Assembly: GCF_000591035.1 (NCBI RefSeq) | Contig: NC_022521.1 | Location: 62,001 to 126,000 of the forward strand | Reading direction: 5' to 3' | Origin: Aeropyrum camini SY1 = JCM 12091 | GTDB taxonomy: Archaea; Thermoproteota; Thermoprotei_A; Sulfolobales; Acidilobaceae | DNA length: 64,000 nt | In this document: positions 1 through 64,000 of the stretch, piece after piece | Position numbering within the stretch: the first letter of the stretch is position 1 | How the letters are laid out: every line of letters starts with the position of its first letter | Notes under the pieces: model-generated | What the model saw: only the letters and a program-made list of their open reading frames with translations | The model's database searches: none | What the model was told of the DNA's origin: nothing | Made by a program: the position numbers and the translations under genes

Positions 1-41
1 ATCCAACCATCAAACACCCACATACCCGCCACAGCAAACAA
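1..41 (-). CDS. Possible 5' end of a divergent gene cut by the window edge
   Basis: Read on the minus strand, bases 41 to 1 stay open from a TTG codon and translate to a short hydrophobic start (LFAVAGMWVFDG). A TATA-like element lies about 30 bases upstream, so a leaderless start here would fit. Only about 13 codons are visible, so no function can be given and the reading frame could be chance. Confidence 0.25.
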   Translation of the reverse strand, partial: MFAVAGMWVFDGW

Positions 42-63
42 CCTGTCTTCAACGCTCCTGAGG

Positions 64-77
64 TGTATATTTAAAGC
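64..77 (-). promoter_or_regulatory. TATA-like element for the divergent left-edge gene
   Basis: On the minus strand the sequence CTTTAAATATACAC resembles an archaeal TATA box. Its centre is roughly 26 bases before base 45, which would place transcription start just ahead of the possible TTG start at 41. The rest of 78-246 is non-coding leader between this site and the MoaB-family gene. Confidence 0.35.
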
Positions 78-246
78 CAGCCAATGGGATAAAGCCTTGA
101 CTTACAGAGTAAACATCCAACAACGATACTGCTGAGTGATAGGCGATCCATGGATTTTATAGACGCCGGCCGGACCTCCAGTCATGTAGAGATTAATTCA
201 CGGAAATCATAATTTTGGCCTCGGCATCCCGATTTCCCTCTAATGG

Positions 247-741
247 GTGGGATATTTGGCCCTAAACTACTGCCTGGTAGTTACCAGCGATCGAGTCTAT
301 GCAGGTCTGAAGAAGGACGAGATTACCCCTCTCGTGTCATCCACGCTGGAGTCTCGGGGTCGAAAGCTGGTTGCCTCGACAGTTGTGCGGAATTCCTTTG
401 AGGATATTGTGGCGGCTGTAGCCTCTATGGCGGGGAGGCGGGATTGTGACGTCATACTTGTTACCGGGGGCACGGGGCCGGGGCCTCGGGATGTAACTAC
501 CGAAGTCGTCTCAAGACTTGCAGTCTACATGCTCCCCGGTTATGGTGAAGAGTTCAGGCGGCTGAGCGCGGGCGAGGTCGGGCCCCGCGGCCTCCTAACA
601 AGATCAGAAGCATATGTCCTACCAGGTGGAAAACCTGTTTTCACAACACCAGGCAACCCTGGAGCAGTGGCCACCGCCCTAAAGATAATACTCGGGCTGG
701 ACACACATCTCGTAGAACAGCTTAGAGGTGTGGGCCACTAG
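247..741 (+). CDS. MoaB/MogA-family molybdopterin-binding protein
   Basis: This 164-residue protein belongs to the MoCF_biosynth fold, whose MogA/MoaB members adenylylate molybdopterin before metal insertion. Residues 72-84 carry the diagnostic VTGGTGPGPRDVT motif, followed by the PGYGEEFR segment and a TPGNPGAVATAL motif near the C-terminus, all typical of the nucleotide- and pterin-binding site. Length matches archaeal MoaB. The start is GTG at 247; a TTG at 256 is an alternative. It stands alone, with no other molybdenum or tungsten cofactor genes in the window, so the exact step (MoaB or MogA role) cannot be decided. Its last four bases overlap the convergent gene behind it. Confidence 0.85.
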   Translation: MGYLALNYCLVVTSDRVYAGLKKDEITPLVSSTLESRGRKLVASTVVRNSFEDIVAAVASMAGRRDCDVILVTGGTGPGPRDVTTEVVSRLAVYMLPGYGEEFRRLSAGEVGPRGLLTRSEAYVLPGGKPVFTTPGNPGAVATALKIILGLDTHLVEQLRGVGH

Positions 742-974
742 AAGCGTCTCCCCCTCCTACTGGTCTCGGCGCGGTGCCTAGCATAGCTAGCCCTAATCTC
801 TGCAATGAGGGCTAGCCATTCAGCAGCCTCAACATCCCCTTCCTCGAGGGCCTTTTCCGCTGCTCTCACAAGGGGCCACACATAGCCTGAGAATGGTTCA
901 AGCCCCTTAAGCTCCTCTTTTATGCTCTGAAGCCTATCCGAGACAAGCCACTCCCCCGGCAAAGGGACGCTCAC
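738..974 (-). CDS. Small helical hypothetical protein
   Basis: A 78-residue protein I do not recognise. It is rich in Glu, Ala and Leu and appears fully helical, with an amphipathic stretch (residues 15-70) and a basic C-terminal tail rich in arginine. There are no cysteines and no membrane segment. It converges with the MoaB-family gene, overlapping its stop by four bases. The Aeropyrum-like composition and the even codon use support a real gene, but there is no functional clue. Confidence 0.55.
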   Translation of the reverse strand: MSVPLPGEWLVSDRLQSIKEELKGLEPFSGYVWPLVRAAEKALEEGDVEAAEWLALIAEIRASYARHRAETSRRGRRF

Positions 975-1043
975 CCTAGCTTATACAACTGGCTGCCCCC
1001 TCGGCCCCGGGGGTGTGTGGATGTGGTCTTCAAAGCTGTGATA

Positions 1044-1053
1044 GATTATAAAC
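1044..1053 (+). promoter_or_regulatory. TATA box of the speD-family gene
   Basis: The AT-rich element GATTATAAAC is centred about 38 bases before the ATG at 1088, which predicts a transcription start near 1075 and a short leader. Confidence 0.5.
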
Positions 1054-1087
1054 CCTGGATCGTCTCCATCAATCCCCGGGATCTGTT

Positions 1088-1486
1088 ATGGAGAGGAGGG
1101 ATGAAATAATAGTTGGAAAACACGTATACGGCAGTCTCTATGGGGTTCCGCTGGAAAAAGCTACAGACGAGGAGTATTTAAGAGGGGTTGTCGTCAGGGC
1201 TGCAGAGGCTGCTGGTGCTACTGTGCACGCAGTGAATTCCTGGACAATACCCGGGGAGAAGGGAGGGGTCTCTGTGATAGTTCTTGTCCTGGAGAGCCAT
1301 CTAGCCCTACACACGTGGCCTGAGTATGACTATGCCACGTTCGACATTTATACCTGCGGAGAGCATACGGACCCGTGGAAGGCGTTCGAACTCCTACTCT
1401 CAGAGCTCAACCCTAAGAGGTATACCGTGCACTATGTGGACCGGAGTCAGGAGAAGGTTTTAGTGGAGCCTCAACCGCGGAGGTAG
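1088..1486 (+). CDS. speD: SpeD-family pyruvoyl decarboxylase proenzyme (AdoMet or arginine decarboxylase)
   Basis: A 132-residue self-cleaving pyruvoyl enzyme of polyamine synthesis. The processing site is clear: ESHLALHTWPE at residues 69-79, with cleavage expected between Glu69 and Ser70 so that Ser70 becomes the pyruvoyl group; His75 and Cys90 (in YTCGE) match the processing and proton-donor residues of the family. Crenarchaea carry two paralogues, one decarboxylating S-adenosylmethionine and one that has evolved to use arginine. The N-terminal IIVGKHVYG and the length are compatible with either, and I lean slightly to the arginine form from memory. It converges with the HerA-like gene, overlapping it by 16 bases. 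Confidence 0.88.
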   Translation: MERRDEIIVGKHVYGSLYGVPLEKATDEEYLRGVVVRAAEAAGATVHAVNSWTIPGEKGGVSVIVLVLESHLALHTWPEYDYATFDIYTCGEHTDPWKAFELLLSELNPKRYTVHYVDRSQEKVLVEPQPRR

Positions 1487-3552
1487 GTTGAAGAGAAATC
1501 GGTGTGCATTGTAACAGGCCTGCTGGTGACGGAGAGCACGTATCCTCCCCTGAAGACGAAGCTTGTTATAACCATATACCTATCCATCAGGTAGGGGACA
1601 GCATCCTTCACCTCGGTCGGTATGCTCAGCTTCTCCAGATGAGCCCTCTCAGTCCTCAGAACTATCTTAGTGTTGGATAGCTGGATTATAATATCGTGCA
1701 GATCGCTGGGACTGTGAGTGCTAAACATGAAACCTATCCCCCTAGCCTTGCCGAGCCTCGCCATTGAAGATATCATGGAGGCTACCTGCCTACTCGCCTC
1801 CTGCTCCTCGTAACCGCCCTTCTCCTGCGGGAAGAACTGATGTGCCTCGTCAATCACTATAAGAAGCTGCCGGCCCACCCTCCTCCTAGCCCACTCTTCC
1901 TGCCTCATCCTAAGTATGCTCTGTAGCACCCTATATCCTAGGATCCTCGGGGCGAACACTGAGCTCCCAGATCGAGACGCAAGCCAAGCCAAGTCCACAA
2001 CTACAGGAGCCCCCATATCTCCAGCCAGCCCAGTTATGAACCTCCAGCTAGGCTCCAGGAGAACCCGAATACGGCCGTCTGTGGCTATAGAAACGTCCAC
2101 CACACCACTATCGATTAGACCTTGAATCTTCCTATAAAGCGCCTCAGCAGTGCTCCTATGAGGCCGTATAGAGGAGAGTAAATCCAGGATTAGGTCTACC
2201 ACGTGGCTGACCTCGAAACCCAGCGGCTCGATCCTAGCCCTAGCCACATTATAGTTATCGCTCCCACCAACCATGAAAGCAGCCATAGACTCCATGCTCG
2301 CCGAAACAGCCTCCTCCAACCCGGCGCCACGACGGGAGAATTCTATGTATGCCGAGAGTGCTGATGAAAGTGCATAGAGTGGGGGGTAACCCCTTTTGCC
2401 GGAGTGCCTGTAGAACCTCTCCCTTATAGATCTTAGTAGCTCTAGAGATAGCCTGGTCATCCCGGGGGCAAGCTGTGACAGGCTCTCGCCAGGCATGTTA
2501 CCACGCCTAACACTATCGATGAAGTAGGGTATGATTACGAAGGGTAACCTATCGGACTCGCACCTGACGCCTTCAGAACTCTTAACGCAGGTCCATCTCC
2601 CCCCGCCGCCCACAAGCTGTGACAGAACATCCTCGTGGTAGAGCTGGGCAATGCCGGAGTAGATATCTCTATCATACTCTATAGCGTCGGACACAGCGTC
2701 CACACTAACAGGTGCAACAACAACTATTCTCCTGGGAGGCCTGACACCTCTAAAAACGTCGAGGTCGCCGCCGGAGGATGGGATGGGCAGTTGGATGAAG
2801 TCGGAGTTCATGTCTAGTATTACAGGCACTATTGAGCCCTCATCCCCGCTAGTTAACGATGCTATCATGTTTTTCAAGAGCGTAGTCTTCCCGCTTCCAG
2901 TTGTCCCAATAATCAGGGTGTGGTGGAGAAGGGCCTTGTAGGGTAGCCTCACCGCGACAGATCCTCCCTTAACCGGCCCGTAGAGGCTGGCCAGAGCACC
3001 TATAAGAACGCCTCCCCCGGGCAGTCCGAGCATGTACTGGAGTGTTTCTGGGTTAGGGTCAAACACAGGGCTCTGGGGTTCGATGGGGGTGGAAACGGGC
3101 CTGGGCTCGAGCCCCGAATCCGGATCGGCTTCCAGCAGGAGTCTAACCTCGGCTATAGGGCTTGTTAATATCGACTCAGGGTTGGCCGGGCCTGGCATGG
3201 CGCTCGAAGATAGCGGGGCGTCAACACCTGCTAGAGCTAGCTCGTCAGCTCTCTTAACCGTAGACACCACGCCCAGGGAAATATGAAGTGTTTTAGGGTC
3301 AACGATACAGAGGTAGTCGCCTACTCTGACACCTCCCCGGCTAAAATATTTTGCCGTGTCCACCTCAACCTCAACAAGAGACCCTGGAAAAGTGGACACA
3401 GGGCTATATCGGGTAACCCTCCCCAACACCTCGCCCAGCCGCTTTGCCTTGGCATAGGCTTTATTAATCCTCTCCGAAATAAGGGAGAGGTCGATACCTC
3501 CCGGGAAAGACTCTCTAGGACCTCGCTCCCCGCCTATGAAGTGCTCCTCCAC
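1471..3552 (-). CDS. HerA-like hexameric ATPase, second copy
   Basis: A 693-residue ATPase of the HerA/FtsK class. An N-terminal beta-barrel-like (HAS-type) region spans about residues 50-110, Walker A is GTTGSGKTT at 216-224, and Walker B with DEAH is LLIVIDEAHQF at 563-573, followed by a FSTHSPSDL sensor-like segment and the C-terminal THERAHLEK-type region. HerA proteins pump DNA and work with the nuclease NurA in end resection. Here the gene overlaps by 19 bases the NurA-like gene just upstream, which strongly suggests a functional pair. It is only distantly similar to the HerA at 24640-26280 and about 150 residues longer, with an insert between the Walker motifs. Confidence 0.82.
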   Translation of the reverse strand: MEEHFIGGERGPRESFPGGIDLSLISERINKAYAKAKRLGEVLGRVTRYSPVSTFPGSLVEVEVDTAKYFSRGGVRVGDYLCIVDPKTLHISLGVVSTVKRADELALAGVDAPLSSSAMPGPANPESILTSPIAEVRLLLEADPDSGLEPRPVSTPIEPQSPVFDPNPETLQYMLGLPGGGVLIGALASLYGPVKGGSVAVRLPYKALLHHTLIIGTTGSGKTTLLKNMIASLTSGDEGSIVPVILDMNSDFIQLPIPSSGGDLDVFRGVRPPRRIVVVAPVSVDAVSDAIEYDRDIYSGIAQLYHEDVLSQLVGGGGRWTCVKSSEGVRCESDRLPFVIIPYFIDSVRRGNMPGESLSQLAPGMTRLSLELLRSIRERFYRHSGKRGYPPLYALSSALSAYIEFSRRGAGLEEAVSASMESMAAFMVGGSDNYNVARARIEPLGFEVSHVVDLILDLLSSIRPHRSTAEALYRKIQGLIDSGVVDVSIATDGRIRVLLEPSWRFITGLAGDMGAPVVVDLAWLASRSGSSVFAPRILGYRVLQSILRMRQEEWARRRVGRQLLIVIDEAHQFFPQEKGGYEEQEASRQVASMISSMARLGKARGIGFMFSTHSPSDLHDIIIQLSNTKIVLRTERAHLEKLSIPTEVKDAVPYLMDRYMVITSFVFRGGYVLSVTSRPVTMHTDFSSTYLRG

Positions 3553-4718
3553 AACAACTCACCTTCAAACAACATTGAGTAGCTAACTCTGGACCCCCTG
3601 CTCTTAAGCCCTGATAAGACTATACGCTTCAACGCTAAGCTGATGCTCTTAGCCCTTCTATCGCTTCGCGCTAACGTCACGGGCTCCAACGATCCCCTGA
3701 CTAGTGTTTCACCTATGAGGAGGTGATGGGGCTTGAGCCCGTAGCTTTCAATCAGGTTCAGACTATGCCTTGTATACTCAAGCCTGTACACCCTGCTTTT
3801 CGGGGAGAGGAGCTGGTACCGTCCCCCGGGGAGAACGATGTACTCGAACAGCTTCTCCTCCCCACTCGCATACACAACTCTGGACACAAGTGTTTTGAGG
3901 GCGTAACCCGGCCTCCACTTATGACATCCATACCCTACAGCCGCCTCGATGATTGCAGAGTCTGAAGCCTTAGGAGCGAAGCCTAAACACTCCTCCAGCA
4001 TGACGGGATAGCCGCTGGCTTTTGACAACAGTGTTGACGACTCTATCCTCTTGACTAACCCAAGCACAGGAACACCCAGGTCCTCAAAGCCGGCGATAAT
4101 CCTTTGCCTCTCAACGTAAAGCCTCCTCCACACGTCCCCCATGGTAGTGGACAGCTTTGAAATAACGCTCCCGTTCAGGATGGGGCCGTCTATTATAACA
4201 GCGGAGAGAGGAGTCCTAGAAATGCGATCCTCTTCAAGTCTCTCCAACAAGTATTTCAGCATTGCATTCTCTAGCGAGAATCGGAGGATGTCAGAGTATG
4301 CCTCCCCCATGAGGGGAGTAGGCCAGCTGTCAATATCGAGACGGCTTAGCACTATATATGGTTTGATCTTTAGCCCTCCGATAGGCTTTTCAAGAGACGG
4401 ATAATCCGCCTCGATCGTCTTTAGACGGCTGCTCAGCGATACTGCACCTAGAAGTATCACTTGCAGCGGCGTCTCAATGGTTCTGCTACTGCTGTCAATA
4501 GCATAAATATTGCTGAGGTGGCCTTCACCCTTAATCTTAACGGTTTTCAGGGGGTATGAATAGTACTCCTCCAGGCTCACCCTTGTAACATCCTCGATAT
4601 CATCCCCCATATATACTATGAGGTCCTCGAGGCTGAGAGGCCGTCTGTGTAATCTGTATTCTCCTGGCGGCTCGGCTATTGTGCTGGCAATCTCGCTGGC
4701 GACATCTACCGCTAGCAA
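3534..4718 (-). CDS. NurA-domain nuclease, second copy
   Basis: A 394-residue protein with the two hallmark acidic motifs of NurA: YAIDSSSR (Asp75) and VIIDGPILNGS (Asp177), an RNase H-like Mn-dependent 5'-3' nuclease fold. The spacing of about 100 residues between them and a basic, conserved C-terminal half fit the family. It is first in a two-gene operon with the HerA-like ATPase (19-base overlap). The start is a TTG at 4718. The sequence is clearly divergent from the nurA at 26264-27487, so this is not a recent duplicate. What DNA substrate the second pair serves is unknown. Confidence 0.78.
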   Translation of the reverse strand: MLAVDVASEIASTIAEPPGEYRLHRRPLSLEDLIVYMGDDIEDVTRVSLEEYYSYPLKTVKIKGEGHLSNIYAIDSSSRTIETPLQVILLGAVSLSSRLKTIEADYPSLEKPIGGLKIKPYIVLSRLDIDSWPTPLMGEAYSDILRFSLENAMLKYLLERLEEDRISRTPLSAVIIDGPILNGSVISKLSTTMGDVWRRLYVERQRIIAGFEDLGVPVLGLVKRIESSTLLSKASGYPVMLEECLGFAPKASDSAIIEAAVGYGCHKWRPGYALKTLVSRVVYASGEEKLFEYIVLPGGRYQLLSPKSRVYRLEYTRHSLNLIESYGLKPHHLLIGETLVRGSLEPVTLARSDRRAKSISLALKRIVLSGLKSRGSRVSYSMLFEGELLWRSTS

Positions 4719-4781
4719 CTCCGGGGCCCCAGAATGATGTTAAATGGTATTACCGTAAAAGGCTAGGCCGTAGAGTTACGT

Positions 4782-5495
4782 TTAAACTCTGAACCCCCTC
4801 GATTTAAGACACTCCCTTATAACCGGGTCCATCCTGTCGACTGGACCGCCGTGTCTATGAACCCTCCAAATGTTGTTTACGAACTTCTCACCTAGACTCA
4901 TGTATGCTTTCACCTTTTCCTCCAGCTCGCCATACGAATTCCATCCCGCGAGAGCCTGGATAGGAGCCCTGGGTGTTAGAGGGGGTAGCTCGCCCTTGGG
5001 CTTGCCCACGAGGAGGCCCGCCACCGGGATGACATAGCTCGGCAAGCCCAGAACATCGGCAACCTGACAGGGATTTCCATAGGCTGCTATTATGTTTACT
5101 ACATAGCCTAGGTCCTCCGCCACAGCTATAGCCCAAGCAAGAGCTACACTAGCCGATATGTAGCCTTGGAGTAGCTCTGTCAGCCCTGGCTCCCTCACCT
5201 CCAGACCCAAACGCTTAATGGACTCCACAACCTTTGCATAGTCTACGCTGAAGACAAAGAACACTGGAGCCTCCTTAATCTGCTCCTGACCCCAAAGAAC
5301 ACCGGCGAGCCTCGACTTTAAATCGTCCCTAGTAACCACCGTCACGTGGACAGGCTGTATGTTCCACGGGCTAACATGGCGGCGAGCGGCCTCCAGGATC
5401 TTCTTAATATCCTCCTGGGATATTGGCTCGCTGGAAAAACTCCTGACGCTCCTATGGCTGCTTATAACATTGAAACAGCAACCTCTCTCTTCCAT
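4782..5495 (-). CDS. Nitroreductase-family FMN oxidoreductase
   Basis: A 237-residue nitroreductase-fold protein. The N-terminus has the typical SHRSVRSFSSEPIS motif followed by EAARRHVSPWNIQPVHVTVV, the FMN phosphate and substrate-side signature. The C-terminal part has LGLPSYVIPVAGLLVGKPKG, also typical. I place the start at ATG 5495, because GGTGG sits about seven bases upstream and because the longer reading from 5585 would overlap the PHP gene and adds a tail with no family counterpart. It lies directly downstream of the PHP-domain gene on the same strand, so the two are probably co-transcribed. Substrate unknown. Confidence 0.85.
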   Translation of the reverse strand: MEERGCCFNVISSHRSVRSFSSEPISQEDIKKILEAARRHVSPWNIQPVHVTVVTRDDLKSRLAGVLWGQEQIKEAPVFFVFSVDYAKVVESIKRLGLEVREPGLTELLQGYISASVALAWAIAVAEDLGYVVNIIAAYGNPCQVADVLGLPSYVIPVAGLLVGKPKGELPPLTPRAPIQALAGWNSYGELEEKVKAYMSLGEKFVNNIWRVHRHGGPVDRMDPVIRECLKSRGFRV

Positions 5496-5557
5496 CCTCA
5501 GCCCACCCTGAATTCCAGATAGAGGATAGAGAGTATTAGTTCGACGCTCAAGCCTCT

Positions 5558-6220
5558 CTAGTCGATAACTCTGTATATAGACCATCCTATATTTTCTATG
5601 ATAGCTCTAACCCCGGGGAACCCTATGGTAGGCCTAGTTCTAGCCCGGGCTATAGCCTCGACCACCCCCTCCGCATTATCACTATCCACCTCTACAAGCG
5701 TCGGCGCCACGCCAACCATTGAAGGGACATGGGCATCGCTGCCAGAAACTGGCGTGTGACCCAAGTCGTCAGCAAGCTTCATAGCCAATAAGTTAAAATG
5801 GGGTGGGGTATAAGCATTCCAAACCTCAATTGCGTCGAATAGCCTGGCCATCCGGCTAACGGCATTAAGGGGGATGCCGTGGTACCTACTGTAGCCTGGA
5901 TGTGCAGCTATAGTTATACAACCCCTCTCAACAGCCCACTCCCTAAGCTCTTCTACAGCCCTCGGAAAATCGTCGCCCACGTCGTTTGAGCATAAAACCA
6001 GAACGTCGCCTAATAGGCTTCTAACCTCTGCAGACGGAATTACAAACACGCCACCCAGGAGTTTTGCGGCCCTCTTCGCCAGACTAGCACCCCTGAAGGT
6101 ATCATGGTCAGTAACAGCTATGGCCGAGAGACCTTTTCTAGCGGCTAGCCTGACTATCTCCATAGGAGTCTGAAACCCGTCGCTAACAGTTGTATGGCTG
6201 TGAAGCTCGACAGCGATCAA
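5558..6220 (-). CDS. PHP-domain metal-dependent phosphoesterase
   Basis: A 220-residue PHP-superfamily protein. Metal ligands are visible in order: ELHSHTTVSDG at residues 5-15, AVTDHDTFRG near 35-44, a Glu in SAEV, AAHPGYS with a conserved His, and SGSDAH near the C-terminus. Members hydrolyse phosphate esters of nucleotides or related small molecules with two or three metal ions; single-domain archaeal forms are usually of unknown substrate. Followed by the nitroreductase in the same direction. A promoter for it may lie in the AT-rich stretch around 6240-6270. Confidence 0.85.
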   Translation of the reverse strand: MIAVELHSHTTVSDGFQTPMEIVRLAARKGLSAIAVTDHDTFRGASLAKRAAKLLGGVFVIPSAEVRSLLGDVLVLCSNDVGDDFPRAVEELREWAVERGCITIAAHPGYSRYHGIPLNAVSRMARLFDAIEVWNAYTPPHFNLLAMKLADDLGHTPVSGSDAHVPSMVGVAPTLVEVDSDNAEGVVEAIARARTRPTIGFPGVRAIIENIGWSIYRVID

Positions 6221-6333
6221 TTAGGCCTCACCCCCTCAGGATAAAATAGATTATAGCCAACATATACTGTCCGCGGCTTAACCGCTTTTTCGCGGGATAT
6301 AGAGATACAATAAAACGGTTGCGGTGCTGAGAA

Positions 6334-6780
6334 TTGCTAAAACCGGGAGACAAGCTACCCCCCATCTCGGGACAGTCGCTTAATGGATCCTACATCAGAC
6401 TGAACGCGGAGCACCTCCCTCCAGGCGGGGCTGTGATTGTTATAGCCTCCTCCGAGTCTAAGCTAAAACCGTTTGAAAAGCTTCTGGACGAATTTAACAA
6501 GCTGAAGTCTACAGTGCTCGCAATACTGCCACGCAAACCTCCAGCCAGAAAAAGGCAGGCGAAGCATGGAAGGCTCACTGTAGTTTATGATCCGGGGCTC
6601 GACTACCTAGCCAGGATAGGTCTCGCCCGAAGAGCGTTCTTCAGTATTTTGAGGGTTAACGACGCGGTCATCATTGTCGACAACAGTTTAAAAATCAAAG
6701 CCATAATCAGGGGGTCAAGGTTCGAAGCCCTAGCCCTGGCCGCTCTAGAGGCCTTAAGGAAGAACCTGGAGGAGAGCTGA
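6334..6780 (+). CDS. Peroxiredoxin-like protein without cysteines
   Basis: A 148-residue protein with a thioredoxin/peroxiredoxin layout: LKPGDKLPPISGQSLNGSYIRL at the start resembles the GDKAPDF entry strand of the Bcp protein encoded directly downstream, followed by alternating strands and helices and a VYDPGLDYLARIGLAR stretch like the DEKGEIGRKYGV segment of peroxiredoxins. It contains no cysteine at all, so it cannot be a thiol peroxidase. It may be a structural partner or regulator of the neighbouring enzyme, but that is inference. The start is a TTG at 6334 with GGTG about eight bases upstream. Confidence 0.65.
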   Translation: MLKPGDKLPPISGQSLNGSYIRLNAEHLPPGGAVIVIASSESKLKPFEKLLDEFNKLKSTVLAILPRKPPARKRQAKHGRLTVVYDPGLDYLARIGLARRAFFSILRVNDAVIIVDNSLKIKAIIRGSRFEALALAALEALRKNLEES

Positions 6781-6859
6781 CCCATATACCGGGGGGCGAG
6801 TACTTACTGGCTAATAAAACTAACCAAGCATCAATGTATGAGTGTAGAGGTGAGGTTGA

Positions 6860-7351
6860 GTGCCAAGTATCGGGGATAAGGCGCCTGACTTTGAGGGTGT
6901 TGCTCATACAGGAGATAAGATTAGGCTGAGCGATTTTAAAGGGAAGATTGTTGTACTCTACTTCTACCCCCGGGCCATGACACCTGGCTGCACCAGGGAG
7001 GGCGTCCGATTCAACGAGCTTTTAGACGAGTTCGAGAAGATGGGTGCCGTGGTTATAGGGGTCTCCACGGATAGTGTGGAGAAGAATAGCAGATTCGCCG
7101 AGAAACATGGGTTCAGGTTCAAGCTAGTGAGCGACGAGAAAGGCGAGATCGGAAGGAAGTACGGTGTTGTAAAGGGAGAGGGGGAGAACATGGCCGCTGA
7201 AAGGGTAACCTTTGTAATAGACCGCGACGGAACCATAAGGGCTATTCTCAAGAACATAAGACCGGCGGAAAAGCATGCTGACCTCGCTCTCGAGGAGGTT
7301 AAAAAGCTCGTAATAGGGAGGGAGGCTCAGTCAGCGGGAGAAGTGAGATAG
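6860..7351 (+). CDS. bcp: Peroxiredoxin of the Bcp/PrxQ group
   Basis: A 163-residue thiol peroxidase that reduces hydrogen peroxide and organic hydroperoxides in the cytoplasm. The active site is YPRAMTPGCTREG with the peroxidatic Cys in the TPGCT motif; the usual second cysteine five residues on (TPGCTxEAC in many Bcp) is replaced, and this is the only cysteine in the protein, so it works as a 1-Cys type or with an external thiol. GDKAPDF and FVIDRDGTI are further family landmarks. GTG start at 6860 after GAGGTGAGG. It follows the cysteine-free homologue by 79 bases. Confidence 0.93.
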   Translation: MPSIGDKAPDFEGVAHTGDKIRLSDFKGKIVVLYFYPRAMTPGCTREGVRFNELLDEFEKMGAVVIGVSTDSVEKNSRFAEKHGFRFKLVSDEKGEIGRKYGVVKGEGENMAAERVTFVIDRDGTIRAILKNIRPAEKHADLALEEVKKLVIGREAQSAGEVR

Positions 7352-7355
7352 GCAA

Positions 7356-7667
7356 TTAACCCTCCATAGCTTCGGAGAGCTTTTTTGATAAAACGCCAGC
7401 AAGCCTTTCCACCTCCACCCGGGCCTCATCGATGCTTTTCCTAGTGTCTTCGCTTGACGCCAGCCGGGCAGCCTCCTTCAACCTAACTATAGCATATAAC
7501 AACACCTCGTTAGCGTCTAGGAGGGCTACAGCATCCCTAGAGCCGGTCTCTACCACGGCTTCCGAGAGACATTCAAAATGAACGGCGCCCTTGCCTGGGA
7601 TGAACGTGAACCTCTGACCCTCAATGATTGTTCCACCGCATATGCCGCAAGTCCAAGTCTTAGCCAT
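7356..7667 (-). CDS. DUF2175 zinc-binding protein
   Basis: A 103-residue protein with a single treble-clef-like zinc site: WTCGICGGTI at residues 5-14 and VHFECLSE at about 30-37, giving CxxC and HxxC ligand pairs. The GQRFTFIPGKGAVHFEC arrangement is characteristic of the archaeal DUF2175 family as I know it. The rest forms two or three helices. Function unknown. It converges with the peroxiredoxin gene four bases away, and its start region lies opposite the leader of the AbrB-PhoU gene. Confidence 0.8.
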   Translation of the reverse strand: MAKTWTCGICGGTIIEGQRFTFIPGKGAVHFECLSEAVVETGSRDAVALLDANEVLLYAIVRLKEAARLASSEDTRKSIDEARVEVERLAGVLSKKLSEAMEG

Positions 7668-7812
7668 AATCCCACACCTGCTGATAATACCGGGGTCAGA
7701 AGGTTTAATCGTTGCAGTCTTGGAGGCATCGGTTCACATCCTGTGGAGCTTGTTTAACGCTGTTAAACATTTAAAATCCGATGTAGCAAATCTAGATAGT
7801 GGGGGGTTAGGC

Positions 7813-8784
7813 TTGTCATCTCAGCCAGCAACATTGTTTAAAAGGAGGGTCCAGAAGCTAGGAGGTTCTAGCCTTATAATAACTCTTCCCAAGCAGTGGA
7901 TAAACAAGATGAATGTTAAAGCGGGTGACGTACTCGTAGTTATTGATGAAGGAGAATATCTAAAGATTATTCCCGAGAACTTCTCGCCCCCCGTGAGAAG
8001 CCTGAGTATTGATCTCCAGAGTATGCCGAGGAATGATGAGGAGAAATTGAGGTTTATTAAATGTGCATATGGCCATGGTTACGACCGCATAACTATTTTC
8101 ACCGAGAACACGAGGAACGGGGGAATAGCCCTGTTCAAAAACGGGGAAATCCTGGATAGGATGGCTAAGGAGCTTCCAATATCGAAGATAGGCGTCTCTA
8201 ACAACGCGGTCTTAATAGAATTTTCGAGAGACAGTAGCGAGGGTGTTAACCTATCTCTGAAACTCAAGCTCTATTCCAGCGCGCTCAACGCCGTGCTAGA
8301 TAGCATTGCCGAGGGTAGAGTTGACAAGGCGAAGCAAGACGTCCTAAAGCTGTACAGCCTTTCTCTAGACATAGCTAGAAGCTCTGTGAGAAAGTCTATG
8401 GGGCTTAGCTGTGAGACCTCTAGGGTCACATACATATCTGGCTTCTTCCTCAACCTTGCAGACACAATCTCCCTGATGATAGACTACCTTTCCGACGCAA
8501 AGAGGCTCTCTGAAAGGGACATGGCTCTGCTCAATGATACCAAAGGGCTTCTTCTAGAGGCTATAGGATCCCTGGCCACGGGAAGTGTTAAGAGGGTAGA
8601 GCTTGCTGAAGAGACTGCCACTAAGCTTAGAAATTCGCTTAAAAACAGTGGGAGGGGTGTGAGCCCTCCGGTTTATAGTCTAGCGGTAAATGCCATCTCG
8701 CTGGTAAGGGCTGTTGCGGAGCTTGCCCTATGTAAGTTGAAGGAGCGAGAGGAGATAGATCTCGCTGGGATTAAACCCAAGTAG
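7813..8784 (+). CDS. AbrB-type DNA-binding domain fused to PhoU-like domain
   Basis: About 323 residues from the TTG at 7813. The N-terminus is a SpoVT/AbrB swapped-hairpin domain (FKRRVQKLGGSSLIITLPKQW, then NVKAGDVLVV and LKIIP), and the C-terminal 200 residues are helical and PhoU-like. Such crenarchaeal proteins are annotated as phosphate-uptake regulators, probably DNA-binding. The open frame runs back to 7624, but that part lies over the opposite-strand DUF2175 gene and has no family counterpart, while GGGGG sits about seven bases before 7813. A close paralogue is at 13524-14558; no phosphate transporter gene is nearby. Confidence 0.8.
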   Translation: MSSQPATLFKRRVQKLGGSSLIITLPKQWINKMNVKAGDVLVVIDEGEYLKIIPENFSPPVRSLSIDLQSMPRNDEEKLRFIKCAYGHGYDRITIFTENTRNGGIALFKNGEILDRMAKELPISKIGVSNNAVLIEFSRDSSEGVNLSLKLKLYSSALNAVLDSIAEGRVDKAKQDVLKLYSLSLDIARSSVRKSMGLSCETSRVTYISGFFLNLADTISLMIDYLSDAKRLSERDMALLNDTKGLLLEAIGSLATGSVKRVELAEETATKLRNSLKNSGRGVSPPVYSLAVNAISLVRAVAELALCKLKEREEIDLAGIKPK

Positions 8785-8973
8785 AGGCCCTTTCCTCCTC
8801 GGGTTCGCTCATCACACTCTCAGCAGCGATCGAGCCAAGGCATCGGGCCTCCTATCTGTTTTATCATATAGTTTAGCAGGAGGCGTATTCTATATCGCCT
8901 CTCCGCCTCGGGATCTAAAACAATGGCTCTACAAAAGTTAATTCGACAATAATCTAATGTTAATCCTGCAAAC

Positions 8974-8984
8974 ACTTATATACA
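8974..8984 (+). promoter_or_regulatory. TATA box of the small gene at 9019
   Basis: ACTTATATACA is a strong archaeal TATA match. Start of transcription about 26 bases on falls near 9004, exactly at an upstream in-frame ATG. The preceding 8785-8973 shows no gene; it only carries the tail of the AbrB-PhoU unit. Confidence 0.55.
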
Positions 8985-9018
8985 GACGTAACCTTATATT
9001 ATAATGTGGTGGGATAAG

Positions 9019-9132
9019 ATGGGGCTACTATTGACTAGGGAAAGGAGTGGAAGACTTGTTTTCACAATAGACCCCATAGACATCGAAATGCTTGAGGAAT
9101 ACGTTGCGTATATACTAGGTCTCGGAAGCTGA
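9019..9132 (+). CDS. 37-residue small protein
   Basis: A short reading frame beginning ATG at 9019, with GGTGG ending six bases upstream, and ending TGA at 9132. It translates as MGLLLTRERSGRLVFTIDP followed by IDIEMLEEYVAYILGLGS. An in-frame ATG at 9004 (adding MWWDK) coincides with the predicted transcription start and would be leaderless. Good Shine-Dalgarno, good TATA box and typical codon use (AGG, AGA, ATA) argue for a real gene. The sequence suggests two strands followed by an acidic amphipathic helix; function unknown. Too short to be found by length filters. Confidence 0.55.
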   Translation: MGLLLTRERSGRLVFTIDPIDIEMLEEYVAYILGLGS

Positions 9133-9416
9133 GGTCCTCCGAGCCCTTCAAAACATGCTAACACCCCTATACTGCTCTCCCCATCCAAAATTCAACCGGA
9201 ATCGAACCCACAGCTACTAGACTGTCCATCGATTAGAGCCTTCAAACCAGCCCGCCTACTCCTGGCGGTCGCTCAAGGGGAATGATCCTCATCCCCAGGT
9301 GGTCAGTCGACCGTCGTCTGCTCATCCCGCCCTGGACTATCCATGTTCTAGTTGTATTTTGTTTATGGGTTTAAACGTGAGAGTGAGCAGAGTTCCAAGT
9401 CTATACCGTCCTTGAG
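9133..9416. other. Non-coding gap with possible structured RNA
   Basis: No convincing gene is seen. The stretch 9230-9345 is GC-rich and full of nested inverted repeats, for example GGGGA/TCCCC around 9277-9296 and CCTGG/CCAGG around 9261-9299. On the minus strand it holds two GGGATGA motifs, a CTGA and a TTGA at spacings like those of a box C/D RNA with degenerate boxes. A GGGTTCGATTCC string on the minus strand mimics a tRNA T-arm, but no matching acceptor or D-arm was found. Confidence 0.35.
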
Positions 9417-9426
9417 TATTATAATA
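9417..9426 (+). promoter_or_regulatory. TATA box of the tldD-tldE operon
   Basis: TATTATAATA centred at about 9422 predicts transcription start near 9448, only a few bases before the GTG start at 9453. The mRNA would be leaderless or nearly so, which fits the absence of a GGTG motif before that start. Confidence 0.5.
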
Positions 9427-9452
9427 TGGCTCCGTCTGATCACCACTATTGA

Positions 9453-10922
9453 GTGTGTGATGCAGCTTTGAACGCGCTCTCGCACAAGGGGGATAGGTAT
9501 AGTTTCTCGGCGCCCGATTCCTCTTTGCTGGAGAGGATTGTAGGTAAGGCTGTTGAAATGGGCGCTAGCTATGCTGAGGCTAGGTTCCATGCGCGTCTAG
9601 GGGATTCCGCTCTCCTAGTTAACGATAGGATTGTGGGAGGAGGCTTCAATATAGAGGAGGGGGTAGCAGTTAGGGTTATAGTAGACGGTGCCCTAGGCTT
9701 CGCATCCACAAACTCTATTGATGAGGAGAGTTTGAACCGGGTTGTAGAGCATGCCGTTTCCCTCGCTAGGTCCTCGGCGAGAGGGTTTCGGAGGAGAGTT
9801 GGCGTTAGCGAGGAGAGGCTAGGCAGGGCCCAGTATAGTCTGCGTGTTAGAAGGGATTTCAGGGATGTTGATCTCGAGGATAAGGCCTCCCTTGTTCTCG
9901 AGTATAGCAAGTCTCTAGAGAGTAGGAAAGTTGGGATAAGGGCTAAGACCTTCAGCTACAGCGACGAGCTGGAAGCTAAGGTGATAGTAACTAGTGATGG
10001 AGGGTTTATCGAGAGCCTCATACCGAGGATCTCCATATTCTACAATATAGCTGCGGAGCACGGAGGGATGAGGGCTAACAAGTGGGGTCACCTAGCAGGG
10101 AGCGGTGGTCTGGAGCTTGTAGACGAGCTCGGGCTAGACTCTATGCTAAAGGATGATATTCGTAGTCTCGAGGTTAATCTGGCGGAGGCGGAGCCTTCGC
10201 CAAAAGGCGTGATGGACGTTGTCGTCAGCCCAGAGATAGTGGGCCTCGCCCTACACGAGTCTATAGGGCATCCAAGCGAGGCGGACAGGGTGCTTGGTAG
10301 GGAGGCAGCTCAAGCTGGTCTAAGCTATCGTATGTGGATAAAAGGGAGAATCGGGAGTGAGCTAGTCACTGTGGCCGACGACCCTACGGTTCCAGGCAGC
10401 TACGGCTTCTACCTCTACGATGATGAGGCGGTCCCAGCTAGAGAGAGGCTCCTGATAAATAGTGGGGAGCTGGCGGATCTCCTACACAGCAGGATAACCG
10501 CCCACTCGCTTGGGGTACAGAGTAATGGGGCCGCGAGAGCTATGAACTATAGGAGCGAGCCTATAGTCAGGATGAGTAACACCTACCTCAAACCTGGTGA
10601 CATGAGCTTTGAGGAGCTTGTTGAGGATGTTAAGGAGGGGGTCTACATAAAGACCTATATGGAGTGGAACATTGACGAGTTCAGGCTGGTCGCTAGATAT
10701 GTTGGTCTCGAAGCATATCTCATCAAAAACGGGAGGCTCGATAGGCCTGTGAGGAACGCTGTCCTCGAGATCCCGAGCGAGAGCTTCTACTCTAAAATAG
10801 ATGGTGTCGGGAAGGACCTCAGATTCTACGCTGGCATATGCGGTAAAGGGGAGCCTCCGCAACCCCTACCCGTTTGGATGGGAGGTCCTCACGTCAGAGT
10901 TAGAGGTGCAAAGATAGGTTAG
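9453..10922 (+). CDS. tldD: TldD-family metalloprotease subunit
   Basis: A 489-residue TldD protein, the catalytic subunit of the TldD/TldE heterodimeric zinc protease that degrades small unfolded peptides and matures some peptide natural products. The metal motif is ALHESIGHPSEADRVLGRE (HExxxH), about residues 267-285. The N-terminal region (GASYAEAR, then GVAVRVIVDGALGFAST) is the usual TldD scaffold, and the C-terminal SNGAARAMNYRSEPIVRMSNTY is strongly conserved in the family. The partner subunit follows after three bases, as in many archaea. Confidence 0.93.
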   Translation: MCDAALNALSHKGDRYSFSAPDSSLLERIVGKAVEMGASYAEARFHARLGDSALLVNDRIVGGGFNIEEGVAVRVIVDGALGFASTNSIDEESLNRVVEHAVSLARSSARGFRRRVGVSEERLGRAQYSLRVRRDFRDVDLEDKASLVLEYSKSLESRKVGIRAKTFSYSDELEAKVIVTSDGGFIESLIPRISIFYNIAAEHGGMRANKWGHLAGSGGLELVDELGLDSMLKDDIRSLEVNLAEAEPSPKGVMDVVVSPEIVGLALHESIGHPSEADRVLGREAAQAGLSYRMWIKGRIGSELVTVADDPTVPGSYGFYLYDDEAVPARERLLINSGELADLLHSRITAHSLGVQSNGAARAMNYRSEPIVRMSNTYLKPGDMSFEELVEDVKEGVYIKTYMEWNIDEFRLVARYVGLEAYLIKNGRLDRPVRNAVLEIPSESFYSKIDGVGKDLRFYAGICGKGEPPQPLPVWMGGPHVRVRGAKIG

Positions 10923-10925
10923 GGG

Positions 10926-12284
10926 GTGGGTGGTATGAGTTCTAGAGATCTGCGCGACAAGGACTATCTTCTAGAGGGGGCTAGAGCTGTTCTGGAAGCC
11001 TTGCCGGGCGATGCAGAGAAGGCCGTGAAAATAGTTGGGTCGAAGAGCATCATGGTTAAAACGGCCCGCGGTAGTTTAAGCGTTGCACAAGGATTCGAGG
11101 ACCTCTCTCTCGAAGTCTACCTCGCGAGAGAGGGGAAAATAGCTGTTGCCAGCTTCAATACGCCGAGGCTTGAGGATGCAGCAAGGATAGCGGCAAGTAT
11201 TGTGGATAAACTCGAGAAGTCGCCACTGTACGCGCCGTTGCCAGAACCGTCTGGCAGGAGTTCAGAAGCCGTCGACAGCAGGATCGCCACCATTGTTGAC
11301 GAAGGAGATACATCGATCCTAACATCCCTCCTAGACCCCGAGAGGTGGGGTGATATATCAGGTATGGCAGAGTTGACAGTTTCGACTACGGTGTTAACCA
11401 CCTCTAGCGGAGCCGAGCTAACCCTGGAAAAGAGTAACTTCAACGGCTACACAAGGATATTTAAAAAGGAGTTTAGGAGCGGCCAGTGGTCGTGGGTCTC
11501 CACATACTTCGACGAGAAGCTCGCTGAGGAGTCAATAGCCACAGCCCAGATGCTAGCCGAGGAATGTAGCCGCCTACCCGGCGAGACACCAGAACCAGGC
11601 AGCTACAGGCTACTCCTATCCCCTATGGTGGGGGGAAACCTACTGGAGATAGTAGCCTCCTCCCTACTCGCTGGAAGCGTTTTACTCGGCTTCTCAATGT
11701 TCACCCAGAATAAGCCGGGGGATAAAATAGCTTCAGACGCCTTGACACTGTCCAGCACACCCTTAGATATAACGCTACCGGGATATTCAACGTTCGACGA
11801 CGAGGGTGTCTCTACAAAGGACGTCGCCGCCATTGAAAAAGGCATAATCAAGACATTCCTGCATAACACAAAAACCGCCAGGCTTATGGGGGCGGAGACG
11901 ACAGGCAATGCTGGCTGGATACTACCTAAATTATTCAACCTCCGCGTTGAGCCAGGAGATGTGAAAAACGAGGAGATATACGAGGCCCTGGGAGACGGGC
12001 TCTATCTAACCAACAATTGGTACACCAGGCTGCAGAACTACCTAGAGGGGCAGTTCTCCACTGTTCTGAGAGATGCTGTGGTGAGGGTGAGGAACGGCAG
12101 GCCTGTGTCATGCACGCCCGGGTACAAGCTTAGGCTGGCTGGAAGCCTCAAAGACTTGATTGTTGGTATCGAGAGCCTCGGCTCCAAGATACACAATATA
12201 ATGTGGTGGGAGGTTAACAGGCCGTTCAAGCTGCCGCACATCATAGTCGGGTTAAACCCGAACGTGGAGATAAGGAGGAGCTGA
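10926..12284 (+). CDS. tldE: TldE/PmbA-family protease partner
   Basis: A 452-residue TldE/PmbA homologue, the non-metal-binding half of the TldD/TldE protease. It lacks the HExxxH motif and shows the family's C-terminal pattern (GYSTFDDEGVSTKD, LHNTKTARLMGAETTGNAG, GDGLYLTNNWYTRLQNYLEGQFST). It starts three bases after tldD stops, probably at the GTG 10926 or the ATG at 10935, and is surely translated from the same message. Together the two should form the closed heterodimer in which TldE covers the TldD active site. Confidence 0.9.
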   Translation: MGGMSSRDLRDKDYLLEGARAVLEALPGDAEKAVKIVGSKSIMVKTARGSLSVAQGFEDLSLEVYLAREGKIAVASFNTPRLEDAARIAASIVDKLEKSPLYAPLPEPSGRSSEAVDSRIATIVDEGDTSILTSLLDPERWGDISGMAELTVSTTVLTTSSGAELTLEKSNFNGYTRIFKKEFRSGQWSWVSTYFDEKLAEESIATAQMLAEECSRLPGETPEPGSYRLLLSPMVGGNLLEIVASSLLAGSVLLGFSMFTQNKPGDKIASDALTLSSTPLDITLPGYSTFDDEGVSTKDVAAIEKGIIKTFLHNTKTARLMGAETTGNAGWILPKLFNLRVEPGDVKNEEIYEALGDGLYLTNNWYTRLQNYLEGQFSTVLRDAVVRVRNGRPVSCTPGYKLRLAGSLKDLIVGIESLGSKIHNIMWWEVNRPFKLPHIIVGLNPNVEIRRS

Positions 12285-12314
12285 AGGGCTTAGTGCCTTC
12301 CATCAAGGCTTTTC

Positions 12315-13412
12315 TTACAATAATTCCCCCCATCCCTTCTTTTCAAGCTCTTCGGCAACAGCCTCCTCAGCAAGAGCGTTTAATCCCTCTAAAGCTCTGG
12401 CAAGCCTACGGAGAGCAGCAGCATACAATTTCCTAACGTTACCACTGCTAGTCTCCTCGGCTTCGGGGTAGGGATTCCCGAGGCCAGCCAGCCCGGCAGC
12501 AAACGAGGGGAGAGCCCTCCTGAGCCCGACTCCATAGCCTCCCTCCAAGACCGCCGCCACGCCAGAACGGGCTATACTCGGTAGGCGGGAACCTATCATG
12601 TGATACATAGTCGTCCCCCCTTTCATAACCGTGAAGGCGTTGTCACCCCTGTAGGCATCGAAGCCGGCTGATACGACTATGTAGTCTGGCTCTAGTCTCT
12701 CCAAGATCCTGATTGCAACCCTCGCTGCAGAAAGGAATATATCGTCCCCGGAGTATGGGGGAATTATAATGTTTATCTTAGTGCCCCTGGCCTCCCCCTC
12801 CCCCAGGTCCTCCGGAAACCCCGTTCCTGGGTAGATGGTAGTGGGGTCTTGGTGAATATCTACATGATAGATTTCTGGGTCGTCGTAGAATATCTCCTGA
12901 GTCCCGTTGCCGTGGTGGAGATCGAAATCCAACATAGCAGTCCTCCCATGCTGAGACAACAACCTCGCTATAAGGGCTGCCGTATTAACTATGCAGAACC
13001 CCGCAGTAGGAGCTCCAAGAGCCCTCCCCCTAATCCCAGCATGATGGCCAGGCGGCCTACCGAGAAGAAGAGCAACGCCACCCCTCCTAGCGATATTATA
13101 CGCCTCCAAAGAAGCCCCAGCCAGCCTTTTCAACGCTACAATCGTGCCCGGCCCGACGTAGGTGTCGGGGTCCAGCCAGTCAAGACCAGACTCAGCCATG
13201 GAAAGCACATGCCGCAAGTAAGCAGGGCTGTGTACCTTTGTATAGAGACCCACATCACCCTCTGGCGGACTTATGGACTCGGAGACCCTGTAGACTCCCG
13301 ATTCCTCGAGCCCCTTAAGAGCTGCAACTAGCCGAGAAGGGTTCTCAGGATGGTCATATGGATCGGGAGAGTGCTTCATAAAATCCTCATGATAAACTAT
13401 CCTTAACGCCAA
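12315..13412 (-). CDS. Histone-deacetylase-family (AcuC/HdaH-like) deacetylase
   Basis: A 365-residue zinc deacetylase of the arginase/HDAC fold. Catalytic landmarks are RPPGHHAG (tandem His 123-124), DFDLHHGNGTQE (162-173) with Asp and His zinc ligands, VSAGFDAYRGD for the third ligand, and LEGGYG with the transition-state Tyr. Prokaryotic relatives deacetylate acetylpolyamines, acetyl-CoA synthetase or other lysines. Crenarchaea of this type lack eukaryote-like histones, so a chromatin protein such as Alba or acetylated polyamines are the more likely substrates (inference). It converges with tldE and shares no operon. Confidence 0.9.
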   Translation of the reverse strand: MALRIVYHEDFMKHSPDPYDHPENPSRLVAALKGLEESGVYRVSESISPPEGDVGLYTKVHSPAYLRHVLSMAESGLDWLDPDTYVGPGTIVALKRLAGASLEAYNIARRGGVALLLGRPPGHHAGIRGRALGAPTAGFCIVNTAALIARLLSQHGRTAMLDFDLHHGNGTQEIFYDDPEIYHVDIHQDPTTIYPGTGFPEDLGEGEARGTKINIIIPPYSGDDIFLSAARVAIRILERLEPDYIVVSAGFDAYRGDNAFTVMKGGTTMYHMIGSRLPSIARSGVAAVLEGGYGVGLRRALPSFAAGLAGLGNPYPEAEETSSGNVRKLYAAALRRLARALEGLNALAEEAVAEELEKKGWGELL

Positions 13413-13523
13413 GACAGGCTACCCCCTCGGTGATGCGGGGCTTCAGCACCAAAAAGAATAGCTCAACCCTAAGCCAGCCGAGATGCTCTGGGGTTCCTCC
13501 TCATCGGGGGGCGCCTGATGCCG

Positions 13524-14558
13524 TCATGCTCCCTCCGAGTCAGAGTTTTCATTCATAAGCGTCGAGTACTTCTGTGTTAGCATGTGGCACATCATGATAT
13601 TGCTTGCTATCTCCAGTGTTCTCGCAACGTTTACAGCCCTGGCCACGAGGTATGCGAAGGCTGTGCTCCCATCCCCAACTATCTTGGAGAGTTCGGCCTT
13701 TAAGTCTAAAACGCTCCTTATCTTCCAGTAGGCCTCTTCTACCTTCTTAACGCTGTTAGGATCTATATTGGCTGACAGTGTGGCTAGAGCTACCTCCAGC
13801 ATCTCAACTATAAACTTTAGCCTCTCCCTCTCATCCCATGTTAGCTTATCCCTCAGCTTAATAATCTCCCGACCTAGATCGTGCATCTCATCGGTGGCCG
13901 CTGCAAGCATAGCTGCATAGAGGAAGAAGTACAAGCCCATTATAGACTCTATCCCTCCGCGGGCCGTGTTTATGGTCACCGCACGCAACAGCCTATAGTT
14001 GCTCCTGTATATTTCAGTGACAGTGCTCTCCATAGTGAAGCTGGAGACGTCGTTGTCATCGCTGCTGAGTATCTTAAGAAGATTTTCTGAATAGCCTATA
14101 AGATGGCGGCCGAGGATTTTGAGGGCGTGCCACGGCTCTTCAACAGGGCTATCGAGATCTATAACAACCTCCCTCTCCTTGCCTGTAATGTAGATGTAGG
14201 GAAGCATGACCATAAGATTTTGAAGATTCTCTATAATGTCTTTTATAGTTCCCTGTCTAGGAGAAGAGATAACAATCTTATCCTGCCCAAATACAAAACC
14301 GCATAGAACCAGCTTAGAAACATGCTTGACAATCCTCTTGTGCCTTCCATCAAAATGGACCACAATCCTTCTTGTAGTGTTTGTAGGTAGTATTATAAGC
14401 CTATCCCCTATATCCACTAGGGAAACCACATCGCCTACATCAACATTATTCCTTTTAGCCCACTCCTTCGGTATGGTGACAATTAGCGAAGAGGCTCCAA
14501 GCCGTTGAACCTTACGGGGTATGAAGACGAATGTGCGGGCTGATTCATTAGCCGACAA
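13524..14558 (-). CDS. AbrB-type DNA-binding domain fused to PhoU-like domain, second copy
   Basis: A 344-residue paralogue of the protein at 7813-8784. The N-terminal SpoVT/AbrB domain is plain (PRKVQRLGASSLIVTIPKEWAKRNNVDVGDVVSL, in two pieces around residues 14-47), and the rest is the helical PhoU-like region, which includes a possible hydrophobic helix around residues 205-225. Probably a DNA-binding regulator of phosphate or other metabolite responses. Start ATG at 14558. An AT-rich promoter region upstream contains a minus-strand TATA-like CTTATATAGG near 14570-14580, predicting a very short leader. Confidence 0.8.
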   Translation of the reverse strand: MSANESARTFVFIPRKVQRLGASSLIVTIPKEWAKRNNVDVGDVVSLVDIGDRLIILPTNTTRRIVVHFDGRHKRIVKHVSKLVLCGFVFGQDKIVISSPRQGTIKDIIENLQNLMVMLPYIYITGKEREVVIDLDSPVEEPWHALKILGRHLIGYSENLLKILSSDDNDVSSFTMESTVTEIYRSNYRLLRAVTINTARGGIESIMGLYFFLYAAMLAAATDEMHDLGREIIKLRDKLTWDERERLKFIVEMLEVALATLSANIDPNSVKKVEEAYWKIRSVLDLKAELSKIVGDGSTAFAYLVARAVNVARTLEIASNIMMCHMLTQKYSTLMNENSDSEGA

Positions 14559-14851
14559 GAGGTCGCCCCCTATATAAGGCTTCTATGTTGGGTGATATAA
14601 GTTTTCAGGTCGTTTAATACTGTAAAACATATTTAGTCTGAGTATCAACAAATATAAGATTATTCAAGTCAACACACCATAAACACCGCCTAGCCCGAGT
14701 CGGGGCCCCAGCTGATTACGCCCTCAATACCTACCCGTTCCATGGAATCTAGCCCCAAACCTTAAATTAGTAGGTATACCCCTTTGGCTAGGATCGGCGA
14801 CATTATATGCAAGATCCCCCAGTATTTGCATTGTTGCCGTAAGTCTTGAGC
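14559..14851. other. Non-coding gap between divergent genes
   Basis: Divergent promoter region of the second AbrB-PhoU gene (minus) and the gene at 14913 (plus). It contains an AT-rich stretch around 14590-14690 and a CCCGAGTCGGGG hairpin-like element at about 14695-14706. No tRNA, repeat array or small gene could be supported. Confidence 0.4.
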
Positions 14852-14858
14852 TATATAA
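14852..14858 (+). promoter_or_regulatory. TATA box of the gene at 14913
   Basis: TATATAA in the context GAGCTATATAAGG. Transcription should start near 14880, giving a leader of about 30 bases that contains GGTGG eight bases before the ATG. Confidence 0.5.
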
Positions 14859-14912
14859 GGTTTTGAGATACTAATATTATATTGGACATGTGCAGTGTAA
14901 AGGTGGGTAGAC

Positions 14913-15410
14913 ATGGTGTTGGAGGCTAGAAGCTATAGGCTGGTGCTCAGGAAGACTACAAGAGGACCTGTTGTACAGTTTAGGGTTAGCGTGCCAGGAG
15001 CTAGAGAATCGACGCTAGTTAGGATGGGCGGCCGTATGGCCGAGAAGGTGTTCAGCCATATGGCAGAGGTCCTCAAGAAGCACAATCTCATAACAGAGGA
15101 GACTAAGTCCGAGAACTACACAGCCTACAGACTGAACCTAGAGATTGGGCCTAGCGTAGGAGGCTATCTAGTTATGATTCGAAGGAGCAGAAACCCAGAG
15201 GCCTGGATAGACTACTTCGAGGGGCTGATAACCGAGAACCCCTACAAGGGAGGTAGGGCCTTCCTATCTCATGCTCTTTACCTCAGCGTAGATCTTAGCA
15301 AAGCTATGGGCGTTGAGAGGGCTAGGGCACAGCTGCCGCCCAAGGTGCTGGATTCTGTTAGCGCGGGCTTCAAGGTTATATCCAAGAAGCTCTGGAGCCT
15401 CAAGAAGTAG
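14913..15410 (+). CDS. Conserved-looking hypothetical protein
   Basis: A 165-residue protein I do not recognise. It is basic, has no cysteine and no membrane segment, and looks like an alpha/beta domain: strands in residues 5-40, a helix at 43-60 (MAEKVFSHMAEVLKKH), strands at 68-90, then helices to the end with a lysine-rich C-terminus (KVISKKLWSLKK). Its strong TATA box and Shine-Dalgarno suggest good expression. It may bind nucleic acid given the charge, but nothing in the sequence proves it. Confidence 0.6.
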   Translation: MVLEARSYRLVLRKTTRGPVVQFRVSVPGARESTLVRMGGRMAEKVFSHMAEVLKKHNLITEETKSENYTAYRLNLEIGPSVGGYLVMIRRSRNPEAWIDYFEGLITENPYKGGRAFLSHALYLSVDLSKAMGVERARAQLPPKVLDSVSAGFKVISKKLWSLKK

Positions 15411-15429
15411 AAGAGATCTTCCCCCAACT

Positions 15430-15441
15430 CCCCCTTTTTAT
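15430..15441 (+). terminator. Pyrimidine/T-run terminator candidate
   Basis: CCCCCTTTTTAT follows the stop codon of the 14913 gene by about 20 bases; T-runs of this kind end transcription in archaea. Confidence 0.3.
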
Positions 15442-15462
15442 AGTGTAATGCTTACCATCAAG

Positions 15463-16119
15463 CTAATGGGATGGCCTGCTGTCTACATTCAACATATATA
15501 GCTGGCATACGTTGGCAAAACCCTCACTCAGCTTATAGACTAGTACGCAGTCGTCAACAGCGGCTTCCACAGCACTTGGCTTTTCAAAAAAAGCTGCTGC
15601 AGCGACAGCAGCGATGAGAGCATCTACAACATGACTTCTCCTATAGTACCCGGTTTTTAGCCCAAGGGCGGAAAGGATGGAGGAAGGGTGGGCCTCAACA
15701 GCTGGAATCCCCGCCTCCTCCAGTAGCCTAAAAATAGAGTTGCCGATTCTCGACAGGGCTATCATCCCCGGCGTGTTTAAGGGGAGAAGCCTGGCACCCC
15801 TCTTAAGTGCGTATCTCTCGCATCCTCTCCATGTCGGTGTTCTGCCTAGGATATTGAGTGGAGCGTCTACACCCACCGCATACACTCCAGCACCTGCCAG
15901 CCTCTTTAGGCTAGAGTAAGCCTCGGAGGGCTTCGACTCCCAGGCTCTAAGTATGCGGCAGCCGCCCGAAAGCCACAGTACTACGGCGAAGCCCCAGGAC
16001 CCTTTCCCCCCTGATGGGTCTACGCCCACATACAACTTACCGCTGGCTATCCTCTCGTCAGCCCTCACACGGCTCCCCATACCCCCTGCAGGGGGGTCGG
16101 TTCCGAAGTCGCTCATCAA
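15463..16119 (-). CDS. DUF429 family protein (RNase H-like fold)
   Basis: A 218-residue DUF429 protein, a family with an RNase H-like fold and predicted nuclease activity. Acidic motifs sit in the expected order: YVGVDPSGGKG near residue 30, AVGVDAPLN near 82, a Glu in AVEAHPSSIL near 146, and HVVDALIAAVAA near 165. Archaeal members are uncharacterised. The N-terminal 25 residues are poorly conserved in character, so the start may be later. It is downstream of nothing in its own direction but lies head-to-tail after the polymerase gene, 66 bases away, on the same strand. Confidence 0.75.
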   Translation of the reverse strand: MMSDFGTDPPAGGMGSRVRADERIASGKLYVGVDPSGGKGSWGFAVVLWLSGGCRILRAWESKPSEAYSSLKRLAGAGVYAVGVDAPLNILGRTPTWRGCERYALKRGARLLPLNTPGMIALSRIGNSIFRLLEEAGIPAVEAHPSSILSALGLKTGYYRRSHVVDALIAAVAAAAFFEKPSAVEAAVDDCVLVYKLSEGFANVCQLYMLNVDSRPSH

Positions 16120-16185
16120 CCCTGCTGTAAATTAGGGTTGGGCGGGCCTCATATTTCCCTGGATAGTTTAGGATAGTCTCATTCT

Positions 16186-19140
16186 CTAATCAAATAACAG
16201 TTTGTCGAGCTTTTTCACCCCTGATATGTCGTCCCAGGATATGCCAAACGCCATTAGCATCTGCTCGAAAGCGGTTTTCACATGCTCAATGTATTTTCCG
16301 GGGTCGACGTCGGATAGTCTTGCCAGCTGGACAGGCTTGACGCCTAGCTTGTCCCTTGTTTTAACGTAGTAGACTATATCGCCTCTCCCGAGGGGGATCC
16401 CAAGCCTTTGGAGAAGCATAGCAGCCTTCACATGCTGCGGAGTGTTCTTATCATACTCCTTTGGATTCTTGCTGAGCATGACCTTAATTGCGAACTGGTC
16501 TAGGGTGTAGATCTTCTTCTTAACGTTGTTATACACAGTGTTTATATGGTCCCTGAGCTCGGCTAGTATGTCTTCAACATCCTCAGGCCTTTCTAGCTTG
16601 CTGATTATCCTCACTGCCTTTGAAAACTCCTCCTTTATAAACTCTGGCGTGTTGCTCTTCTTAGCTACCATACCCTTAATGACAATGTCTCCGTCTTCAG
16701 TAATTCCGAGGTAGTTCTTCTTCAGGCCGCTGAACAGTATCGCCCTGAAAACCTTATCGAGTTCTAGTTCTAGACCGTAGGTTCTCTCTACATAGTCTAC
16801 AAGGGCTTCAAGCGCATCCCTAGGGGGGTCCCATATGAAGAGGCTGTCAGTGTCGCCGTAGACTATGTGGAGTTTTAGATCCCTAGACTTCTCCAGCGTA
16901 CCCCTCAGGACAGTTCTACCTAGGGCTGTTACACTCTCTGCAACGGGGAGGCTGTAGAGGCTGAAGCTCTCGCTCCCGAATACGCCGTAGCTGGCGTTTA
17001 TGTAAACCTTCATGGCGGACTGGACCACATCATACCAGAGCCGCTCCTCCTCTCTCAAGCTCTTATCCTTTGACTTCTTCTTGTAAAGTCTGACTCTGAA
17101 GTCCCTCAGCATCCCGACTATCTCGTTGCTTATACCCTTAAAGTCGCGGCAAACTCTGTGGCCAACCTCTGGCACTTCTATAGTGTCTTTGCAATTGGGG
17201 TTGTTGACGGTCTCGTAGCTGAGATTCCACTGCTTTATAAGGCTTGGATATAGGCTTGCGAAGTCTAGGACTAGCACCCTGAAGAAAACTCCGACGGGTG
17301 GATCCAGGACTATAGCACCCCTGTATTTCTTGTCCTTTATTATAGCCCCAACCTTTGCCCCTGCCGAAGATAGCTTCTCAATCTCCCGTCTAGAAGGTAT
17401 AAGCCACCTCCTCCTCCTATGCTCCCAGTACATGAGGCCCTTGATCCAGTTCGAAATCTGGCTACGAGTAATGTCCTCCATGCCCAGCTTGCTCGTCCTC
17501 ATGACCATCACTATTAGGTTGAAAACGAGGTTGTTGCTGAAAGTCAGAAGCTCGAGCGTCAGCCTGGCGTCCTGCAGGTTGTATTCTATTAGCTTGCCCA
17601 GGCTCAGCTCCGGTACTGGCACCTTCAGCTCCACCTTGCCCTTGCCAAGTAGAGCCCTGCTTATAGACTCCAGGCTCAGCTCCCTGTACTTGTTGCCGAA
17701 TGCGTAGACCTGTAGCGCCCTTATCCCGAAGAGTTTATGAAGATCAATGTGTAATGACCTCCTGAACGTCGCGTAATCCTGTTTGGCCTCTACCGGCACA
17801 TACTCCCTAGGGACGCCGAGGACCTCTAGCCGTTTAGCTAGGTAGGGTAGGTCGAAGTTGTCGCCGTTGAAGCTGACGACTAGCGGATACCTCTGGAGGA
17901 GCCTGATAATGTCGAGGAGCATGGCCCTCTCGCTGTCGTAGATCTCCACCTCGGTTGCGTCGGGGAGAGCATCCTCCGAGAACTCGGCGTTCTCCCTGTA
18001 AAGGACGAAAACCTTGTTCCTACCGCTGCTGTCCGCTGTGGCCACGCTTATTATGGGGTAGAGTGCCTTAGACGGGTCGGGTAGTCTCGTGGCTAGGGGG
18101 CTGTAAACCTCGATGTCGAATGCTATTATAGGCAGCTTAGGAGGTGGTGCCTCGAATATCTTCAGCCACTCCCTCGCCCTCTCCTTCACATCCTCCGGCT
18201 CATCCTTAAAAATCTCTTGAACAACTGTAGAGGCTTCTCCAGTTTCCAGGGGTAATGTATGAACTATCCTAGCCCCGCTAACCTCGTAGAGTATCCCCGG
18301 CACAAGCTGTCTATCGAAGATGTAGTTGTGATGATACTTTATATCAGCTTCCCACACGGAAAAGCCCGCCCCAGCTACCCTCTCCCTGAGCCGTCTCACA
18401 GCAAGCGGGTCGGAGACCACTATCTTCGTGAGCTTTACAGGCCTCCTCTCAATCGGGTGGAACTTCTCCACAAGATCATATTGAACGAATGACTCGTCAC
18501 GGCTAACATCTACACCAGCAGCCCTAAGATCCTCGGGCCTAGCATCGGTTAGGAAGTAAGGCTTATGCCCCGTTCTATCAGCCCACTTAACCAGGCTCTC
18601 GCTAGAAGGATCGTATAACATGAGAACAGCCTTACCCTGGGCACCATCGTATCTTACATCTAGCAGATAGCCCCTGGCTGACTCGACCCAGGGCTCCCTA
18701 ACCAGCTCTAGGACAGTATCATCGCTGGAGGCGCTGGACGCCGCTATAAAGTTTCTCGATAAGCCTTTTTTGAAAGGCCGAGCAGAAATATCCTCGGCGG
18801 GCGCTGGACGCCGCTTAAGCTTCTGGTCGGAAGCATGTGAAGGCGGTGCTTCAACAGGTTTTGAAAGAGCCTCTCCATGACCCTTAACATGGGGGCTAGT
18901 GGACACCAGCTTCGACGGCTTTTTCCTCCCTATAGGACCGCCCATATAGTCGAGCAGTGTTGTCTGTCTAAACCCATCCAAACCCTCTGTCTTGTCTTCA
19001 GAGTCTTCAGAGTCGTCAATACTCCTCCCCCTATCATCAAGCGCCCCACCACCAGCTCCACCTTTTATCCTAACCGTAGTCCTAATGTAGGATAGTAGGC
19101 TCTCGTCGAGAGTCGTCCTCTTCCTCCCGCTATCCTTCAA
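16186..19140 (-). CDS. polB: Family B replicative DNA polymerase with 3'-5' exonuclease
   Basis: A 984-residue family B DNA polymerase. All motifs are intact: exo I AFDIEVY (DIE 342-344), exo II NGDNFD (425-430), exo III YNLQD (520-524), Pol A DFASLYPS (626-633), Pol B KVYINASYG (711-719) and Pol C YGDTDS (761-766). It should therefore both polymerise and proofread, and by length and motifs it is of the PolB1/PolB3-like replicative type. The first 140 residues are a low-complexity, probably disordered extension; within it QTTLLDYM (59-66) resembles a PCNA-binding box. A 16-base direct repeat lies in the DNA of this extension (18730-18745 and 18800-18815). Confidence 0.95.
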   Translation of the reverse strand: MKDSGRKRTTLDESLLSYIRTTVRIKGGAGGGALDDRGRSIDDSEDSEDKTEGLDGFRQTTLLDYMGGPIGRKKPSKLVSTSPHVKGHGEALSKPVEAPPSHASDQKLKRRPAPAEDISARPFKKGLSRNFIAASSASSDDTVLELVREPWVESARGYLLDVRYDGAQGKAVLMLYDPSSESLVKWADRTGHKPYFLTDARPEDLRAAGVDVSRDESFVQYDLVEKFHPIERRPVKLTKIVVSDPLAVRRLRERVAGAGFSVWEADIKYHHNYIFDRQLVPGILYEVSGARIVHTLPLETGEASTVVQEIFKDEPEDVKERAREWLKIFEAPPPKLPIIAFDIEVYSPLATRLPDPSKALYPIISVATADSSGRNKVFVLYRENAEFSEDALPDATEVEIYDSERAMLLDIIRLLQRYPLVVSFNGDNFDLPYLAKRLEVLGVPREYVPVEAKQDYATFRRSLHIDLHKLFGIRALQVYAFGNKYRELSLESISRALLGKGKVELKVPVPELSLGKLIEYNLQDARLTLELLTFSNNLVFNLIVMVMRTSKLGMEDITRSQISNWIKGLMYWEHRRRRWLIPSRREIEKLSSAGAKVGAIIKDKKYRGAIVLDPPVGVFFRVLVLDFASLYPSLIKQWNLSYETVNNPNCKDTIEVPEVGHRVCRDFKGISNEIVGMLRDFRVRLYKKKSKDKSLREEERLWYDVVQSAMKVYINASYGVFGSESFSLYSLPVAESVTALGRTVLRGTLEKSRDLKLHIVYGDTDSLFIWDPPRDALEALVDYVERTYGLELELDKVFRAILFSGLKKNYLGITEDGDIVIKGMVAKKSNTPEFIKEEFSKAVRIISKLERPEDVEDILAELRDHINTVYNNVKKKIYTLDQFAIKVMLSKNPKEYDKNTPQHVKAAMLLQRLGIPLGRGDIVYYVKTRDKLGVKPVQLARLSDVDPGKYIEHVKTAFEQMLMAFGISWDDISGVKKLDKLLFD

Positions 19141-19433
19141 AGTCGCAGAAACACCCCCAGAATCCCCTTAAATCCTAGGGTTAAATCGAGTGTACAGCCC
19201 CCCAGGGTTAGGATCCTTAAGTGGTAGTACTAGATAATTTATGGGTGCTTTTCGGTGCTTCACGGCCTCTCGCAATCCCTATTCCCGGTAATTCCAGGCC
19301 CCTCCGCCTCTCCTGCTGGGGTGAGGGGTAGCGTAGTGGCTCCGAGCATCGAGCCATAAGTCATTGCACCTGGTCGAGGTTGGATTACGGTTATATCATT
19401 GATTTCGCGAGTAACAGCAAGGTTCATACTCGC
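19141..19433. other. Divergent intergenic region
   Basis: Lies between the polymerase gene and the membrane Fe-S oxidoreductase gene. A minus-strand TATA-like GGATTTAAGG at about 19166-19175 could serve polB with a very short leader. The inverted repeat TGGCTC/GAGCCA around 19338-19357 forms a possible hairpin with an eight-base loop, and AGGATCCT at about 19209 is palindromic. No gene or tRNA is seen. Confidence 0.4.
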
Positions 19434-19442
19434 GTATATAAT
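19434..19442 (+). promoter_or_regulatory. TATA box of the Fe-S oxidoreductase gene
   Basis: GTATATAAT centred near 19438 predicts transcription start at about 19463, leaving a leader of roughly 85 bases before the ATG at 19547, longer than most in this window. Confidence 0.45.
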
Positions 19443-19546
19443 CCCCTTTTTTCAGCCTTAATGTGGCACCTATTTGTATTCGTGCGCTTGATGTCCGGTC
19501 GGTTCTGGGGAAGCTGTTATAGGTCTTAGCTTCGGGGTGTCAAGAT

Positions 19547-21637
19547 ATGGCCGGGCCTGTAGAGCATTTCTTCCTGGTGGATGATATCAAGATTTTCGTG
19601 TATATACTGGCTGGATTGAGCACCGCCGTACTCCTGTATTCCCTAGTCGAGTTCTACAGGAGGGTGTTTAGGAGCTATAGCCTTGTGGGGGCTGCGCTGG
19701 AGTCGGGAGGTATTAGGGCCGCTATCGATAGGCTTGCACTGTATGGGCTTCTACAGTATAAAGTTTTGAAGTATAGGTTTCCCGGGGTCATGCATGCCCT
19801 AATCTTCTACGGCATTATAATTCTATTCATAGCCACTGTCATCAGAGCCTTAGACTACTATATCGGTGGTTGGCTCCTCCAGCCCCCCTTCTTCTACATC
19901 TACAAGCTGGCTAACAATATAGCTGGTGTCATTGTGATCGTTGGGGTAGCCGTGGCAGCCTACAGGAGGTGGAGAGGGCTTACACCAAGGCTGCCGAGAG
20001 ACCCGGGCTACTACCTTGTCCTCGCGCTTCTAGCCACTATAGTCGCCACCGGTTTTGTTGTGGAGGGTATGGTTGTGGCTCTCTACAGGGCTGAGGCGGG
20101 GTTCGAGTCACCGCTCTACGACCCTGTGGGCTACCTAGTGTACACGGCTCTCAAGGGGGTGGATAGAGATGTTCTCTCAGAGGTTTACAGGGGCCTTTGG
20201 CTACTACACCTAGCCCTTGCCCAGCTTGGGATCGCCCTTATACCATTCACAAACCTGTGGCATATCCCGGCTGTACTGGCCAACATAGCACTAGCAAGAC
20301 CTGCTCCCCCGGTCGCCGGGCTGAGGACCTACGAGGACCTGGACGAGAGAATAGAGAATGACATGCCTATAGGCGTTATCAAGCTCTCCGACACCACGTG
20401 GAAGCAGAGGTTAGACTTTGAAGCGTGTACAAGCTGCATGAGATGTACAAACAGCTGTCCAGCCGCTGAGTCTGGTAAGGTGTTGGATCCGAGAGGTGTT
20501 ATCTACGGGTTAAGGCTGATGCTGAGAGAGGGTAGATGGGATACAGAGGTCCTAGATCCGGAGATCCCGGGTGACGGTAGTAGAGCAGGGGTTAACCCTG
20601 AGGCCATATGGAGCTGCTTGACTTGTGGCGCCTGTGTAAACGAGTGCCCCGTACTCATACATCACGTGGACGTGATACTAGATGTGCGAAGGGGTATGAT
20701 GAGCGCTGGCAGCGAGCATGTGCCAGAGCAGGTTCTAACTGTGCTCCAAAACCTACAGTACAACGGCAACCCCCTGGGACAGAGCCCCGTGGAAAAGGAA
20801 GAGTGGTTCGAAGAGCTTGCCGAGAAGCTGGGGGAGGATGTTGTTGCTAAGGAGGGGGAAGATTATGACATCCTATACTGGGCAGGCTGTGTAACGGGAT
20901 ATGACCCCAGGATAAGACCGGTGGGAGAATCCATATTAAGGCTTCTAAGGAAGGCTGGGTTGAAAGCCGCTATAATGCCCTACACCGGCTGCACAGGCGA
21001 GCCGGCGCTGAGGATGGGTGAGGAGGCCCTGTTCGTGGAGCTTATGATACAGTTTCTTGAGGAGCTTTCGAAATACAGGTTTAGGAAGCTCGTTGTCAAC
21101 TGTCCACACTGCCTAACCACTATAAAACACGACTACAGGAGATACAGGAGATACCTGGAGAAGAGGGATGACGCCAAGCATCTAGCCGAGATCCTGGACA
21201 GACTTGAGGTTGAGCACCACAGTGTCACCTTGGCGAGACTGGTTAGAGAGGGGAAGCTGAAGGGAGCTCAAGTGGGGGAGGAGAAGCCCGTGACCTACCA
21301 TGACCCATGCTACCTTGGTAGGTGGAACGGTGTCTATAGTGAACCCCGGGAGGTGCTCAGTAGAGGGGCTGGCCTCAGGATCAGAGAGATGCCCAGAAGC
21401 ATGGAGAAGAGCTTCTGCTGCGGCGGCGGGGGAGGTCAGCTCTTCTACGAGGTTAAGAGGGGTAGGAGAGTTTCAAGGATTAGGGCGGAGGAAGCTAGCA
21501 AAACCCTCGGTGGGGAGGGCGTGGTGGCAGTTGCCTGCCCCTTCTGCAACACCATGTTCCGCGCCGAGGCCGAGGATTTTGGCTTCGAGGTAAAAGACAT
21601 AGCAGAGATCCTAGACAGCCAAGGGGGAGAAGGCTAG
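19547..21637 (+). CDS. Membrane Fe-S oxidoreductase, HdrD/EtfD-like fusion
   Basis: A 696-residue fusion. Residues 15-250 hold five or six membrane helices with histidines suited to heme b (MHALIFYG at about 82, LHLALAQLG at about 221), like NarI/DsrM cytochrome b subunits. Two ferredoxin-type clusters follow: CTSCMRCTNSCP (294-305) and CLTCGACVNECP (357-368). The C-terminal half has two CCG domains (GCVTGYD and YTGCTG; CPHC; CCGGGGGQL), as in HdrD and GlcF. Such fusions move electrons between a cytoplasmic donor and membrane quinone; EtfD-type proteins take them from ETF. ETF genes lie at 46069-47809. Donor identity here is inference. Confidence 0.85.
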   Translation: MAGPVEHFFLVDDIKIFVYILAGLSTAVLLYSLVEFYRRVFRSYSLVGAALESGGIRAAIDRLALYGLLQYKVLKYRFPGVMHALIFYGIIILFIATVIRALDYYIGGWLLQPPFFYIYKLANNIAGVIVIVGVAVAAYRRWRGLTPRLPRDPGYYLVLALLATIVATGFVVEGMVVALYRAEAGFESPLYDPVGYLVYTALKGVDRDVLSEVYRGLWLLHLALAQLGIALIPFTNLWHIPAVLANIALARPAPPVAGLRTYEDLDERIENDMPIGVIKLSDTTWKQRLDFEACTSCMRCTNSCPAAESGKVLDPRGVIYGLRLMLREGRWDTEVLDPEIPGDGSRAGVNPEAIWSCLTCGACVNECPVLIHHVDVILDVRRGMMSAGSEHVPEQVLTVLQNLQYNGNPLGQSPVEKEEWFEELAEKLGEDVVAKEGEDYDILYWAGCVTGYDPRIRPVGESILRLLRKAGLKAAIMPYTGCTGEPALRMGEEALFVELMIQFLEELSKYRFRKLVVNCPHCLTTIKHDYRRYRRYLEKRDDAKHLAEILDRLEVEHHSVTLARLVREGKLKGAQVGEEKPVTYHDPCYLGRWNGVYSEPREVLSRGAGLRIREMPRSMEKSFCCGGGGGQLFYEVKRGRRVSRIRAEEASKTLGGEGVVAVACPFCNTMFRAEAEDFGFEVKDIAEILDSQGGEG

Positions 21638-22104
21638 CCAGCCTCAACCTTTTTCTCGGCCTCAACCACTATCAGAGAGCCTCTAGTGCTTATTTTCACG
21701 CTTCTCGGCTCTACAGGGGCCGGCAACTTATAGACGCCCCTATACTCCCTAAAGCTATACTTCTCTGAAAGGGATCCCAGCGCCCTCCTTACAATATGCT
21801 CCCTTAGCCTTGCCCTTATCTCAATCCTGTCCTCTAGAACCACTATACTAAGGGATTCCCTATCCATGCCTGGAAGGTCGATCAGAATCCTAATCCTATC
21901 ACCAAGGTCGTGTAGACTTACTATAGGCTCAATACCCTCTCCCCGGAACTCCTGCAACCTCTTTTCAAGAAGCTCCTCAAACTCCTTTAGCTCGTTCATG
22001 GCGAACCTTGTCATAGCTGAGAAAGTCTCCTCAGCTTCCCTCAGAGCCTGGTAGAAGCGTATCATAATCCTCCTAAGCTCGTCGTCCATACCATATTCAG
22101 ACAT
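21634..22104 (-). CDS. Hsp20/alpha-crystallin-type small heat-shock protein
   Basis: A 156-residue protein with a helical N-terminal arm (residues 5-50) and an alpha-crystallin domain from about 56 to 150: EPIVSLHDLGDRIRILIDLPG, then LSIVVLEDRIEIRAR, and a final LIVVEAEKK. It should be an ATP-independent holdase. It lacks the C-terminal IxI motif used for oligomer assembly in classical members, so its oligomeric state may differ. The gene converges with the Fe-S oxidoreductase gene, overlapping its last four bases. Confidence 0.85.
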   Translation of the reverse strand: MSEYGMDDELRRIMIRFYQALREAEETFSAMTRFAMNELKEFEELLEKRLQEFRGEGIEPIVSLHDLGDRIRILIDLPGMDRESLSIVVLEDRIEIRARLREHIVRRALGSLSEKYSFREYRGVYKLPAPVEPRSVKISTRGSLIVVEAEKKVEAG

Positions 22105-22149
22105 TCCGGGAGCACCCCCCAGCGTCTAGGGCTCAGAGTCTGTTGCCCG

Positions 22150-22938
22150 TCATGTATAGAGGATGGGCGCCCTATACTCCATCTCTTTTCCCATCCTCGC
22201 CATGACGGCCTTCGTCTCCTTCATGAGATCCCTCATCCTGAGCTTAATTTCTTCAGCCTGTTTAACAAGCTCTTCTACGGGGACGTTGAGGCCTGTTATA
22301 GAGTTTATACCCTCTACTATAACTGCTGCTGCCTCCGGGTCGGGGATGTCTATAAAGGAGTCGGCGAGGAGCACAAGGTTGTGAACATGCTTTTTCATAG
22401 CCTCCTTCAGTATTGTAGCGTAAGGACCCACTATTATGCCCTGCTCAGGTTCGCTTGCACCCCTCAGATTCGACGCCAGAAGGCTAGCCTTCTTATCGCT
22501 GGCTAGCCAGTAGAGGCTAGGCTTATCCTGCTCTAGCCTCTTGGGGTTGCCGACCCCTGTGGCACTTATGATATACTCCACCCCTCTCCTCCTGGCGTAC
22601 TCAACCACAGCGGCGGAGAAGGATGGTATAGCTGCGGGTAGTATAGGGACGTCTGTTATCAGCGTAGCCACATCACCGCTCCTGTAGATTCTAATGGGGT
22701 GAAGAACCCTACCCCGGTTCATAATCACCACCGGAGGCAGGGCGCCGTAGTGGTCTATACCGACCGTATAGGTCATATCCTTAGCCCGTATCAGGTGCAT
22801 GCCAGTTACAGCGCCCACAAGGCCGACATCGGGCAGTCCAACAATCATGAACCTAACATCCTCCAGATGCTCAAACTCGAGGAACTCCCAGCCGTATATC
22901 TCCTCCCTGTAAACTATACCTGGGTTCAACAGCTCCAC
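22150..22938 (-). CDS. PAC2-family protein (proteasome-assembly-chaperone-like)
   Basis: A 262-residue PAC2 family member. The landmarks are VRFMIVGLPDVGLVGAV near residue 30, an SATGVGNP segment in the middle, and VGPYATILKEAM followed by LLADSFIDIPDPEAAAVIVEGIN, all usual in the archaeal branch; the last 50 residues form a charged helix. Eukaryotic PAC2 helps assemble the 20S proteasome alpha ring; the archaeal role is not established. It sits upstream of the small heat-shock gene on the same strand with 45 bases between, hinting at a protein-quality-control unit. Confidence 0.85.
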   Translation of the reverse strand: MELLNPGIVYREEIYGWEFLEFEHLEDVRFMIVGLPDVGLVGAVTGMHLIRAKDMTYTVGIDHYGALPPVVIMNRGRVLHPIRIYRSGDVATLITDVPILPAAIPSFSAAVVEYARRRGVEYIISATGVGNPKRLEQDKPSLYWLASDKKASLLASNLRGASEPEQGIIVGPYATILKEAMKKHVHNLVLLADSFIDIPDPEAAAVIVEGINSITGLNVPVEELVKQAEEIKLRMRDLMKETKAVMARMGKEMEYRAPILYT

Positions 22939-23039
22939 CCCTAACTATGTTTTAGTATAGTGAGGTGTAAATAGGTACTTCAGAGCAACAAATCAACCTG
23001 AAACCATCGCTCTCAGAAACAGCCTCGAGGTGACTATGG

Positions 23040-23276
23040 GTGGGTAAGGCGAAGGTGAGGGTCGCTATAGAGTCTAGGGAGGATTGCATACCAGACTTCG
23101 TATGCGTCGCCGTCTGCCCGGAGGTCTTCGAAAGGCACGGCGACGGCAGAGCCAGAGTGAAGGGTGGGCTTGACGCGGGCGTGTTCGACGCCTCCCTTGA
23201 GGCATGTGCTCTGGAGGCGGCCAGCCTTTGCCCCCGGGGTATTATAAAGGTTTACAGGGTTGACGGAGATGGTTAA
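23040..23276 (+). CDS. Single-cluster ferredoxin with aspartate ligand
   Basis: A 78-residue ferredoxin for one [4Fe-4S] (or [3Fe-4S]) cluster. The ligand set reads DCIPDFVCVAVCPEVF: Cys16, Asp19, Cys22, with Cys64 in SLCPRGI as the fourth; Cys26 and Cys56 are placed to form the disulfide seen in Pyrococcus furiosus ferredoxin. Asp at the second ligand position, as in that protein, lowers the cluster's redox potential behaviour and eases conversion to a 3Fe form. Start GTG or ATG near 23035-23040. It sits alone before the GTPase gene and probably serves general low-potential electron transfer. Confidence 0.88.
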   Translation: MGKAKVRVAIESREDCIPDFVCVAVCPEVFERHGDGRARVKGGLDAGVFDASLEACALEAASLCPRGIIKVYRVDGDG

Positions 23277-23330
23277 GGCCTCGGCGGGCAAATATATAGT
23301 CGTTGGGGTAACGGTTTAGGGTGCTGTTGC

Positions 23331-24122
23331 ATGCAGCTAGCCAGCTGGAGGCTTCTAGCTAGGACGATAAAGAACGTGGACGTCGTGATAGAGGTAGTGG
23401 ACATCAGAGATCCGATGGTGACTAGGAGCAGGCGGGCTGAGAGGATGGCGGAGGCCCTTGATAAGAGTCTGCTTATAGTTCTCAACAAGTCCGACCTGGT
23501 TCCTCTCAGGGTTGCGGAAAAGTGGGCCAGGATTATAGAGGGGATGGGCTTCGACGTGATATACGTGTCCGCGAGGCACAGGCTCAGCACCAGGAGGCTG
23601 AGAGGCTATATAAAGCACCTAGCCGACGTAAAACCGTTTTCAGCAGGGGTAATAGGTTTCCCGAAGACGGGGAAGTCCAGTGTCATAAACGCTCTGAGAG
23701 GCAGGAAGGGCGCTCCAACGAGCCCCATACCAGGGAGCCCCGGCTATACAAAGGGTTTGCAGCTTCTAAAGATAGAGCCAGGCTTCTACATGGTAGACAC
23801 GCCTGGGGTCATACCGGTCGAGGGGGGCTGGCCTGAGTCTATAATAAGAGGGAGGAGCCCCGAGGACCTTGCAGACCCGGTTCCGCCTGCAGCAGCATTA
23901 ATAGAGAAGATTTTGAGGTACAATAGGAGGGCCTTCCAGACCGCGTACGGCATATCCGCCCAGGATCCCTACGAGATAATGGAGAGGTTGGCGATAAAGA
24001 GAGGCTGGTTCTACAAAACTACTAAGGAGCCGCTTATCGAGGAGGCTGCAAGAACGATAATAAGAGACTATCATAAAGCGAAGATACCATTTTACGTGCC
24101 CCCAGAGGAATTCACCGGCTAG
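23331..24122 (+). CDS. Circularly permuted GTPase (YlqF/YRG family)
   Basis: A 263-residue GTPase with permuted motif order G4-G5-G1-G3: NKSD (52-55), SAR (80-82), GFPKTGKSS (109-117) and DTPG (156-159). This order defines the YlqF/YawG/Nog2-like family, whose bacterial and eukaryotic members act in large ribosomal subunit assembly. A basic C-terminal domain (residues 190-255) likely binds rRNA. A probable box C/D guide RNA follows 25 bases after the stop, a sensible neighbour for a ribosome-assembly factor. Confidence 0.9.
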   Translation: MQLASWRLLARTIKNVDVVIEVVDIRDPMVTRSRRAERMAEALDKSLLIVLNKSDLVPLRVAEKWARIIEGMGFDVIYVSARHRLSTRRLRGYIKHLADVKPFSAGVIGFPKTGKSSVINALRGRKGAPTSPIPGSPGYTKGLQLLKIEPGFYMVDTPGVIPVEGGWPESIIRGRSPEDLADPVPPAAALIEKILRYNRRAFQTAYGISAQDPYEIMERLAIKRGWFYKTTKEPLIEEAARTIIRDYHKAKIPFYVPPEEFTG

Positions 24123-24146
24123 AAGCTCCACAGGGGGGTGGAGAGA

Positions 24147-24221
24147 GCTAGTGATGACCCGTGCAGGCTCTGAGGTTACGCCCGCACCGATGAAGAGTCT
24201 GTGGGACTACCCTCTGAGGCA
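24147..24221 (+). ncRNA. Box C/D sRNA candidate
   Basis: In the gap after the GTPase gene the plus strand shows a perfect C box GTGATGA (24151-24157), a 12-base guide, D' box CTGA (24170-24173), a C'-like CGATGA (24188-24193), and D box CTGA (24214-24217). The C-to-D' spacing of 12 is canonical; the C'-to-D spacing of 20 is long. The bases just before the D box (GGGACTACCC) are complementary to GGGTAGTCCC, a conserved stretch of archaeal 16S rRNA near helix 24 as I remember it. It would direct 2'-O-methylation with L7Ae, Nop5 and fibrillarin. Confidence 0.6.
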
Positions 24222-24225
24222 TAGT

Positions 24226-24597
24226 CTAACCCCTCCTTACGCATCTCCTGTTCATAGCGACGGCTGCCATGAGGGCTAGCACAGTTAGTGCTAGAAGTAG
24301 GGGAAAGTGGGGTATAGCGAGATCGCCGAGCGTGCCGGTGCTGGTAACAACCGATCGGGACACTCTTCCCGCCGCGAATGCACTGGCCAGGGCTATAACC
24401 GTCGGGCTAGCCGGGCTCCTGTAGACTATAGCTGGCGCGGCTAGCAACACAGCATATGCTAGATTCTCCACTAGTATGAACACGGGGATTCTTGGACCGC
24501 TAAGTAGGCTGTTCAGATCGAAGGCCACAAAACCGAGAGCCAGAAGTATAGCCAGCGCCCTGGCTGCCATATCTCCCTTGTTTAAACCCGTCGCCAC
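24226..24597 (-). CDS. Small membrane protein, unknown
   Basis: A 123-residue protein with three or four hydrophobic helices (about residues 12-32, 38-58, 64-80 and 97-115) and a short basic C-terminus. No motif is recognised. It lies downstream of herA on the same strand, 43 bases away, so it may be read at the end of the mre11-rad50-nurA-herA message, though nothing links it to repair. Confidence 0.55.
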   Translation of the reverse strand: MATGLNKGDMAARALAILLALGFVAFDLNSLLSGPRIPVFILVENLAYAVLLAAPAIVYRSPASPTVIALASAFAAGRVSRSVVTSTGTLGDLAIPHFPLLLALTVLALMAAVAMNRRCVRRG

Positions 24598-24639
24598 GGC
24601 CTCTACACCCCATATTGAGGTGGGTCTGTGGACGCGCGT

Positions 24640-26280
24640 TCACAACGCTAACTCGTCCAGATTTGGCTCTCCTTTCAAGAGCCACCTTCTCGTTTCTTCG
24701 ACGATATTTATATCCCTCCCTCCCGTGGTGACCTCGCATTTATCTATCTTGACTACAGCCGGCATCCTGGCCATGCTGCCCATAATAAGCGCTTCACCAG
24801 TGTTCAGGCTGGGGAGAAGGCTTGCAAGATCTTCACTTAGCTCCTCGCTGGCCGCCCTAACATAGCCTATGTCCTGTGGCTCGACCATTTTCAGTATTAT
24901 CTTGTTGTTGGTCTGGCTTAGAACATCGACGTCGAGCTTCTTCGGCCTCTGGCTAACTATGACCATGCCCACGCCGAACTTCCTCCCCTCCCTAGCTATC
25001 CTGGCCGCCCACCTCTTAGTGAGGGTCGGCTCGTCTTTCGGTATGAGTACATGAGCCTCCTCTATAATAGTGATTACAGGCACGGGGTAAACCTCCCTCC
25101 TCGACATATTCTCGCCCCTAACGTTGATCCTAGCCTGCAGGAGCCTGCGGAGATAGTGGCTGGTTACAGCATCCGCCACATTATCCTCCATCATACTTAA
25201 ATCCATAACCGTGGCTTTCCCAGGCTCTAATATCCTCGTGAGGTCGGTCGGTATGTTAGGGTCCAGCGCGCTCCCATAGAGGTCCTGCAGATCGTTTAGC
25301 TTATCAAGAACACCCAGGATCTGGTCCTGCTTCGCCGCGGGGGCATTAGAGACTGTGTCCCCTACGACATTCTCGAAAGACTTGGCAAGAGAATCCGACT
25401 CCTGCCTGGAGGGCTTAGTGGTTCGTGATGCTGTCTCCAGCACCTCAACCGCCTTTGGTATGAGATCGGCCGCCCCGATCTTACCCTGCTGATACCTTTT
25501 GGTTAGCTCGCCCCAGAGCCACCTTAGAATCCTCTTCTGGACTGTCGCCTGGGGCTCCAGCCCCGCCATAGAGAGGAGTTCCCAGAACGAGAGGCTAGCA
25601 GGGTTCACTCTAGCAGGCCTGAGCAGCTTGGCTTCCCTAGGGCCGAGGCCCAGGTTCCCATATTCACCGTGCCGGTCGAAGATCACAGTGCTCACTCCAT
25701 ACCTGCTGACGAGCCCCCTGGTTATGACGCAGACCGTGTTGCTCTTGCCCCCGCCTGTTACCGCTAGGATGGCAAGGTGCCTGGTCAGCTTGTTAACGTC
25801 AATCCTATATTCAACGCCGCTGCCAAGGAGCGATCCCACCCTGAGCCAGCCGTCCCCGTCGGGGGCGAAAACCCTCTTCAGGACCTCGGCCTCAGCTAGG
25901 TATACGGCCGATCCTGGCTGTGGAGGTATCTTAGGGGCTACCTGCTCTCCACGGGTCGTCAGCGTGTCGAGGTACGAGACCCACCTGGCCCTGGCTACAT
26001 GGTAGCGTGTTGACTCCACAACCCACGCTGCATCCGACTCCAACATCCTCTTAACTGAGTCGAGGTCCCTAACCTCGTCGCTCAGCAGGGGGAGGCCCGA
26101 GCGTATGGATTCGACTATCCCGAGAACGCACCTGCCGTTAAGGTTGGCCACAACGTGTGAACCAACTATAACCTTCCCTAGGCTATCTCTCTCCAGGAGG
26201 ATTGTGCTGTAGCTGTAGCTACTCTCCCCTATTATTACACCTATCTCCTCTCCACCGCAGACACTAGATTCTGAGTACAC
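24640..26280 (-). CDS. herA: HerA DNA translocase/helicase
   Basis: A 546-residue HerA. The N-terminal HAS barrel covers residues 12-65 (GVIIGESSYS, SHVVANLNGR), Walker A is VTGGGKSNT at 174-182, and Walker B/catalytic Glu is TIIEEAHVL near residue 410, followed by SQRPKKLDVDVLSQTN with the arginine finger region. HerA forms a hexamer that moves along double-stranded DNA and, with NurA, resects ends to 3' tails for RadA after Mre11-Rad50 processing. It is last in the operon and overlaps nurA by 17 bases. It is the standard archaeal copy, unlike the protein at 1471-3552. Confidence 0.95.
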   Translation of the reverse strand: MYSESSVCGGEEIGVIIGESSYSYSTILLERDSLGKVIVGSHVVANLNGRCVLGIVESIRSGLPLLSDEVRDLDSVKRMLESDAAWVVESTRYHVARARWVSYLDTLTTRGEQVAPKIPPQPGSAVYLAEAEVLKRVFAPDGDGWLRVGSLLGSGVEYRIDVNKLTRHLAILAVTGGGKSNTVCVITRGLVSRYGVSTVIFDRHGEYGNLGLGPREAKLLRPARVNPASLSFWELLSMAGLEPQATVQKRILRWLWGELTKRYQQGKIGAADLIPKAVEVLETASRTTKPSRQESDSLAKSFENVVGDTVSNAPAAKQDQILGVLDKLNDLQDLYGSALDPNIPTDLTRILEPGKATVMDLSMMEDNVADAVTSHYLRRLLQARINVRGENMSRREVYPVPVITIIEEAHVLIPKDEPTLTKRWAARIAREGRKFGVGMVIVSQRPKKLDVDVLSQTNNKIILKMVEPQDIGYVRAASEELSEDLASLLPSLNTGEALIMGSMARMPAVVKIDKCEVTTGGRDINIVEETRRWLLKGEPNLDELAL

Positions 26281-27487
26281 CTCTACTCACCTCCCTTAGA
26301 CTCAAGCCCAATAGGAGGGAGACCCTCTCCAGGTCCTCCCCCGATACCCTAGCCCTCTCATGCGCCACTAGGAGGAGGACCGGATAGCCTGAGGGGGATA
26401 GGCCCGCGAGCTGTGGGAGAATAGAGTCCAGGAGCCCCAGGTGGTCGCTTAGCCTCCTATCACCGCCTGGTAGTAGTATGGAGATCCTCAGTATGGGGCC
26501 GCCGGGCGATAGGCGGGCGTAGGTTGATAGCTCGGCGAGGTCCTCGTAGAACTCCCTCAGCCCGGCAACGTCGGGGATGAACCTCCCATCGCCCTCTCCA
26601 ACCTCTATGCCCAACATGCTGCTTAGACCCTCCTTCACCATTAAGTCCCCCCGGGCTATCGCGTAGGAGGGGTTCAGCGGGGCCCTAACCTCTATGTACG
26701 CCGCGTCCGCTATGGGCCCTCTACACATCTCCGTGCTCCGCGAGGTTTTCGCCACAAAAACGGGGGTGTAGCCTCTGTCCCAGGCCTCCTCGAGCATAGC
26801 CTTGTACATGTAAAGCTTCTCGGCGACCTCGACGGCGACGATCCACCTAAGTCGTTCAATATCCTCAGTCACCGTGCCGAGAATCATAGCCGCCCTGCTG
26901 GAGGCAGGCCTCCTCGCGGCTTTCTCGAGCAGGGTCTCAACACAGCCGCCTGGTTCGCAGGCTGGTATGAGGCCTTTATCCCGGAGGCGAGGTAGAATTT
27001 TCTCGGCCTCGGCTATGGCAGCACTCATCTTAAGACCCCACCTTGACAGGCCGGGTCTCCACCATTTCAAAGCTGTTGAGGGGCTGCCGTCAAGCAATAG
27101 CAAGCCCCCGCCGCCGCCGGCAACCGCATCTTTCGCAGCAACAGCCTCAAGTATCTCCCTGTAGATGGATATCCTGGCTTCCGCGTCGCTCGGAGGGACA
27201 ACCACGCCGATACTATGGAGGAGAGACTCTCCAACGCCGCCTCCCGCCCACGCCCGGGCAAGATATATCGTGAACTCCCGGTAGTCCCTGCTCCTGTTCC
27301 CTCCGTCTACGGCCACGGTATTGTCTGGCCGCTTACCGGTCTCTATGGGTCTGAAGCCTAGGAGGCCTGGGCACATTATAGACTTCTCACTTCTCTCCCT
27401 CACCAGCCTCTCAACAAGAGGCTTAACCTCCCGGGCCTCGTCCACTATCGTCCTGTGGATAGGCGCCAAACACCAACCCCCCGCCAT
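26264..27487 (-). CDS. nurA: NurA nuclease
   Basis: A 407-residue NurA, a 5'-3' single- and double-strand nuclease that docks on HerA. The catalytic acidic motifs are TVAVDGGNRSR (Asp61) and LLLDGSPSTALKW near residue 150, with later conserved Lys/Arg segments (FVAKTSRSTEM) completing the RNase H-like site. It begins one base after rad50 stops and overlaps herA at its own end, so all four genes are translated from one message. Confidence 0.93.
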   Translation of the reverse strand: MAGGWCLAPIHRTIVDEAREVKPLVERLVRERSEKSIMCPGLLGFRPIETGKRPDNTVAVDGGNRSRDYREFTIYLARAWAGGGVGESLLHSIGVVVPPSDAEARISIYREILEAVAAKDAVAGGGGGLLLLDGSPSTALKWWRPGLSRWGLKMSAAIAEAEKILPRLRDKGLIPACEPGGCVETLLEKAARRPASSRAAMILGTVTEDIERLRWIVAVEVAEKLYMYKAMLEEAWDRGYTPVFVAKTSRSTEMCRGPIADAAYIEVRAPLNPSYAIARGDLMVKEGLSSMLGIEVGEGDGRFIPDVAGLREFYEDLAELSTYARLSPGGPILRISILLPGGDRRLSDHLGLLDSILPQLAGLSPSGYPVLLLVAHERARVSGEDLERVSLLLGLSLREVSRGVLRI

Positions 27488-30247
27488 CTAATAGGAGCAG
27501 TCAACCCTGCTTCCCTGTGGAGTACGGGTTACGGTGCATATAGTATCTGCATAGTCTCTAACGTCTTCGTGATGGGTCACCACCACGAGCTGCTTGACAA
27601 GGCCCTCTCCGCTGATATCTCTGAAGACCTCGACGAGGCTCCTCCTCCTGTCTTCGTCTAGGTTGGCGGTGGGCTCGTCAAGTGCTAGGAAACCCAGCTT
27701 GCCGCCCACCGCCTTATTCAGAGCTAGCACGAATGACAGCGCTAGGACAGTCCTCTCTCCACCGCTTACAGCTGTAAGCGGCCTGTATGCTCCGTTGCCG
27801 CCGATGGCCTTAACCTCGATCTCTCTAGATGTCTTTTCCCTTATCTCCACACCAGCCACGTCCAGGTTGAACCTAGAGAGGATGTCGTTCATCTCGTCCT
27901 CCAATACTGCTAGCAGCCTCTTATAGGCTATCTCCCCTATTTCCTCCATAATTCTCCTGGACGCAGCAGCCGGTAGGTAGAGCTTCAACGCCTCCTCCCC
28001 GCTAGCCTTCCTAGACTCCATCTCTTTAATCCTCGTGTGGAGCTGTCCCATTTCCCTATCAATCTTGCTGATCCTATCCTCCAGCTCTTCGAGAGTGCTT
28101 CGAACTTCCCTCAGCCTCCTCTCAACCACCTCCTTCCTAGAGACCTCTCTCCTAAGCTTCTCCTCCTCAGTGAGAGCCTCCTCAAGCCTCTTCCTAATCT
28201 GCTCGGCCTCCCATCTAAGCCTCACAACCTCCTCCTCCAGCCGTCGGGCCTCCTCAAGCCTTCTCTCTATGATCGACAGCTCATCCTCCACCCTTTCCAG
28301 AGTTTCCCTGGCTTTTTCCAGCAGGTCGTCTATACTGACGTACGCCCTGATGCCTAGCCTCGCAGCCAGGTCCTCCGCCCTCGAGATAATCTCCTGCTCG
28401 AGTTTCTTGGATTCGCTAATCATGGACTCAAGCCTCCCTCTAGCCTCGTCCTCCTTTATACCGAGGTGGCTAAGGACCTCTAGGGCTCTCTTCCTGGCCT
28501 CTCGCAGCTCAACCTCCTCCCGGGATAGTTCTCTAGCCCTCTCCTCGAGACTCTGCTGAAGACCTTTGAGTTCCTCCAGCTTCTCACCAAGCTTCCTCAG
28601 CTCCTGAAAGGCATTCTCAACATCCTGCGGTGTTTCGAAGCCCAGCTTCCTTAGGCCTTCCTCTAGCTGGTTTAGCTTTGATAGCAACAGCTCTATTCTC
28701 CTACGTCTATCCTGAAGCCGGGAGACCTCGGTCCGGGCCTTCTCAGCCTCAGCTGCCTTCTCGCCCGCAGACTTCTTCAGCCTCTCCGCCTCATGCCTAT
28801 AATGCCTAGCTATAGATTCCGCCCTCTCGCGGGGCAGCTCGGCCCCGCACACAGGGCATTTAGCGCTCCTCCCGCTGTGTTCAAGCATAGACACAGCTTG
28901 AAGCAGCCTCTTGGCTTCCGCTTCCAGCGCTGATGCCTCCTGATCTAGAGTTCTAGCCTTTGATTCGAGCTGGCTTATCATAGCATCCAGCCTCTCCAAT
29001 ACATTCTCCGGTGTCTCGCCACCGCACAGCTCGCTAGAGCGGCACTCAGATAGTAGCTGCTCAAGGTCTGTAACAATGTCTCTAGCCCTAGATACCCGAT
29101 AATCCAGGAGAGTATACCGCCTCTGCTCCTCACTAATACTCGCCTCAACCTCGAGAAGAGTGCTTTCGACCCTCTCCCTCTCAGACTGAACCTCCTTGAG
29201 TCTGCTGGATAGTTCAAGCTTTTCTACAGCCTCTTTCACCATCTCAACATCTCTCCGCAGCTTGTCCAGGCGGCTGTGAAGCCTGGCAAGCTCAGCAACA
29301 TCCCTGGCAAGCGAGGCTTTCGCTTTGAGCTCAGCCATCCGCTTCTCCAGATCTCTCATCGATGATATCTTCGCCTCAGCAACCCTGAGGCGCGCGTTTA
29401 TATTGTCTAGCCTGGACCTCTCACTCCTAATAACATGGCCGACTTCAGCCAGCCTCTCCTCCAAAGTCTCTAGCCTCCCTAGTTCGCTTTTTAGATCATC
29501 GGCCTCTGACCTAAGATCCCTGGCGTGCCTCTCCAGCTCCCTCCTCTTGCTCTCCAGCTCGCCCAGCCTTTTGGAAGCATTCCTTATCTCTCTGTCTACA
29601 CCTAGGACCTCGCTTCTCAGCGCCACGTATTCGGCCTGGAGTCTGCCGAGCGATTTGGAACCGAGCTTGACAGGCCTTCCACTTGGGGAGACTCCTAGTA
29701 CTACTTCACCCAGGTTTGATATAGCCTGCTTTAGCAGGGCATAGCCTAGGGCAGCATCTAGCAGGCTCCTGAGTTCCTTAGGGTCTGATAGGGTTTCCGC
29801 TAGAGTTTGGAGCCCCCCCTGGGAGATCACTATAGCCTTCTCAATGTACGAGGCGGGGTCTGGTAACCCCCTGAGCCCAAGTATCTTATGTATCTCCTCT
29901 TTATACCCCGTAGGCTTGCTTGCTATTCTCCGCCTATCCAAGGTTATAATTGCCGCCTCATTCCGCACCCCCCCACCGCTCCTAACAAGCATGTTCCTCA
30001 GCTCCAGCAGCCAGCCCTCGTCGGACTTGAGGGAGAGGTATATCTCTCCGCGGCTAGAGTTCTCTGTTATCATGCTCGACCTCCTCGGCGCCTTATGGGG
30101 GGTTATACTGTATAGGATGGCCTCGAGGAGAGTGCTTTTTCCCGCTCCGTTACGGCCTACAATAGCTGTAAAGCCCTCGCGGAAATCGAGGCTGGTATCT
30201 GAGTGGCTCATTATGTTCCGGAGCTCAAGCCTCTTCAACACGTACAC
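27488..30247 (-). CDS. rad50: Rad50 ABC-type ATPase
   Basis: A 919-residue SMC-like protein that bridges DNA ends together with Mre11. Walker A is GRNGAGKST (31-39); long heptad-rich coiled coils flank the zinc hook CPVCG near residue 462; the signature VSGGERT is near 824 and the Walker B/D-loop ALDEPTANLDE near 855. The hook lies at the midpoint of the coiled coil as it should. Six bases separate it from mre11 and none from nurA. Intact by every visible motif. Confidence 0.97.
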   Translation of the reverse strand: MYVLKRLELRNIMSHSDTSLDFREGFTAIVGRNGAGKSTLLEAILYSITPHKAPRRSSMITENSSRGEIYLSLKSDEGWLLELRNMLVRSGGGVRNEAAIITLDRRRIASKPTGYKEEIHKILGLRGLPDPASYIEKAIVISQGGLQTLAETLSDPKELRSLLDAALGYALLKQAISNLGEVVLGVSPSGRPVKLGSKSLGRLQAEYVALRSEVLGVDREIRNASKRLGELESKRRELERHARDLRSEADDLKSELGRLETLEERLAEVGHVIRSERSRLDNINARLRVAEAKISSMRDLEKRMAELKAKASLARDVAELARLHSRLDKLRRDVEMVKEAVEKLELSSRLKEVQSERERVESTLLEVEASISEEQRRYTLLDYRVSRARDIVTDLEQLLSECRSSELCGGETPENVLERLDAMISQLESKARTLDQEASALEAEAKRLLQAVSMLEHSGRSAKCPVCGAELPRERAESIARHYRHEAERLKKSAGEKAAEAEKARTEVSRLQDRRRRIELLLSKLNQLEEGLRKLGFETPQDVENAFQELRKLGEKLEELKGLQQSLEERARELSREEVELREARKRALEVLSHLGIKEDEARGRLESMISESKKLEQEIISRAEDLAARLGIRAYVSIDDLLEKARETLERVEDELSIIERRLEEARRLEEEVVRLRWEAEQIRKRLEEALTEEEKLRREVSRKEVVERRLREVRSTLEELEDRISKIDREMGQLHTRIKEMESRKASGEEALKLYLPAAASRRIMEEIGEIAYKRLLAVLEDEMNDILSRFNLDVAGVEIREKTSREIEVKAIGGNGAYRPLTAVSGGERTVLALSFVLALNKAVGGKLGFLALDEPTANLDEDRRRSLVEVFRDISGEGLVKQLVVVTHHEDVRDYADTICTVTRTPQGSRVDCSY

Positions 30248-30253
30248 GACGCC

Positions 30254-31483
30254 TCACCTCATATTTAGAACCCTCCTCCACACGTCCTGGTCGACACTGG
30301 TGGCAAGTGCTTGAAGAATCTCCTTCACCCTCTCCTCGTCCTTCTCGGCCGCCGCTTCAGCTAGTTCATGCAATATAGTGCTAGCGGCCTCTAGAGGTAT
30401 GCTATAGTGTTCCGCAGCGATCTTCGCGAGATCCAGAGGGCCCTCTCCCCGGAGTTCAAGTGAGGCGCCCCCATACTCGCCCCCGCCAGCGACCTTCCAG
30501 TGAATCTTAAGCAGAACATCCGCTTTGCCAGCGGCCCTCCTCACTTCTGCTATGAACCTTGCCTTGTTAACAGGCTTATCAGTCTTAATTACGACATGTA
30601 TCAGGGGTTTGAGCTTTACTTCCCGAGCACCTCCAGAGCCTGCCAGGACCTTCTTTAAACTCATGCTCACAGCGTTATAGACGCTTGCCACGTCGACGAC
30701 GTCAACATCAATCTTGTACTGGGGCCTTCGGGGGATCCTAATCCTCTCTATGATAGGCGTGTCACCGCTGAGATCGACATAGAGTGGGCTCCCAGGCATG
30801 CTTATCTCCTCAACCTTCAACGGGTCCAAGACCCCGGGGTAGGCGTAAGGTGTGGGAGCCTCAAGCCTTACACGCGGGGCGTGTAGATGGCCTAGAGCAG
30901 CGTACCTAGCACGGGATGGTAGGTCGCTGGGCGATGCTACCGCGTCAAACTGCATTTCAGTATCAAGAGACATATGGGCCAGGAGAACGAACTTCCCCCC
31001 CGCCCCCTTGGAGATCTCGTCGAATTCTCTCAGAAATCTGAGGGTCAGCTTCCGCCTCTCCTCGAGGGAAACCTTGAAGAATGGGACCACGGCAACCTTC
31101 AAATCGCCAAGGTCGACTACAAAGTCTTTCGCACTCATCCCAGACCTATAGAGTGGCGCCCTGAAGCCGTCGAGACTCGCTTCCATGAGGGATAACAGCG
31201 TCTCGTCCCTCACAGATGGAGTATCGTGCTCTCCATGAGCCGCCAAAACGGGTATACCAGCGTCGGTCAACATCCGAACGAGTTCCACGGCCTGCTTAAC
31301 ATCCCTAAGAGGAAGCTTAGGCTTGTCGAAAAGATCGCCTGCTATCAGGACGGCGTCAGGCCTATCCTTTAAAGCCGTTTCTACAACAAACTCGAAAGAC
31401 CTGAATATATCGTTCCGACGCTCCTCCAGCCCATACGGCCTAGCCCCGAGATGAATGTCTGCAACATGGAGGATCTTCGGCAT
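30254..31483 (-). CDS. mre11: Mre11 nuclease
   Basis: A 409-residue Mn-dependent calcineurin-like nuclease. The five phosphoesterase motifs are visible: VADIHLGARP (Asp7, His9 region), IAGDLFDKPK near residue 47, AAHGEHDTPS near 83 (GEHD replacing the common GNHD), AHMSLDTEM near 165 and ALGHLHAPR near 195. The C-terminal 170 residues form the Rad50-binding region. First gene of the mre11-rad50-nurA-herA operon. It processes DNA ends, opening them for HerA-NurA resection. Confidence 0.95.
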   Translation of the reverse strand: MPKILHVADIHLGARPYGLEERRNDIFRSFEFVVETALKDRPDAVLIAGDLFDKPKLPLRDVKQAVELVRMLTDAGIPVLAAHGEHDTPSVRDETLLSLMEASLDGFRAPLYRSGMSAKDFVVDLGDLKVAVVPFFKVSLEERRKLTLRFLREFDEISKGAGGKFVLLAHMSLDTEMQFDAVASPSDLPSRARYAALGHLHAPRVRLEAPTPYAYPGVLDPLKVEEISMPGSPLYVDLSGDTPIIERIRIPRRPQYKIDVDVVDVASVYNAVSMSLKKVLAGSGGAREVKLKPLIHVVIKTDKPVNKARFIAEVRRAAGKADVLLKIHWKVAGGGEYGGASLELRGEGPLDLAKIAAEHYSIPLEAASTILHELAEAAAEKDEERVKEILQALATSVDQDVWRRVLNMR

Positions 31484-31635
31484 CCAGTTCTAACCCCCCA
31501 GGTGGATAGAGAGTGTATTACCTAAAAGAGGTAAACTCCCTATCCAGGGCCTGGGAGCCGCTCTTACACGCCGGGCCTAGGAGGATGAGGCTGGTCTAGG
31601 CTTTTCGTAGTATATAATGATCATGAGTTTGGGGT

Positions 31636-31788
31636 CTACTTCTTCTTCTTAGGCCTTAGGTTCTTGCTCCTGCAGCGCCTGCACTTGGTGGCTGACATGG
31701 GGTTTAGGGCTCCACACCTCCTACAAACCTTCTTGTTCAACACCCTCTTCTCAAATATAGCCACAAGCTCAGGGTCGGTTATCGGCAT
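31636..31788 (-). CDS. rpl40e: 50S ribosomal protein L40e
   Basis: A 50-residue zinc-ribbon ribosomal protein easily missed because of its length. It begins [20 protein letters not shown] and carries CRRCGALNP and [10 protein letters not shown], giving two CxxC pairs for zinc, and ends in a lysine run. This is the archaeal L40e sequence pattern without doubt. ATG start at 31788, stop TAG at 31636. It stands between mre11 and fen1 on the same strand, with its own short upstream gap (31789-31858). The 31484-31635 gap after it shows no gene. Confidence 0.95.
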
Positions 31789-31858
31789 GCCTCGTCTACA
31801 CCCCCACGGCTACCTACATAGGGCCAAGGCTAATTAATATGCCGCGTGCAGCCAGCGG

Positions 31859-32911
31859 CTAGCCGAACCACATGTCAAGCCTCGACTGCCTACTCCTAAG
31901 CTTCTCCCTATACGCCTTAGCCAGCCTCTCGAAGGCCCTCTCCACCCTTTCGGGATTGAAGTCGTGCCGCTCAACAAGAATCTCCTTAACCTTGTCCCGA
32001 TCGGGCTTCCTAAACTCTATATTGTAATTATCGTTTACAGGCGGGTTCAAGAAGTACTCATACACCTTTCTAAGATAATCCGGGTCATACTCCCCCCGGG
32101 GGACTGAAGCCAGCACTTTCATCGGATCCACCAGGCTCTTGACGAGCCTGAGAGCAGTCTTGGGGCCATACCCCCTGACGCCACCAGGGTTGTAGTCTGT
32201 TCCGAGAAGTACCCCAAGAACTATCAACTGCTCCCGAGTTATACCAAGCTTTCTGAGCAGAACCTCGAGCTCTATTATCTCGGGCTTAATCTCGATGTAC
32301 TGATCCTTGCCAGGGAGCTTCCTACGCCCTGTTATGGCAAGGTTTCTCACAAGCCTAGGCGAGCCAAACAGAAGGCTATCGTAGTCTTGGCTCCCCGTCG
32401 CCCATGCATCACCCTTCCTCGCCATGTAGGCGGCCTGCGCCTCCCCCTCAGCCGGGGCTTGAACCCACGGTATCCCCATAGCGTCGAGCAGCTCCTTAGA
32501 CTCCTCAACCATCTCGCTCGTAAGCCTTGCAGACATCATGGCGTACTTCCTAGCCTCCTCCACAGCCCCAGCCTCAACGGCCCTCCTATACCTGGCCTCG
32601 GCCTCAGCCTTCCTGCGAAGCCTCTCCTCAACCTCCCTACTCTTCATCTCAGGCGGTTTCCCGTCGAAGACGTAGACTGGCTTTACACCCTCCTCCACGA
32701 GATTTATGGTCCTATAGAATAGGCCGCTGAGGTGGCTAGTAACCCTCCCCTCCCTATCCATCAGGGGCGTGCCGTCGGGCTGTCTTATAGCAGTGAGGAA
32801 CTGGTATAGCATGTTGTAGGCGTCCAGCGCGAGGACATAGCCCGAGAGGGCCCTTAGCTCCACCTCCCTCCTGGCCTCGGGAGGTATTAGCTCTCTAAGG
32901 TTGACCCCCAA
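31859..32911 (-). CDS. fen: Flap endonuclease FEN1
   Basis: A 350-residue structure-specific nuclease that removes 5' flaps in Okazaki-fragment maturation and base-excision repair. Acidic active-site motifs are visible (ALDAYN, YVFDGKPP, APAEGEAQAAYM, TGSQDYDSLLFG, LGTDYNPGG), then the helix-two-turn-helix and a canonical PCNA-binding box QSRLDMWF at the very C-terminus. I place the start at the TTG 32911, which gives the MGVNLREL start whose Gly2 is conserved and used in flap binding; a GTG at 32920 would add three residues. GGGTG lies about eight bases upstream of the TTG. Confidence 0.95.
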   Translation of the reverse strand: MGVNLRELIPPEARREVELRALSGYVLALDAYNMLYQFLTAIRQPDGTPLMDREGRVTSHLSGLFYRTINLVEEGVKPVYVFDGKPPEMKSREVEERLRRKAEAEARYRRAVEAGAVEEARKYAMMSARLTSEMVEESKELLDAMGIPWVQAPAEGEAQAAYMARKGDAWATGSQDYDSLLFGSPRLVRNLAITGRRKLPGKDQYIEIKPEIIELEVLLRKLGITREQLIVLGVLLGTDYNPGGVRGYGPKTALRLVKSLVDPMKVLASVPRGEYDPDYLRKVYEYFLNPPVNDNYNIEFRKPDRDKVKEILVERHDFNPERVERAFERLAKAYREKLRSRQSRLDMWFG

Positions 32912-33007
32912 AACCAACACCCATTTTGGTAAGAGTAAAGTGCTCCTGATTAATCCATTAATGCATAGAGGCCTAGGCTCACCGTCGTCTCTAAGGGCTG
33001 GTAAGCA

Positions 33008-33634
33008 ATGGGGAACAGCGGAAGGAGGGGTAGGGTACAGTACCTAGGTAGGCACATAATGATCAAGGGAGTGTACGCCGACAAGCTGCTCGAGGGTACG
33101 AAGACCACCACAATAAGGCTTGGTATAGTTAAGCCCAGGTACAGAGAAGTTATTATCCACGGCCACGGCAGGCCATTAGCAAAGGCTGAGATTGTTGACG
33201 TGCAGGTAAAGAAGGTAGCCGAGCTGACGCTTAGTGATGCAAGGCGTGACGGCTTCAACAGAGTAGAAGACCTCATAAAGAGCCTGGAAAAGATGTATGG
33301 GCAGGGGCTGGAGCCCGACACCCCAGTAACCATAATCCATCTTAGAGTTAAGCAGAGGTTCGACGAGCTAGACCTAAGAGACCCCTACCTGGGGCTGGAG
33401 CCAGCGGACATCGCCAGGCTGGGGCTCAGATACCTTGGAGACTCTCTAGATGAGGATGAGCGGAGGGTGCTAGAAGACCTAACCAGGACTAACAGTATAA
33501 GGTCGACGGCTGTAAGACTGTTTGGAAGCGTCGAGAGGCGGGGGAAGGTTAGGAGGGTTCTCAGGAGGGTACTGCGCGAGCTGGTCAGAAGGGGGCTGAT
33601 AAGAGGAGGTAGAGTGGAGCGGGGCGGGCACTAG
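33008..33634 (+). CDS. ASCH-domain protein with helical C-terminal extension
   Basis: A 208-residue protein. Residues 10-115 match an ASCH domain: LLEGTKTTTIRLG (the GxKxxTxR motif), then VKKVAELTLSDARRDGFNRVEDL with the conserved Asp-Gly, and a DTPVTIIHL strand. ASCH domains bind or act on RNA or modified nucleosides. The C-terminal 90 residues look like a basic winged-helix or helical bundle (RSTAVRLFGSVERRGKVRRVLRR), which may bind nucleic acid. It is divergent from fen1 with an 96-base gap. Confidence 0.8.
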   Translation: MGNSGRRGRVQYLGRHIMIKGVYADKLLEGTKTTTIRLGIVKPRYREVIIHGHGRPLAKAEIVDVQVKKVAELTLSDARRDGFNRVEDLIKSLEKMYGQGLEPDTPVTIIHLRVKQRFDELDLRDPYLGLEPADIARLGLRYLGDSLDEDERRVLEDLTRTNSIRSTAVRLFGSVERRGKVRRVLRRVLRELVRRGLIRGGRVERGGH

Positions 33635-33639
33635 ACTCC

Positions 33640-33648
33640 CCTATATAC
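33640..33648 (+). promoter_or_regulatory. TATA box of the gene at 33671
   Basis: CCTATATAC centred near 33644 predicts transcription start at about 33670, i.e. directly at the ATG at 33671. The message is probably leaderless; there is no GGTG motif in front of this ATG. Confidence 0.5.
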
Positions 33649-33670
33649 CCTAATCCCTCTACCTGAATTC

Positions 33671-34012
33671 ATGGTTGTTATGGGCGCTAGGGCGGCGAGG
33701 CAGAGCTCCGGGGTGTCAATGGATATGGGGTATGCACTAAACGAGCACTTGACAGACATAACAATATGCCCCAGATGCTCAGCACCATCAGCAGTGTACA
33801 CCTATAGCATACGGAGTGAGAGGAGTGATGACGGTCTTTACGTCAAAATAGTGTACTCTATGAAATGCGACATCTGTGGATACAGCGAGAGTATGAGGGG
33901 GTCAATGCCTCTAACGGTGGCCTACAAGCTACGCCACCTCTTCATACCAAGAGTCAAGATAGTCCTCGAGAAAGCCTATCTACTCGCGGAGAAGCTGGAG
34001 AAGAAAGTGTAG
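33671..34012 (+). CDS. Small zinc-finger protein
   Basis: A 113-residue protein with two CxxC pairs, ITICPRCSAP near residue 33 and MKCDICGYSES near 66, forming a zinc ribbon, followed by a conserved-looking helix (LTVAYKLRHLF) and a lysine-rich C-terminal helix. I do not know the family. It could bind nucleic acid or act as a small adaptor. A second tiny zinc-ribbon gene follows 66 bases downstream on the same strand. Confidence 0.65.
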   Translation: MVVMGARAARQSSGVSMDMGYALNEHLTDITICPRCSAPSAVYTYSIRSERSDDGLYVKIVYSMKCDICGYSESMRGSMPLTVAYKLRHLFIPRVKIVLEKAYLLAEKLEKKV

Positions 34013-34078
34013 AACGAGTAGCTCCCAATATAAGGGTGCAGACCCTCAATCCTACATAACCCCGGGTGTTACCAGAGG

Positions 34079-34228
34079 TTGACAGGCTGGATACTAAAGT
34101 GTAGCCAGTGCGGTAGAGAGTGGGTTCTGCCCGTCAGCTTCAGGCTTAACGAGATTGGGAGGCTCTACCACTTCTGCCCATACTGTAGGGAGAACACTTT
34201 CCACACAACAGTGGGCCGAGAGCCCTAG
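34079..34228 (+). CDS. 49-residue zinc-ribbon protein
   Basis: A very short gene starting at TTG 34079 with GGTG about nine bases upstream and ending TAG at 34228. The protein opens LTGWILKCSQCGREW and has FCPYCREN in its second half: two CxxC pairs 31 residues apart, a rubredoxin-like or zinc-ribbon arrangement. No other feature. Because of its length it would be lost in ordinary annotation; the spaced cysteine pairs and the Shine-Dalgarno are the support. Confidence 0.6.
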   Translation: MTGWILKCSQCGREWVLPVSFRLNEIGRLYHFCPYCRENTFHTTVGREP

Positions 34229-34257
34229 ATGGGTATGGCGGAGCTTAAGGCCGGGAG

Positions 34258-35526
34258 TTAGAGTGTTGTGTGGTATAGGTTGCCACGACCGCCGACAGCT
34301 AGCTCTCTAGCTTCAGACAAAAACTCCTCTAAAGTTAAAACTTCCTGTTTCCCAGGCTCCCACCTTCGCCTGACAACTACTGTCCCGGTTTCCTCCTCAC
34401 GCCTCCCTGTAACTACGATCAGGCTTGCCCAGCTCCTGCCAGCCTCCCGCACCCTCCGTCCCAGGCCTCCCCCTTTGACGAGCGAGACCCTCAACCCTAA
34501 AGCGACTAGATCCCTGGCCACCTTGAGGGCGTAGCTTTCATTATCCGGCTCAACCGGTATCACGGCCGACTGCACAGGGGTTATCGACGGGTTTAGGTAA
34601 GGAGTGACACCCTCATCCCTAGCTCTCCTAACCAGGAGGGATACTGCGAGCTTGAAGAGGGAGAGAGTAGGGCCTAGGCATACTCTCCCTTCCCTAGCGA
34701 CAGCTATAGGAAGCCGCTCCCCCTCTTGTGTTAACGCCTTAACAAAACCTCCAGGGTCTTCCTCTAGGGTAGGGCGCTCCTCCTTGAGCTGGGGGGAAAT
34801 TATAGCTAGAATCCTCGAAACCGCCTCCCGAGGATCAGTTTCTATAGGGCCAAACACCATACTGGGGGGTTTGGGGCCAAGCACGATTATAGACGTTTGG
34901 GAGGAGATGCAGGCTGAATACGCCTCTCCCAAGCTCTCCCCAAAACCAAGGTTCTCTACGGGTCCCATAGCTTCCTCGGCCAGATGCTTGTGAACATCTA
35001 TCGACCATGATGCGGGTGATAGGCTGCCGCCTCCAGAGAGGCCGGTTCTGGAGAGGACCTCGCCCGATACGCCCTTGGTAAGATCGCTGGCGGCTGGCCA
35101 GGGCTCGTCAGGCTCTGTTTCTGTAAAGCTCCGCGAGAGCTCCGCGAGAGGGTGTCCCTTGCATGATATAGTGAACGATTTGTACCAGCCGAAGGGTGCT
35201 CTATGAATTTCCCCCGAGAACTTCTCTCTAAGAGCCCTCTCAAGTTCTACAAGCATCCTATGAGCTGTCCGGGGCTTCGCGAGCCTGCTCGAGAGGTGGG
35301 CGTAAGGGTAGATAACGACAAGCCCTACCTTAAGCCTTGACGAGTGTAATGCTATGTCGGAGGCGGCAGATTCCACAGCGCCAGGTCCATCACCATCTTC
35401 TACTGTTGCAAAGACAACGAGAGCCTCTCCGAAAGACGCCTCGCCAGGCGGGTCTGGGGGGTTCTTGAGAGCGGGTTTCACAGTCTTATATCCGAAATTG
35501 TCTGCATGGAGGTAGAGCAGCCTCAA
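34258..35526 (-). CDS. thrS-ed: Threonyl-tRNA synthetase editing subunit (split ThrRS)
   Basis: A 422-residue protein. The N-terminal 140 residues are the archaeal ThrRS editing domain ([21 protein letters not shown], related to D-aminoacyl-tRNA deacylase), which removes serine from misacylated tRNA-Thr. The C-terminal 110 residues are a class II anticodon-binding domain ([34 protein letters not shown]). The class II catalytic motifs 1-3 and the zinc ligands are missing, so it cannot aminoacylate. Some crenarchaea, Aeropyrum among them, split ThrRS into catalytic and editing proteins; the catalytic partner is not in this window. Confidence 0.88.
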
Positions 35527-35671
35527 CCCGCCGAATCCTCCAAAAGAGGACTTTAGCCCCTCGCCTCATAAATGCGCTTCGAGCAGGGCTGCAGCACCCC
35601 TAAAAACTCTGGCCCTGCTAGGAATACTATCGGACACCCCCGGGGCCTCCGGGTGCCTAAACCCCTCAGGG

Positions 35672-35679
35672 TTTTTAAG
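35672..35679 (+). promoter_or_regulatory. TATA-like element of radA
   Basis: TTTTTAAG within GGGTTTTTAAGC, centred near 35676, predicts transcription start at about 35702. This lies after the upstream TTG at 35699 and so supports the ATG at 35720 as the radA start. Confidence 0.4.
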
Positions 35680-35719
35680 CTTCCATAATAGGGGTTTATT
35701 GATTAGGGGATTGAAAAAT

Positions 35720-36679
35720 ATGGGTGAGGAGAGGAAGGAGATAAAAGACATAACGGATCTTCCAGGTGTCGGCCCCACAACAGCCCAGAAACTAATGGAG
35801 GCGGGCTTCACTACTCTAGAGGCTATAGCAGCCGCTACACCCCAGGAGATAAGCCAGGCGACAGGCATACCTATACTAACCGCGCAAAAGATTGTCGACG
35901 CCGCCAGAGAAGCTCTTAACATCGATTTTAAGACAGCTTACGATCTGAAGCTGGAGAGCATGAACATTAAAAAGATAACAACCGGGAGCAGAAACCTCGA
36001 CGAGCTGCTGGGAGGCGGCATAGAGACTAAGACTATCACAGAGCTCTTCGGGGAGTTCGGAAGCGGGAAGACCCAGATATGCCACCAGCTGTCCGTGAAT
36101 GTACAGCTTCCAGAGGATAAGGGGGGTCTGGAGGGGAAGGCTGTATACATAGACACAGAGGGAACCTTCAGGTGGGAGAGGATAGAGCAGATGGCCAGGG
36201 GCGTTGGGCTTGACCCGGACGAGGTTATGAAGAACATTTACTGGATAAGGGCTATAAACAGCCACCACCAGATAGCGATCGTCGACAAGCTTTTCACCAT
36301 GGTGAAAAACGATAATATAAAGCTGGTTGTAGTCGACTCCGTCACGAGCCACTTCAGGGCAGAATTCCCAGGTAGGGAGAACCTTGCTATGAGGCAGCAA
36401 CTGCTTAACAGGCACCTACACCAGCTCATGAGGCTGGCCGACATATTTAACGTTGCAGTTGTTATAACCAACCAGGTTATGGCCAGGCCAGATGTGTTCT
36501 ACGGCGACCCAACACAGGCTGTTGGAGGACACGTGCTCGGCCATGCCCCAGGCGTTAGGGTGTATTTAAAGAAGAGCAGGGGTAACAAGAGGATAGCGAG
36601 AGTGGTAGACGCTCCCCATCTCCCAGAGGGGGAGACCGTCTTCGCCATAACCGAGTGGGGCATAAGGGACCCCGAGTAA
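35720..36679 (+). CDS. radA: RadA recombinase
   Basis: A 319-residue RecA/Rad51-family recombinase. The N-terminal helix-hairpin-helix domain has [13 protein letters not shown]; Walker A is GEFGSGKTQ near residue 100 and Walker [10 protein letters not shown] near 200; the L1/L2 DNA-binding loops follow with NQVMARPD. It forms filaments on the 3' tails made by Mre11-Rad50 and HerA-NurA and catalyses strand exchange. I choose ATG 35720 rather than the TTG seven codons earlier because the family starts MxEE-like and because of the promoter position. It is not in an operon with the repair genes at 24.6-31.5 kb. Confidence 0.96.
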
Positions 36680-36702
36680 CATGAACACGGCTCGCCCAAG
36701 GG

Positions 36703-37377
36703 GTGTTGGGGGTCGCTCCCGGCCTCGACATAGTTTTTACCCCCCTTATTCTCCCAGCTGCTGCGGCATCGCTACTCCTAGCTGTGGCTGGGATAATGGA
36801 TCTCCTATGGAGGGAGATAGAGCCTGCCTACTGGTATATATCACTCAAAATAGTGCTCCTAACGGTAGCCGCCTCCCTCTACCTCCAGGGAGGCGTCCCC
36901 GCTGCACCTTCTAAAGTGACGCTACAATTAGGCTTCACCCTCTTACTGGTGGCCGTTTCGATATTGCTGTATAAGATGTGCATGCTAGGCGGCTCTGATG
37001 TAGCGGCTTTTACACTTATAGCTCTCGCCTCTCCATACTCGCCGAGCCTCCCAATACCGCCGCTCGCTGCCTCGCTATTGGCAGCAACGCCTCCAGCTGT
37101 TGCGTACATCATACTATCATACGCGAGGCTGAGGCTAAACCGGGGGGTGGTTACACCCGAGGACCTCGCCTTCAACCCCCGCTTCAAATGGTGGATACCA
37201 TCCGCAAGAGGTGAGGCAGTCGAGAAACTATTCCAGGGTTGCCGGCTAGACGCTGACCCGCCCGCTCTTGCAGCACTAGGGGGAGGCAGAGTTAGGGCGG
37301 AGCCCGGGATCCCCCTGGTAGCCTTCATAGCCCTCGGCTACCTAGCCTATATCGTTGCAGAAGTCCTAGCTGCCTAG
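36703..37377 (+). CDS. Archaeal prepilin/preflagellin peptidase
   Basis: A 224-residue membrane aspartic protease of the FlaK/PibD type. Two catalytic Asp sites are visible: GIMDLLWREIE (Asp33) and CMLGGSDVAAF (GxxD, Asp99); the C-terminal PGIPLVAFIALGYLA is the usual last helix. Six hydrophobic segments are predicted. It removes class III signal peptides from archaellins and type IV pilins. No pilin genes are in the window, as is common for this single processing enzyme. GTG start at 36703, 23 bases after radA. Confidence 0.85.
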   Translation: MLGVAPGLDIVFTPLILPAAAASLLLAVAGIMDLLWREIEPAYWYISLKIVLLTVAASLYLQGGVPAAPSKVTLQLGFTLLLVAVSILLYKMCMLGGSDVAAFTLIALASPYSPSLPIPPLAASLLAATPPAVAYIILSYARLRLNRGVVTPEDLAFNPRFKWWIPSARGEAVEKLFQGCRLDADPPALAALGGGRVRAEPGIPLVAFIALGYLAYIVAEVLAA

Positions 37378-37422
37378 GATAGGTAGCCATGATTTAAACA
37401 GTCCATGTTACCGCTCTAATGG

Positions 37423-37974
37423 TTGGGGGTGTCTAGCCTTTTGGCGGGAGGCGAATGGGTGAAGCGGTGGTACAGCATCCTCTGGGCGCCGTGGAGAATC
37501 AGATATATCAAGCAGGCTGGGAGGGGGGAGGGCTGTGTTTTCTGCGAGGCACCCTCTTTAGGAGATGATGCCAAGGCCCTGATAGTCTATAGGGGCAGGT
37601 TCTCCTACGTCATCTTAAACAAGTATCCATACAATAGTGGACATCTAATGGTGACTCCCTATAGGCATGTGGCTGAGGTTGAGGATCTTTCCATTGACGA
37701 GGTTGTCGAGATGGCGAAGCTCGTCAGGGCGGCTGTGAGGGCTCTTAAGCGGGTCTACACTCCACACGGTTTCAACATAGGGGTTAACATAGGCGAGGCG
37801 GCTGGTGCGGGTATTGCGGGTCATTTCCACATTCATGTTGTACCTAGGTGGAGAGGCGACTCCAACTTCATGCTTACCATCGGGGGGACTAAGGTTATCC
37901 CGGAGGCGCTGGAGGAGACGTATAGCAAGCTCAAGCCCGCCGTTGAGGATGAGGCCAGGAGAGAGGGTGTCTAG
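37423..37974 (+). CDS. HIT-family nucleotide hydrolase
   Basis: A 183-residue histidine-triad protein. The catalytic HFHIHVV motif lies at residues 139-145 and the N-terminal half shows CVFCEAPS and NKYPYNSGHLMVTPYRHV, both typical of Fhit/Ap4A-hydrolase-like HIT proteins. It hydrolyses or transfers nucleoside phosphates. The CxxC at about 36-39 may bind zinc. TTG start at 37423, with a GTG two codons later as an alternative. Two bases separate it from the DHH-family gene, so the two are translationally coupled and may act on related nucleotides. Confidence 0.88.
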   Translation: MGVSSLLAGGEWVKRWYSILWAPWRIRYIKQAGRGEGCVFCEAPSLGDDAKALIVYRGRFSYVILNKYPYNSGHLMVTPYRHVAEVEDLSIDEVVEMAKLVRAAVRALKRVYTPHGFNIGVNIGEAAGAGIAGHFHIHVVPRWRGDSNFMLTIGGTKVIPEALEETYSKLKPAVEDEARREGV

Positions 37975-37976
37975 GA

Positions 37977-38966
37977 GTGGGAGACGAGTTTAACCACCTC
38001 TACATAATAACACATACCGACCTCGACGGCATAGGCGCAGGGGCTGTAGCTGTAAGGCTGTTAGGCAGGGTAGAGGGGGGCTATACCGTAGTTTTCGCGG
38101 AGCCCTACAACGTTCACAACGCTATAGAAGATATTCTAGACCATCTTGAAAAGGGCGATCTGGTGGTAATAAGCGATCTAGGTGCCAATAGGGAGTCGCT
38201 GCCAAAGGCAGCAGAGCTACTTGCATCAGCTATTACTAGAGGTGTCACGGTGAAGTGGTTCGACCACCACGTTTGGAGCGACTATGAGCTAGATATGCTT
38301 AGGAAAGCGGGCGTCGAAGTAACCGTCGACAACTCCACTTGTGCAGCCGGAGTTGTAGCACGATATTTAACACCCGACAGTGGAGACCGTTTCATAGAGG
38401 CGTTTGTAGACGCAGTGTGTAGCGCCGACCTCTGGCGTTGGACCCATCCTCTCAGCGGGAAACTATTCCGCGTTGTCGGAGAGCGCAACCTGGAGATGGA
38501 GTGGAAACACAAGGTCCTCGCGAAATTCGCCTCAGGAACCATGTGGGACGAAGAGCTGGAGGCTAAGCTTGAGGACTATGTTAACGATGAGCTTAAGGGA
38601 TACACGATGGCCATTAGAAACGCGGTCAGACTGGAGCGTAACGCCCTAAGGATAGCTTCCACATACAAAAACTTCAGGGGACCTCCAAGCAGCAGCATGA
38701 TCGGGGCCCTGCTACTCCATCGATATGCCGCAGACATAGCCGTGATAGTGAGGAGCGACGGAGGCTTAAGCCTTAGGAGCAGGAAGATTAACGTGCAGCC
38801 AATAGCCAGGGCCCTCGGAGGGGGAGGACATCCAAAAGCAGCTGGGGCTAAGATCGAAATTCCTCTCCTTATAAAGCTGGGTTCTAGGCTTTACCCCAAG
38901 ATCCTATCCCTCTACACCGCAAGGCTGGTCGCCGCCAAAGCAGCGGAGATAGGTCTTATAGAGTAG
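37977..38966 (+). CDS. DHH/DHHA1-family phosphoesterase
   Basis: A 329-residue member of the DHH superfamily (RecJ/NrnA/PDE). Motifs: ITHTDLDGIGAG (residues 11-22), VVISDLGAN (Asp near 62), VKWFDHHVW (DHH, near 88-90) and GGGGHPKAAGAK of the DHHA1 domain near 283. Members degrade short oligonucleotides, cyclic dinucleotides or single-stranded DNA. The length is shorter than that of archaeal RecJ/GAN proteins, closer to nanoRNase types, so a small-nucleotide substrate is favoured, in keeping with the coupled HIT gene. GTG start two bases after the HIT stop. Confidence 0.85.
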   Translation: MGDEFNHLYIITHTDLDGIGAGAVAVRLLGRVEGGYTVVFAEPYNVHNAIEDILDHLEKGDLVVISDLGANRESLPKAAELLASAITRGVTVKWFDHHVWSDYELDMLRKAGVEVTVDNSTCAAGVVARYLTPDSGDRFIEAFVDAVCSADLWRWTHPLSGKLFRVVGERNLEMEWKHKVLAKFASGTMWDEELEAKLEDYVNDELKGYTMAIRNAVRLERNALRIASTYKNFRGPPSSSMIGALLLHRYAADIAVIVRSDGGLSLRSRKINVQPIARALGGGGHPKAAGAKIEIPLLIKLGSRLYPKILSLYTARLVAAKAAEIGLIE

Positions 38967-39020
38967 AGATGTCCGTAGATAACTAAGAGGGAGGCATTAA
39001 GATAAATGGCGGGCCATACC

Positions 39021-39034
39021 CTTTATTAATAAAT
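39021..39034 (+). promoter_or_regulatory. TATA region of the MoxR-DUF58 operon
   Basis: CTTTATTAATAAAT is AT-rich and TATA-like. Transcription would start near 39052, which is after the GTG at 39038 and supports the later ATG at 39104 as the first start codon of the operon. Confidence 0.4.
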
Positions 39035-39103
39035 AAGGTGCGGGGTTACCCCGGAACACCTTTGCCAGCAGTCTCTACGTCCGGTGGCGGTGTTTTAGGA
39101 GTG

Positions 39104-40570
39104 ATGGGTGGAAGACGGTTCGGAGCATGGTTCAACGCATCATGGCCTCTAATCCTGGCTTTAATCATAATGCTATCAATAATAGCACCAGCTGCCCATG
39201 CACAGAAGGCCAGTCCAAGTATTAGGCACCCTCCCGACCTTAAGGACCCTATATCGAGCTTGCTAGACGCAGGCCTGATACCTACTCTCACTTATGAAGA
39301 GTACGTTGTCCTTTCCTGGCAGCTCTCCCGTGTGCTGTCTAACTTGCTGGCAGAAACCCTGGCCTCCCAGGGCTCGACTATTGGGAATGAGGACCTCGGA
39401 GTGGCCGTTGCCATGCTGGCAGCTTCAGAGACTCTCTCAAGACTACCGGAGAACTATTCTCCCGAGGCTGAATCAGTCTTAGACAAGGCTAAAAATGTCG
39501 TGGAGGGCCTCGAGATCTTCATGCTCGCCTACGGCCTCGACGAGGACAAGCCCTACGCGTCAACAACTATTGCAGTAGCCCTATCAGACGCTGGAGGGGA
39601 GCCTAGCTTCACTCTTATCGGGCCGGCCAGCCATGTTCTCCTAACGCTGGTTAACGCCGTTATCATAGACGACCAGACTGTAGTCCTTTTCCCTGTCAGC
39701 AGCCGCGTGGTCTTAGCAACCCCTAGAGGAGAACTCCCAGGCAGTGTGAATGTGGGTCCTGGGAGGCCGAATATAGAGGATAAGATTAGAGATGAACTGC
39801 TTCCAGATGAGGTAAAACAGAGTTACGGCAGAGGAATAGCAAGCCCCCAGGCCGAAGTCGAGCCAGAGGATAACGAGAGAGGGGGAGGTGGAAATAGCAT
39901 AATAGACATCTCCTCCCTATTGAGGGAGCTAGCATCGCGCCTTACGAATCCAGAGTATCCTGGGGCGGGCGGTAGAGGAGCTTCGATTCCTCACAGCGGG
40001 ATTGCCGATGACAGCAACACCGCTGCAATCGTAGCCTCGCCGATAGGAAGACTGGGGATTACATATGAAGATTTCGCGAGGATAGCAGAAGCGCTTAGAC
40101 TAAACCTCCCTAGCGCCTCTGCTGGTGACGGGCTTGAGGGCGGAGAGGTACTTGTTCCGGTGTCGCCTATTGAGAGAGCCGGGAGCAGCCTTGGCCTGGT
40201 CATTGCGGCGGTTTTGGTATTTGGCACGATAGCTTTGGCGGCAGCTTACGCACCAGACTTGCGCCGCGCCATAGTGTCCCGTCTAGTCCTGTCGAGGGGC
40301 TATAGTGTAGAGGGGGCTGTGGAGTCGTGCTTTAGGGAGGCACTACAGGTGCTTAAAGACATGGGCCTCAAGAGAGAGCCGTGGGAGACTCCGAGGGAGT
40401 TCCTAGCCCGTGTAGAGGGGAGCCTCGAAGCCGAGCAGGTGTACGCCATGAGATACATAACCTCGCTCTACGAGAGACACCGTTATGGAGGATGGGAGCC
40501 TTCTACGGGCGAGTTGGAGGAGTGTATTAGGAGTGTGGAAGCCCTTAGGTCTAGAGGTCGAGGCGGGTGA
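39104..40570 (+). CDS. DUF4129-like membrane protein, first gene of MoxR operon
   Basis: About 488 residues from ATG 39104 (AGGAG upstream). A signal-anchor helix comes first (WPLILALIIMLSIIAPAAHA), then a long extracytoplasmic region with Gly/Glu-rich low-complexity parts, a second membrane helix (LGLVIAAVLVFGTIALAAAYA) near residue 365-385, and a cytoplasmic tail with SVEGAVESCFREALQVLK and REPWETPREFLARV, which resembles the DUF4129 domain found beside MoxR-DUF58 genes. Its stop overlaps the next gene by four bases (GTGA). Probably an envelope-associated partner of the MoxR system. Confidence 0.72.
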   Translation: MGGRRFGAWFNASWPLILALIIMLSIIAPAAHAQKASPSIRHPPDLKDPISSLLDAGLIPTLTYEEYVVLSWQLSRVLSNLLAETLASQGSTIGNEDLGVAVAMLAASETLSRLPENYSPEAESVLDKAKNVVEGLEIFMLAYGLDEDKPYASTTIAVALSDAGGEPSFTLIGPASHVLLTLVNAVIIDDQTVVLFPVSSRVVLATPRGELPGSVNVGPGRPNIEDKIRDELLPDEVKQSYGRGIASPQAEVEPEDNERGGGGNSIIDISSLLRELASRLTNPEYPGAGGRGASIPHSGIADDSNTAAIVASPIGRLGITYEDFARIAEALRLNLPSASAGDGLEGGEVLVPVSPIERAGSSLGLVIAAVLVFGTIALAAAYAPDLRRAIVSRLVLSRGYSVEGAVESCFREALQVLKDMGLKREPWETPREFLARVEGSLEAEQVYAMRYITSLYERHRYGGWEPSTGELEECIRSVEALRSRGRGG

Positions 40571-41583
40571 TTGACAAGCGAGTGCTGGCGACGCTTGTAA
40601 TAATCATAGCAATCTTAGGCAGCATGGAGATAAGGCCGAGAGCCATAGTCCTAAGCATCGCCACTCCAAGCGACGCCCCCCTGCCCTATAACGATGGCCC
40701 ACTGGGGGCTTCTGAGTTTGCATCCTCCCTAGAAAACATGGGTTACAAGATTTTAATCCTGCCTGAGGTAGATGACGTTGCCAGACTACTCTCCACCACC
40801 ATGGAGGAAAGGATAGTAGTCATGGTTATTGGTGCGGATAGCATGAGAGCCGACGTCCTATCCAGGCTGCTAAAGATTCTCGCCAAAAACGGCGAGAATA
40901 AGGTCTCCCTGATATATGCCGACGAACAGCCGCTCATACCCCTGGACTCTGTAGAATGGAGGATCCTCCAAACCTCTTTCTGCGGCTGGCTCTACTACAG
41001 TCTAGGCGAGGTTGAGCCGGCTGAATCTCTGATAGTATCCTCCTCAGACGGTAGTGTAAGCGTTCTGACCGGCTTTGCTTCGCCTCTGGTGATAGAGAAG
41101 TACGGAGGAATATCATACGCCTCTAAGCCGCCGGGAGGGGAGGAAGTGTTCCTCTATGCATGGCCCTCCCTCGGCGAGGTCAAGGGGTTCTGGTACTCCC
41201 TGGGAGGTGTCTGTGGGGATGAGGATAGGCTTATAGTTATAGGCGACTCTACAATGTTCCTCAACAACTACTACTCGAGGGGCGAGGGCTATAGGAAGAT
41301 GGCTTCTCTTGTTATGGATAAGGCGGCCCCCGAGGATAACGCTACTGTCGTCTTCCTCCAGGAACTATATATCTCAGAGAGGGATAGAGTGAATATAGCC
41401 GTGTTGCTGGCCCCCTCGGTGCTTCTGACGGCGGCGGCCGATCTCTACGCATCCCTGGAGGGTGGAATAAGGGCGTTTATAGGAGAGACGCCCTTGAAAC
41501 CCGCTTTTGTAGGGAGTGTGGCCCTCTTCTTATTGGCCGTCCTACCACTATTCATTAAGGGTAGGAGGAGGCAAGCGGGGTAG
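40567..41583 (+). CDS. DUF4350-like membrane protein
   Basis: A 338-residue protein with an N-terminal membrane helix (residues 6-20), a large globular external or periplasm-like domain, and a C-terminal helix (PAFVGSVALFLLAVLPLF) followed by the basic stop-transfer KGRRRQAG. The globular part begins NDGPLGASEFASSLENMGYKILIL, like the Rossmann-type fold of DUF4350 proteins found in MoxR operons, with VVMVIGADS and LIVIGDSTMFLNNYY segments. Function unknown. Translationally coupled to the gene before it. Confidence 0.7.
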   Translation: MIDKRVLATLVIIIAILGSMEIRPRAIVLSIATPSDAPLPYNDGPLGASEFASSLENMGYKILILPEVDDVARLLSTTMEERIVVMVIGADSMRADVLSRLLKILAKNGENKVSLIYADEQPLIPLDSVEWRILQTSFCGWLYYSLGEVEPAESLIVSSSDGSVSVLTGFASPLVIEKYGGISYASKPPGGEEVFLYAWPSLGEVKGFWYSLGGVCGDEDRLIVIGDSTMFLNNYYSRGEGYRKMASLVMDKAAPEDNATVVFLQELYISERDRVNIAVLLAPSVLLTAAADLYASLEGGIRAFIGETPLKPAFVGSVALFLLAVLPLFIKGRRRQAG

Positions 41584-41589
41584 CCTAGT

Positions 41590-42534
41590 TTGGAGAGGGT
41601 TACTCAGGCCGAGCTCGGGTGGAGCCTCGAGATACTGGATAGAGTTAGAAGGGAGATCGGGAGGTTCGTAATAGGTAAGGATAAAGAGGTTAAGCTAGCT
41701 CTAGCGACAATGATAGCTAGAGGCCACCTGCTAGTGGAGGGTGTCCCTGGGGTTGCGAAGACAACCCTGGCGAAAGCCCTGGCAGGGGCTTTCGGGCTTA
41801 GGTTCTCCAGGATACAGTTCACCCCTGACACCCTACCCAGTGACGTGATTGGAACCCACGTCTTCGTTGGAAACGGGTTCGTTTTTAGGCGTGGTCCTGT
41901 TTTTGCTAATGTTGTTCTTGCTGATGAGGTTAACCGTGCTAACCCTCGTACCCAGAGTGCTTTCTTGGAGGCTATGCAGGAGGGGCAGGTTACTGTTTGG
42001 GGTGAGACCCACAGGCTCCCCAACCCCTTCATAGTACTCGCCACAATGAACCCCATAGAGCTCGAGGGAGTCTACCCACTACCAGAAGCACAACTAGACC
42101 GATTCATGGCCCGCATAAGACTCGAATACCCATCGCGTAGTGAGGAGGTTAAGATTATAGAGAAGGGTGATGAAGTAGAGGATCTTAATGTAAAGCCAGC
42201 CGCAGCCCCCGATGACTTGAAGAGGCTTCAGGACACTGCCAGAAGGATATACGTCGACCGTAAGATAGTAGAGTATATTGCCGATATTGTTAGGGAGACC
42301 AGAACGCTCGAGGAGGTTGAGATAGGAGCTAGCCCTAGAGCTGGGATACACGTACTTAAACTATCGCGCGCCTTAGCCCTGATGAGCGGGAGGGACTTCA
42401 CTACGCCGGACGACGTTAAAGAGGCTGCACGAGCAGTCTTACCCCATAGAATTAAGCTACGTAAAGTGTACATCTCGAAATACACGGTAGAGGGCTTGGT
42501 GGAGGATGTTCTCAAAAAGGTTCCGCCGCCTTAG
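41590..42534 (+). CDS. moxR: MoxR-family AAA+ ATPase
   Basis: A 314-residue AAA+ protein of the MoxR class, chaperone-like ATPases that act with DUF58 and von Willebrand-type proteins. Walker A is GVPGVAKTTLAK, Walker B VVLADEVNRA, followed by RTQSAFLEAMQEGQVT (pre-sensor I insert), ATMNPIELEG (sensor 1) and ASPRAGIHVLKLSRA (sensor 2). TTG start six bases after the preceding stop. A stretch of about 130 bases around 41880-42010 uses T-ending codons and CGT for Arg, unlike its surroundings, which suggests a mosaic origin. It overlaps the DUF58 gene by 29 bases. Confidence 0.93.
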   Translation: MERVTQAELGWSLEILDRVRREIGRFVIGKDKEVKLALATMIARGHLLVEGVPGVAKTTLAKALAGAFGLRFSRIQFTPDTLPSDVIGTHVFVGNGFVFRRGPVFANVVLADEVNRANPRTQSAFLEAMQEGQVTVWGETHRLPNPFIVLATMNPIELEGVYPLPEAQLDRFMARIRLEYPSRSEEVKIIEKGDEVEDLNVKPAAAPDDLKRLQDTARRIYVDRKIVEYIADIVRETRTLEEVEIGASPRAGIHVLKLSRALALMSGRDFTTPDDVKEAARAVLPHRIKLRKVYISKYTVEGLVEDVLKKVPPP

Positions 42535-43618
42535 GCTCCAATCAATAACAAGGGAAGACACTATACTAAGAAGACCGACAGTGGCCGAGGCAACAGCAGT
42601 TGCGGCTGCATCATTCTTAGCCTCCTACTACGTCTCAGGGGAGAACAATCTCTTAGCCGCCGGAATAGTTCTGGGTGGACTTGCAATTGCAAGCAGTCTT
42701 CCCTCCAGGGTGGAAGAGGCTTTTATAGCTGGCCTTAGGATTAATCTGAAGGTCCCGAGAAGCATGGTGGAGGGGGAGAAGCGGGAAGGTGTTATGCTTG
42801 TGGAGAATAGAACGCCTATCCCCCTAGTAGCCAGAATAGCTCTTGAGGCCGAGGACGGCGTCGGGGTCGAGCCCAACAACGTGGAAGTCAGTATGGGCCC
42901 CCTATCCAGGTCTTTTGTGAAAATAGTTGTCAAACCTATGTTCGGCAGGTATAAGATCGCCGCTAGGATAGAGGATGTGAGAAGCCCTTTGGGGCTCTGG
43001 AGCCTCAGGCCCAAACGCTTGCATGCGGCGGCCGAGGTTATAGCCTCGCCCGAGCCCGAGGATCTTCGTGAGGAGCTCGGGGTTCTGGTTAAGCCAGGAG
43101 CTTTAGGCCGTGGAGTGCAGGGCTCGGGGTTGGACTATAGAAGCTTTAGAGAATACCAGCCTGGGGATGACCCGAGGAGTATAGAGTGGAAGCTAACTAG
43201 CAGGAGGGGGTTGCCTGTCGTCAGAGAGACAGAGGGGGCACAGTCTTCAAAACCCGTCAAGCTAATACTGGCTGTTCAGCCCCAACACTATAGGAAACCC
43301 ATATATAACTCGCCCTACGCAGCCGTAGCCAGGAGACTCTACACCATATCCCTCAAGCTGGCGGAGGAAGGGGTAAGACATAGAGTCCTGCTTCCCGACT
43401 CACACGGCTTCCGCGAGCTAAGGATAACAACACCCCGAGACGTTTTGGAGCTTGGACTAGCCCTAGCTATATACAGCCCGGAAAGCTGGGTCGGTGATTT
43501 CGCGGCTGCGATATCAGCTTTATCTAGGGAAGAGGGTGCACCCGCTATCGTAGTAGCCCCTAGGGGTGCTCTAGAGGGGCTGGGAGCTTTAGACGGGTTA
43601 TACCTTGTGGAGGTTTAA
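42506..43618 (+). CDS. DUF58-domain protein
   Basis: A 370-residue DUF58 protein. Two hydrophobic helices near residues 22-60 anchor it; then a beta-rich domain (DUF11-like, residues 65-150), and the DUF58 core GSGLDYRSFREYQPGDDPRSIEW near residue 208 followed by KLTSRRG. DUF58 often carries a von Willebrand A-like fold; here an MIDAS-type motif is not obvious. It is the usual partner of MoxR, and the genes overlap. The C-terminal part (VAPRGALEGLGALDG) is short. Confidence 0.88.
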   Translation: MFSKRFRRLRLQSITREDTILRRPTVAEATAVAAASFLASYYVSGENNLLAAGIVLGGLAIASSLPSRVEEAFIAGLRINLKVPRSMVEGEKREGVMLVENRTPIPLVARIALEAEDGVGVEPNNVEVSMGPLSRSFVKIVVKPMFGRYKIAARIEDVRSPLGLWSLRPKRLHAAAEVIASPEPEDLREELGVLVKPGALGRGVQGSGLDYRSFREYQPGDDPRSIEWKLTSRRGLPVVRETEGAQSSKPVKLILAVQPQHYRKPIYNSPYAAVARRLYTISLKLAEEGVRHRVLLPDSHGFRELRITTPRDVLELGLALAIYSPESWVGDFAAAISALSREEGAPAIVVAPRGALEGLGALDGLYLVEV

Positions 43619-43624
43619 TGAACG

Positions 43625-44728
43625 TTGCGGCGTCTAAGAATAGCCGTAACCATTCTAGGGCTCGCCGCTACCTTGTGGCTCAGGGATCTACACTATTACT
43701 ATCTAGACTCGATCGGCCTCCCTCCCCCAGTATCTGGTATAAAGCTTGTCGACCTCGAGGCCATCACGAGAACTCTTGTGAACACAGCCTCGGCATTGCT
43801 AGCCCTCGCATATGTTGTGAGCCCTGCCCACTCTCTCGCTGCCGGGATGTTATGGGCTGCAGCAGACGCCATACTATGGCTAGACCCTAAACTACCCGTC
43901 TACACGGCCGCAGTAGTGCTCACGGTTTATGCTCTATGGAACCTACTAGGGCAGACACGCGGCGGGGAAAAGTTCCTTCCGGCTCTTTTAGAGATCATGC
44001 CTATCGCCACCGTCATAGCTGTCATCGGCCTGCTCTACATTCTACTGGACAGGCTACCGGGCATGCTAATCGCCCAGAGAATTTTACAGGGGGATGTCGC
44101 ACTCCTTGCTGCAACGCTGGGATCCACAGCTGCATGGGATTTCGCCGCTGCGATTGCATCGCTATTCCTCGTAGGCCTTATGGCCCCCCGCATTTTTACT
44201 GATATCTTAGCCTTACTGGGCGGGGGGAGAGTTGCAAGGGCTATAGCCAAGGAAGAGGCGTTAGAGGCCCTGGATGCAGAGGTCAGAGGCTCCTTCGAGG
44301 GGCTCTCTTCTTACCTGGCATCCCTGCTTGCCTCCCTACTTCTAGCCCCCCTTGTTAGAGGTCTCCTGAGGGATCTAACCTATGGGCTTGTTGGTTGGAT
44401 ACACTGGGTTCTAGCCGAGGCAATAGCCCTGCTCCCCCTCATCGCTATATTCTACATAATTAAGAGGCTGATCTACATAATGGTTACTGGTAGACTAGAC
44501 ACTACACTCCGGGCTCTATCAGTAATGGTGGCTGCAGCAGTCCTAGCCTCCATCCTTCTATCGCCAAATATTCTCGTAGAAGCCCTAACAGGCATCCCCG
44601 CGGGAGAGATGCCGGAGAGCGGTTTAGACGCTCTGGCTATGCCAGAAACAGGCCTCGCTATAGAGTATAGCCTCAGAAGGATGGATGAAATTTTCTCGAT
44701 ACTCATTAGGCTATTCTGGGGCGGATAA
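43625..44728 (+). CDS. Polytopic membrane protein ending the MoxR operon
   Basis: A 367-residue protein with about nine hydrophobic segments, including RRLRIAVTILGLAATLWLRD near the start, LLALAYVVSPAHSLAAGMLW, VLLTVYALWNLLG, IMPIATVIAVIGLLYILL and IALLPLIAIFYIIKRLIY. A soluble loop at residues 195-235 is acidic. No known family is recognised. It begins six bases after the DUF58 stop, so it belongs to the same operon and may be the membrane platform or target of the MoxR-DUF58 pair. Confidence 0.7.
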   Translation: MRRLRIAVTILGLAATLWLRDLHYYYLDSIGLPPPVSGIKLVDLEAITRTLVNTASALLALAYVVSPAHSLAAGMLWAAADAILWLDPKLPVYTAAVVLTVYALWNLLGQTRGGEKFLPALLEIMPIATVIAVIGLLYILLDRLPGMLIAQRILQGDVALLAATLGSTAAWDFAAAIASLFLVGLMAPRIFTDILALLGGGRVARAIAKEEALEALDAEVRGSFEGLSSYLASLLASLLLAPLVRGLLRDLTYGLVGWIHWVLAEAIALLPLIAIFYIIKRLIYIMVTGRLDTTLRALSVMVAAAVLASILLSPNILVEALTGIPAGEMPESGLDALAMPETGLAIEYSLRRMDEIFSILIRLFWGG

Positions 44729-44838
44729 GAGACCGTTATGGACTATGATTCAAGAGAAGCCTTTCAATCAGCCAAACCGTGGTGCAGATGAGGCTAATGC
44801 TTGCATCTAGCACAGGCCAGAGCACACCTTGAATGCTC

Positions 44839-45381
44839 CTACTCTAGAAGCCTCCAACCCCCCTCCCTCACATCATAGTATACAGAGCCTTTCCTCCGAA
44901 GGAGTAGGAAGAGCCTTCCATACTCGCCTAGCCTTGATGACGCCTCCTCCGGGTCGCTGGTCGACACTTCCCTAAGCATACTCCTAAACCTGCTATAGCT
45001 CTCCGGCGTCATGACCGCTATGTCCCCGCCCGCATCCAGAACTATGAGGCCGAGGTTTCTGGCTAAGCTCACAAGAGCTGGAGGACTTAGACCGGTCTTC
45101 GACCTAGACTCACTAGCTAGCAGATACCCATCCCTACCTATCACGTCTAAAACCCTATCCTCCAAGCTACCCCCACGCCTAGATACCCCACGGTCACTCC
45201 CCGACTTTAGAAGCCTCAATATTGCCTTCAGCAGACCCTCAACCTCGTCAAGCCTCTTCTCTATCCTTGACATCCTCTCACGGATCTCCGCTAACTGTAC
45301 ACTGAGGTCCTCATCCAGCGAGCCGCCCTCAGACCCCCGCCCCCTCGAGGGAATGTATTCGTCTATCCTGCGCCTCCTCAT
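44839..45381 (-). CDS. Coiled-coil plus winged-helix-like hypothetical protein
   Basis: A 180-residue protein. Residues 25-60 form a heptad-like coiled coil (LAEIRERMSRIEKRLDEVEGLLKAI). Residues 72-110 look like a helix-turn-helix (LEDRVLDVIGRDGYLLASESRSKTG then LSPPALVSLARNLGLIVLD), which suggests a small DNA-binding regulator that dimerises. A basic, disordered N-terminus comes first. It converges with the MoxR operon, 110 bases away. Family not recognised. The gap 45382-45640 upstream of it has a GGCG/CGCC hairpin near 45516-45531 and no gene. Confidence 0.6.
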   Translation of the reverse strand: MRRRRIDEYIPSRGRGSEGGSLDEDLSVQLAEIRERMSRIEKRLDEVEGLLKAILRLLKSGSDRGVSRRGGSLEDRVLDVIGRDGYLLASESRSKTGLSPPALVSLARNLGLIVLDAGGDIAVMTPESYSRFRSMLREVSTSDPEEASSRLGEYGRLFLLLRRKGSVYYDVREGGWRLLE

Positions 45382-45640
45382 AAACGGGATAGCACCTCCA
45401 AAGCCTCAGCCCGGGTGCAACCCGAGAGCCCTCCATAAGAAAGGTAGCTATCCAGAGTCTTTGAAGCCGATGGCCCGCCGTGACTAATAGATGGGAGCAG
45501 ATATCCCATTGGTAGCGGCGGTAGATCTCGCCGATGCGCCTCTAATAGAATATCAGTTTAGAGGGACGTGTACATGAGGATGCAGAATTAACAGCCTTAT
45601 CCCCCGGGGCTTCTCTAGATAGGATTAGTGGGGGCTGGTA

Positions 45641-45955
45641 TTGTCAATGTTCTACCTAAGGAGGATTGAGACGCCTGAGGGCCTTGTGATGGCTCTTGTT
45701 ACTGATGAGGATGTTATGGATAGGGCTGTATATGACGAGGAGAGGGGTGTTAGGATAATTGTAAGTAGAGGCTTCTACGGCGGGGGTCTGGCAACAGAGG
45801 CTGACGCTATCAAAGCCATCAAAGAGGCTGACATCGTAGTTCTCACTGGCGAGAGGAGCGTGTCCATAGGTGTAAGGATGGGCCTGGTCAACCCTGATAG
45901 CGTCCTCGAAGTGAAGGGAATAAAGCAGGTTCAAGTCTTCAAGTTCTCTTACTAG
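45641..45955 (+). CDS. DUF424 family protein
   Basis: A 104-residue protein matching the archaeal DUF424 family: ALVTDEDVMDR in the first third, EERGVRIIVSRGFYGGGLATEADAIKAIKEADIVVLTG in pieces across the middle, and a C-terminal strand. Related proteins are found near translation factors in other archaea and a role in translation has been suggested, but none is established. Start TTG at 45641 with an in-frame ATG at 45647. Confidence 0.8.
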   Translation: MSMFYLRRIETPEGLVMALVTDEDVMDRAVYDEERGVRIIVSRGFYGGGLATEADAIKAIKEADIVVLTGERSVSIGVRMGLVNPDSVLEVKGIKQVQVFKFSY

Positions 45956-46017
45956 CCCCTTAGAGTTAAGGTTATAATTTTACCCTATGTAACATCCTGG
46001 GCCTGAGGTCTAGCTTC

Positions 46018-46029
46018 TTCTATTTAAGC
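46018..46029 (+). promoter_or_regulatory. TATA-like element of the ETF operon
   Basis: TTCTATTTAAGC centred near 46025 predicts transcription start around 46050, giving a short leader before the TTG at 46069. A second candidate, GGTTATAATTTTACC at about 45970-45984, is stronger in sequence but farther away. Confidence 0.4.
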
Positions 46030-46068
46030 TGTGGCTATTAGCTTGGAGGTTACATTGGGTAGACGGTC

Positions 46069-46869
46069 TTGCCTGATATCGCCGTACTGGTTAAAGCTAG
46101 CCTTAACCCCGACATGGCCCGGATAGGGCCTGACGGTAGTGTAGACCTCAGCTCCATACCCTTGAAGATCTCAGATATAGACAGAAACGCTGTTGAGGAG
46201 GCTGTAAGGCTGAAGGAGAAGCTGGGCGGTAAGCTCTACGCTGTCTCAATACTAACATGGGGGCCGGTGAAGCTTAGAGCTAAGGATCTTAGGCTCGCCG
46301 TGCAGGAGGCTCTGGCAAAGGGTGTTGACGAGGCTATAATTGTGGCTGATGACGAGCTCACACCAGGCGATCAGGCGACTACGGCGAAGGCTATTAAAGC
46401 GGCGCTGGAAAAGCATGGTATAAAGCCTGACATCATTCTGGCCGGCGAGGCTACTATAGATGAGGTGACAAGCCAGGTGCCAGGCAGGCTCGCCTCACTA
46501 CTTGGATACAGGTACCTAAGCTTCGTGAGGAAGCTCGACATAGATGATGGTAGGATCGTTGCTGAGAGGGATCTCGAAGACTATATAGAGATTGTGGAGG
46601 CTAGCCTTCCCGTCGTGGTCAGCGTAACCCAGGAGATAAACGAGCCCAGACCGCCGACACTACTCCAAATAAGGAGGGCAGCTAGGAAGCCGATCACGGA
46701 ATACAAGGCCTCAGACCTTGAAGACGTTGGTAAGCCAATGAGAAAAATAGTTGAGGTTAGGGGTATCCAGGTAAAGAGGAAGCAACAAATAATAGAGGGC
46801 GATAGTCTAGAGGAGGTTGCTGAGAAGCTGATTGAAGCTTTGACAAGAGAGGGCGTGCTAAAGCTGTGA
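46069..46869 (+). CDS. etfB: Electron transfer flavoprotein beta subunit
   Basis: A 266-residue ETF beta/FixA. Typical segments are IAVLVKASLNPD at the start, AVEEAVRLKEKLGGKLYAVSILTWGP (AMP-binding side), GDQATTAKAIKAALEKHGIKPDIILAGEATID, and VPGRLASLLG. The C-terminal PRPPTLLQIRRAARKPI is the family's recognition loop region. With the alpha subunit it forms an FAD/AMP heterodimer that passes electrons from acyl-CoA or other flavin dehydrogenases to a membrane acceptor. Four bases separate it from etfA. The membrane acceptor may be the protein at 19547-21637. Confidence 0.94.
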   Translation: MPDIAVLVKASLNPDMARIGPDGSVDLSSIPLKISDIDRNAVEEAVRLKEKLGGKLYAVSILTWGPVKLRAKDLRLAVQEALAKGVDEAIIVADDELTPGDQATTAKAIKAALEKHGIKPDIILAGEATIDEVTSQVPGRLASLLGYRYLSFVRKLDIDDGRIVAERDLEDYIEIVEASLPVVVSVTQEINEPRPPTLLQIRRAARKPITEYKASDLEDVGKPMRKIVEVRGIQVKRKQQIIEGDSLEEVAEKLIEALTREGVLKL

Positions 46870-46873
46870 GGGG

Positions 46874-47809
46874 GTGAGGGTGGTGAAGGTACTGGCCATC
46901 GCATATGACCCCCGCGACTTCGGCGAGCTAGCCACAGGAGTCAGAAGCAGCCTCGGCGATGTAAACCTCATTTTCCTGGCGGTCCATAACGCTGCTGAGG
47001 AGCCTGACAGGGCCTCAGGATACGCGGAGAAGATCTACAGCTCGAGGACCTCGAATCCGGAGGCCATAGCGCAGTTAGTTGAGAAGCTTGTGGCCGAGGA
47101 AAAGCCAGATATCATAGTTGGAGAAGCATATAAGAACCTTAGAGATGCCCTCTCCCGTGTCGCTGGAAAGCTGGATCTCCCGATGGCCACCGACGTGTCA
47201 ACATTAAATGTTGAAGACGGGAGGGTTAGATTTAGGAAGGGCTTCCTAAGCGAAAAGGCAGTTATGGAGGCTGAGATACCAAAGCCATCTATTATATTAT
47301 ATCTGACTAGGTTCACTAAGCCGCAGGAAAGGCTTGAGGGAGGGGAGGCCAAGGTTATCGAGCTTGAGCCCCCCCAAGCCGAAATGAGGGTTGTTGAGAC
47401 CCGGCCAAAACAGATGGGAGGTGTTAACCTTGAGGAGGCAGAGATAATAGTTGGTGTCGGCCGAGGCTTCAAGTCGAAGGAGGACCTCAAGCTAGCGTTC
47501 GAGCTAGCGGAGCTTCTCAACGCCCAGATAGGATGTACCAGGCCGATAGCAGCTGATCTGAAATGGCTATCTGAGGATCACTGGATAGGGATAAGCGGAA
47601 AGAGAGTAGCGCCCAAGCTTTATATAGCGATAGGCATAAGTGGTAGCCCACAGCACATGTCGGGAGTGCAGAACGCTAAGATAATCGTGGCGGTGAACAA
47701 GGATAAGAACGCACCTATATTCAAGCAAGCTGACTATGGTGTAGTAGCTGACCTCTACAAGTTTATACCTGTGCTCATTAAGAAGCTCAAAGAAAAGAAG
47801 GGCGGCTAG
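46874..47809 (+). CDS. etfA: Electron transfer flavoprotein alpha subunit
   Basis: A 311-residue ETF alpha/FixB. The C-terminal FAD-binding domain is complete: EIIVGVGRGFKSKEDL, LLNAQIGCTRPIAADLKWL, WIGISGKRVAPKLYIAIGISGSPQHMSGVQNAK, and the final DYGVVADLYKFIPVL. The start is one of three closely spaced GTGs (46874, 46880, 46883); the last has the best-placed GGTGAGG. Immediately downstream of etfB. No fixC/fixX quinone reductase genes are adjacent. Confidence 0.94.
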   Translation: MRVVKVLAIAYDPRDFGELATGVRSSLGDVNLIFLAVHNAAEEPDRASGYAEKIYSSRTSNPEAIAQLVEKLVAEEKPDIIVGEAYKNLRDALSRVAGKLDLPMATDVSTLNVEDGRVRFRKGFLSEKAVMEAEIPKPSIILYLTRFTKPQERLEGGEAKVIELEPPQAEMRVVETRPKQMGGVNLEEAEIIVGVGRGFKSKEDLKLAFELAELLNAQIGCTRPIAADLKWLSEDHWIGISGKRVAPKLYIAIGISGSPQHMSGVQNAKIIVAVNKDKNAPIFKQADYGVVADLYKFIPVLIKKLKEKKGG

Positions 47810-47883
47810 ATAAGCCGGGGCCCGCGGAAACCCTCCAGCCTACTTAGTGTTTTGTAATGTAGTGGGAGCTGGAGCGTTAGAGG

Positions 47884-49023
47884 GTGCTCGCGTTGGCCGA
47901 GCTGTTCATACCCGACGAGCCTATTCTCGGGGTAACTGTTATCCTGAGCGCTATTCTAATTCTCGTTTTGGTACTGCCATTCAAAGTCAGGATTGTCGAG
48001 GAGAATCTAGAAGTATTCTTCTTCATCATGGGTTTAGGCGGAGTCATAACGATATTCTACTACGGCATACTTCCCTCTACAGAATCCCTTCTGAACCTGT
48101 TTGTAAAGGCGCTGAAGACCCCACTGGCTATAACGCATCTGGGCCCTGTTCCTATAGGCATCGTGCAGGCCGTGGTTTTCTTCGGCCTCATCTTCTACTT
48201 CTTCCACAGACAGATCTACTCCCTACTAGCTGCTGCTATGGGGAGACTGGGGATACCCGTATTTGCTTTCATCTTCACGTTTGTGTTAGGCCTCATATCA
48301 AGCGTCATTTCAGTCATAGTTACTGCAGTGATCCTAGCTGAGATAGCAGCGGCGCTCAACATATCTAGGGAGCGGAAGGTGAAGTACGTTGTCTACGCCT
48401 CCTTCGCCGTTGGTATCGGGGCTGCTCTAACCCCTCTGGGGGAACCCCTCTCCACAATAGCTATTTCAAAGCTCAACGCTCATTTCACCTACCTCATAGA
48501 CATACTAGGAGTATACGTAGTCCCCGGGATTGCGGTGTCAGCTGCGGCGGCTGCCCTCAGCCTTAGAGGAGAGGTTTATAGGGAGGGGCTTGTCAAGTTC
48601 GTCTACGAAGAGACGATAAACGATATTCTCCTCAGGGGTTTTAGGGTGTTCCTCTTCGTAGCCGCTCTGGAGCTGCTGGGAGCATCCTTCACTCCAATGG
48701 TTAAATGGTACTTCGCACAGCTCCCGCCTTGGGCTCTCTACTGGATAAACACTATATCGGCGGTCGTCGACAATGCAACACTGACCGCGGCCGAGATCGG
48801 GCCGTTCCTAACTGAAGAGCAGATAAGAAGCGCTCTAATGTCCCTCCTCATATCTGGAGGCATGCTTATACCAGGGAATATACCAAATATAGTTGCCGCA
48901 GGAAGGCTAAGGATAACCATGAGCGAGTGGGCGAGGGTGGGAGTTCCCTTTGGAATAGTGCTCCTCATGGCGTACTTCATAGTTATAGAGGTCCTAGGCA
49001 TACACATAACCCTAAGCCTATAG
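47884..49023 (+). CDS. DUF1646-type membrane transporter (putative Na+/H+ antiporter-like)
   Basis: A 379-residue polytopic protein with roughly eleven hydrophobic segments. Two related loops, GAALTPLGEPLSTIA near residue 180 and SGGMLIPGNIPNIVAAGRL near 323, have the TPxGxP / PGNxPN pattern of the ion-transporter superfamily that includes ArsB/NhaD and of DUF1646. The internal repeat supports an inverted two-half architecture. Substrate ion unknown; sodium is a guess from relatives. The start may be TTG/GTG at 47884. It stands alone on the plus strand, 74 bases after etfA. Confidence 0.78.
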   Translation: MLALAELFIPDEPILGVTVILSAILILVLVLPFKVRIVEENLEVFFFIMGLGGVITIFYYGILPSTESLLNLFVKALKTPLAITHLGPVPIGIVQAVVFFGLIFYFFHRQIYSLLAAAMGRLGIPVFAFIFTFVLGLISSVISVIVTAVILAEIAAALNISRERKVKYVVYASFAVGIGAALTPLGEPLSTIAISKLNAHFTYLIDILGVYVVPGIAVSAAAAALSLRGEVYREGLVKFVYEETINDILLRGFRVFLFVAALELLGASFTPMVKWYFAQLPPWALYWINTISAVVDNATLTAAEIGPFLTEEQIRSALMSLLISGGMLIPGNIPNIVAAGRLRITMSEWARVGVPFGIVLLMAYFIVIEVLGIHITLSL

Positions 49024-49123
49024 CGACCCTCACACCAACTAACCCCCTTTCCTAAGACGGGAAGCATATCACACAATTAACAGGCTTTGCCGGGTACTGT
49101 GTATAGAACACGGTGCAGTTGGA

Positions 49124-50623
49124 GTGGTTAGGGCTTGGGCTGAATCGCTAGGAGGCGTGGTTGCGAGCGAGGAGACTATCGCTAGCTCGATAGGCTCAAA
49201 AATACTTTCCTCCGGAGGTAACGCGGTCGACGCTGCTGTAGCCACCTCACTTGCCCTAGCCGTACTGATCCCCCACCTGGGAGGGGTGGGAGGCGACTTC
49301 TTCATGCTCTACCGTACACCCGAGGGGAACGTGTTTTTCGTTAACGGAAGCGGCTTCGCGCCGAGAAGGCTGACCAGAGACGAGGTTCTCGGTAGAGGGT
49401 TGAAGGATATACCAGAGTCAGGCCCCCTATCATCCACAACACCAGGCTACCTAGCAGGGCTTTACCACTCCTGGAGGAGCTTCGGCACAATGGAATGGAC
49501 CGACCTCGTTAGGCCCGCCAGGCTACTGGCCTCAAAAGGCTTCCCCCTACCATCCTCGACAGCCAGGTCGCTAAAGCTTAGAAGGGAGTGTCTCGAATCC
49601 GATCCCGGAAGTAGGGAAGCCGTGCTAAACGCCCTACCCCATCAGGAGGGCGCTCCAGCCCGCTTACCAGGATTATCGGCACTGCTTACAGGAGTTGAAG
49701 ATGACCCCCTCTACCTCTACCGGGGAGAGCCAGCCGAGGCTCTCGAAGAGTACATGGCCTCTGTCGGCGGGGTAATAGGTGTAGAAGACCTGGCGGAGAC
49801 ACGGGGGTTCATAGCGGATCCCCTCATCTCCGAGTATAGAGGCTGGAAAATCTGGGAGATGCCACCCAACACCCAAGGCGTCACAACACTCCACCTCCTA
49901 ATGCTCCTCGAAGATATAGAGCTAGCGGAACCTATCTCCCCCCAGAGGATTAATGTCCTGGCAAACCTCGCTAGAAGAGTTTACAGCATCCGCGACAAGT
50001 ACGTCGGGGATCCCAGGTACATGCCCATAGACCCCCAAAGCCTGGCTAGGAAGGAAACACTCCTTAGGCTTCTAGGCGGCGAGGAAGCTTCTCCGGCGAG
50101 GAGTGCTGGCGATACTACCTTCTTCGCCGTCGCCGACGGAGAGGGGGGCATAGTGGCTGGTATACAAAGCCTCTTCTACCCATGGGGTAGCTGTGTTACT
50201 GAGCCTAGGTTCCAGATCACACTTAATAACCGCGCTAGGGGGTTCACGCTGAAGGAGGGGCTTCCAAGCACGCTGAGGCCAAGAGCACTTCCGCTCCACA
50301 CCCTCTCAGCTGTGATCATGGAGCGTGAAGACAGGGCTTTTGCCCTGGGCGCCAGCGGTGGCCACCTAAGGCCCCAGCAACACGCCCTATTCGTCACTAA
50401 CATAGTGGACTACGGTATGAGCGCGTTCGATGCTATTAACGCTCCAAGAGCGGTTTGGGACCCAGGCAGGGATGAGATACTGTGTGAGAACGGGTTCGCA
50501 TGCCAGCAAGGCTGGCGGAAAGTTGAGCGTATAGGTGTTGCGAATGCGGTAGAGACCGTTGGGAGAGTTAAGAGAGGCTATACGGACTCGAGAGGCGACG
50601 GCTTGCCTGCCGCTGCACCTTAG
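49124..50623 (+). CDS. ggt: Gamma-glutamyltransferase-family protein
   Basis: A 499-residue Ntn-hydrolase of the gamma-glutamyltranspeptidase family. The N-terminal half has GGNAVDAAVATSLALAVLIPHLGGVGGDFFML, the family signature. Autocleavage should occur before the Thr in SAGDTTFFAVADGEGG near residue 328, giving a large and a small subunit. The C-terminal ALGASGGHLRPQQHALFVTNIVDYGMSA is also typical. There is no clear signal peptide, so it is probably cytoplasmic. Archaea of this type lack glutathione, so the substrate may be another gamma-glutamyl or amide compound. GTG start at 49124. Confidence 0.88.
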   Translation: MVRAWAESLGGVVASEETIASSIGSKILSSGGNAVDAAVATSLALAVLIPHLGGVGGDFFMLYRTPEGNVFFVNGSGFAPRRLTRDEVLGRGLKDIPESGPLSSTTPGYLAGLYHSWRSFGTMEWTDLVRPARLLASKGFPLPSSTARSLKLRRECLESDPGSREAVLNALPHQEGAPARLPGLSALLTGVEDDPLYLYRGEPAEALEEYMASVGGVIGVEDLAETRGFIADPLISEYRGWKIWEMPPNTQGVTTLHLLMLLEDIELAEPISPQRINVLANLARRVYSIRDKYVGDPRYMPIDPQSLARKETLLRLLGGEEASPARSAGDTTFFAVADGEGGIVAGIQSLFYPWGSCVTEPRFQITLNNRARGFTLKEGLPSTLRPRALPLHTLSAVIMEREDRAFALGASGGHLRPQQHALFVTNIVDYGMSAFDAINAPRAVWDPGRDEILCENGFACQQGWRKVERIGVANAVETVGRVKRGYTDSRGDGLPAAAP

Positions 50624-50655
50624 CATCAAACCCCTATTACCTCCTACGAATACAT

Positions 50656-51570
50656 ATGTCACGAGGTGTCAGCGTCGAGAACGTGGACCGGGGTGATTAT
50701 GGTTTGGCAAGAGTTTTAGAGCATATCCTTTTACCCCTTGACCTGTCAGAAGTCTCTAAGCCCCTGGCCCTCTCGGTTGCAGAACTCGCGTCTAGATATA
50801 AATCGAGGGTGACTCTCCTCCACGTTATAGAGGAGGCCATGGTGATACATGTTGCTGGTGGCTATGACGTAGCGAGCCTCATACGCTCTATTGAGAATAA
50901 TGCCAGGAAGAGGATGGAAGAGATTAGGAAGCTGATGGAGGAGAAGGGTGTGAGTGTTGTTGTGCATGAAGACGTTCCTATGGGCAACCCTGGAGCCATT
51001 ATCAGCGAGGTAGCCGAGGAGGTGGGTGCAACCGAGATAGTCATGGGCAGCAAAGGCCTCGGCATCTTCAGAATATTACCCCTGGGCTCTACGGTGCGGG
51101 AGACAATAAAAATATCTAGAAAACCCGTGTTGAGGCTTAAGACCTACAAGGAGGATGGCCAGGTTAAGGTAGCATACAATACCAGACTATTTAGAAAGAT
51201 CCTTCTGGGCGTTGACAGGAACACCTCTAAATCCATGATTGACTATGCCGTGAACGCCGCCTCCATAGACGACGGCAAGGTAGTACTAGCTCACGTAATA
51301 GAGCCTCCCCTGGAGGAGCCAGCCTACGAGGTTAAAAACGTCTTTAAATATGGGGAGAAGGCGGGGGAAGAGAATGGTGTAGAAGTAGAGATAGTAGTTG
51401 CCCGTGGTAGGCCCGATAAAATGCTAACAGCAATAGCAACGCAGATGGAGGCGAGTAGCATTCTTGTAGGCAGGACTGTGGAGAAGAGGCTTAGCGAGCT
51501 AATACTGGGTTCTACGCTAGACAGGCTTCTAGCAATATGTGAGTTGCCCCTAATGGTATACCCCCTATAA
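50656..51570 (+). CDS. Tandem universal stress protein
   Basis: A 304-residue protein of two UspA domains. The first (about 18-160) runs from HILLPLDLSEVSKPLAL to IVMGSKGLGIFRILPLGSTV, with the GSxGx(9)GS ATP-binding pattern kept. The second (about 178-304) runs from FRKILLGVDRNTSKSMIDYA to VGRTVEKRLSELILGST, where the first glycine motif is altered (GRTVEKR), so ATP binding in this half is doubtful. Paired domains are expected to mimic the usual dimer. No operon partner; 33 bases after the ggt gene. Confidence 0.9.
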   Translation: MSRGVSVENVDRGDYGLARVLEHILLPLDLSEVSKPLALSVAELASRYKSRVTLLHVIEEAMVIHVAGGYDVASLIRSIENNARKRMEEIRKLMEEKGVSVVVHEDVPMGNPGAIISEVAEEVGATEIVMGSKGLGIFRILPLGSTVRETIKISRKPVLRLKTYKEDGQVKVAYNTRLFRKILLGVDRNTSKSMIDYAVNAASIDDGKVVLAHVIEPPLEEPAYEVKNVFKYGEKAGEENGVEVEIVVARGRPDKMLTAIATQMEASSILVGRTVEKRLSELILGSTLDRLLAICELPLMVYPL

Positions 51571-51634
51571 CCCCGCTTATCTCCCACCATAACACCTCCT
51601 AGCACCACACCCTCACGGCCAAGGTGGTAGATCT

Positions 51635-52837
51635 ATGGTTGAGAAGGTCGTTGTCTCGGGTCTAGGGGCTTCCAAGGCTGCCAGAGGATCGAGCATCATA
51701 TATAGGAAGTGGGTCCGGGGGGTGACCGGGCTCTCCAGCGGTGATTTAGTGGAGGTTGTTGACACGAGTGGAAGGGAGCTGGCCTGCGGACTGTGGGAGG
51801 AAGACACGCCAGTAGCCGTGAGGATACTCCATTGGGGCAGGTGTATTGATAGGTCGTCTGAAGAGGCTCTTGAGCGCGCTCTCGAGTCCGCCTACCAAGC
51901 TAGAGTTAGGAGCAAGTGGGCTCTCGATTTCAATAGCTATAGGCTTATAAACAGCGACGGAGACAGAATCTCCGGGTTGATAGTTGATATCTACGGCGAC
52001 ATAGCGGTAGTTCAGTCTAGTAGCCCGGCTGTAGATAGGCATCTTAACTTCCTGGCGAGAGCCATACGCCGTCTTACCGGCGCCCTCCATGTCTACGAGA
52101 AGAGCGTCCAGAGGAGCAGGCTCGATATAGGGTTGGAGCCGAGGAGGAGATGGCTTATAGGGGGGAAGAGGGAGGTCGTGATTGAGGAAGGGCCGGCAAG
52201 ATTCTACGTTGATGTAGTTCGAGGGCAAAAGACTGGTTTCTTCCTGGACCAGAGAATAAACAGGCTGGAGATCTCTCGTATAGCCTGGCAGGGTGATAAA
52301 GTCTTAGACGTCTTCTCCTACACGGGGGGCTTCGGCATACACGCCCTCCTGTCCGGGGCGTCTAAGGCGGTTTTCATAGAGGAGGACGAGTATGCGGTTA
52401 AGACATTACGAAAGAACCTTAGACTAAACGGCTTGGATGAGGGGAAGACGTTTATACTAAACACTAGTGTATGGAAGCTCATAAAGTCTGGACAGCCCGA
52501 TGAAACATTCGATCTAGTTACTGTTGACCCCCCGGCATTCATACAGAAGCCGGGTGCAGAGGCTAAGAGAAGGGGGCTGAGAGCGTACAGAGCATCGTAT
52601 CTTTACGCCCTAGAAAGGGCTACAGATGGGGCTACAGTCTATTTGAGTAGCTGTAGCTATTTCCTCACGAGAGAGGATTTTATCTCTCTAGCCGGGGAGG
52701 TTGCTTCCATTCTTAAAACAGAATATAGGATTATGGGCGACGTTAGGGGTGCTTCGCCGGACCACGTCTTCAGGGGTGAGGAGTATCTCAGCTACCTCAA
52801 GGGCGTGTTTATACATATAGACGGTAGGTCCTCCTAA
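51635..52837 (+). CDS. RlmI-type 23S rRNA (cytosine-5) methyltransferase homologue
   Basis: A 400-residue SAM-dependent methyltransferase with an N-terminal PUA domain (residues 5-75, YRKWVRGVTGLSSGDLVEV) and the RlmI/YccW catalytic domain: GQKTGFFLDQRINR near residue 190, motif I DVFSYTGGFGIHAL near 228, acidic loop IEEDEYAV, motif IV TVDPPAFIQK near 295 and the SSCSYF segment with the catalytic Cys. The bacterial enzyme makes m5C in 23S rRNA; the archaeal target is not known to me. ATG start at 51635 with GGTGG ten bases upstream. Confidence 0.9.
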   Translation: MVEKVVVSGLGASKAARGSSIIYRKWVRGVTGLSSGDLVEVVDTSGRELACGLWEEDTPVAVRILHWGRCIDRSSEEALERALESAYQARVRSKWALDFNSYRLINSDGDRISGLIVDIYGDIAVVQSSSPAVDRHLNFLARAIRRLTGALHVYEKSVQRSRLDIGLEPRRRWLIGGKREVVIEEGPARFYVDVVRGQKTGFFLDQRINRLEISRIAWQGDKVLDVFSYTGGFGIHALLSGASKAVFIEEDEYAVKTLRKNLRLNGLDEGKTFILNTSVWKLIKSGQPDETFDLVTVDPPAFIQKPGAEAKRRGLRAYRASYLYALERATDGATVYLSSCSYFLTREDFISLAGEVASILKTEYRIMGDVRGASPDHVFRGEEYLSYLKGVFIHIDGRSS

Positions 52838-52846
52838 TGCTATGGA

Positions 52847-52931
52847 GGGCGGTTGATGAGGTGTGGGTGAGCTGCAGTTAGAGACTCCGACCCTCTCCGG
52901 TGGGGTTAAGAGGATGGCGCCGAAACCGCCC
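52847..52931. other. Possible structured RNA after the methyltransferase gene
   Basis: An 8-base inverted repeat, GGGCGGTT (52847-52854) and AACCGCCC (52924-52931), closes an 85-base GC-rich segment. A TGATGA (52854-52859) lies just inside the left arm and a CCGA (52920-52923) just inside the right arm, the geometry of a kink-turn-forming C/D pair, with the D box imperfect. The segment is followed by the AT-rich promoter region of the next gene. An RNA product is not proven. Confidence 0.35.
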
Positions 52932-53008
52932 CGACATTAGATTATAAAAATATTTCCTACTTTGTTCTATATATCTCGAAAGTTCTGCCTGTAACAATTA
53001 GTGTTTGA

Positions 53009-53020
53009 CCATATTTAAAC
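53009..53020 (+). promoter_or_regulatory. TATA region of the DtxR-type regulator gene
   Basis: CCATATTTAAAC centred near 53015 predicts transcription start near 53041. The surrounding 52945-53045 is unusually AT-rich for this genome, which suits an operator/promoter; no palindromic DtxR-box could be fixed by eye. Confidence 0.4.
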
Positions 53021-53077
53021 AATCTAAATACCATAAAATAATGAGAACTCTCGATGTGAGGGGAAGGTGCTGTATCA

Positions 53078-53605
53078 ATGGTAGAGGACGTTAGCAAGGG
53101 TGCTGCGGGCTACGGTAGAGAAGGTAGGAGATCACGGATTCTACATTACCTCATGGCAATATACATCCTAGGAGGTCTGCCAGGAGGAGAGTACGCCAAG
53201 TTCATAAAAATATCCAGACTTCTCAATGTATCTCCCTCTACAGTTAGCATAATGACGAGACGGCTACAAATGAAAGGTCTCGTAGAGCTTATCCCTAACA
53301 CGGGCGTTAGGCTCACTGAACAAGGGCTTAAGCTTCTTTCAAACTATCTCTGGAAGTCAGGCCTGCTCGAGGTCCTCCTGGCTAGAGCGGGTGTAGACAT
53401 AGACAACTGTAGGGGTATGGGTCTAAGGATGGCTGAGGGGCTCTCTGACGAGGATGCTTGGATCCTATACAAAGTCTTAGGAGAGCCTAAATACTGTCCA
53501 CATAAAAAGCCTATAATACCTCCTGATAAGATAAACTCGGAGAACGCACGCAATATAGCATTATGCTGTGGAATAACTATTTTACAAATACCCAACAAGA
53601 AATAA
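53078..53605 (+). CDS. DtxR/MntR-type metal-dependent regulator
   Basis: A 175-residue regulator. The winged helix (residues 24-90) reads YLMAIYILGGL, KISRLLNVSPSTVSIMTRRL and LVELIPNTGVRLTEQG, as in DtxR/MntR. The metal-binding and dimer domain follows with CRGMGLRMAEGLSDED and GEPKYCPHKKPIIPP, the latter matching the PxxCPHGxPIP signature. It should repress iron- or manganese-uptake genes when loaded with metal. No SH3-like third domain is present, so it is MntR-like in size. Neighbouring genes give no hint of its regulon. Confidence 0.85.
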   Translation: MVEDVSKGAAGYGREGRRSRILHYLMAIYILGGLPGGEYAKFIKISRLLNVSPSTVSIMTRRLQMKGLVELIPNTGVRLTEQGLKLLSNYLWKSGLLEVLLARAGVDIDNCRGMGLRMAEGLSDEDAWILYKVLGEPKYCPHKKPIIPPDKINSENARNIALCCGITILQIPNKK

Positions 53606-53728
53606 AGGCTTGCCTTAAACCTTCCCTTAAATCCTATTGACTGTGTCCAGGTAACGGCCTATTCTCGAACCGTCTCATAAGGGGGTTAAGCATAAATGGT
53701 ACGTGGTTTAAATAAAGGGGGAGGGGGG

Positions 53729-54409
53729 TTACTTGCCATTGCCCTCCGGAGTCCTCTCCCCCTGAGCTGCCACCTTCTCGAAGGACGGCAGGTCGGGGAA
53801 GTGCTCTTTGAGCCTCTGCTCGGCCACTATGCTGGCGTCCTTCAGTATCTTGCTCGCCTCCTCAGAGACGTAGGCGTTGTCCAGAGCTATCGGCACGTGG
53901 GCTGTCATCTGCATCATGGCGGCCTGGAGACTCTCGTCCACCTCCATGAGCTCTGTGAACACGTCTGGCATCATTCCCTTCAGGTGACCCGCAACCTGTT
54001 TCAGCGCTACTATGGCTGGGGCTAGCGTGGCGTTCACGTCTCCAAACACCATAGCTGTCTCCAGCCTCAGCCTTACCCTCTCGAGCGCGTACCTAACAGT
54101 TATTATCACTTTGGCCATCTTCCTGACTTCGGCCAGCTCGTTAGCATACATCGTGGCCTTGCTCTTGTCTCCCTCAACTAGAGAGTTGACAACTTTCTCG
54201 AACAGCATCTTATCGTAGCTCTGGAGCTTCGCAAGGCTGTAGTCTAGCTTGCTTATCTGACCCTGTATCCTGTAGACAGCCTGTATTATCTGGTTCCTTA
54301 TGGGTGGGGGTGGGCTTATGAAGTTCCTCAGCTTCTGCCCTACGGTCTCGGTTGTAGACTCCGGCGGGCTCCACTTTTTAGCCCAGCTCTCCAAGCCCAT
54401 TGGAGGCAC
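53729..54409 (-). CDS. ESCRT-III-like cell-division protein (CdvB paralogue)
   Basis: A 226-residue Snf7/ESCRT-III-fold protein. It is almost entirely helical: helix 1 and 2 (residues 38-95, RNQIIQAVYRIQGQISKLDYSLAKL and after), a charged middle, and helices 3-5 to about 205. This matches CdvB paralogues (CdvB1/B2) that polymerise at the constriction site in Sulfolobales and other crenarchaea. Residues beyond 205 are short and no winged helix of true CdvB is present. It is divergent from the CdvA-like gene, with a shared promoter region. Confidence 0.88.
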   Translation of the reverse strand: MPPMGLESWAKKWSPPESTTETVGQKLRNFISPPPPIRNQIIQAVYRIQGQISKLDYSLAKLQSYDKMLFEKVVNSLVEGDKSKATMYANELAEVRKMAKVIITVRYALERVRLRLETAMVFGDVNATLAPAIVALKQVAGHLKGMMPDVFTELMEVDESLQAAMMQMTAHVPIALDNAYVSEEASKILKDASIVAEQRLKEHFPDLPSFEKVAAQGERTPEGNGK

Positions 54410-54473
54410 CGTTGGGGCTTTAGTATGGAAACCCCCATAGAAGGGGAGGGCCTGTACTTCTAGGGCATGACCC

Positions 54474-54483
54474 GTTTTATATC
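54474..54483. promoter_or_regulatory. Shared TATA element between cdvB paralogue and cdvA
   Basis: GTTTTATATC reads as a TATA box on both strands (GATATAAAAC on the minus). Transcription would start near 54454 leftward and near 54506 rightward, giving short leaders to both genes. This arrangement suggests that the two division genes are switched on together. Confidence 0.45.
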
Positions 54484-54531
54484 CCTGAGGAGATATATCC
54501 CGTCGAGCACTGGAGTGTAGGGTGGCCTGCC

Positions 54532-55272
54532 GTGTCTATAAAGGTTGACACCTTCTACGGCGTTATAGGTAGCGAGGTTAGGGACGAGTATGAAAGGGTT
54601 GTTGGCACACTAGTCAGCTTCTCCAGCAACGTAGACGGGGAGATACAAAGCATTGAGCTTAAGATAGTGGACCGAGGTATAGAGAGGATACCTGGAGGCC
54701 GCGTCAAAATAGTTGATGGTAAGATAGTAATAGTTCCTGAGTGGAAGTACGAGGCAACCAGGGTCATAGAGGCTCTTGAAAGAGCTTACAAGAGGAGGAG
54801 GGCAGTTGAAAACATTGCCAAACAGAGCAGTATACCCTCCTCAATCGTGGAGAACATGAAGAGACAGCTGACCGAGGAGATAAAGAGGTTAAAGCTGAAG
54901 GCGGAGGAGGCGAAGACAAGGATAAAGGAGAGAATAGCAGAGATAGATGATGAAATGCTTCATATAGCAAGCGCTACTGCTAACCTGCAGATGCTCTACT
55001 TCAGCGGAGAGATAAGCGATAGAAGCTATACGAGCGGTATGAATCATCTCAGGCGGCTGAACGACTCGCTAGAAAGAGAAAAGAGCGACGCAAAAAGGGT
55101 TCTCGACAAGCTCGAGAAGACTTACGAGGCTGCTACGAACGTCCTCGAAGCGCCATCGCCTTCGAAGCCTGAAGGCCAGAAGCCCTTACAGGCTAAGGGC
55201 GCGAAGCAGGGCGAGAACAAGGTTCCCGAGAAGAAGGATGGAGAGTTAATAGTCAAGATAGAAGAAGCTTAG
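54532..55272 (+). CDS. cdvA: CdvA-like cell-division protein
   Basis: A 246-residue protein with the CdvA layout: an N-terminal PRC-barrel-like beta domain (residues 1-80, FYGVIGSEVRDEYERVVGTLVSF), a long coiled coil (80-200, KRQLTEEIKRLKLKAEEAKTRIKERI in pieces), a flexible Pro/Lys/Glu-rich linker, and a short conserved-looking C-terminus (GELIVKIEEA) that could be the E3B-type peptide binding CdvB. CdvA polymerises on DNA and membrane and recruits ESCRT-III. GTG start at 54532 with GGTGG upstream. In Sulfolobus cdvA is followed by cdvB and cdvC; here it is not, so a paralogue cannot be excluded. Confidence 0.78.
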   Translation: MSIKVDTFYGVIGSEVRDEYERVVGTLVSFSSNVDGEIQSIELKIVDRGIERIPGGRVKIVDGKIVIVPEWKYEATRVIEALERAYKRRRAVENIAKQSSIPSSIVENMKRQLTEEIKRLKLKAEEAKTRIKERIAEIDDEMLHIASATANLQMLYFSGEISDRSYTSGMNHLRRLNDSLEREKSDAKRVLDKLEKTYEAATNVLEAPSPSKPEGQKPLQAKGAKQGENKVPEKKDGELIVKIEEA

Positions 55273-55535
55273 CTATCCTGGAAAAGGTTTTGGACAGTAG
55301 GTTTTTATTTATGGGTTCGGCTAAGCAGAAGGCCTATACCCGACGTCTCTCATAGTATACAGTTTCCATATAGTTTTCCACGCATAATCGAATCGAGTCT
55401 TCCAAGACTAGAGCATTAGTTACATGGAGTTCGCCCGTTTAATCTTGCTCTAATCTAGACTTTTACCGCCACTAACTGCTAAAGCCTTTATAACCTTTAT
55501 TGTCGCTAAGACGGGTTTACCGAAGGACCAGTCAG

Positions 55536-56387
55536 TTATCCTAGGTTGAGACTCCTTCTCACTTCTCTATCTATAGCTTCACCGATCTCCGCGGCTCTCC
55601 TCGCAGCTGCCTCTACCGTTCTTATAAGGGCTGCATCAACTCCCTCGCCCTCAATGACCTTTAGACCCTCTATAGTTGTACCCGCCGGTGTAGTGACCTC
55701 ATCTCTGAGTACTGAGGGGTGGATATCGCGTCTACCTAGATGTTCGGCAGTAGCACTTAGAGTGTCAACTACAGCCTTGAAGGCGACCTCTCTTGGTAGT
55801 CCAGCCGATACACCGCCGAGTGTTAGGGAGTCTATCATGACCGCCACATACGCGGGCATGCTCCCGACGAGTGCTGTCCATACGTCCATCCACTCCTCCG
55901 GTATCCAGTAGACGCTCCCCATACACGAGAGTATAGATTCTACAAAGGAGGCTCGCTTATCCCCCGTGTACTCGGCGACTGCCGTGGTACTCCTACCTAT
56001 AAGCGCGTTTATATTTGGCATTGACCTATAGACGTAGCTTCCTCCCAGGGCTCTGTTGAGCGTAGAGAGTTTTACACCCGCGACTACACTTATAACGATC
56101 TTTTCCTCCATCACACCTCTTACCTCGTCGAGGAGGCGGGGTAGCTGATAAGGTTTTACGCTAAGTATAACTACGTCGGAAACCCTGGCTGCAAGGCGGT
56201 TATCTACAGTGGCCTCCGCGCCGAGGCGCGATATCCTCTCTATTGTCTCCCTCCTCCTGCCTGTACCGGTCACGACAGCTCCGCAGGCTAGAAGCGACCT
56301 GACGATCGCTCCGCCTATTTTCCCTACTCCAAGCACTGCTACTCTCAAACCCTTAGGTAGAGACTGGTTCTTCAACCCCACCACCAC
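55536..56387 (-). CDS. proC: Pyrroline-5-carboxylate reductase
   Basis: A 283-residue ProC, which makes proline from pyrroline-5-carboxylate with NAD(P)H. The Rossmann motif is VAVLGVGKIGGAIVRSL (residues 15-31); SVKPYQL, SMPNINALIG and the C-terminal signature RDEVTTPAGTTIEGL are all present. Arg and Gly residues of GTGRRRE after strand 2 suggest NADPH preference. No other proline genes nearby. The gap 55273-55535 behind it is AT-rich in parts with no gene visible. ATG start at 56387. Confidence 0.95.
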   Translation of the reverse strand: MVVGLKNQSLPKGLRVAVLGVGKIGGAIVRSLLACGAVVTGTGRRRETIERISRLGAEATVDNRLAARVSDVVILSVKPYQLPRLLDEVRGVMEEKIVISVVAGVKLSTLNRALGGSYVYRSMPNINALIGRSTTAVAEYTGDKRASFVESILSCMGSVYWIPEEWMDVWTALVGSMPAYVAVMIDSLTLGGVSAGLPREVAFKAVVDTLSATAEHLGRRDIHPSVLRDEVTTPAGTTIEGLKVIEGEGVDAALIRTVEAAARRAAEIGEAIDREVRRSLNLG

Positions 56388-56462
56388 AGCTACTCCATGC
56401 CTGGTCTTTAGAGCCTCAAAAATATGATATTAGGCTGTGTTGGGTAGCTATAACTAAATCCG

Positions 56463-57020
56463 GTGGTCCCCTACTTGGAAGATGGCCTGACCTTTCTGCT
56501 TTTGCCCGTCGGCTTCCAAGCGGACAACCTAACTAGGCTTGCGAGGAGAGCGAGTGAAAACACGCCAGTACCTTCGGTCTGGCTCGTCTCCACCGATCCC
56601 TTGGAACCGCCTGTAGAGGCTTACGACTGGGAGCGAATGCAGTTTAACGCTGTAAAGGTCAATGAGCATATTCACAGTATCTTGAGGGATTATACTGAGG
56701 ATGGTATCCTGGTAATAGGTATTGTTGATGCAGACGGGTATGTGGACGGTTATAACTTCGTGTTCGGCCTAGCCAGTCCTAGCCTAGGTGTGGCTACCGT
56801 GTTCACTTTTAGACTGAAAACTGGGGATAGTGGTGTCTACGAGGAGAGGCTGCTTAAAGAGGTGCTACACGAGGCAGGCCATCTTCTCGGTCTCGGCCAC
56901 TGCAGCGATAGGAAGTGTGTTATGAGCTTCAGCAGGAGTGTGGAGGAGGTCGATGGCAAAACGCCCCACTTCTGCAGCTCATGTAGAGCAAAGCTCTTAA
57001 GTAGGTATGGAGGCCTCTAG
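56463..57020 (+). CDS. amzA: Archaemetzincin metalloprotease
   Basis: A 185-residue archaemetzincin. The extended zinc motif is LHEAGHLLGLGHCSDRKCVMSFS (about residues 138-160, given here in part as HEAGHLLGLGH), followed by CSSCRAKL; the four cysteines of the C(x4)C...CxxC set form the family's second zinc site. The SxVEEVD segment between is also conserved. Substrate unknown; human and archaeal members have aminopeptidase-like or weak proteolytic activity. GTG start at 56463, divergent from proC. Confidence 0.93.
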   Translation: MVPYLEDGLTFLLLPVGFQADNLTRLARRASENTPVPSVWLVSTDPLEPPVEAYDWERMQFNAVKVNEHIHSILRDYTEDGILVIGIVDADGYVDGYNFVFGLASPSLGVATVFTFRLKTGDSGVYEERLLKEVLHEAGHLLGLGHCSDRKCVMSFSRSVEEVDGKTPHFCSSCRAKLLSRYGGL

Positions 57021-57023
57021 TAA

Positions 57024-57458
57024 CTATATGTCCACAACGAACTGGACCTTCCAGCATCCCTCCTCCTTCTTTATCTCCATGTCGGCGTAAGTCATGGCTT
57101 TCACAATCGTCCTGTGCTCGTGCCTAGAGGGGTCAAACTCCTCGCCCCAAGCGGACGCCTCAATCTTGCACGAGTCTTCCCCACAGTCAATCTTGCAAAC
57201 TCTGAAGAGGCCGAAAACCAGTCCTTCAGAGTCTGTGTAGGCTATGAGGTTCTCGACAAATCTATATAGCAGGTTCTCTAGGTCGATGCCCTCCGTACTG
57301 GCTTCTACCCTCAGCTTTGGAGAGACCCGGGAGGTGTCGGTGATAACCTCGTACACACCTTGGGCTGCGTTCTCGAAAGCCTCCTCAAGCGTCCTTCCAT
57401 AGGCAACTACAAGCACATCGGCGGTATGCTCCTCATGCCTCCACCCGGCGCACTTCAC
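57024..57458 (-). CDS. Archease
   Basis: A 144-residue archease, cofactor that speeds and broadens the RtcB tRNA/RNA ligase. It shows HEEHTADVLVVAYGRTLEEAFENAA near the start and the C-terminal DPSRHEHRTIVKAMTYADMEI with its conserved Asp, His and Lys. I choose the GTG at 57458 because GGTGG lies about eight bases upstream and this gives the usual family length; an ATG at 57548 would add 30 atypical residues and run into the endonuclease III gene. rtcB is not in the window. It converges with amzA, three bases apart. Confidence 0.88.
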   Translation of the reverse strand: MKCAGWRHEEHTADVLVVAYGRTLEEAFENAAQGVYEVITDTSRVSPKLRVEASTEGIDLENLLYRFVENLIAYTDSEGLVFGLFRVCKIDCGEDSCKIEASAWGEEFDPSRHEHRTIVKAMTYADMEIKKEEGCWKVQFVVDI

Positions 57459-57531
57459 TTCGACGCCACCCTCTAAATCAGTATTAATAGCCTGTGAGGC
57501 TAAAGAGCTGAAGATTGGTGTACCGAGGGGT

Positions 57532-58221
57532 TTGGGAAGGCGCTCCATAAGAGAAAGGATAAGCGGTGAAGAGCTGTTAAGGCTCCTCCGCAGATCCCTC
57601 AGGGTTGATTGGAGGGAGTACGTTGCTCTCGTGGCCTACGAGCTTGACGGCAACCCATTCGCTGTACTCGCCGCCATAATATTGAGTCAGAACACCAGCG
57701 ACAAGAACAGTATAAGGGCTTATGAGAGGCTCCGCCGCACTATAGGAGTTACACCCGAGGCTATTCTAAGGGCTAGCTACAACGATCTAGTCGAGACTAT
57801 AAGGGAGGCGGGCCTGCCTAGGCAGAAGGCCTCTGCTCTCAAGGCTCTCGCCGAGGCTGTTATCGAATGGGGAGGGGAAAAGTATCTTCTCGAGGCGCCT
57901 CCAGGAGAGTTGAGGGAAAGGCTAATGTCTATACGGGGCATAGGGCCTAAGACTGCAGACGTTTTCCTGAGCCTAGTGAGGAAGGCGCCAGGCGTTTTCG
58001 CGGTAGATACTCACGCAGCCAGAATAGCGAGGAGGTGGGGCTTGGTAGGTGAGAAAGCTGGGTATGATGAGGTCTCCCGGGCACTCTACAGCTACTTCGG
58101 CCCGGATAATAGCGAGGAAGCCCACAGACTTATCATAGCCCTTGGCAGAACCTACTGTAAAGCCAGGAAGCCGAGGTGCAGAGAATGCCCGCTGAGGAGC
58201 GTGTGCCCGAGTGCCCAATAG
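57532..58221 (+). CDS. nth: Endonuclease III (Nth-family DNA glycosylase/AP lyase)
   Basis: A 229-residue base-excision repair enzyme. The helix-hairpin-helix is SIRGIGPKTADVFLSL, the catalytic Asp lies in FAVDTHAARIARRWGL, and the [4Fe-4S] site is CKARKPRCRECPLRSVC (C-x6-C-x2-C-x5-C). The lysine that defines bifunctional lyases is in IRGIGPKTAD. It removes oxidised pyrimidines and cuts the strand. TTG start at 57532. The next gene overlaps its end by 37 bases. Confidence 0.94.
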   Translation: MGRRSIRERISGEELLRLLRRSLRVDWREYVALVAYELDGNPFAVLAAIILSQNTSDKNSIRAYERLRRTIGVTPEAILRASYNDLVETIREAGLPRQKASALKALAEAVIEWGGEKYLLEAPPGELRERLMSIRGIGPKTADVFLSLVRKAPGVFAVDTHAARIARRWGLVGEKAGYDEVSRALYSYFGPDNSEEAHRLIIALGRTYCKARKPRCRECPLRSVCPSAQ

Positions 58222-58742
58222 CCCTGGTTGTAGCGCAACCTAGGAGGCATGCGTGGGCTGTTGAGGAGGCTTGGGACCTGGCTGTCAGCATAGACGCGGA
58301 GACTTCTAGAGTTTTAGAGACGGGCTATCCTGGCGTCATACTCATATACTCATCCAGGGCTACTCCACTAGATGTTGCTAGAAGGGCTGTAGCTGTGGAG
58401 CTTGGTTTTATACAGAGACTAGTACCTGCAGTCATCTGCAGGAAGATAAGGGGGTCTAGCGAAGCCTATGACGTTGTAAAGGCTGCTCTCCTGATGCTCC
58501 CTCCAGGGACGAGAGAGGTTCTTTTCATATCATCGCTTAGGGGCTCTAGCAAGGGGTTTATTGATGTGACGAGAATTAGAGGGATAATGGAGGCTGCGGG
58601 TGTTAAGCTGGTTAGGAGGGGTGCCCGGGGGGTTGTCGATGTTGAAGGGGTAGACGACATACTCATAGCGTCGGCCGGTATTATTAGGAGGTGTGGTCTT
58701 CGCTGTACACTCGTCCACCCTGTACGCTACGACGTTAAATAG
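58185..58742 (+). CDS. THUMP-like domain protein
   Basis: About 185 residues from ATG 58185, which has GGTG eight bases upstream. The central and C-terminal part (LGFIQRLVPAVICRKI, then TREVLFISSLRGSSKGF and VEGVDDILIASAGIIRRCG) looks like the second half of a THUMP RNA-binding domain, as in Tan1-type tRNA acetylation adaptors, but no catalytic domain follows. This is recognition by pattern, not certainty. It overlaps nth by 37 bases and is therefore probably co-translated. Confidence 0.5.
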   Translation: MPAEERVPECPIALVVAQPRRHAWAVEEAWDLAVSIDAETSRVLETGYPGVILIYSSRATPLDVARRAVAVELGFIQRLVPAVICRKIRGSSEAYDVVKAALLMLPPGTREVLFISSLRGSSKGFIDVTRIRGIMEAAGVKLVRRGARGVVDVEGVDDILIASAGIIRRCGLRCTLVHPVRYDVK

Positions 58743-58801
58743 TATTATTCCGAATACTTTCGCAGTGGTAGGGAAGGCTATTCTTTGGGTGTGCGAAAGT
58801 G
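58741..58801 (+). promoter_or_regulatory. Inverted repeats over the orc start codon
   Basis: ACTTTCGCA (58756-58764) and TGCGAAAGT (58792-58800) form a perfect 9-base inverted repeat with a 27-base spacer; the right arm runs into the GTG start (58799). A second, overlapping pair, AGTATT (58741-58746) and AATACT (58753-58758), lies just upstream. They could be an operator, an origin-binding element or an RNA hairpin masking the start codon. Confidence 0.45.
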
Positions 58802-60031
58802 CTCAGGCACGGTCTTTTCAAGGATAGAAGGGTGTTCGACGAGAACTATATTCCCCCAGAGCTCAGGGTCCGTCGAGAAGAGGCTGAGGCGCTGGCTAGG
58901 ATATACCTCAACAGGCTCGTCTCGGGAGCCGGATTATCTGATGTGAATATGATCTACGGCAGCATAGGTAGGGTTGGTATAGGAAAGACCACTCTGGCGA
59001 AATTTACCGCCAAACGCGTTTCTGAAGCGGCAGGTAAGGAGGGATTAACGGTTAAACAGGCGTATGTAAACGCCTTCAACGCGCCTAACCTTTACACGAT
59101 ACTCAGCCTCATAGTAAGGCAGACGGGCTATCCCATACAGGTGAGGGGTGCCCCGGCGCTGGACATTCTCAAGGCGCTAGTAGATAATCTATATGTAGAG
59201 AATCACTATCTCCTAGTCATACTGGACGAGTTCCAAAGCATGCTCAGCAGCCCACGGATAGCCTCAGAGGACCTCTACACTTTGCTCAGAGTCCACGAGG
59301 AAATACCCTCGAGAGACGGGGTGAACAGGATAGGCTTCCTGCTTGTAGCCAGCGATGTAAGGGCCCTAAGCTATATGAGGGAGAAGATACCGCAGGTCGA
59401 GTCTCAGATCGGCTTCAAACTACACCTACCCGCCTACAAGTCGCGGGAGCTCTACACTATATTGGAGCAGAGGGCTGAGCTAGGGCTTAGAGACACGGTA
59501 TGGGAGCCGAAGCATCTAGAGCTGATAAGCGATGTTTACGGCGAGGATAAGGGTGGGGATGGTAGCGCGAGAAGGGCTATAGTGGCGTTGAAGATGGCGT
59601 GCGAAATGGCTGAGGCCATGGGGAGAGACGGTCTAAGCGATGACCTGGTGAGAAAGGCGGTCTCGGAGAATGAGGCAGCCAGCATACAAACCCACGAGCT
59701 CGAGGCTCTCAGCATACACGAGCTTATAATACTCAGGCTTGTCGCGGGAGCGGCGCTGGAGGGTATGGAATGGATAAACGCTGGACTCCTGAGGCAGCGC
59801 TATGAGGATGCCTCCCTTTCAATCTACAATGTAAAGCCGAGGGGCTATACCCAGTATCATATATATCTTAAGCACCTAACCTCCCTGGGCCTCATAGACG
59901 CCAAGCCTTCCGGTAGGGGGATGAGGGGTAGGACAACTCTCTTCAGGCTGGCACCCCATCTTCCAGCAGATAGGCTTATAGAGGTTGTGGACAGCATTAT
60001 ACAGGCTAAACTGGCCTCGGGCTTCGAATAG
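58799..60031 (+). CDS. orc2: Orc1/Cdc6-family replication initiator (ORC2-like)
   Basis: A 410-residue AAA+ initiator. Walker A is GRVGIGKTTLAK (57-68), Walker B VILDEFQSM near residue 141, sensor 1 LVASDVRAL, and sensor 2 GSARRAIVALKMA near 265; the C-terminal winged helix spans about 310-400 (YNVKPRGYTQYHIYLKHLTSLGLIDA). It closely matches my memory of A. pernix ORC2, whose crystal structure is known. It binds origin DNA and loads MCM. ORB-like origin repeats could not be seen by eye next to it. GTG start lying inside an inverted repeat. Confidence 0.93.
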   Translation: MLRHGLFKDRRVFDENYIPPELRVRREEAEALARIYLNRLVSGAGLSDVNMIYGSIGRVGIGKTTLAKFTAKRVSEAAGKEGLTVKQAYVNAFNAPNLYTILSLIVRQTGYPIQVRGAPALDILKALVDNLYVENHYLLVILDEFQSMLSSPRIASEDLYTLLRVHEEIPSRDGVNRIGFLLVASDVRALSYMREKIPQVESQIGFKLHLPAYKSRELYTILEQRAELGLRDTVWEPKHLELISDVYGEDKGGDGSARRAIVALKMACEMAEAMGRDGLSDDLVRKAVSENEAASIQTHELEALSIHELIILRLVAGAALEGMEWINAGLLRQRYEDASLSIYNVKPRGYTQYHIYLKHLTSLGLIDAKPSGRGMRGRTTLFRLAPHLPADRLIEVVDSIIQAKLASGFE

Positions 60032-60056
60032 CCCCCTCGCCTCGGGTGGTCTGGCC

Positions 60057-60323
60057 ATGGTTAAGCTAGAGGATATCATATCCAGCCGGGGAAAGCTCAA
60101 AATACTTAAAGTACTGTTCAGAAGAGGGCAGGCCAATGTAACTATGATAGTTAGGGAGACGGGCCTCCACCACAGGCTTGTCTCCAAGCATATAGAGGAG
60201 TTGAAGGCTGCAAACATAGTAGGGGAACGTCGCTACGGCCGCCTCAGGATAATATATATAAATTATGGAGAGCCTAAGGCGAGGATTCTTAGGGACATAA
60301 TTAGGAGCCTCGATATTTCTTAA
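60057..60323 (+). CDS. Small winged-helix DNA-binding protein
   Basis: An 88-residue winged-helix protein from ATG 60057 (GGTGG eight bases upstream): KLKILKVLFRRGQANVTMIVRETGLHHRLVSKHIEELKAANIV in pieces, then a wing RRYGRLRIIYIN. The fold is ArsR/MarR-like, with no metal-binding cysteines. It follows orc by 25 bases on the same strand, so it is probably co-transcribed and may regulate orc or act at an origin (inference). Its end overlaps the convergent TrmB gene by 23 bases. Confidence 0.8.
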   Translation: MVKLEDIISSRGKLKILKVLFRRGQANVTMIVRETGLHHRLVSKHIEELKAANIVGERRYGRLRIIYINYGEPKARILRDIIRSLDIS

Positions 60324-61062
60324 CCGCTCTTCTAATCGTATCGACTAGAAGACCCACATAGTCCTCGTCACTTACAGCCACCCCTTTCATCCCAGTAGTA
60401 CCTCCTGGGAACAAGAAGATCGCACGGCCAGAGGTGACTATGGAATCGGGGAGCGGGAGTTCTAGCCTGACGAGCTCGACGTCCTCAACGCCCACCTTGA
60501 AGTCTAGGCCCTCTGATGGGTTGGAGACGAGTATTACAGTTTCTTTACCAAGCTTAACGGCCTCGGAAGCAACAGCCTCCACTACGCTACTATGCTCGTA
60601 GAGAACATGGATTATAGTTATGTAGACGAAACCGCTATCCCGCAGAGCATCCACAGCGAGGCTTATCGCCTGATATGGGCTGTCTAGGTAGAGAGGCTCG
60701 GAAGCTCTCTCCCTAGAGGCAACCTCCCTCTCAAGCAGCTCAGCAGCCTCTATGACTTTCAGCGCTCTGCTCCTAGACTCCTCTTCTATCCTAGCTATCT
60801 CTGCAACGGCGGCCGCCCTGGGAGGAACGTACCTGTACCATCCTTCGCTAGAGGGTACTGCGAGGCCCTTAGACTCGAGGACACGTATAACATCATACAC
60901 TCTCGGCAGGGGTACACCACTCATGGCACTGGCTTCTTTAGGAGAAGAGGCTCCCTTAAGTAGTGCGAGATATATTTTTGCCTCATAGGCGGTTAACCTG
61001 AAGCTCCTCTGGAGCAGGGAAACCAGGTCCTCCTCGCTCTTTCCCCCCAAGCCTTTGCACAC
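60301..61062 (-). CDS. TrmB-family transcriptional regulator
   Basis: A 253-residue regulator. The N-terminal winged helix has the TrmB pattern FRLTAYEAKIYLALLKG, SSPKEASAMSGVPLPRVYDVIRVLESKGLA (given in parts) and RYVPPRAA. A short coiled coil (residues 85-115) follows, then a regulatory domain with a phospholipase D-like or sugar-sensing core (IIHVLYEHSSVVEAVASEA). Archaeal TrmB proteins control sugar uptake and metabolism; no sugar genes are adjacent. The protein is shorter than full TrmB, lacking the C-terminal sugar-binding domain. Confidence 0.82.
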   Translation of the reverse strand: MCKGLGGKSEEDLVSLLQRSFRLTAYEAKIYLALLKGASSPKEASAMSGVPLPRVYDVIRVLESKGLAVPSSEGWYRYVPPRAAAVAEIARIEEESRSRALKVIEAAELLEREVASRERASEPLYLDSPYQAISLAVDALRDSGFVYITIIHVLYEHSSVVEAVASEAVKLGKETVILVSNPSEGLDFKVGVEDVELVRLELPLPDSIVTSGRAIFLFPGGTTGMKGVAVSDEDYVGLLVDTIRRAVKKYRGS

Positions 61063-61171
61063 CTACCTCAAACATTGGATATTGTCGACGGCTCTACAGC
61101 TCTCGAGAGACCTCCCACCACGTATACAGGTTTCCTCCCGGGAGACTAATAAGGAGGCTGTGGGGAGGGGA

Positions 61172-62509
61172 CTACAAATCTTTTCGCATCATTCGGGGAC
61201 ACTGGGGCAAGGGGCTGTCTAGGGTTGCAACAACCACAGCAGCCCAGGGAGCCAGTGCCGCCAGGGCTGTCATAACGTTCTCAATGCTGAAGCCGCCCTT
61301 GCTTGTGAAGGAGGTGCTCTTAAGGTCTATAGGCTCAATAGCGCTCGACTCCAGTACTGTGGGTGTGACGGTGTCTCCCCTGCTGATAGGCAGCTTCTCA
61401 ACCATAATATTAATAGATCTAGCTGAGGCCTCATGCTCTGACGGCGTAGGTAGTAGGCGGGCTATGTGCCTCTCCCCATCGCTAATAACGCCGACGCCAA
61501 AGCCCTCTAGCCCAATAGCAATAGACTTGTATCCCCCTAGCTCCCCCACAAGACCGGCAGTAATCCATACCATCCCCCCAGAGGCCCACGCCCCCCGCAG
61601 GCTGTAGGGTTCGGTTATGCTTACACGCCGCAGCGACATTAGGTAAAAGCCTCCATCCCCCTCCTCGCCGAGAACTCCAACATCGACCCCCGAGCCGACG
61701 TGCTCAAGTATGAAAGATGCTTTTCCATCCTCAAAAGATGTAGCCGCAATGACCCTAACAGTGTGGCTGAAACCCAGCACCATGCCATAACCCCTCTCGA
61801 GGTCTGCTATAAACCCTCTCGAATCCAGGGATCCATAGGCTATGATACTGTCCCCGTCGCTGTAGACACCAACCAGGGAGATCTTGCTATCCCCCGCCGT
61901 AACACGCATAACCTCAACTCCATCGCCCCGAGCAACCGCTATAAACCCGGGAGCTATGGGGACCGCGTCTCCCCAGGATGGGTTATTTCGTGTATAGAGC
62001 TTTGACGGGTTGTAGTAGCGGCTCAACTCCTCTTCAAGACCCCTAATGAGGAACATTTTGAATGTTTCAGTAGAGTTTTCATAGACTGCTACCACGCCAG
62101 TTCCGTCGCCCCTTATACTTGCTGCTAAGACACGATCATCACTGCAGGAGAGCCCGGAAAATGAGCCCCCTATATACACTGTCTTCACAGTGTCACCGCC
62201 AGTATAGACGACTAGGTAAGGCTCGGCCATAATGACTAAAGCAGCCGCGAACCCGTTACCGCTGCAAGCAGCCGCAGCATTATAGCCAGGTATTCTAGCA
62301 GCATCCCCGCCAATGCCGACCTGGATGCCCGAGAACAGCTCAACAACGTAAGAACCGTCAGACCCGTAATACAGTATCTGCCTCTCAGCCATGAAACCCT
62401 CAACCGTAGGCTCTAGATCGACGAAGCCCGCTGCAACCGAAGTTAGCAGCATCAAAGCTACTATGACATGCCAGGGCCTTAAGAGTCCTGCAGCCCCTAT
62501 CTCCGACAA
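61172..62509 (-). CDS. Secreted or membrane-anchored hypothetical protein
   Basis: A 445-residue protein with an N-terminal signal-anchor (PWHVIVALMLLTSVAAGFV, residues 12-30) and a C-terminal hydrophobic segment (VMTALAALAPWAAVVVATL). The region between is beta-rich with many repeats of the kind GDxxxxVVxY and xDGDSIIAYGSLDSRGF, suggestive of a beta-propeller facing outside. No family recognised. It lies downstream of two further membrane-protein genes on the same strand with 26-base and 4-base gaps, so the three probably form one transcription unit. Confidence 0.6.
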   Translation of the reverse strand: MSEIGAAGLLRPWHVIVALMLLTSVAAGFVDLEPTVEGFMAERQILYYGSDGSYVVELFSGIQVGIGGDAARIPGYNAAAACSGNGFAAALVIMAEPYLVVYTGGDTVKTVYIGGSFSGLSCSDDRVLAASIRGDGTGVVAVYENSTETFKMFLIRGLEEELSRYYNPSKLYTRNNPSWGDAVPIAPGFIAVARGDGVEVMRVTAGDSKISLVGVYSDGDSIIAYGSLDSRGFIADLERGYGMVLGFSHTVRVIAATSFEDGKASFILEHVGSGVDVGVLGEEGDGGFYLMSLRRVSITEPYSLRGAWASGGMVWITAGLVGELGGYKSIAIGLEGFGVGVISDGERHIARLLPTPSEHEASARSINIMVEKLPISRGDTVTPTVLESSAIEPIDLKSTSFTSKGGFSIENVMTALAALAPWAAVVVATLDSPLPQCPRMMRKDL

Positions 62510-62535
62510 GTACGCCTACCCCCTAGCATAGAAGC

Positions 62536-63129
62536 TTAGACTGAAGCAGCTGAGCTTGATGCCCGCCTGCTATTAGGCCGGAGGTCCTCATCCCCTGGTT
62601 CTCCAACATAATCCAGCTCCCCCCTTCCCACAGCTATCTTGCCTTCAGGCGTTAATACAGCTATAACCCCCTTAACCCTGTAGCCGGACCTTCCACCGGA
62701 GAACTGGACCTCCTCCACTTCCAGAGGAGTGGCGCAGACAAACCCAGGGCCAGTTATGCCGGGGACCCTGGTCTCGAGGACCTCCCCTAACCTGGCCTTC
62801 GCCAGCCTATTATACGGGGGGCTGTAGCAGGCAAAACCGCCTCCTTCCTCCCAGAGGAGAGCCTCCCCGAGCCTGTAGCACGACACTTTCCCCACAGAAT
62901 CCTCAACCCGGATAACCGTCCTCGCCATACGTGCAAGGTCCCTATACACCATCCATAGCCCAACCGCAGTCAAGGCGGCTGTCAAGCCGGCTATAAAAAA
63001 TCCGAGGCTGGACCCGAGGATGTAGCCTAACGTCACGAGCAGGATTGTAACAATGACGTCTACCACGGCTAACGCTGCTAGAGCCATCCTATAGAGTATG
63101 CTGCATCTGAGCCTCAACACAGAGTCCAC
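62536..63129 (-). CDS. Membrane-anchored hypothetical protein
   Basis: A 197-residue protein. Two hydrophobic helices near the N-terminus (about 15-35 and 40-60) are followed by a soluble beta-rich domain with paired motifs (VRVEDSVGKVSCYRLGEAL; GYRVKGVIAVLTPEGKIAVGRGEL) and a disordered C-terminus. Family unknown. It lies between an SLC41-like transporter and a secreted propeller-like protein; the arrangement suggests a joint role at the cell surface, but the sequence does not show which. Confidence 0.55.
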   Translation of the reverse strand: MDSVLRLRCSILYRMALAALAVVDVIVTILLVTLGYILGSSLGFFIAGLTAALTAVGLWMVYRDLARMARTVIRVEDSVGKVSCYRLGEALLWEEGGGFACYSPPYNRLAKARLGEVLETRVPGITGPGFVCATPLEVEEVQFSGGRSGYRVKGVIAVLTPEGKIAVGRGELDYVGEPGDEDLRPNSRRASSSAASV

Positions 63130-63133
63130 CTCC

Positions 63134-64000
63134 CTAGAAAGACAGTATGATCCACGCCGCTGCAGATAGTGAGAGGACGCCCATGAGGTCGATGATGCTG
63201 GTGGCGAGGGGCATCGCTATCGCATCGGGGTCGAGGCCAGCCCTTATAGATGCTGCTACCAGGAGCCACGCCAGGAGGGAGCCTACTAAAGATAAGAGAA
63301 CAGCCACTACCAGAGTTGCGATAACAGTCTGTAGCCCAGCTGCGCTGTCGCCACCTGAGGCAAGTATGTACCCCACTACTCCGATGTATAGGGCCGAGGG
63401 TATAGCCCCTACGGTTGCTCTAAACATAGACGAAATCATGGTCTGTAGGTCCAGATAGTGGCCATAGAGTGATACTGAGGTTGTCGCTGCCGATGCCATG
63501 CTCCCAGCAACAGAGCCTGCAAGCTTGTTTAGCGGGGGGAGTACTGGGAGGAGGCCTGTTGCTGCAAGGAGAGGGGCGGTGATGCTGAGAATAATGCCAG
63601 CCAACATCTCAATCAGCTGAAGAGCGAGATTGCTGATGGAAGTGTCGATCGTCAACCTAACATCATATAGAGCCGCCGTGAAGCCTAGTGCTAATGAGAG
63701 CGTTACTATAGCCACCAGGAGCAGTCCAGACCCAAGGCGTGATATTGTCGAGAACGCAAATATAGCTAGTATAAGGACTACCGTGTCTATTATGCTAGTT
63801 AATATTGCGGGCAGCACGTTATCAGGCGATGCGCCAAGCCTGAGTAGCAGCACTATAAGCCCCCAGGTAAACATGGTCAACAATGATAGAACAGTTAGGA
63901 GCGAGACGAGCGCCGCTGCTACTATAGTCAGGGGTTCAAGGCCTATGGCTACCGCAGTCACCGACGAGAATATGGCAGTTAGCAGTATACCTGCAGCGGC
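63134..64000 (-). CDS. MgtE/SLC41-like divalent cation transporter domain, cut by window edge
   Basis: The open frame runs without stop to base 64000, so the start lies outside; 289 codons are visible and the first in-frame GTG at 63961 is probably internal. The protein is almost wholly membrane-embedded, with two homologous halves each ending in a signature: GASPDNVLPAILTSIIDTVVL and GLDPDAIAMPLATSIIDLMGV. These Pro- and Asp-bearing helices match the magnesium-conducting core of MgtE/SLC41. No cytoplasmic CBS or N domain is seen. It is followed by two small membrane-protein genes. Confidence 0.72.
   Translation of the reverse strand, partial: AAAGILLTAIFSSVTAVAIGLEPLTIVAAALVSLLTVLSLLTMFTWGLIVLLLRLGASPDNVLPAILTSIIDTVVLILAIFAFSTISRLGSGLLLVAIVTLSLALGFTAALYDVRLTIDTSISNLALQLIEMLAGIILSITAPLLAATGLLPVLPPLNKLAGSVAGSMASAATTSVSLYGHYLDLQTMISSMFRATVGAIPSALYIGVVGYILASGGDSAAGLQTVIATLVVAVLLSLVGSLLAWLLVAASIRAGLDPDAIAMPLATSIIDLMGVLSLSAAAWIILSF

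Follow-up and report, generated by a model that had tools for sequence, protein, structure and literature searches.

Box C/D sRNAs of archaea were reportedly the subject of studies by Omer and by Gaspin in 2000. There is a pan-archaeal set of these RNAs compiled by Dennis et al. 2015 (PMC4644070), and the pathway by which they are assembled and carry out methylation is established (PMC7994747, PMC4644070). Most archaeal C/D RNAs are made from longer precursors, often at the 3′ ends of ORFs, and their genes are commonly located at the end of an ORF or within 25 nucleotides of it (PMC7994747). In the genus Pyrobaculum, the sRNAs that guide modification of a tRNA carry another guide for which there is no target (PMC7994747).

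The element described here is located on the forward strand at positions 24147 to 24220 of the window, which is the whole 64-kb stretch of DNA analysed, taken from a genome of 1,595,994 bases (Aeropyrum camini, hereafter G000). It has in common with archaeal box C/D sRNAs (PMC4644070, PMC7994747) the presence of four boxes, two guides, N+5 complementarity, a short terminal stem and a length of about 70 nucleotides, as well as its location at an ORF 3′ end and a hyperthermophilic crenarchaeal host that possesses fibrillarin. It differs in having 20 nucleotides between boxes C′ and D, and a D′-C′ linker of 14 to 22 nucleotides that is capable of forming a hairpin. On the basis of its sequence features, we assign this element as a box C/D sRNA gene, about 70 nucleotides long, that would guide methylation of tRNA-Leu and 16S rRNA, and we estimate the probability of this assignment to be roughly 0.9.

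Boxes, stems and conservation

An initial annotation had proposed a canonical-looking box C/D sRNA in which GTGATGA, 12 bases and CTGA are followed by CGATGA, 20 bases and CTGA. This description is correct to the base (24151 to 24217, forward strand), and the first half is indeed a perfect C/D′ unit, wherein box C fits RUGAUGA, 12 nucleotides (CCCGTGCAGGCT) follow, and box D′ is CUGA. The features of the element and its two neighbours are as follows, where G002, G003 and G004 are related genomes.

23331..24122, + strand: circularly permuted GTPase gene, the upstream neighbour (Pfam MMR_HSR1 and RsgA_GTPase); possible source of a precursor transcript
24147..24149, + strand: 5′ arm of the terminal stem, GCU, pairing with GGC at 24218-24220
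24151..24157, + strand: box C, GUGAUGA (consensus RUGAUGA); identical in G004, GGGATGA in G002 and G003
24158..24169, + strand: D′ guide CCCGUGCAGGCU, complement of tRNA-Leu GGCCUGCGUGGG
24170..24173, + strand: box D′, CUGA; CUGA in three of four genomes, CGGA in G002
24174..24187, + strand: D′-C′ linker, 14 nt; GGU/ACC closure possible between 24174-24176 and 24186-24188
24188..24193, + strand: box C′, CGAUGA; the preceding base is C, the first two bases depart from RUGAUGA, and the k-turn core GAUGA is intact
24194..24201, + strand: spacer between C′ and the D guide, AGAGUCUG; sequence and length differ among genomes
24202..24213, + strand: D guide UGGGACUACCCU, complement of 16S rRNA GGGUAGUCC(U/C)G
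24214..24217, + strand: box D, CUGA; invariant in all four genomes
24218..24220, + strand: 3′ arm of the terminal stem, GGC, pairing with 24147-24149
24226..24597, − strand: small convergent ORF, function unassigned, given for context; no Pfam match

The boxes expected at the ends of a C/D RNA, RUGAUGA and CUGA, are present, and the k-turn core is kept in all four genomes. The internal boxes are also present, with a perfect D′ and a C′ that reads CGAUGA around the GAUGA core. The guide between C and D′ falls within the range of about 10-12 nucleotides that is characteristic of the class. The C′-D interval is outside the typical range, and its conserved pairing part comprises the 11-12 nucleotides adjoining box D. 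A terminal stem of 3-5 base pairs is possible in each of the four genomes, and this stem is not clearly visible in single-sequence MFE folds.

The element is found behind the orthologous GTPase gene in G004, G002 (Aeropyrum sp.) and G003 (Acidilobaceae archaeon), and thus the conservation in relatives that the initial annotation had named as a check is observed. Both the boxes and the guides are conserved, as expected of a member of the class. In an alignment of the four genomes the guides and box D stand out as invariant blocks and the linker has diverged; the boxes other than D are mostly kept, and there is one degenerate internal box in G002 (D′, CGGA) and one in G003 (C′, UAUGA). No part of the element is better conserved than the D-guide core GGGACUACCC, which is unchanged in the four genomes. 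Between G000 and G004, 9 of 67 nucleotides differ by a count made by eye, and neither the four boxes nor the D-guide core contains any of them. Both stems retain the potential to pair through base changes: the terminal stem is GCU/GGC in G000, GGCU/AGCC in G004 and CGG/CCG in G002 and G003, and the linker closure goes from GGU/ACC to GGCCCAG/CUGGGCC, forming a hairpin of 5 to 7 base pairs in G002 and G003.

A sequence model made from the four aligned rows picks out these four elements and no others among 60 related genomes (E values from 6e-24 to 6e-20), although these matches are the rows that built the model and are matched by construction. With strict filters, the model yields no further copies in G001, G005, the family or the order. 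The element is absent behind the GTPase gene in G005 and in the other families examined, and the gene is lacking in G001 and G005, as in the remainder of the family. The two-guide pattern was also sought in the genomes of 84,980 species, in a scan that may omit the window's own genome and very near ones, and the matches obtained were G002 and G003 only.

Guides and their predicted targets

The best match of the D guide in the rRNA genes is to 16S CGGGUAGUCC (positions 763-773), which is located 3′ of the 790 loop. The pairing involves 9 Watson-Crick and 2 G-U pairs in G000, and 10 Watson-Crick pairs and 1 G-U pair in G004, whose 16S reads GUCCC at the target. Counting upstream from box D, the fifth base of the guide is paired with U766 of the 16S gene in the N+5 register, and we take U766 to be approximately U801 in E. 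coli. Thus, the D guide is predicted to direct formation of Um at U766. Shuffled D guides of the same composition match rRNA equally well in 11 of 300 cases. As a separate matter, the 16S gene (L031, 1650 bases) and 23S gene (L032, 3856 bases) of G000 exceed the archaeal models (1478 and 2987) in length, and this points to the presence of rRNA introns; such introns are known in Aeropyrum.

The 16S guide followed by CTGA is found in 10 of 117 genomes of the order, versus 1 for a reversed-pattern control. Five of the seven matches outside the genus look C/D-like, with a box C upstream. Another two, L089 and L093, are inside long ORFs and were set aside as probably due to chance. The five C/D-like loci outside Aeropyrum (L087, L088, L090, L091 and L092), in which the 16S guide GGGACTACCC adjoins CTGA, are intergenic, and three of them have the D′ guide TCCCNNCGGCT in common. 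The spacing from C′ to D in the 16S-guide C/D-like loci of other families is about 13-18 nucleotides, as read by eye.

The unusual second half of the element raises the possibility, tentative at best, that this is a genuine C/D sRNA with a single working methylation guide, most likely D′ with its 12-nucleotide spacing, wherein the C′/D half would be inactive or would serve as an RNA chaperone on 16S rRNA. Work on C/D spacing by Tran et al. in 2005 is said to favour this reading. Box C′ is degenerate, most so in G003, and the C′-D interval departs from the typical 10-12 nucleotides (PMC7994747). However, the block that is best preserved in the entire element is the core of the very guide that would be idle, and the same D guide with its CTGA is present in C/D-like loci of other families.

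The D′ guide pairs over 12 nucleotides with the junction of the variable arm and T stem of tRNA-Leu, where the genes with UAG, GAG, CAG and UAA anticodons carry GGCCUGCGUGGG. There are 9 Watson-Crick and 3 G-U pairs in G000, and 10 and 2, respectively, in G004. The N+5 base pairs with a U located two nucleotides before C48, at about position 46 in the foot of the variable arm, and the predicted product is therefore Um at approximately U46 of these four tRNA-Leu genes. This tRNA-Leu target is present in all six genomes of the genus. The tRNA-Leu(CAA) of G000 (L076) has G at the predicted site rather than the U of the four other tRNA-Leu genes, and the tRNA-Leu(CAA) genes of G002 and G003 retain U. 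We rejected rRNA as the target of the D′ guide, since the best pairing (7 Watson-Crick and 1 G-U) is no better than that of shuffles. With these assignments, N+5 complementarity is seen for both guides, to 16S rRNA for D and to tRNA-Leu for D′.

Shuffled D′ guides match a tRNA equally well in 14 of 300 cases for G000 and in 3 of 300 for G004. The guide-target matches by themselves are thus only modestly better than shuffles, and are suggestive rather than proof. The distribution of the guides in other genomes is more informative. The tRNA-Leu guide is found between GATGA and CTGA in 11 of 214 genomes of the order and in none for the control. Two of these genomes are in the genus and nine belong to other genera spread across five families, where the loci have C/D-like second halves with unrelated partner guides. 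Each of the nine genomes from outside the genus has the target CCTGCGTGGGTTCAA, and nearly all of the target loci checked are called as tRNA-Leu. A search with one fixed 10-mer, complementary to the D′ guide, gave six matches in the genome (the sRNA and five others), none of them at called tRNA positions. We regard the recurrence of the guides in unrelated loci as the strongest evidence, as judged from sequence comparison, that both guides are likely to be real.

These data also bear on the idea that the RNA, while a genuine C/D sRNA, acts through its D′ guide on another target or on none, such that the match to tRNA-Leu is a coincidence. The frequency with which shuffles of the A. camini guide equal some tRNA match is in line with this idea, and orphan guides are common (PMC7994747). 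Nevertheless, the D′ guide and its pairing have been maintained in the four genomes, and CCACGCAGG, the version with full complementarity, is found again between boxes C and D in several target-carrying families, with 0 matches in the control. We therefore consider a coincidence to be unlikely.

Genomic setting

As stated in the initial annotation, the element is situated between the stop codon of a permuted GTPase gene (24122) and a convergent gene (24226, − strand), and it appears to have no coding sense. There is no ORF of at least 60 amino acids over the element on either strand, and its length differs among genomes by numbers that are not multiples of three, which indicates that the stretch is not coding. 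The permutation of the GTPase is evident from the order of its motifs, wherein NKSD precedes GFPKTGKSS and DTPG. A CTCCAC/GTGGAG hairpin is located at window positions 24127-24144, between the GTPase stop codon and the sRNA, and it is not kept in G004.

The location of the element fits the known contexts of C/D genes (PMC7994747). The identity of the neighbouring gene, a probable ribosome-biogenesis factor that had been offered as a clue to function, proved to be uninformative. The association is seen in just four genomes, all from one genus, and is probably incidental. A functional tie to the GTPase was rejected on two grounds: in the genomes examined beyond these four there is no such RNA behind the GTPase gene, and the other loci bearing the 16S guide are not near this GTPase gene.

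A position directly behind one ORF and ahead of a convergent ORF could also be occupied by a conserved DNA or mRNA element, such as a 3′ UTR, a terminator or a k-turn binding site, that mimics a C/D RNA and gives rise to no RNA of its own. L7Ae is known to bind k-turns in mRNAs as well (PMC5539422). However, we consider this explanation very improbable, since what is conserved is the boxes and guides and not a hairpin with T after it, each of the two guides is also seen in unrelated loci, and the variation in length speaks against any coding variant of it.

Finally, although the C/D′ half by itself could be a product of chance (about 1 window in 4; RTGATGA-N9-15-CTGA has its sole match on either strand of the window here, with 0.3 expected), the full four-box pattern (1 in the real window versus 0 in 60 simulated first-order Markov windows) and its conservation in three relatives could not, and a fortuitous arrangement of GATGA and CTGA in a G+C-rich spacer therefore has a negligible probability.

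Proposed function and comparison with known systems

Transcription, RNP assembly, methylation and processing are steps that we infer from the observed boxes, conservation, complementarity and guide recurrence. In the proposed mechanism, C would pair with D and C′ with D′ to form kink-turns that are bound by L7Ae. L7Ae, Nop5 and fibrillarin assembled on the two k-turns would then carry out ribose 2′-O-methylation of two target nucleotides, each lying opposite the fifth guide base counted upstream from D′ or D. A gene for fibrillarin is present in the genome (E value 1.3e-104). The sRNA is probably released by trimming of the GTPase mRNA in its 3′ UTR. This route seems likely because in G002 the GTPase stop codon is only a few bases before the start of box C, so that hardly any space remains for a separate promoter.

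A more far-reaching explanation is that both guides are functional and under selection and that they act on different classes of RNA, with one directed to the foot of the tRNA-Leu variable arm and the other to 16S rRNA beside the 790 loop. In addition, the element would be part of an order-wide set of mobile guides, in which the tRNA-Leu guide has been recombined with different partners in different families. We hold this fuller explanation with about evenly divided confidence. The points against the assignment as a C/D sRNA gene with these two targets are the 20-nucleotide C′-D interval, the off-consensus C′, the degenerate C and C′ or D′ boxes in G002 and G003, the modest advantage of each guide-target match over shuffles, the lack of the gene in G001, G005 and other members of the family, and the G at the predicted site of tRNA-Leu(CAA) in G000. 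The designation as a canonical-looking C/D sRNA holds for the conserved boxes and guides, the N+5 targets and the recurrence of the guides, but not for the spacing of the second half or the sequence of its C′ box.

The covariance and guide searches proposed in the initial annotation gave plausible N+5 targets for both guides and no match to the element in Rfam at the gathering threshold. There is weak, box-based likeness to sR2 (RF01139, 14.2 bits), sR3 (RF01133, 16.1 bits) and sR47 (RF01131, 11.7 bits), and membership in these families was rejected because the scores are far below the respective gathering values of 42, 41 and 40 and the guides differ. The assignment of the element to the ordinary C/D class, as a new example of it, is well supported; it does not represent a new kind of system, and it is not found in Rfam. 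Its peculiarities, the mixed pair of guides and the long C′-D interval, are mild. Genome annotations of archaea badly under-represent C/D sRNAs. The analysis provides two specific methylation predictions that can be checked, and brings to light a tRNA-Leu guide that recurs across the order.

A C/D guide for G47 of tRNA-Leu(UAA) has been predicted in P. furiosus (snoRNAdb, cited in PMC7668247), and methylation of this nucleotide was not seen in mass spectra (PMC7668247). The resemblance to the D′ guide concerns the site, in that both address the same tRNA at the foot of its variable arm, and the target in P. furiosus is the neighbouring nucleotide. A further resemblance is found with the C/D-like loci L131, L132 and L135-L141, which are distributed over five families and have the same guide core, CA(C/T)GCAGG, the same D/D′ register and the same tRNA-Leu target. 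The second halves of these loci differ, and in some of them (L131 and L132) the guide seems to be located at D instead of D′. Two of the loci, L137 and L138, are directly behind a tRNA-Phe gene. In comparison with the Pyrobaculum C/D sRNAs, the element carries one rRNA guide and one tRNA guide, and if both of them act, it would be a counter-example to the idle second guide that has been reported for tRNA-directed sRNAs.

Follow-up and report, generated by a model that had tools for sequence, protein, structure and literature searches.

Judged from sequence comparison, the mirrored pair of short elements at the start of orc2 in Aeropyrum camini is real, and it is kept in related genomes with arms that co-evolve. 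This inverted repeat is probably an autoregulatory operator of orc2 that ORC2 would bind, and most likely the pair lets ORC2 control its own gene, as its counterpart in Sulfolobus does as part of the response to DNA damage. All coordinates refer to the window, which is the whole stretch of 64,000 nucleotides that was analysed. The orc2 gene (58799-60031, plus strand) encodes a 410-amino-acid AAA+/winged-helix Orc1/Cdc6 protein, and no other in-frame start was found between the upstream in-frame stop and the GTG at 58799-58801. The protein was 95% identical to that of genome G027 and matched the solved ORC2 chain 1w5s with an E value of 5e-258. From the first residues of 1w5s, the start of A. 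pernix ORC2 seems to be set two codons earlier (GTGAAAGTG there, GCGAAAGTG in the window).

The left arm, ACTTTCGCA (58756-58764, plus strand), and the right arm, TGCGAAAGT (58792-58800, which is ACTTTCGCA on the minus strand), are perfect complements with 27 bases between them, and the right arm has two bases in common with the GTG, just as the sequence-only reading had described. The arm cores are ACTTTC and GAAAGT, which face each other 39 bp apart, and each fits the hexamer ANTTTC. The length of the spacer (58765-58791) is kept among relatives, at 38 to 40 bp from arm start to arm start, and its sequence is not; a fixed distance with a changing sequence favors a DNA-bound protein pair. The putative promoter is marked by a TATA-like stretch, TTAAATAG (58735-58742, plus strand), which begins 21 bp before the left arm and shares bases with the stop codon of the preceding gene. 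GTATTAT (58742-58748, plus strand) adjoins this box, with GTATTAC or GTAATAC at that place in relatives. A possible ribosome-binding sequence, GGGTG (58787-58791, plus strand), ends 7 bases before the GTG, and GGGTGT was identical in all four aligned sequences from the genus Aeropyrum. A second pair pointed out earlier, AGTATT (58741-58746) and AATACT (58753-58758), is present as described. It is probably no functional pair, since it is broken in Aeropyrum G081 (AGTATC) and its halves belong to separately recurring elements, one lying in the GTATTA next to the TATA-like box, the other in the flank of ATACTTTCG.

The exact full repeat pattern had one copy in the 1,595,994-base genome. The whole window held 26 inverted repeats with perfect 9-base arms and spacers of 3 to 60 bases; 20 shuffles gave 12 to 35 of them, with a mean of 20.15. 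Taken alone, the repeat is therefore near chance and is not rare. Within the intergenic stretch (58743-58801), a repeat of this kind was less to be expected and arose in 1 of 2000 shuffles. The commonness of such repeats in the window would fit an accidental repeat combined with ordinary promoter conservation among close species. However, the spacing is fixed, arm changes compensate across genera, and the pair was absent from all 29 orc1 control upstreams, which makes an accident hardly credible. The repeat is judged real because of its conservation among relatives, not because of its presence alone.

Comparison with relatives, the check that had been proposed for this repeat, found the left arm kept in G000, G027, and G081. 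An exact pair, in which ACTTTC or ACTTCC faces its own complement at 38 to 40 bp, was found in 9 of the first 19 orc2 upstreams and in none of 300 shuffled sets. These 19 and 13 further genomes, one contig being joined at its ends, made up a set of 32 family upstreams. At the same distances, 20 of the 32 had an ANTTYC pair with a score of 9 or more out of 10, compared to 0 of 29 orc1 upstreams (30 loci, with L118 left out as too short), and the 20 upstreams span nine genera. Locus L009 has a pair of score 9 outside the range scanned for this count. Locus L135, which had a wrong anchor at a contig end, was kept out of the family counts except those of hexamers by family, 7-mers, and neighbors; L012 and L139 were left out of some counts, and L139 also out of the alignments. 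The remaining 12 of 32 rows scored below 9, the pair being weak or absent though the protein is kept; they include G087 and G148 (same genus as the window), most of genus g4, G105, G149, and others. In genus g4 (L013, L010, L012), where the 39-bp dyad was weak or lost, a closer repeat of the CTTCC/GGAAG type was seen near the expected place.

Co-evolution of the arms was assessed in an alignment of 17 ungapped rows with a spacing of exactly 39 and a score of at least 8, with one qualifying row (L139) left out. At hexamer position 5, C:G occurred in 10 rows and T:A in 5, and at position 3, T:A occurred in 10 and A:T in 3. Arm variants changed jointly, as in ACTTCC/GGAAGT and ACATCC/GGATGT, the latter giving G161 an exact repeat of another sequence. 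Standard pairs filled 81.7% of arm cells compared to 33-46% with the partner slid, percentages that lean upward because the rows were chosen by spacing and score. The covariation score was 0.306, compared to 0.03-0.12 when slid and 0.206 when shuffled. A fairer measure comes from the re-pairing and slid controls: within one genome the arms agreed at 87 of 102 letters, which was matched by 1 of 20,000 re-pairings. When each of the 7 genera was represented by a single row, 4.8% of re-pairings reached the arm agreement, which is marginal, and neither the pairs changed on both sides nor the number of pair types rose above shuffles in the 17 rows. Such co-evolution is the trace that would be expected from one protein reading both half-sites.

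The candidate for that protein is ORC2 itself. In a tree of 102 proteins, the ORC2 proteins of Aeropyrum's family and the Sulfolobaceae Orc1-2 proteins formed one side of 67 rows with support 100, and the family Orc1 proteins with two other Sulfolobaceae paralogs formed the other, of 35 rows; the tree was built by a quick method, has long branches, includes 22 hand-picked rows from other families, and leaves out L139. We infer that GTDB family f11 is Sulfolobaceae, because its genomes have three orc paralogs each and its residue numbering fits S. islandicus Orc1-2 at R353, R381, R383, E154, G127, and L128, position 354 being K and not R. Two f11 rows were tested, and neither corresponded to Orc1-1 or Orc1-3 of S. 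solfataricus, the structures of which are solved. On the tree grouping, the identity of f11, and this distinction from Orc1-1 and Orc1-3, Aeropyrum ORC2 is assigned as the ortholog of Orc1-2.

In the available text of PMC9738581, S. islandicus Orc1-2 is a non-initiator that regulates transcription upon DNA damage by binding ANTTTC (DDRE), and it was footprinted on ANTTTC in its own promoter according to earlier work cited there. The same text attributes its specific binding to R381/R383 and the ISM. R381/R383, Walker B E154, and ISM G127 correspond to R376/R378, E144, and G117 in the window protein, all kept. At each winged-helix specificity position, 27 of the 31 ORC2 rows in the family had arginine, and most of the others had K. 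ISM residue L128 was not conserved, being A118 in the window protein and A, S, T, N, V, or I in the family. The earlier suggestion of an autoregulatory operator thus gained ground, since the arms match the hexamer to which the orthologous Orc1-2 binds at the promoter of its own gene, stand at a fixed spacing, and change together.

The mechanism that we propose is as follows. A pair of ORC2 molecules, or a single complex with two DNA-binding parts, would read the two ACTTTC half-sites, one each, through R376 and R378 of the winged helix (the equivalents of R381 and R383 in S. islandicus Orc1-2). These half-sites lie in facing orientation at a distance of 39 bp, in the interval from the TATA-like box to codon 1. 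When bound to them, ORC2 would most likely block the loading or escape of polymerase and keep its own level low, and occupancy would be set by ATP binding and hydrolysis and probably also by DNA damage. The hexamer and the conserved arginines make ORC2 the best candidate binder, and self-repression is favored by the place of the site downstream of the TATA-like box. In archaea, a site located between TATA and codon 1 usually acts in repression. We infer that Aeropyrum ORC2 binds the repeat, does so in pairs, and represses rather than activates its gene; activation instead would be possible, since orc1-2 is damage-induced in S. islandicus (PMC9738581, available text).

Another protein of the locus could be the binder. 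A gene for an 88-amino-acid winged-helix protein (60057-60323, plus strand) is the immediate, conserved downstream neighbor of orc2, and its product could possibly be a co-regulator, a partner, or an alternative binder. If the dyad were its operator, the small protein would repress an operon of orc2 and its own gene as a dimer or tetramer, and ORC2 would not be the binder. Of 33 family loci, 32 had the gene directly after orc2, as did 6 of 8 Sulfolobaceae loci with matches at E < 1e-6, and a dyad would be well suited to binding by a winged-helix dimer. However, small winged-helix dimers usually take close half-sites, not half-sites 39 to 61 bp apart. The half-site is also the hexamer bound by Orc1-2 itself in S. 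islandicus, and the same hexamer controls the Sulfolobus promoters of other genes, as described in the accessible parts of PMC9738581 and PMC5817253, respectively. We regard the small protein as an unlikely, though not negligible, candidate for the binder in place of ORC2. No description of a small winged-helix neighbor of orc1-2 was found in the available portions of the Orc1-2 literature. The upstream gene (58176-58742) is without a Pfam match, yet its place beside orc2 is conserved across much of the family.

The arms could also act in RNA, by pairing as an mRNA hairpin that hides the GTG and limits translation of orc2. The window RNA folded to a hairpin of -21.5 kcal/mol (z -1.81), with 9 of 200 shuffles as good, and same-strand read-through from the upstream gene, possible because the TATA-like box overlaps the upstream stop codon, could carry both arms. 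In contrast, the transcript start expected from the TATA-like box lies near 58762-58766, which would leave the mRNA without most of the left arm. The right arm overlaps codon 1 in Aeropyrum but lies about 20 to 40 bases from it in other genera (approximately 40 in G054, G075, and G163), a hairpin would not require a fixed spacing of 38 to 40 bp, and RNAalifold gave pairs between the arms only and no inner stem. With the distance to the start codon not kept and no inner helix conserved, the hairpin proposed in the sequence-only reading is unlikely as a conserved function, though it may form in A. camini itself, and we consider it very improbable as the explanation of the repeat.

A third suggestion had been an origin-recognition element, at which ORC proteins would start replication. 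ORB boxes, known for A. pernix ORC1 and for S. solfataricus Orc1-1 and Orc1-3, are likewise read by Orc1/Cdc6 AAA+/winged-helix proteins. They often stand as inverted pairs. The Aeropyrum repeat is unlike the ORB-like core that we tested, and no origin is mapped to ORC2. With 2 mismatches allowed, this core occurred at chance level in the window and was absent near 58.7 kb; the GC content is approximately 51%, with no A+T-rich stretch. Archaeal cdc6/orc genes can adjoin origins, as Sulfolobus cdc6-1 and cdc6-3 do (PMC4010727, accessible text). However, the available text of PMC10769869 assigns A. pernix two origins only, both elsewhere, an Orc1-1-dependent oriC1 and a WhiP-type oriC3, and its genome-wide marker frequency gave no further origin. 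We give the origin reading almost no credence.

Across 40 family genomes, the exact dyad occurred at 13 places, 7 of which were the orc2 promoter, with the other 6 in five genomes. Its reversed control occurred at 44 places (summed forward column), and a dyad regulon was rejected on this comparison. A relaxed dyad had 5 places in the six genus genomes, 3 of them the orc2 promoter, and no other dyad place independent of orc was common to more than one of the six. The 9-mer ATACTTTCG was not enriched and was rarer in the genus genomes than its reversed control. Eight other matches to ATACTTTCG in G000, G027, and G081 (L164, L176, L182, L187, L191, L172, L177, L183) all lay inside open frames of more than 120 codons; a ninth, L165, was not within such a frame. 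With regard to sharing of the DDRE by damage genes, neither the dyad nor the 9-mer was over-represented, and single hexamers were too frequent to judge. As the dyad's places are mostly the orc2 promoter and the reversed control is commoner, the dyad is best read as serving orc2 itself and not as a genome-wide element or regulon mark.

The hexamer at orc2 and orc1-2 promoters extends beyond Aeropyrum's family. An order-wide sample of 101 rows was assembled from 88 of 145 genomes that had a match and 13 family genomes; families f6 and f10 and weaker matches are outside it. The exact form A(C/G)TTTC was found upstream of 66 of the 101 genes, in nine families, compared to a summed shuffle mean of approximately 16, although in f3 (7 of 16) the excess only equaled the shuffle maximum. 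In an unbiased count of 7-mers, TGAAAGT was present in 35 of the 101 orc2 upstreams and in 0 of 29 orc1 upstreams. The Sulfolobaceae orc1-2 promoters had a facing pair 60 or 61 bp apart in 14 of 14 cases, one site being upstream of a TATA-like stretch and the other near the gene start. No such pair was found in 16 loci of the two other f11 orc paralogs, of which 4 had a single hexamer. A search with the Sulfolobaceae spacing pattern, limited to AGTTTC, picked up the orc1-2 promoter in 7 of 8 genomes, along with scattered matches elsewhere. In f4, a facing pair stood at 70 bp in 2 of 3 genomes. Spacings of 60-61 and 70 bp exceed 39 bp by about 21 and 31 bp, or approximately two and three helical turns, but three spacing values are too few as proof of helical phasing. 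A tentative extension of the autoregulatory reading is that a facing pair of ORC2 or Orc1-2 might bend or loop its own core promoter between fixed half-sites, at 39 bp in Aeropyrum's relatives, 60-61 bp in Sulfolobaceae, and 70 bp in the two f4 genomes. The pair would then be an ancestral, order-wide, self-limiting switch, and the damage regulon would have come later in Sulfolobaceae.

Replication initiators such as DnaA autoregulate through sites in their own promoters. The Aeropyrum repeat resembles that system in that an initiator-type protein would act on its own gene, and differs from it in having an unrelated site; unlike DnaA, Orc1-2 is a non-initiator in S. islandicus (PMC9738581, available text). 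With the DDRE and the UV-promoter hexamer, as given in the accessible parts of PMC9738581 and PMC5817253, the Aeropyrum repeat has in common the hexamer core, the protein family, the arginines that give specificity, and a position in the promoter of the protein's own gene. In Sulfolobus acidocaldarius, the UV-promoter hexamer is non-palindromic and lies upstream of BRE/TATA at -44 to -39 (PMC5817253, available text). As published in the parts of both papers that were available, the DDRE is single, non-palindromic, and upstream of BRE/TATA, whereas Aeropyrum has two facing hexamers at a fixed 39 bp that lie downstream of the TATA-like box and reach the start codon. By the putative promoter assignment, the left arm is 21 bp downstream of the start of that box rather than upstream of it. 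The kind of system is already known, and what is new is the dyad of fixed spacing and its spread outside Sulfolobaceae. A search by titles and abstract openings, with subscription papers mostly outside its scope, found neither ORC2 autoregulation nor a facing DDRE pair in Aeropyrum; the facing pair of S. islandicus may already have been noted elsewhere.

Although ORC2 of A. pernix, the structure of which is solved, goes by the name of an origin protein, this analysis found no origin link for it. The repeat offers a short, defined DNA target for testing ORC2 as a transcription regulator. If ORC2 is one, autoregulation of the orc type would span the order beyond Sulfolobaceae, and the two natural spacings would help in studying the pairing of an ORC-like AAA+ protein on DNA.

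Two further elements were observed at these promoters. Exact GTATTAC was present in 23 of the 101 orc1-2 upstreams and in 0 of 29 orc1 controls, and it or a near form recurred beside the TATA-like box of orc1-2 promoters in seven families; in a few f1 rows, GTATTAC lay within the end of the upstream gene instead. In f9, orc2 upstreams (L061, L067, L069, L071, L075, and others) had GAAAGTTTC or GAAAGT near a TATA-like stretch, and at several f9 loci two hexamers overlapped as a single short palindrome.
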